The notes below the pieces were generated by a model. The model saw nothing but the letters and a program-made list of their open reading frames with translations, searched no databases and was not told the origin of the DNA. Positions 1 through 10,935 of a stretch of 10,935 bases of DNA are shown here, piece after piece. The position numbers were made by a program, and so were the translations under genes. The DNA comes from Mobilitalea sp. (lineage in GTDB: Bacteria; Bacillota_A; Clostridia; Lachnospirales; Lachnospiraceae): positions 1 through 10,935 of the forward strand of contig JARKQP010000356.1 in the NCBI GenBank assembly GCA_029974875.1. The letters are read 5' to 3'. Each line of letters begins with the position of its first letter. The stretch's first letter is position 1.

Positions 1-604
1 CATCTTCCTCAAGGTTACGGTCAAAATATTTCATCCAACGGTGTAGGGGGTTCTTCCGGTCATATTGTTCGCTTCTATAGAATTTCTTAAGCTCCAGGAA
101 ATGGATTTCCTGGTCATCGGTCAGCACATCCTCAGGATGCTGGTCCACCCGGAAATGGCTGCTGATATGGAACTCCGGATAATCAAGGTAATTAAAGTTC
201 AGTATATTAATCGAAATTACCTTTCCCAGCTCCTTATAGTCATCCCCAAGCCCGATTCCTGAGATGAACAGCCTCCCGTTATAGTATTGGCTGCGTTTCA
301 CGATGTTGTTTTCATCCAGCAGCTGGACCTCGATGTTAACCTGTGTGCCATTTGGAAGCTTTGCCCTGATATCCAGCCTGGAGAATTTTCCTTCCGGGGT
401 TTCCTGGGGCAACTCCAGGTTTTCAATGATTTCTACGTCCGTAAGCTCTTCCTCCAGCACCGCATTCAGGAACGAGACCAGGCATATCTTACATTCTTCC
501 GTTCCCATGTACTGCCGGAATAAATAATCGTTAAGGGGATTAAGACGCCCTCCCCTGTTCTTGGCAATGTAACTGCCGCTTGTTTCTTTCACTAATAATT
601 GCAT
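1..604 (-). CDS. Rpn-family PD-(D/E)XK nuclease / putative transposase, C-terminus cut by window edge
   Basis: A reading frame with no stop runs from ATG at 604-602 to the window edge, giving 201 complete codons. It starts MQLLVKETSGSY, followed by LNPLNDYLFRQYMGTEE, the usual N-terminus of Rpn/PDDEXK_2 proteins. The nuclease core is visible: D78 in RLDIRAKLPNG, then E92-V-Q94 in NIEVQL, then a KRSQYYNGRLF helix (about 103-113), matching the D...ExQ pattern of the family. Family members are DNA endonucleases linked to recombination or annotated as transposases, and are often multicopy in Clostridia. The start is well supported by GGAGG five bases upstream of ATG. It is transcribed away from the sugar-uptake genes and looks unrelated to them. 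The C-terminal part, often variable in the family, lies outside the window, so intactness cannot be judged. Family assignment is from recognised motifs. Confidence 0.85.
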   Translation of the reverse strand, partial: MQLLVKETSGSYIAKNRGGRLNPLNDYLFRQYMGTEECKICLVSFLNAVLEEELTDVEIIENLELPQETPEGKFSRLDIRAKLPNGTQVNIEVQLLDENNIVKRSQYYNGRLFISGIGLGDDYKELGKVISINILNFNYLDYPEFHISSHFRVDQHPEDVLTDDQEIHFLELKKFYRSEQYDRKNPLHRWMKYFDRNLEED

Positions 605-611
605 GGTTTCC

Positions 612-691
612 TCCTATGTGCCATGTGTCATTCTACATGTGCTTTTCATGTGCTTTTTCCATGTTCCGCTTTCCATGTTCCATGTGCCACA
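612..691. repeat. Degenerate 7-bp tandem repeat array in the leader of the nuclease gene
   Basis: On the plus strand the stretch reads as heptads with consensus close to TTCCATG. Clear units are TCCTATG (612-618), TGCCATG (619-625), TTCCATG (657-663), TTCCGCT (664-670), TTCCATG (671-677), TTCCATG (678-684) and TGCCACA (685-691). The middle is more degenerate and slips by a base. CATG occurs at 622, 636, 647, 660, 674 and 681. The first unit overlaps the ribosome binding site of the minus-strand nuclease gene, so the array lies between that gene's predicted promoter and its start codon. Confidence 0.75.
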
Positions 692-749
692 TCAGCAAAC
701 AAGGGATACCACGACTTTTACGCCATCCAGAGCCTGTTTTTCTACTAAA

Positions 750-778
750 ATTATAGCAGATACTAATAGCGGGCGCAA
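750..778 (-). promoter_or_regulatory. Predicted extended -10 promoter of the Rpn-family gene
   Basis: On the minus strand there is a perfect TATAAT (755 to 750) preceded by TGC (758 to 756), an extended -10. A weak -35, TTGCGC (778 to 773), lies 17 bp upstream. Transcription would begin near 743, giving a leader of roughly 140 bases that contains the heptad array. Prediction from motifs only. Confidence 0.55.
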
Positions 779-1144
779 TATCCTTCAAAAGGCTCTTGGT
801 TGACCTTTCAATTGCTGATGGGTTCTTTACTTAATAATGAAATGCTTGTGGTAATAAATAGGCAGAAATGCCTGAGGCTTTAAAGCGCAGCCTTGGAATT
901 GAAGTAGATCAGATAATATCAGTATAACAGGATACCTTCCTAAAATCCAGCAAATTCCATTCGTCAAAGTTACAAAATATACTGCCTTTTATGTCAAAAA
1001 TGCATAATATAAAAAATAATACGACGATGTAAGGAACAAAGCTGTTATTGATACCAAAAGAGCGGTTTATTTTTTGCACCTGTCTTAAGATGTATTGTAT
1101 TGAAGGAAGAAGACCCTATGAGGTTAATGCGATGGAGGTGGGCC
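779..1144. other. Non-coding intergenic stretch with two small hairpins and a weak promoter-like motif
   Basis: I see no convincing gene here on either strand. Two adjacent potential hairpins lie at 860-873 (AGGCA-GAAA-TGCCT, a GNRA-type tetraloop) and 875-893 (AGGCT...AGCCT). Neither has a T-tract, so neither is an obvious terminator. A promoter-like pair occurs on the plus strand: TTGAAG 899-904, 18-bp spacer, TATAAC 923-928. No coding region follows it closely. The AT-rich sequence makes chance matches likely. Confidence 0.4.
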
Positions 1145-1214
1145 AAGTAGTCGCTTTTGTTATTGGATTTAATCGTTTTTCGTATTGCCATAAAAAAAAC
1201 CTATATTCTATGAT
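1145..1214 (+). promoter_or_regulatory. Promoter with tandem 22-bp-spaced operator, copy 1 (kinase-regulator operon)
   Basis: Positions 1145-1190 match 3843-3888 at 37 of 46 bases without gaps. Two direct half-sites are present, TCGCTTTTG at 1151-1159 and TCGTTTTTC at 1173-1181, 22 bp apart. Over 17 bases (1149-1165 against 1171-1187) the two repeats agree at 13. The proximal repeat continues into a -35 box TTGCCA (1185-1190), followed by an 18-bp spacer and TATGAT (1209-1214). Paired direct half-sites about two helical turns apart with the proximal one at the -35 are typical of AraC-family activators. I infer that it binds the AraC-type regulator encoded at 3063-3848 and drives the kinase gene through a leader of about 170 bases. 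A further candidate -35/-10 (TTGACC 1243-1248, TAAGAT 1267-1272) lies inside that leader. Confidence 0.6.
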
Positions 1215-1236
1215 AGGAGGTAGATACAGCCTCCTA
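1214..1236 (+). other. Hairpin in the predicted leader of the kinase gene
   Basis: TAGGAGG (1214-1220) and CCTCCTA (1230-1236) form a perfect 7-bp stem with a 9-base loop. It begins at the end of the predicted -10, so it would lie at or near the 5' end of the transcript. No T-tract follows, so it is not an intrinsic terminator. It may stabilise the 5' end or be a dyad for a DNA-binding protein. Function unknown. Confidence 0.45.
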
Positions 1237-1392
1237 ACAGATTTGACCGCAATATCAATAAGATGGTAAGATATCTACATAATTATTTCTATTACTATTT
1301 AAGAAGAGATCCAATAATCAAGAATAAATCCAATCATAATTGTGAAGCATAGACCCTGTAAAATGCAGGAGTACATAATAGTGGGGTAGAGG

Positions 1393-3060
1393 ATGGGAAA
1401 ATATAATAAATCTTTAAATATCAAGCTAATGCTATCGCTGGTGATAGCCATTATGGTGCTGCTGTCCTATATGGAATTGGCAAGCTTTTATTCAATCAGC
1501 ATATATAAAAAGCGGACATTTGAAAATTACCAAAATTCCCTAGAGATGTATACATCCTTTTGGGAAAACAGATTGAACATGATCAACCAGGAGTTAATTA
1601 CAATTTCAGAAAAGAGCCATGAGCCCTACTACTGGAATATGTGCTATTCCAATGATGACGTTGAATTTGAAACAAGCAAAATCATGATGCAGAAGAGCAT
1701 GATTGAAATATCCAGATTACATGAGTACAAAATTATGGTGTTCGCCTATATACCGGACAGGAATTGCTATACCCGCTCCAATGATTTGGTAAACAAGGTA
1801 AAAGATTTAAAGGCGTTGGATGAGGGAATCCGGGGTTATATTATGTCAGAAGCCAGAAAGCCAAGCTTAAGCTGGAAATATACCTATATTGGTGAAAGGC
1901 ACTATTTCATCCAGTATTTTGCAGTAAACAATGGATATATTGGAACCATAGTTCCATGTGATGTGATTTTGAAATCCTTAACCCAGGATACCAAGCAGTT
2001 AGATTATATTGCCTTTGTAAATGGGGAGGCGGTTGTCAGCCAAATAGGAGATCCGGCGGAACAAGGCAGATCCTTCTCTTCCTTTCAAATTGCTACAGAA
2101 TACATGCCCTATTCCATACAGGTACATGTGAGCGACAGCAGAATATACAGTGATTATAAGATACTGCTGTTAATCGCAGTTAGTGTGGCTGTGATGTCCA
2201 TCATCGTTATCATAATCAATCTGCAGATCGAGAGAAAAATGGTATTAACACCGTTAAAGAAATTAAAGGAGGCCATGGAGCAATTTAGCCATGGTAAGCT
2301 TGATGTACGGCTTAAGGAGGATACCAATAGTGAGGAAATAAGCTCAGTCAATAAGGCATTTAATTCAATGGCGGAGCAGATCATGGGCTTGAAGATCGAG
2401 ATCTATGAATTAGAATTAAGGCGTCAGAAAATCCAGGGCAGTTTTTTAAGGGTGCAGATACAGCCACATTTTTACTGCAACATACTAAATTTGATCTATG
2501 GGCTGGCGGGGATGAAGGACTTTGGAACAGTCCAAAAGCTCTCTAAGGTGACCTCAAATTATTTCAGGTATTTGTTAAGCACAAAAGATGCGCTGGTACC
2601 ATTAAGCCGGGAAGAAAAATGCGTAATAGATTATGGTGAAATCCAACAGATGAGATATCCGGGGATTATTGAATTGGAATTGGAGTCCCTGGTGGAAGAA
2701 AAGGAAATTTTAGTACCGCCATTAATCATCCAGACCTTCGTAGAAAACAGCATCAACCATAATATAACCTTCGTACCGGTACTTCATGTAAAGGTAAGGA
2801 TTTGGCGCGGCGGCGGGGATTATCTGATGATTGAGGTGGAGGATAATGGGCTGGGCTTTCCTGGTGAAGTGCTTGACCAGATCAATTCAAACAGGAAGAT
2901 TGTCAGGGGCGGTAACCATATAGGGATTACAAACGTGAAGGAAAGGTTAAAGCTGATTTATGGGGAGGATGCGTCATTTTCCATTGAAAGCAAAAAAGGC
3001 TGGACAAAGATAAGGATACAAATACCATATAAAATAAGCTTATTAGATGGGAGGGAATAG
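1393..3060 (+). CDS. Sensor histidine kinase, YesM/LytS-like (His_kinase family), membrane-bound
   Basis: A 555-residue membrane kinase. Two transmembrane segments (about 10-36 and 257-277) flank an extracellular sensor region of about 220 residues. No specific ligand motif is recognised there; YesM-type kinases usually carry a Cache-like fold. A HAMP linker follows (about 278-330). The phosphorylated histidine is H359 in VQIQPHFYCN, a variant of the usual NPHFLYN box in which Cys replaces Tyr. The ATPase domain shows an N box (FVENSINH, N452), a G1 box (DNGLG, 484-488) and HIGITNVKERL (509-519). It should autophosphorylate on an external cue and pass phosphate to the regulator whose ATG lies 2 bp after its stop. 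The neighbouring binding protein and permeases suggest a sugar-related signal, possibly through the binding protein; this is inference. A GGGG run 7 bases upstream of ATG is a weak ribosome site. Confidence 0.93.
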   Translation: MGKYNKSLNIKLMLSLVIAIMVLLSYMELASFYSISIYKKRTFENYQNSLEMYTSFWENRLNMINQELITISEKSHEPYYWNMCYSNDDVEFETSKIMMQKSMIEISRLHEYKIMVFAYIPDRNCYTRSNDLVNKVKDLKALDEGIRGYIMSEARKPSLSWKYTYIGERHYFIQYFAVNNGYIGTIVPCDVILKSLTQDTKQLDYIAFVNGEAVVSQIGDPAEQGRSFSSFQIATEYMPYSIQVHVSDSRIYSDYKILLLIAVSVAVMSIIVIIINLQIERKMVLTPLKKLKEAMEQFSHGKLDVRLKEDTNSEEISSVNKAFNSMAEQIMGLKIEIYELELRRQKIQGSFLRVQIQPHFYCNILNLIYGLAGMKDFGTVQKLSKVTSNYFRYLLSTKDALVPLSREEKCVIDYGEIQQMRYPGIIELELESLVEEKEILVPPLIIQTFVENSINHNITFVPVLHVKVRIWRGGGDYLMIEVEDNGLGFPGEVLDQINSNRKIVRGGNHIGITNVKERLKLIYGEDASFSIESKKGWTKIRIQIPYKISLLDGRE

Positions 3061-3062
3061 GC

Positions 3063-3848
3063 ATGAATATTCTTATTGTTGACGATGAGGTGGCAACGGT
3101 ACAAATAATAAAAAAAGCCATAGATTGGAGCAGCATTGGCATTGACTTTGTCCATACAGCCTACAATGCGGTGCAGGCGAGGGAGGTTCTGGCCCAAAAT
3201 AAGGTTGACATTATTATTTGTGATATAGAGATGCCACAGGAGAACGGCCTACAGCTGATCCAGTGGGTCCAAGGCCTTTACCCCCAGATTATCAATATTA
3301 TACTGACCGGCTTTGCTGATTTTAATTATGCGAGAAGCGCCATCTCCCTGGGGGTATATCAGTTTATGCTAAAGCCCGTCTCCTTTGAAGAGCTTGGGAA
3401 CACAATCAAGGAAGCCATAAAAATAATTGAGCAGGAGCGCCAGTTAGAAAAGCTCCGCCAGGTCGGCTCCTATTTTTCCAATAAAAGCTGGGCAGAGGAA
3501 TTAATGGCTGGTGAAAAGGTAGCCCTTAAGCCGGAGGTGGCCCTAGTGAAGAATTATATGGAGCAGCATTACCGGGAAAATATTACGAGGGAGGATATTG
3601 AAGCCCTGGTGCATTTGAACCGGGATTATCTTAACCGGGAGTTCAAGGAGGAGCTGGGCTTCTCACTGATGGAGTATATCCAATTCTATAGGATACAGAT
3701 CGTGAAGCAGAAATTATTAGAAACAGAGGATTCGATAGCGAAAATATGTACCCAGGTCGGCTATGATTCGCCGCCCTATTTATCCAAAATCTTTAAGAAG
3801 TGGACAGGCATGACCCCCATAGAATATAGGGAAAGAAAAGGGAAGTAG
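3063..3848 (+). CDS. Response regulator with AraC-type DNA-binding domain (YesN-like)
   Basis: A 261-residue regulator. The receiver (1-122) has the acidic pair D7-D8, the phosphoacceptor D54 in IICDIEMP, T82 and K104 (LKP). A linker of about 35 residues follows, then an AraC double helix-turn-helix (about 158-257) ending in the family signature KIFKKWTGMTPIEYRE. It is short for the YesN group, which often has an extra domain between receiver and HTH. Translation starts at ATG 3063 behind GGGAGGG (3049-3055), 2 bp after the kinase stop, so the pair is co-transcribed and probably translationally coupled. It most likely activates the downstream transporter genes, and possibly its own operon, through the two matching operator elements at 1145-1190 and 3843-3888. 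The second operator begins inside the last codons of this gene. Confidence 0.94.
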   Translation: MNILIVDDEVATVQIIKKAIDWSSIGIDFVHTAYNAVQAREVLAQNKVDIIICDIEMPQENGLQLIQWVQGLYPQIINIILTGFADFNYARSAISLGVYQFMLKPVSFEELGNTIKEAIKIIEQERQLEKLRQVGSYFSNKSWAEELMAGEKVALKPEVALVKNYMEQHYRENITREDIEALVHLNRDYLNREFKEELGFSLMEYIQFYRIQIVKQKLLETEDSIAKICTQVGYDSPPYLSKIFKKWTGMTPIEYRERKGK

Positions 3849-3912
3849 TCGTTTTTGTTATCAGTTTTGATCGCTTTTCCTATTGCTGGAGCGATGGTTT
3901 TTTTCTTATAAT
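3843..3912 (+). promoter_or_regulatory. Promoter with tandem 22-bp-spaced operator, copy 2 (binding-protein operon)
   Basis: This is the second copy of the element ahead of the kinase. Half-sites TCGTTTTTG (3849-3857) and TCGCTTTTC (3871-3879) are 22 bp apart. The proximal repeat runs into -35 TTGCTG (3883-3888), followed by an 18-bp spacer and a perfect TATAAT (3907-3912). The -35 is poor, as expected for a promoter that depends on an activator. The distal half-site abuts the regulator's TAG stop (3846-3848). It would drive the binding protein at 3968, with a leader of about 50 bases. Confidence 0.65.
3870..3904 (+). terminator. Intrinsic terminator of the kinase-regulator operon, overlapping the next promoter
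   Basis: ATCGCT (3870-3875) pairs with AGCGAT (3890-3895), and CC/GG (3879-3880, 3888-3889) may extend the stem across a small bulge. A run of seven T follows (3898-3904). The left arm is the proximal operator half-site, and the -35 box lies within the loop and inner stem. The stem is modest, so read-through into the binding-protein gene is possible. Confidence 0.6.
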
Positions 3913-3967
3913 TCTTATATCAAGGGTGCCCGATGAAATAAAAAATGAAGGATTGAGGAGAAGCAAT

Positions 3968-5497
3968 ATGAAAAAGAAATGGAAAAGCCTGATTGCAATA
4001 TTAATAATAGCTGCAATAACCTTAACGGGGTGTGGGGCAGGGGGATCAAAGGAAGAAAAGAAGAATGATGCGCAAGGCACGGCATCTACTGAGGAAAAGA
4101 CGCCTTTAAGGGATGGAAAAATGACGGAGCTGAGAGTGGTATTTCCGGGAAATGCCTCTTCACCGGCAAGCCTGGAGGCTGTCCAGGAAGGGATTAATAA
4201 AATCCTGGCCGGGTACATGGATGCAACGGTGAAATTGGATATTCAGGAATGGGGTGTATTTATTGACCAGCAAAGCCTGATGCTCTCTTCGGGTGAAGAT
4301 GTTGCCTTGATGTTTACATTTTCAGGAACTAAAAATTATGCGGCAAACGGACAGGCGAAGGATATTACTGATTTATGTAATACATATGCAGCAGACGGCC
4401 TAAAATTAACGTCCCAGTATATTGACGCATGTAAAGTAAACAATAAAATCTACGGTTTTCCGACCTTCCATGAATATTCAAGCAGAAAAGGCCTTGTCTG
4501 CCGCACGGATATTTTAGAGGAGCTGGGGATCGATCCGGCACAGGTTAAGACTTGGGATGATGTTGAAGCTGTTTTTAAGCAAGTAATGCAAAAGCATCCT
4601 GAAATGAATGTTTTGTGCCCGGCAGATGCTAGCGCTGGCGTATTTGGAAACATGATAAGCAGTAAATATGATGAGCTTACAGGGGGAGTAGTGACCTTAA
4701 TCGATTCTGACGGAAAAACTGTCGTAAATCTGTATGATACTGATATGTACAGGGATTTTGCTAAAATGGCCTATGAATGGAATGCAAAGGGATACGCTAT
4801 GCCTGATGCAACAACGGCTACGGAAACCAGGCAGGAGCTCCTGGCAGCGGGAAATACCTTTGGCTATATCGGTTTGATACATCCCGGGACTGCAACCCAG
4901 GAATTAAAGAATTCGGGAGTAAAAGTAACGACCATCAGTATCGAGGAGCCTATTTTAATAACAAACACGGTGAATTTTGCCCAATATATGGTTCCAAGCT
5001 CTTGCAGCACGCCTGAAAAGGCAGTCAAGCTGCTGGATCTGATGATAACGAATAAGGACATCAACAATTTAATGATGTATGGGATTGAAGGAACAGATTA
5101 CGTGGTGAAGGATGAAGCGAAAAATATCATCGGATATCCGGATGGAGTGGACAGCTCCTCCTCCGGCTGGAGTAATGAAACCTGGCTGGTCGGCAATGGC
5201 TCCTTGGGATACATCTGGGAATCGGATCCTCCGACAATCTGGGAGCAGTATAAGGAGCTGAATGAAAGCGCAGCACCTTCCCCATTATTCGGATTCAGCT
5301 ATGATACGGAGAAGGTGAAAACGGAAATTACAGCGGTAACCAATGTGATAAGTAAATACAGGCTGGTGATTCAAGCCGGCTATGCTGACCCGGATAAAAC
5401 GGTTGCATCCATGGTAAGCGAGCTTCAGGCAGCAGGAATCCAGAAAATCGTTGATGATGCACAAGCACAGGTGGATCAGTGGTATAGCTCCAAATAA
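3968..5497 (+). CDS. Extracellular sugar-binding lipoprotein of an ABC transporter, with C-terminal DUF3502-like region
   Basis: A 509-residue family 1 solute-binding protein. I chose ATG 3968: GAGGAG lies 7 bases upstream, and the product then begins with a classical lipoprotein signal (KKKWK, hydrophobic stretch 8-19, lipobox L19-T-G-C22). An in-frame GTG at 3926 would add 14 charged residues ahead of the signal and is unlikely. After lipid attachment at C22 comes a low-complexity linker, then the binding fold from about residue 50. The last 70 residues (GFSYDTEKVKTEI... ending QAQVDQWY) match my recollection of the DUF3502 region of LipO/YtcQ-type proteins. It should capture a sugar outside the membrane and deliver it to the permeases. 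The substrate cannot be read from sequence; the GH3 enzyme nearby suggests a beta-linked oligosaccharide. First gene after the operator at 3843-3912. Confidence 0.92.
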   Translation: MKKKWKSLIAILIIAAITLTGCGAGGSKEEKKNDAQGTASTEEKTPLRDGKMTELRVVFPGNASSPASLEAVQEGINKILAGYMDATVKLDIQEWGVFIDQQSLMLSSGEDVALMFTFSGTKNYAANGQAKDITDLCNTYAADGLKLTSQYIDACKVNNKIYGFPTFHEYSSRKGLVCRTDILEELGIDPAQVKTWDDVEAVFKQVMQKHPEMNVLCPADASAGVFGNMISSKYDELTGGVVTLIDSDGKTVVNLYDTDMYRDFAKMAYEWNAKGYAMPDATTATETRQELLAAGNTFGYIGLIHPGTATQELKNSGVKVTTISIEEPILITNTVNFAQYMVPSSCSTPEKAVKLLDLMITNKDINNLMMYGIEGTDYVVKDEAKNIIGYPDGVDSSSSGWSNETWLVGNGSLGYIWESDPPTIWEQYKELNESAAPSPLFGFSYDTEKVKTEITAVTNVISKYRLVIQAGYADPDKTVASMVSELQAAGIQKIVDDAQAQVDQWYSSK

Positions 5498-5511
5498 TAA
5501 AACAGATATAT

Positions 5512-5547
5512 CATGGCCTCTCATATCAAACGAGAGGTCATGTTTTT
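5512..5547 (+). terminator. Strong hairpin with T-tract between binding protein and permeases (attenuating terminator)
   Basis: Bases 5512-5522 (CATGGCCTCTC) pair with 5532-5542 (GAGAGGTCATG), an 11-bp stem with a single G-U, a 9-base loop and TTTTT at 5543-5547. It sits 15 bp after the binding-protein stop and 60 bp before the first permease. Partial termination here would yield more binding protein than permease, as is common in such operons. I see no good promoter between it and the permease. Confidence 0.85.
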
Positions 5548-5607
5548 CAGACCTATTTAATTTTGGATAGGCCATCAAAAATTGAAAGGTGCGGGGAGAT
5601 TAAGGAA

Positions 5608-6525
5608 ATGAAGAAGAGTTTTAGCTATAAGCTTAAAAAATATATGCCCATTTATATCATGCTGCTTCCAGGCTTTCTATACCTGTTGGTCAATAACTAC
5701 TTGCCAATGGGCGGTATCCTGATTGCCTTTAAGCACATGGACTACAGCAAGGGTATTTTAGGGAGCGACTGGTCGGGGCTGGCTAATTTTGAATATTTAT
5801 TTAAGACACCGGATGCATTCAGAATCACGAGGAATACGCTTTTATACAATGCGGCCTTTATTATAACAACGATGGTGATGGCAATTATATTTGCCATATT
5901 GCTCAGTGAGATCTGGTCTAAACGGGCCGTGAAATTCTACCAGACCGTATTATTGCTGCCCTATATGCTGTCCATGATCATCGTAAGCTACCTGGCGTAT
6001 TCCTTTTTAGCAGGAGATACGGGGTTACTGAATGGGGTTTTGGGGAGCTTCGGAAGGGAGAAGGTCTCCTGGTATTCGAGGCCTGAGTATTGGCCCTTTA
6101 TCCTTGTCATCATTAATTGCTGGAAGACAGTAGGGTATAGTACCGTAATCTACTTGGCATCGATTCTGGGCATTGACGGTGAGTTATATGAAGCAGCCTC
6201 GGTGGATGGTATTACAAAGCTGCAAAGGATCAGATATATTATGCTGCCAATGATTAAACCGACAATTATAACGATTTTGCTGTTACATGTGGGCCGTATT
6301 TTTTATTCCGACTTCGGACTTTTCTACCAGGTACCCATGAGCTCAGGGGCTTTGATGGATGCAACGAATACAATTGATACCTATGTGTACCGTGGATTAA
6401 TCAGCCTGGGAGATGTGGCGATGTCATCGGCAGCAGGGGTGTACCAGTCACTGGTTGGATTTTTGTTAGTGCTATGTGCCAATTGGATAACAAAAAGATA
6501 TAGCAGTGAAAATGCATTGTTTTAA
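5608..6525 (+). CDS. ABC sugar transporter permease 1, CUT1 type (LplB/MalF-like)
   Basis: A 305-residue inner-membrane permease. ATG 5608 is preferred: GGGGAG (5593-5598) precedes it, and the product begins MKKSFSYKLKKYMPIY leading straight into the first membrane helix. An in-frame TTG at 5563 would add 15 residues and has no ribosome site. Six hydrophobic segments are visible. The cytoplasmic EAA loop that docks the ATPase is clear: E195-A-A-S-V-D-G201, continuing to IMLPMIKP. The C-terminus ends ANWITKRYSSENALF, typical of this subfamily. It forms a heterodimeric channel with the next permease, 14 bp downstream. No ATPase gene is present in the window, as usual for CUT1 systems of this type, which borrow a shared MsmK-like ATPase. 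Confidence 0.93.
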   Translation: MKKSFSYKLKKYMPIYIMLLPGFLYLLVNNYLPMGGILIAFKHMDYSKGILGSDWSGLANFEYLFKTPDAFRITRNTLLYNAAFIITTMVMAIIFAILLSEIWSKRAVKFYQTVLLLPYMLSMIIVSYLAYSFLAGDTGLLNGVLGSFGREKVSWYSRPEYWPFILVIINCWKTVGYSTVIYLASILGIDGELYEAASVDGITKLQRIRYIMLPMIKPTIITILLLHVGRIFYSDFGLFYQVPMSSGALMDATNTIDTYVYRGLISLGDVAMSSAAGVYQSLVGFLLVLCANWITKRYSSENALF

Positions 6526-6539
6526 TGAAAGGGGAAATT

Positions 6540-7433
6540 ATGCACTATAGAAGTGAAAAAATATATCAGGTTTTCTTTAACCTATTCATGGCCTTAATCT
6601 CAATAGCAACATTAGTACCGCTAATTGTGCTGATATCCTCATCCTTCACCCAGAATAAAGATATCACCCTGTATGGGTATTCCCTGTGGCCGCGCACCTT
6701 TAGCCTGGAGGCTTACGGCTATATTTGGAGGGAACGTATGCAGATTTTCCGTGCTTATTTTATCACTATTTTTGTGACGGCATCCGGTACCCTGGTAGGA
6801 GTCATCAGTTCTGTTTTATACGCATATGCCCTGTCAAAACGGGAGTTTCCCTTAAAGAGGTTTTTCTCTGTGTACCTCCTGTTTACGATGCTCTTTAATG
6901 GTGGGCTGGTTCCAACTTATATCATGTATACAAGGTATTTCAGCATAAAGAATACGATTTTTGCGTTGATCATACCGGGTCTCCTGATGAATGCCTTTAA
7001 TGTCATCCTGGTGCGCAGCTATATACAAAACAATGTACCCCAGGCGCTAATTGAGGCGGCAACCATAGATGGGGCAAATGAATTTATAATAGTCAGGAAG
7101 TTAATATTTCCTTTGGCAAAGCCCATCATTGCCACGATCGGCTTATTCATAGGAGTGGCCTATTGGAATGACTGGCAGAACGGATTATACTATGTTACCG
7201 ATGATAAGCTGTACAGCATCCAGCAAATTTTAAATAACATGCTAAAGAATATAGAGTATCTGTCGAAGAACACCACCTCGGTGGCCAAGTCCACCACCTT
7301 AGCTGGCACTTTACCGGCAGGAACCGTAAGAATGGCAATTGCTGTCGTTGGTATGTTGCCGATCTTGGTCATCTATCCATTTATCCAAAAATATTTTGTT
7401 AAGGGTATTTCACTAGGCGCCGTCAAAGGTTGA
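6540..7433 (+). CDS. ABC sugar transporter permease 2, CUT1 type (YtcP/MalG-like)
   Basis: A 297-residue permease, partner of the preceding one. Two starts are possible. ATG 6525 overlaps the previous stop (TAATG) but has no ribosome site. ATG 6540 has AAAGGGGA just upstream and yields the usual N-terminus (MHYRSEKIYQ, then a membrane helix), so I use 6540; translational coupling with the previous stop remains likely. The EAA loop is at E172-A-A-T-I-D-G178, followed by LIFPLAKPII. The C-terminus IQKYFVKGISLGAVKG is the family hallmark. Hydrophobic segments fit six transmembrane helices. The stop lies within an inverted repeat (7413-7444). Confidence 0.93.
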   Translation: MHYRSEKIYQVFFNLFMALISIATLVPLIVLISSSFTQNKDITLYGYSLWPRTFSLEAYGYIWRERMQIFRAYFITIFVTASGTLVGVISSVLYAYALSKREFPLKRFFSVYLLFTMLFNGGLVPTYIMYTRYFSIKNTIFALIIPGLLMNAFNVILVRSYIQNNVPQALIEAATIDGANEFIIVRKLIFPLAKPIIATIGLFIGVAYWNDWQNGLYYVTDDKLYSIQQILNNMLKNIEYLSKNTTSVAKSTTLAGTLPAGTVRMAIAVVGMLPILVIYPFIQKYFVKGISLGAVKG

Positions 7434-7444
7434 GGCGCGCCTAG
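7413..7444 (+). other. GC-rich inverted repeat spanning the permease 2 stop codon
   Basis: CTAGGCGC (7413-7420) and GCGCCTAG (7437-7444) are perfect 8-bp arms around 16 bases that include the TGA stop at 7431-7433. No T-tract follows on either strand, so it is not a standard intrinsic terminator. It could be an RNA-stability or processing hairpin that separates permease and GH3 expression. An 8-bp palindrome, GGCGCGCC, lies at 7434-7441. Confidence 0.5.
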
Positions 7445-7655
7445 AAAAGGGACTGACTATGCTTAGAAAAGGGCAGAGAGCTTACCAGGCGGAAATCCCG
7501 GGGAATCAATAGACATTTCACTCATAACAAGAGAAAGAGAGGGGCGTCAGACCCATTACCTTTCTATTGTAACTTAGGCAAGAGATGGAAGAACACCTAA
7601 TCGGAGTGTTAAGTGTAGATCCAAATATATAGTAGTAAAAGAGAGGGCATGGACC
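7445..7655 (+). other. Intergenic gap between permease 2 and GH3 gene, no clear promoter
   Basis: With the inverted repeat, this leaves a 222-base gap that is unusually long for the operon. It contains a 10-base direct repeat TAGAAAAGGG (7442-7451 and 7464-7473). A tiny frame, ATG 7459 to TAG 7512 (17 residues), has AAAGGG upstream but no recognisable product. A TATTG preceded by CTTTC (about 7560-7570) faintly resembles the proximal operator half-site, but no distal half-site or good -10 accompanies it. Whether the GH3 gene has its own promoter or is read from the transporter operon is unresolved. Confidence 0.4.
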
Positions 7656-10082
7656 ATGAAAAAATATAAAGACATATTGTTAGAACCGGAAGAGAGGGCA
7701 GAGGATTTACTTTCCAGAATGTCCTTACAGGAAAAGATGGCCCAGATCGTCGGATATAATCCGGCAAAATGGTCAATGGATGGGCTTGAGGATTATCCAT
7801 ATGGAGTGGGACAGGTTGCATTCTTTGTCGCCCTGGAAAAAGAAAATACAATGGAGGCAGTTAATCTGCTAAATCAAATCCAGGATATCGTTATGGAGCG
7901 GAGTGAACACAGAATACCTGCGATTTTCCACGTAGAAACCCTGTGCGGAGCCATGATACCGGGTGCTGCCAGCTTCCCCTCCGGCATAGGGCAGGCCTCT
8001 ACCTTCCACCCTGAGCTTCAGGAGACGATGGCGGAGCTGATTGGAAAGCAAGCCAGTGCAGCTGGTGTAACACAGTGCTTTGCTCCTGTTCTTGATATTT
8101 CAAGGGATTCAAGATTTGGAAGACAGGGGGAAACCTATGGAGAGGATCCAGCACTTGCAGCTGCTATGGGAGCAGCCTATGTCAGGGGGCTGCAAAAGGG
8201 CGGAAGGAAGGACCATAAGTTAATTGCCACTGCGAAGCATTTCGTTGGATACCATAATACACAGGGAGGAATACATGCTGCAAATTGTGACATCCCTGAG
8301 AGGATGCTTCGGGAGGTATATGTTAAGCCGTTTCAGGCAGCCGTTACAGAGAGCGGTTTGCAGGGGATTATGACATCCTATAGCACCATTAATGGGGAGG
8401 CGGTTTCCGGATCGAAGCATTTATTAAGAGATATTCTACGTGAAGAAATGGGATTTGAAGGGATTGTTGTCTCAGATTACACCTCTATATCGGAGATGCA
8501 TGAGAGGCAGAAAATGTATGGAAGCTTCGAAGAGGCAGGGCTACAGGCTCTAGAGGCAGGGGTTGACCAGGAGTTACCCTCTAAAAAAAGCTTTAATGAT
8601 ACCCTGATGGAGTGGTTTAAAACAGGGAAGGCTGATATGGAGGTATTAGACCGCGCCGTAAGGAGGATTTTAACCATTAAATTCAGGCTGGGGCTTTTTG
8701 AAAACCCATATGCGTTGCCAGAAGAGGAAATTATAAAGGAGTTTGCCGATCCATTCACCAAAGATATATCACTAAGATGTGCCCAGGAATCCATGGTATT
8801 GGTCAAAAATGATGGAGTTCTGCCATTGAGCAAAAGTAAAAAGCGGATTGCTGTAATCGGCTACCATGCGGGTACAATCCGGGCAATGTTTGGTGGCTAT
8901 ACCTCCATGAGCTTATACGAAAGTGATCTTGTCGGGGAAAATACGATGGCAGGCTTCAATATGAAGGAGGCTTCCCATGAGGAGTTAATCGCTCTGATGG
9001 AGGGGTTATCTAAAAGGGAGCAGTACCCAGGAACCAAGGTGCAAAAGGAATCCCCGGAGGTTGAGGAAAGGGTGAAGAAAAGAGTCCCGGACATGCGGAC
9101 CCTATATGAGCAATTGTGTGAAAGCTGTGGGGATATTGAATTCGAATACTCCTATGGATACCCATATGCCGGTGATGACTGTAGCGCACATGAAGCAGCT
9201 TTAGAGGCCGCGAAAAAGGCAGATGTAGTAATTGTAACTATCGGAGGAAAGTATGGAACAGGGAGCACCGCATCCACGGGGGAAGGCATTGATTCCGTCA
9301 ACATCAACCTACCCCTTTGCCAGGAACTGTTTTTAGAGAAGCTGGGCAAGCTGAATAAGCCGGTAATTGCTGTACATTTTGACGGAAGGCCTGTATCCAG
9401 CGACAACGCGGACAAATATGCAAATGCTATCCTGGAAGCATGGAGCCCGGCGGAAAGAGGGTCGGAAGCGATTGTGTCAGTCCTTTTTGGAGACTACAAT
9501 CCGGCAGGCAGGCTCCCTGTATCCGTGGCATACAACGCCGGACAGCTTCCGGTTCATTACAACCATTTCAACGGCTCCAGCTATCACCAGAATACCTTGA
9601 GCTATTTTAAGGATTATACGGACTGTAGCCATGAGCCCCGTTACTATTTTGGGCATGGCCTGTCCTATACCCGGTTTTCTTACAGCAACCTTATGATACA
9701 GAAGGATAGATTGAACCCGGATGAAGCACTTATTGTTCAGCTGGAGGTAGAAAATACCGGGAACATGGATGGTGAAGAGGTCGTCCAGCTCTATATCAGT
9801 GATAAATACGCAAGTATAAATCGGCCGAACAAAGAATTAGCCGGTTTTATCCGGACACCGGTCAGCGTTGGCGAGACTAAGAAAATTCAATTTAGAGTAG
9901 ATCTGAGCCAGCTGGCATTTTTGGACAGCGGGATGAGGTGGAAGATAGAAAAGGGTGAAATGATGGTAGAAATAGGTTCATCTGCCGTAGACATCCGGCT
10001 GAAGGACAGCTTTTATATTAACGGGGATCGCTTTATTGATGGGAAGCATAGAGGGTTTTATTGTATTGGTGAGGTTCTTTAG
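7656..10082 (+). CDS. Glycoside hydrolase family 3 beta-glycosidase (beta-glucosidase/xylosidase type), cytoplasmic
   Basis: An 808-residue GH3 enzyme that cleaves non-reducing terminal beta-linked sugars with retention. The start is set by GAGAGGG (7641-7647) 8 bases before ATG. There is no signal peptide, so it acts on imported substrate. The N-terminal barrel (about 15-350) has the substrate-binding block DSRFGRQGETYGEDP (151-165), K194-H195 (AKHF) and the nucleophile D274 in IVVSDY. The C-terminal sandwich (about 390-655) has G-E543-G-I-D; E543 is the likely acid/base region, and NPAGRLPVSV is typical. A segment at about 420-510 (FGGYTS... to YAYGYPYAGDD-like) is a lineage-specific insertion seen in a GH3 subgroup. 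A fibronectin III-like domain follows (about 690-770: LEVENTGNMDGEEVVQLYI). Specificity (glucoside, xyloside or other) cannot be fixed from sequence. Its position after the permeases suggests it processes their cargo. Confidence 0.93.
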   Translation: MKKYKDILLEPEERAEDLLSRMSLQEKMAQIVGYNPAKWSMDGLEDYPYGVGQVAFFVALEKENTMEAVNLLNQIQDIVMERSEHRIPAIFHVETLCGAMIPGAASFPSGIGQASTFHPELQETMAELIGKQASAAGVTQCFAPVLDISRDSRFGRQGETYGEDPALAAAMGAAYVRGLQKGGRKDHKLIATAKHFVGYHNTQGGIHAANCDIPERMLREVYVKPFQAAVTESGLQGIMTSYSTINGEAVSGSKHLLRDILREEMGFEGIVVSDYTSISEMHERQKMYGSFEEAGLQALEAGVDQELPSKKSFNDTLMEWFKTGKADMEVLDRAVRRILTIKFRLGLFENPYALPEEEIIKEFADPFTKDISLRCAQESMVLVKNDGVLPLSKSKKRIAVIGYHAGTIRAMFGGYTSMSLYESDLVGENTMAGFNMKEASHEELIALMEGLSKREQYPGTKVQKESPEVEERVKKRVPDMRTLYEQLCESCGDIEFEYSYGYPYAGDDCSAHEAALEAAKKADVVIVTIGGKYGTGSTASTGEGIDSVNINLPLCQELFLEKLGKLNKPVIAVHFDGRPVSSDNADKYANAILEAWSPAERGSEAIVSVLFGDYNPAGRLPVSVAYNAGQLPVHYNHFNGSSYHQNTLSYFKDYTDCSHEPRYYFGHGLSYTRFSYSNLMIQKDRLNPDEALIVQLEVENTGNMDGEEVVQLYISDKYASINRPNKELAGFIRTPVSVGETKKIQFRVDLSQLAFLDSGMRWKIEKGEMMVEIGSSAVDIRLKDSFYINGDRFIDGKHRGFYCIGEVL

Positions 10083-10107
10083 GATAAACTACATAAATAA
10101 TCATTTT

Positions 10108-10140
10108 CAGGCGGTATTCCATTGGGGTACCGCCTGTTAT
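10108..10140 (+). terminator. Hairpin terminator after the GH3 gene
   Basis: CAGGCGGTA (10108-10116) pairs perfectly with TACCGCCTG (10128-10136), a 9-bp GC-rich stem, with CC/GG pairing possible inside the 11-base loop. The tail TTAT is only weakly U-rich. It begins 26 bases after the GH3 stop and probably marks the 3' end of the sugar-uptake unit. Beyond it, three CCGG-starting hexamers stand in tandem (10149-10166). Confidence 0.65.
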
Positions 10141-10203
10141 ATCCTAAGCCGGTGCCGGAACCGGATACAACAAGAAATGTAAGGTATTGAGCAAATAAGA
10201 TAA

Positions 10204-10237
10204 TTGAAACATTTGTTGTACAGTGTAATACTACAAA
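10204..10237 (+). promoter_or_regulatory. Promoter with overlapping palindromic operator ahead of the 78-residue gene
   Basis: A candidate promoter has -35 TTGAAA (10204-10209), a 17-bp spacer, an extended TGT and -10 AATACT (10227-10232). Overlaying its spacer and -10 is an inverted repeat, TTTGTTGTA (10212-10220) and TACTACAAA (10229-10237), matching at 8 of 9 positions around an 8-base centre. A nested TACA-G-TGTA (10219-10227) lies in the middle. The position fits a repressor site. The half-sites loosely recall BlaI/CopY-type operators, but the order and spacing differ, so the regulator is unassigned. Confidence 0.5.
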
Positions 10238-10271
10238 GTAAAGAAAATTAGAATATGAGGAGGTACTCAGG

Positions 10272-10508
10272 ATGAAATTTTATAAAATAAGTGATATTGA
10301 CGGTTTTTTTCAGGCAGTAGATAAATGTAAAGGAAGAGTGGAGCTGGTAACTAAGGATGGTGATTGTTTGAACCTAAAGTCCCAGTTGATGAAATACTTA
10401 TCCTTAGCAACTGTTTTTTCGGGAGGAGAAATCGGCGAGATGGAAATCGTGGTGTCAGAGCAGGAAGATATGGATAAATTGATAAAGTTTATTCTTTGTA
10501 ATAATTAA
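10272..10508 (+). CDS. Small conserved-looking protein of unknown function, paired with EutH
   Basis: A 78-residue acidic protein without signal peptide or membrane segment, so probably cytoplasmic. A very strong ribosome site (GAGGAGGT, 10256-10263, 8 bases before ATG) and its own promoter support it as a real gene. The pattern suggests a small alpha/beta domain: helix DIDGFFQAVDKC, strand VELVTKDGD, a helix-rich middle (LKSQLMKYLSLATVFSGG), strand MEIVVSE, and a terminal helix EDMDKLIKFIL. I do not recognise a characterised family. Its stop is 15 bp before the EutH start, so the two are almost certainly co-transcribed. A regulatory or accessory role for the membrane protein is possible but is not shown by the sequence. 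Confidence 0.8.
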   Translation: MKFYKISDIDGFFQAVDKCKGRVELVTKDGDCLNLKSQLMKYLSLATVFSGGEIGEMEIVVSEQEDMDKLIKFILCNN

Positions 10509-10523
10509 ACTGCGGAGAAGAAT

Positions 10524-10935
10524 ATGACATCCTATCAAATGATAAAGTATATCGTAGCGGTTGGTGTGCTAATAGGCGGACTGGATTTGTTATTTGGCCA
10601 GCGGTTTGCGTTAGGGCTCAAATTTAAAGAAGCCTTTGACGTAATGGGCAAAATGATGATGTCTACGATCGGGATTATGTCCCTGGCAACGGTAATTGCA
10701 AAATGGCTAAGCCCTGTTGTTGTTCCTGTATTTAAAGCATTTGGGATTGACCCGTCGGTCTTAGGCATTATTCTTGGCTGCGATATGGGAGGGTACCAAC
10801 TTGCTATGTCCCTGGCGAATTCCGCTGAAATTGCAAAAATGGCAGGATTGATTACAGCGGCCATGTTAGGTGGAACCTTGATTTTTGCCATTCCAATTGC
10901 AGTTGGAATACTGGATCAAGAGGAATTCTCGTATT
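10524..10935 (+). CDS. eutH: EutH-type ethanolamine permease-like membrane protein, C-terminus cut by window edge
   Basis: An open frame from ATG 10524 to the window edge, 137 complete codons, with GGAG 6 bases upstream. The product is hydrophobic, with segments at about residues 7-24 (IKYIVAVGVLIGGLDLLFG), 42-60 (MMMSTIGIMSLATVIA) and 106-130 (AGLITAAMLGGTLIFAIPIAVGIL). The block SPVVVPVFKAFGIDPS...LGCDMGGYQLAMSLA matches, from memory, the conserved region of EutH (in E. coli LGPVIIPVYEMLG...ACDMGGFFLAKELA). EutH is reported to help ethanolamine enter the cell when it is scarce. No microcompartment or ammonia-lyase gene is visible here, though the window ends inside this gene. The exact substrate in this setting is uncertain; family membership is fairly secure. 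Confidence 0.85.
   Translation, partial: MTSYQMIKYIVAVGVLIGGLDLLFGQRFALGLKFKEAFDVMGKMMMSTIGIMSLATVIAKWLSPVVVPVFKAFGIDPSVLGIILGCDMGGYQLAMSLANSAEIAKMAGLITAAMLGGTLIFAIPIAVGILDQEEFSY

Follow-up and report, generated by a model that had tools for sequence, protein, structure and literature searches.

Two predicted operators of a YesN-type response regulator at a sugar-transport locus of Mobilitalea, and a candidate residue-to-base rule for its relatives

The locus analysed here lies on a stretch of 10,935 nucleotides, hereafter referred to as the window, which contains the following genes:

2-604, minus strand: divergent gene
1393..3060, plus strand: sensor histidine kinase with HAMP, His_kinase and HATPase_c domains (domain match), which we take to be of the YesM type
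3063..3848, plus strand: response regulator of the YesN type with a receiver and an AraC-type HTH (HTH_18), a predicted DNA-binding protein
3968..5497, plus strand: solute-binding protein with DUF3502, opening gene of the putative target operon
5608-6525 and 6540-7433, plus strand: two ABC-transporter permease genes
7656..10082, plus strand: glycoside hydrolase family 3 (GH3) gene

This gene set is that of a YesMN-type system, i.e. a His_kinase/HATPase_c sensor adjoining a regulator with a receiver and an AraC-type HTH, followed by a solute-binding protein and two permeases, and the PDB relatives of the regulator include chains named AraC-family two-component regulator and yesN. Judging from its sequence, the solute-binding protein would be a lipoprotein. 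The GH3 gene, which is possibly co-transcribed with the genes upstream of it, suggests that the inducer may be a beta-linked glucoside or oligosaccharide. The closest locus, L001, belongs to a Clostridiales MAG (genome G001, to which the genome-wide statements refer); its regulator shares 95% identity with the window's, and its genes from the kinase through to the hydrolase are arranged in the same order. The distribution of the system is patchy: among the 34 genomes of the genus of G001 that were searched, a relative of the regulator at E<=1e-50 is present in G001 only.

The features that concern us are located 5' of the kinase gene, and between and within the regulator and binding-protein genes:

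1145..1190, plus strand: predicted operator, copy 1, 5' of the kinase gene; the T's of its half-sites are 1151 and 1173, a spacing of 22 bp
1185..1214, plus strand: predicted kinase-gene promoter, TTGCCA-N18-TATGAT (TTGCCA 1185-1190, TATGAT 1209-1214)
3624..3638, plus strand: codons of Asp188 to Arg192 (DYLNR), first recognition helix
3843..3888, plus strand: predicted operator, copy 2, 5' of the binding-protein gene; half-site T's at 3849 and 3871
3880..3897, plus strand: terminator-like hairpin, seven pairs followed by TTTTTTTCTT, within the copy 2 promoter (consensus match only)
3883..3912, plus strand: predicted transporter-gene promoter, TTGCTG-N18-TATAAT (TTGCTG 3883-3888, TATAAT 3907-3912)

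A sequence-only reading of this DNA had described the two 46-bp elements as matching at 37/46 positions without gaps, and this match indeed stands apart, as the next-best ungapped pair of 46-mers in the window scores 30 and the maxima in 40 dinucleotide shuffles of the window were 28-31. Its description of the anatomy was also accurate: the paired half-sites have the same 22-bp spacing in both copies, and TTGCNN-N18-TATRAT follows both in the same register, with the proximal half-site overlapping the -35 hexamer. On either strand of the window, TCGYTTTT occurs as these four half-sites only, and there is none in the 222 bp 5' of the GH3 gene. It should be noted that the second half-sites in the window start with ATCG and not GTCG, which counts against reading the elements as operators. 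The AAGTAG common to both copies is, in copy 2, where the regulator gene ends, its final codon being followed by the stop (TAG 3846-3848), so that this copy begins at the regulator stop codon. The start codon of the kinase gene is located 178 bases from the -10; transcription from this predicted promoter would give the kinase mRNA a leader of about 170 bases (1215-1392), whose part near the start codon is well conserved in L001.

A hairpin plus T-run between the proximal half-site and the -10 is present at four of 49 called sites (the window, L005, L007 and L396), the expectation from mononucleotide shuffles being 0.6. In L005 and L007 the left arm of the hairpin is half-site 2 itself, and for this reason a terminator ending the regulator transcript may be embedded in the promoter that follows. 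A terminator as the sole reading of the elements was considered and set aside.

The regulator falls in a well-supported clade of 13 regulators, the window's included. Two regions of each clade locus were scanned, one spanning the end of the regulator gene, from 40 bp upstream of it to 300 bp downstream, and the other consisting of the 500 bp 5' of the kinase gene. The half-site matrix used for this excluded the tested locus and, in the cases of L001 and L007, its near-copy as well; L078 and L212 contributed to none of the matrices. The null was a set of 60 resamples of each locus's own region, drawn from a first-order Markov model. The sequence-only reading had named orthologues that keep the regulator and lose the half-sites as the case that would speak against it; what we found is that a paired site after the regulator gene scores above all 60 resamples in 12 of the 13 loci. 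With the window itself left out of the matrix, copy 1 scores 19.5 (resample maximum, 9.1) and copy 2 scores 16.2 (resample maximum, 5.4). The sole miss, L078 (G052), may be regarded as a natural control: no operator was found beside its regulator, which is adjoined instead by a tRNA-Ser gene, and therefore the site goes with the transporter gene. The predicted sites have the same orientation as the promoter, a proximal half-site at the -35, and conservation together with the regulator in orthologues, as in AraC-type direct repeats. Counting against the operator reading, three Asp-type members of the clade (L003, L080 and L212) have TCT in place of TCG in both half-sites; in L002 the first half-site has TCG and the second TCT.

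Both copies are retained in the closest relative, where one matches TCGYTTTTNNTAT-N9-TCGYTTTTNNTAT exactly and the other has a single mismatch to it. Copy 2 is identical in the window and L001, whereas several bases of the promoter spacer have changed.

The situation at the kinase gene is different in extent. A promoter-linked site on this side is present in three of the 13 clade loci (the window, L001 and L084), and was not found in the 500 bp 5' of the kinase gene in the other ten; in L079 a match barely exceeds the resamples (8.3 vs 6.3) and has no recognisable promoter. Autoregulation is therefore probably a feature of this lineage. The earlier proposal that the system is autoregulated holds as likely for the window. 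Copy 1 might alternatively be a passive relic, in which a duplicated end of the regulator gene together with its promoter landed 5' of the kinase gene and has no regulatory role. The regulator stop codon within the shared AAGTAG and the ten clade loci without such a site would fit this origin, but copy 1 differs from its L001 counterpart at three of 46 bases, which is less divergence than in the DNA upstream of it, its promoter is kept and the leader is well conserved, and in E. tayi (locus L084) the kinase gene is likewise preceded by a site, with a lag of 21 and a TATAAT. We consider a relic unlikely, though it is the alternative that survives best.

To describe the sites across relatives, 20 operators, including the window's, were picked by eye and aligned. 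In all 20, each half-site opens with TCG or TCT, mostly preceded by G, at a lag of 21-22, and in 18 TAnnnT begins 35-36 bp past the second T; the two exceptions are L003, with GATAAT at that place, and L009, which fits in another register only. The TCGYTTTT put forward earlier as the recognition sequence did not hold up as the general core. What the sites share is (A/G)GTCG, replaced in a few relatives by GTCT; its two occurrences are 21-22 bp apart, TAnnnT is located some 35 bp further downstream, and the bases that follow the core vary. The proposal of AraC-like direct repeats fared better, since the lag of 21-22 and the fixed distance to the -10 recur in both Lachnospiraceae-type and Paenibacillaceae loci. 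Judged by eye, the -35 is unrecognisable in several relatives, mainly Paenibacillaceae, as is expected for activator-dependent promoters.

These features were formulated as a rule: GTC[G/T], followed at a lag of d bp by [A/G]TC[G/T], with G as the last base of one or both, and TAnnnT 34-37 bp beyond. It was applied to a discovery set of 175 distinct regulators (differing in their last 90 residues), each searched over the regulator gene together with 2600 bp upstream and 500 bp downstream. Conforming sites occur at d=21 in nine loci and at d=22 in 12, and each other lag from 12 to 39 gave 0-5; both window copies satisfy it. Some calls overlap genes: that of L212 falls within the regulator gene, and for L009 and L017 the call starts in the gene end. 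Two coarser approaches were abandoned. A motif-free lag histogram of 160 loci gave nine at lag 21 and five at lag 22, compared with 1-2 in shuffles, yet also eight at lag 15 and six at lag 36, and was too blunt; pairs of 4-mers without the -10 requirement were swamped by A-runs, GTCG pairs still peaking at lags 21 (4) and 22 (8).

We then related the sites to the sequence of the regulators. The HTH domain (positions 10-103) aligns with residues 18-111 of MarA (1BL0) at equal length, placing columns 31, 34 and 35, i.e. Asp188, Asn191 and Arg192 of the window regulator, at MarA positions 42, 45 and 46. In the part of the MarA literature consulted, Trp42, Gln45 and Arg46 of helix 3 are described as touching bases (PMC3315485). 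All 21 called loci of the discovery set have Asp at column 31 (21/59 Asp vs 0/116 others; Fisher 7e-12, not corrected for kinship). Asn at column 34 ranks second and Arg at column 35 fifth, behind columns 50 and 23; as the latter two are not MarA-type base contacts, part of the column signal is kinship.

Because the rule was partly derived from the discovery loci, the later sets constitute the test. Set 1, 85 new regulators of Paenibacillus, Hungatella and Neobacillus, showed no excess: a site was called in 1/10 Asp-type and 0/75 other loci (Fisher 0.12), with one call at lags 21-22 while the 26 control lags together gave eight; this single site (L302) has a mixed GTCG/ATCT core. Set 2 comprised 28 new regulators from 30 Paenibacillaceae loci, with L114, itself in the discovery set, as the query. 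Here the site is present in 10/21 Asp-type and 0/7 Ala-type loci, at lag 22 in nine and lag 21 in one, and the 26 other lags gave three calls. The Ala-type loci, inspected after set 2, suggested GTCA repeats at lags 20-23. Set 3 was therefore collected with an Ala-type query (L347) and scanned with a looser rule (lags 20-23, TAnnnT at 33-38); its 21 new distinct regulators all have Ala. GTCA repeats are present in 16 of them (nine at lag 20, three at 21-22, four at 23), compared with one match for 12 control lags together, and GTCG, GTCC and GTCT repeats were found in 0/21. Four of the 21 are close to the query (85-90% identical), three of these with a site; 13 of the other 17 have one.

Over all 315 regulators, the looser rule gives GTCG repeats in 29/92 Asp-type and 0/223 other loci, and GTCA repeats in 20/57 Ala-type, 1/10 Gln-type and 0/248 other loci. 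Among residues represented by at least eight regulators, GTCT repeats go with Asp only (2/92). No clear core emerged from these regulators when residue 188 is Ser, Asn, Glu, Gly, Thr or Tyr. It should be noted that for 63 of the 92 Asp-type regulators no site was called in the interval that starts 60 bp ahead of the gene end and stops 500 bp beyond it, which counts against the operator reading; at such loci the promoter may be elsewhere or the rule may be too strict. Arg occupies the MarA-46 position in 28/29 GTCG loci and 21/21 GTCA loci. When the 50 loci with a site are compared over 105 columns, only residue 188 fully separates GTCG from GTCA. A tree of these loci, built with the three contact columns masked, needs five Asp/Ala changes, two of them forced by well-supported branches, so that the residue-base match goes back to more than a single inherited event, although the number of certain events is small. 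Val at 188 together with Arg192 goes with GTTT in three of six regulators, plus the one new Val regulator, which is too few to claim a rule. In L094, L128, L095 and L404, which have Val at this position, GTTT direct repeats at lag 21 are located downstream of the regulator gene, and L224, an Asp member of their clade, has GTCG instead.

The layout has precedents. At araI1-araI2, E. coli AraC occupies two direct 17-bp half-sites 21 bp apart, of which the proximal one overlaps the -35; spacing and overlap are as in the window, and the core differs. AraC is no response regulator but detects the sugar directly. MarA, which binds as a monomer, has a related double-HTH domain with Trp at position 42, rather than Asp or Ala. 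In Caldicellulosiruptor bescii, the available part of a published survey predicts operators of AraC-type two-component regulators as tandem repeats (units of 7-11 bp, periodicity of 21 or 32 bp) at local two-component systems beside sugar ABC transporters (PMC8579813). As tandem repeats of about 21 bp have been predicted before at sugar-transporter loci of this type, the operator described here is of a known kind (PMC8579813). The C. bescii motifs differ in being given per regulator within one genus, and that part of the survey presents neither a shared GTCG core nor a residue-base rule (PMC8579813). The XydS/R and XuaDSR systems of Ruminiclostridium cellulolyticum likewise place AraC-type response regulators beside sugar-uptake or hemicellulase genes (PMC3572039, PMC12175519, PMC9675976). 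According to the available portions of these reports, XydR binds promoter regions in gel shifts with no consensus operator settled, and is reported not to regulate its own genes, which counts against an autoregulatory operator (PMC3572039); a 2025 study of XuaDSR was unable to define conserved binding sites (PMC12175519). The pneumococcal yesMN system is described, in the accessible part of the source, as positively autoregulated, which counts in favour of the operator reading, with no clear repeat motif for YesN (PMC11034029). We found no residue-base rule for AraC-type response regulators in the literature searched, which covers subscription papers incompletely and does not prove absence.

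Taken together, conservation, spacing, -10 register, restriction to the locus and residue-base covariation, as brought out by sequence comparison, lead us to assign a probability of roughly 0.86 to the view that the response regulator encoded at 3063-3848 uses both elements as its operators. Comparison strongly supports the original proposal, in which the elements serve the local AraC-type regulator and the transporter is what it chiefly controls (the locus-restricted pattern, and the paired site in 12/13 clade loci). The sites could instead belong to a paralogue or global regulator, the local regulator being a mere neighbour. YesN-kind proteins are indeed abundant (66, 71 and 57 matches at E<=1e-15 in G001, G153 and G154, where one long regulator may yield two matches), and the GTCG core is common to many Asp-type relatives. 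Nevertheless, TCGYTTTTNNTAT-N9-TCGYTTTTNNTAT at <=3 mismatches matches the 6.4 Mb of G001 at the two L001 copies only (a reversed-pattern control gave one match), the site stays beside the regulator's relatives across distant genomes, and residue and base match, leaving a non-local owner improbable. A repressor operator, where the regulator covers the -35 and blocks the promoter until phosphorylation frees it, could account for the overlap of the proximal half-site with the -35 hexamer. We hold this to be very improbable: the layout is as in AraC-type activators, several relatives have no -35 match by eye, and in the available part of the C. bescii survey three of the five AraC-type two-component regulators have sites that lie upstream of the promoter elements and are read as activator sites (PMC8579813). 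That the elements are a structured RNA or a mobile-element repeat, as the two copies and the terminator-like hairpin overlapping copy 2 might suggest, is scarcely credible given that Rfam at gathering scores returned no match in 600-8000, predicted promoters follow both copies and G001 has no further copies at <=3 mismatches.

Under the operator reading, we infer binding, its dependence on phosphorylation, activation rather than repression, and the sugar; activation is suggested by the position of the sites and by other AraC-type systems. An extracellular sugar signal would lead the kinase to phosphorylate the regulator, two subunits of which would bind head to tail on the half-sites 22 bp apart, the first HTH of each (Asp188, Arg192) reading GTCG (or ATCG) and the second the T-rich part about 10 bp on. 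The promoter-proximal subunit, positioned on the -35, would recruit RNA polymerase, the -10 starting 36 bp past the second half-site T. Copy 2 would turn on transcription of the transporter genes, and perhaps that of the GH3 gene as well, and copy 1 would provide positive feedback on the kinase and regulator in this lineage.

We further think it fairly likely that DNA recognition by the first HTH of YesN-type response regulators follows a simple code of one residue to one base, in which Arg at the MarA-46 position would go with the G of GTC and the residue at MarA-42 would set the next bases: Asp for GTCG (sometimes GTCT), Ala for GTCA and, perhaps, Val for GTTT. The window regulator, with D188 and R192, fits the Asp188-type GTCG class as defined here. 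In chemical terms this is plausible: the cytosine paired with the last base of GTCG could donate a hydrogen bond to Asp, and Ala could pack on the thymine opposite the A of GTCA. The three Asp-type clade members with TCT cores, and set 1 with no excess over control lags, lower our estimate, and the tree suggests that the code rests on few independent switches.

Regulators of the YesN kind are numerous per genome and often located beside sugar-uptake genes, and their sites are rarely known. The window supplies an operator with precise anatomy, and the comparison a testable residue-to-base rule. If true, the rule would pair regulators with targets without experiments on each, so that the operators of many uncharacterised sugar regulators of the Bacillota would be predictable from protein sequence, and their specificity would be swappable by one residue.
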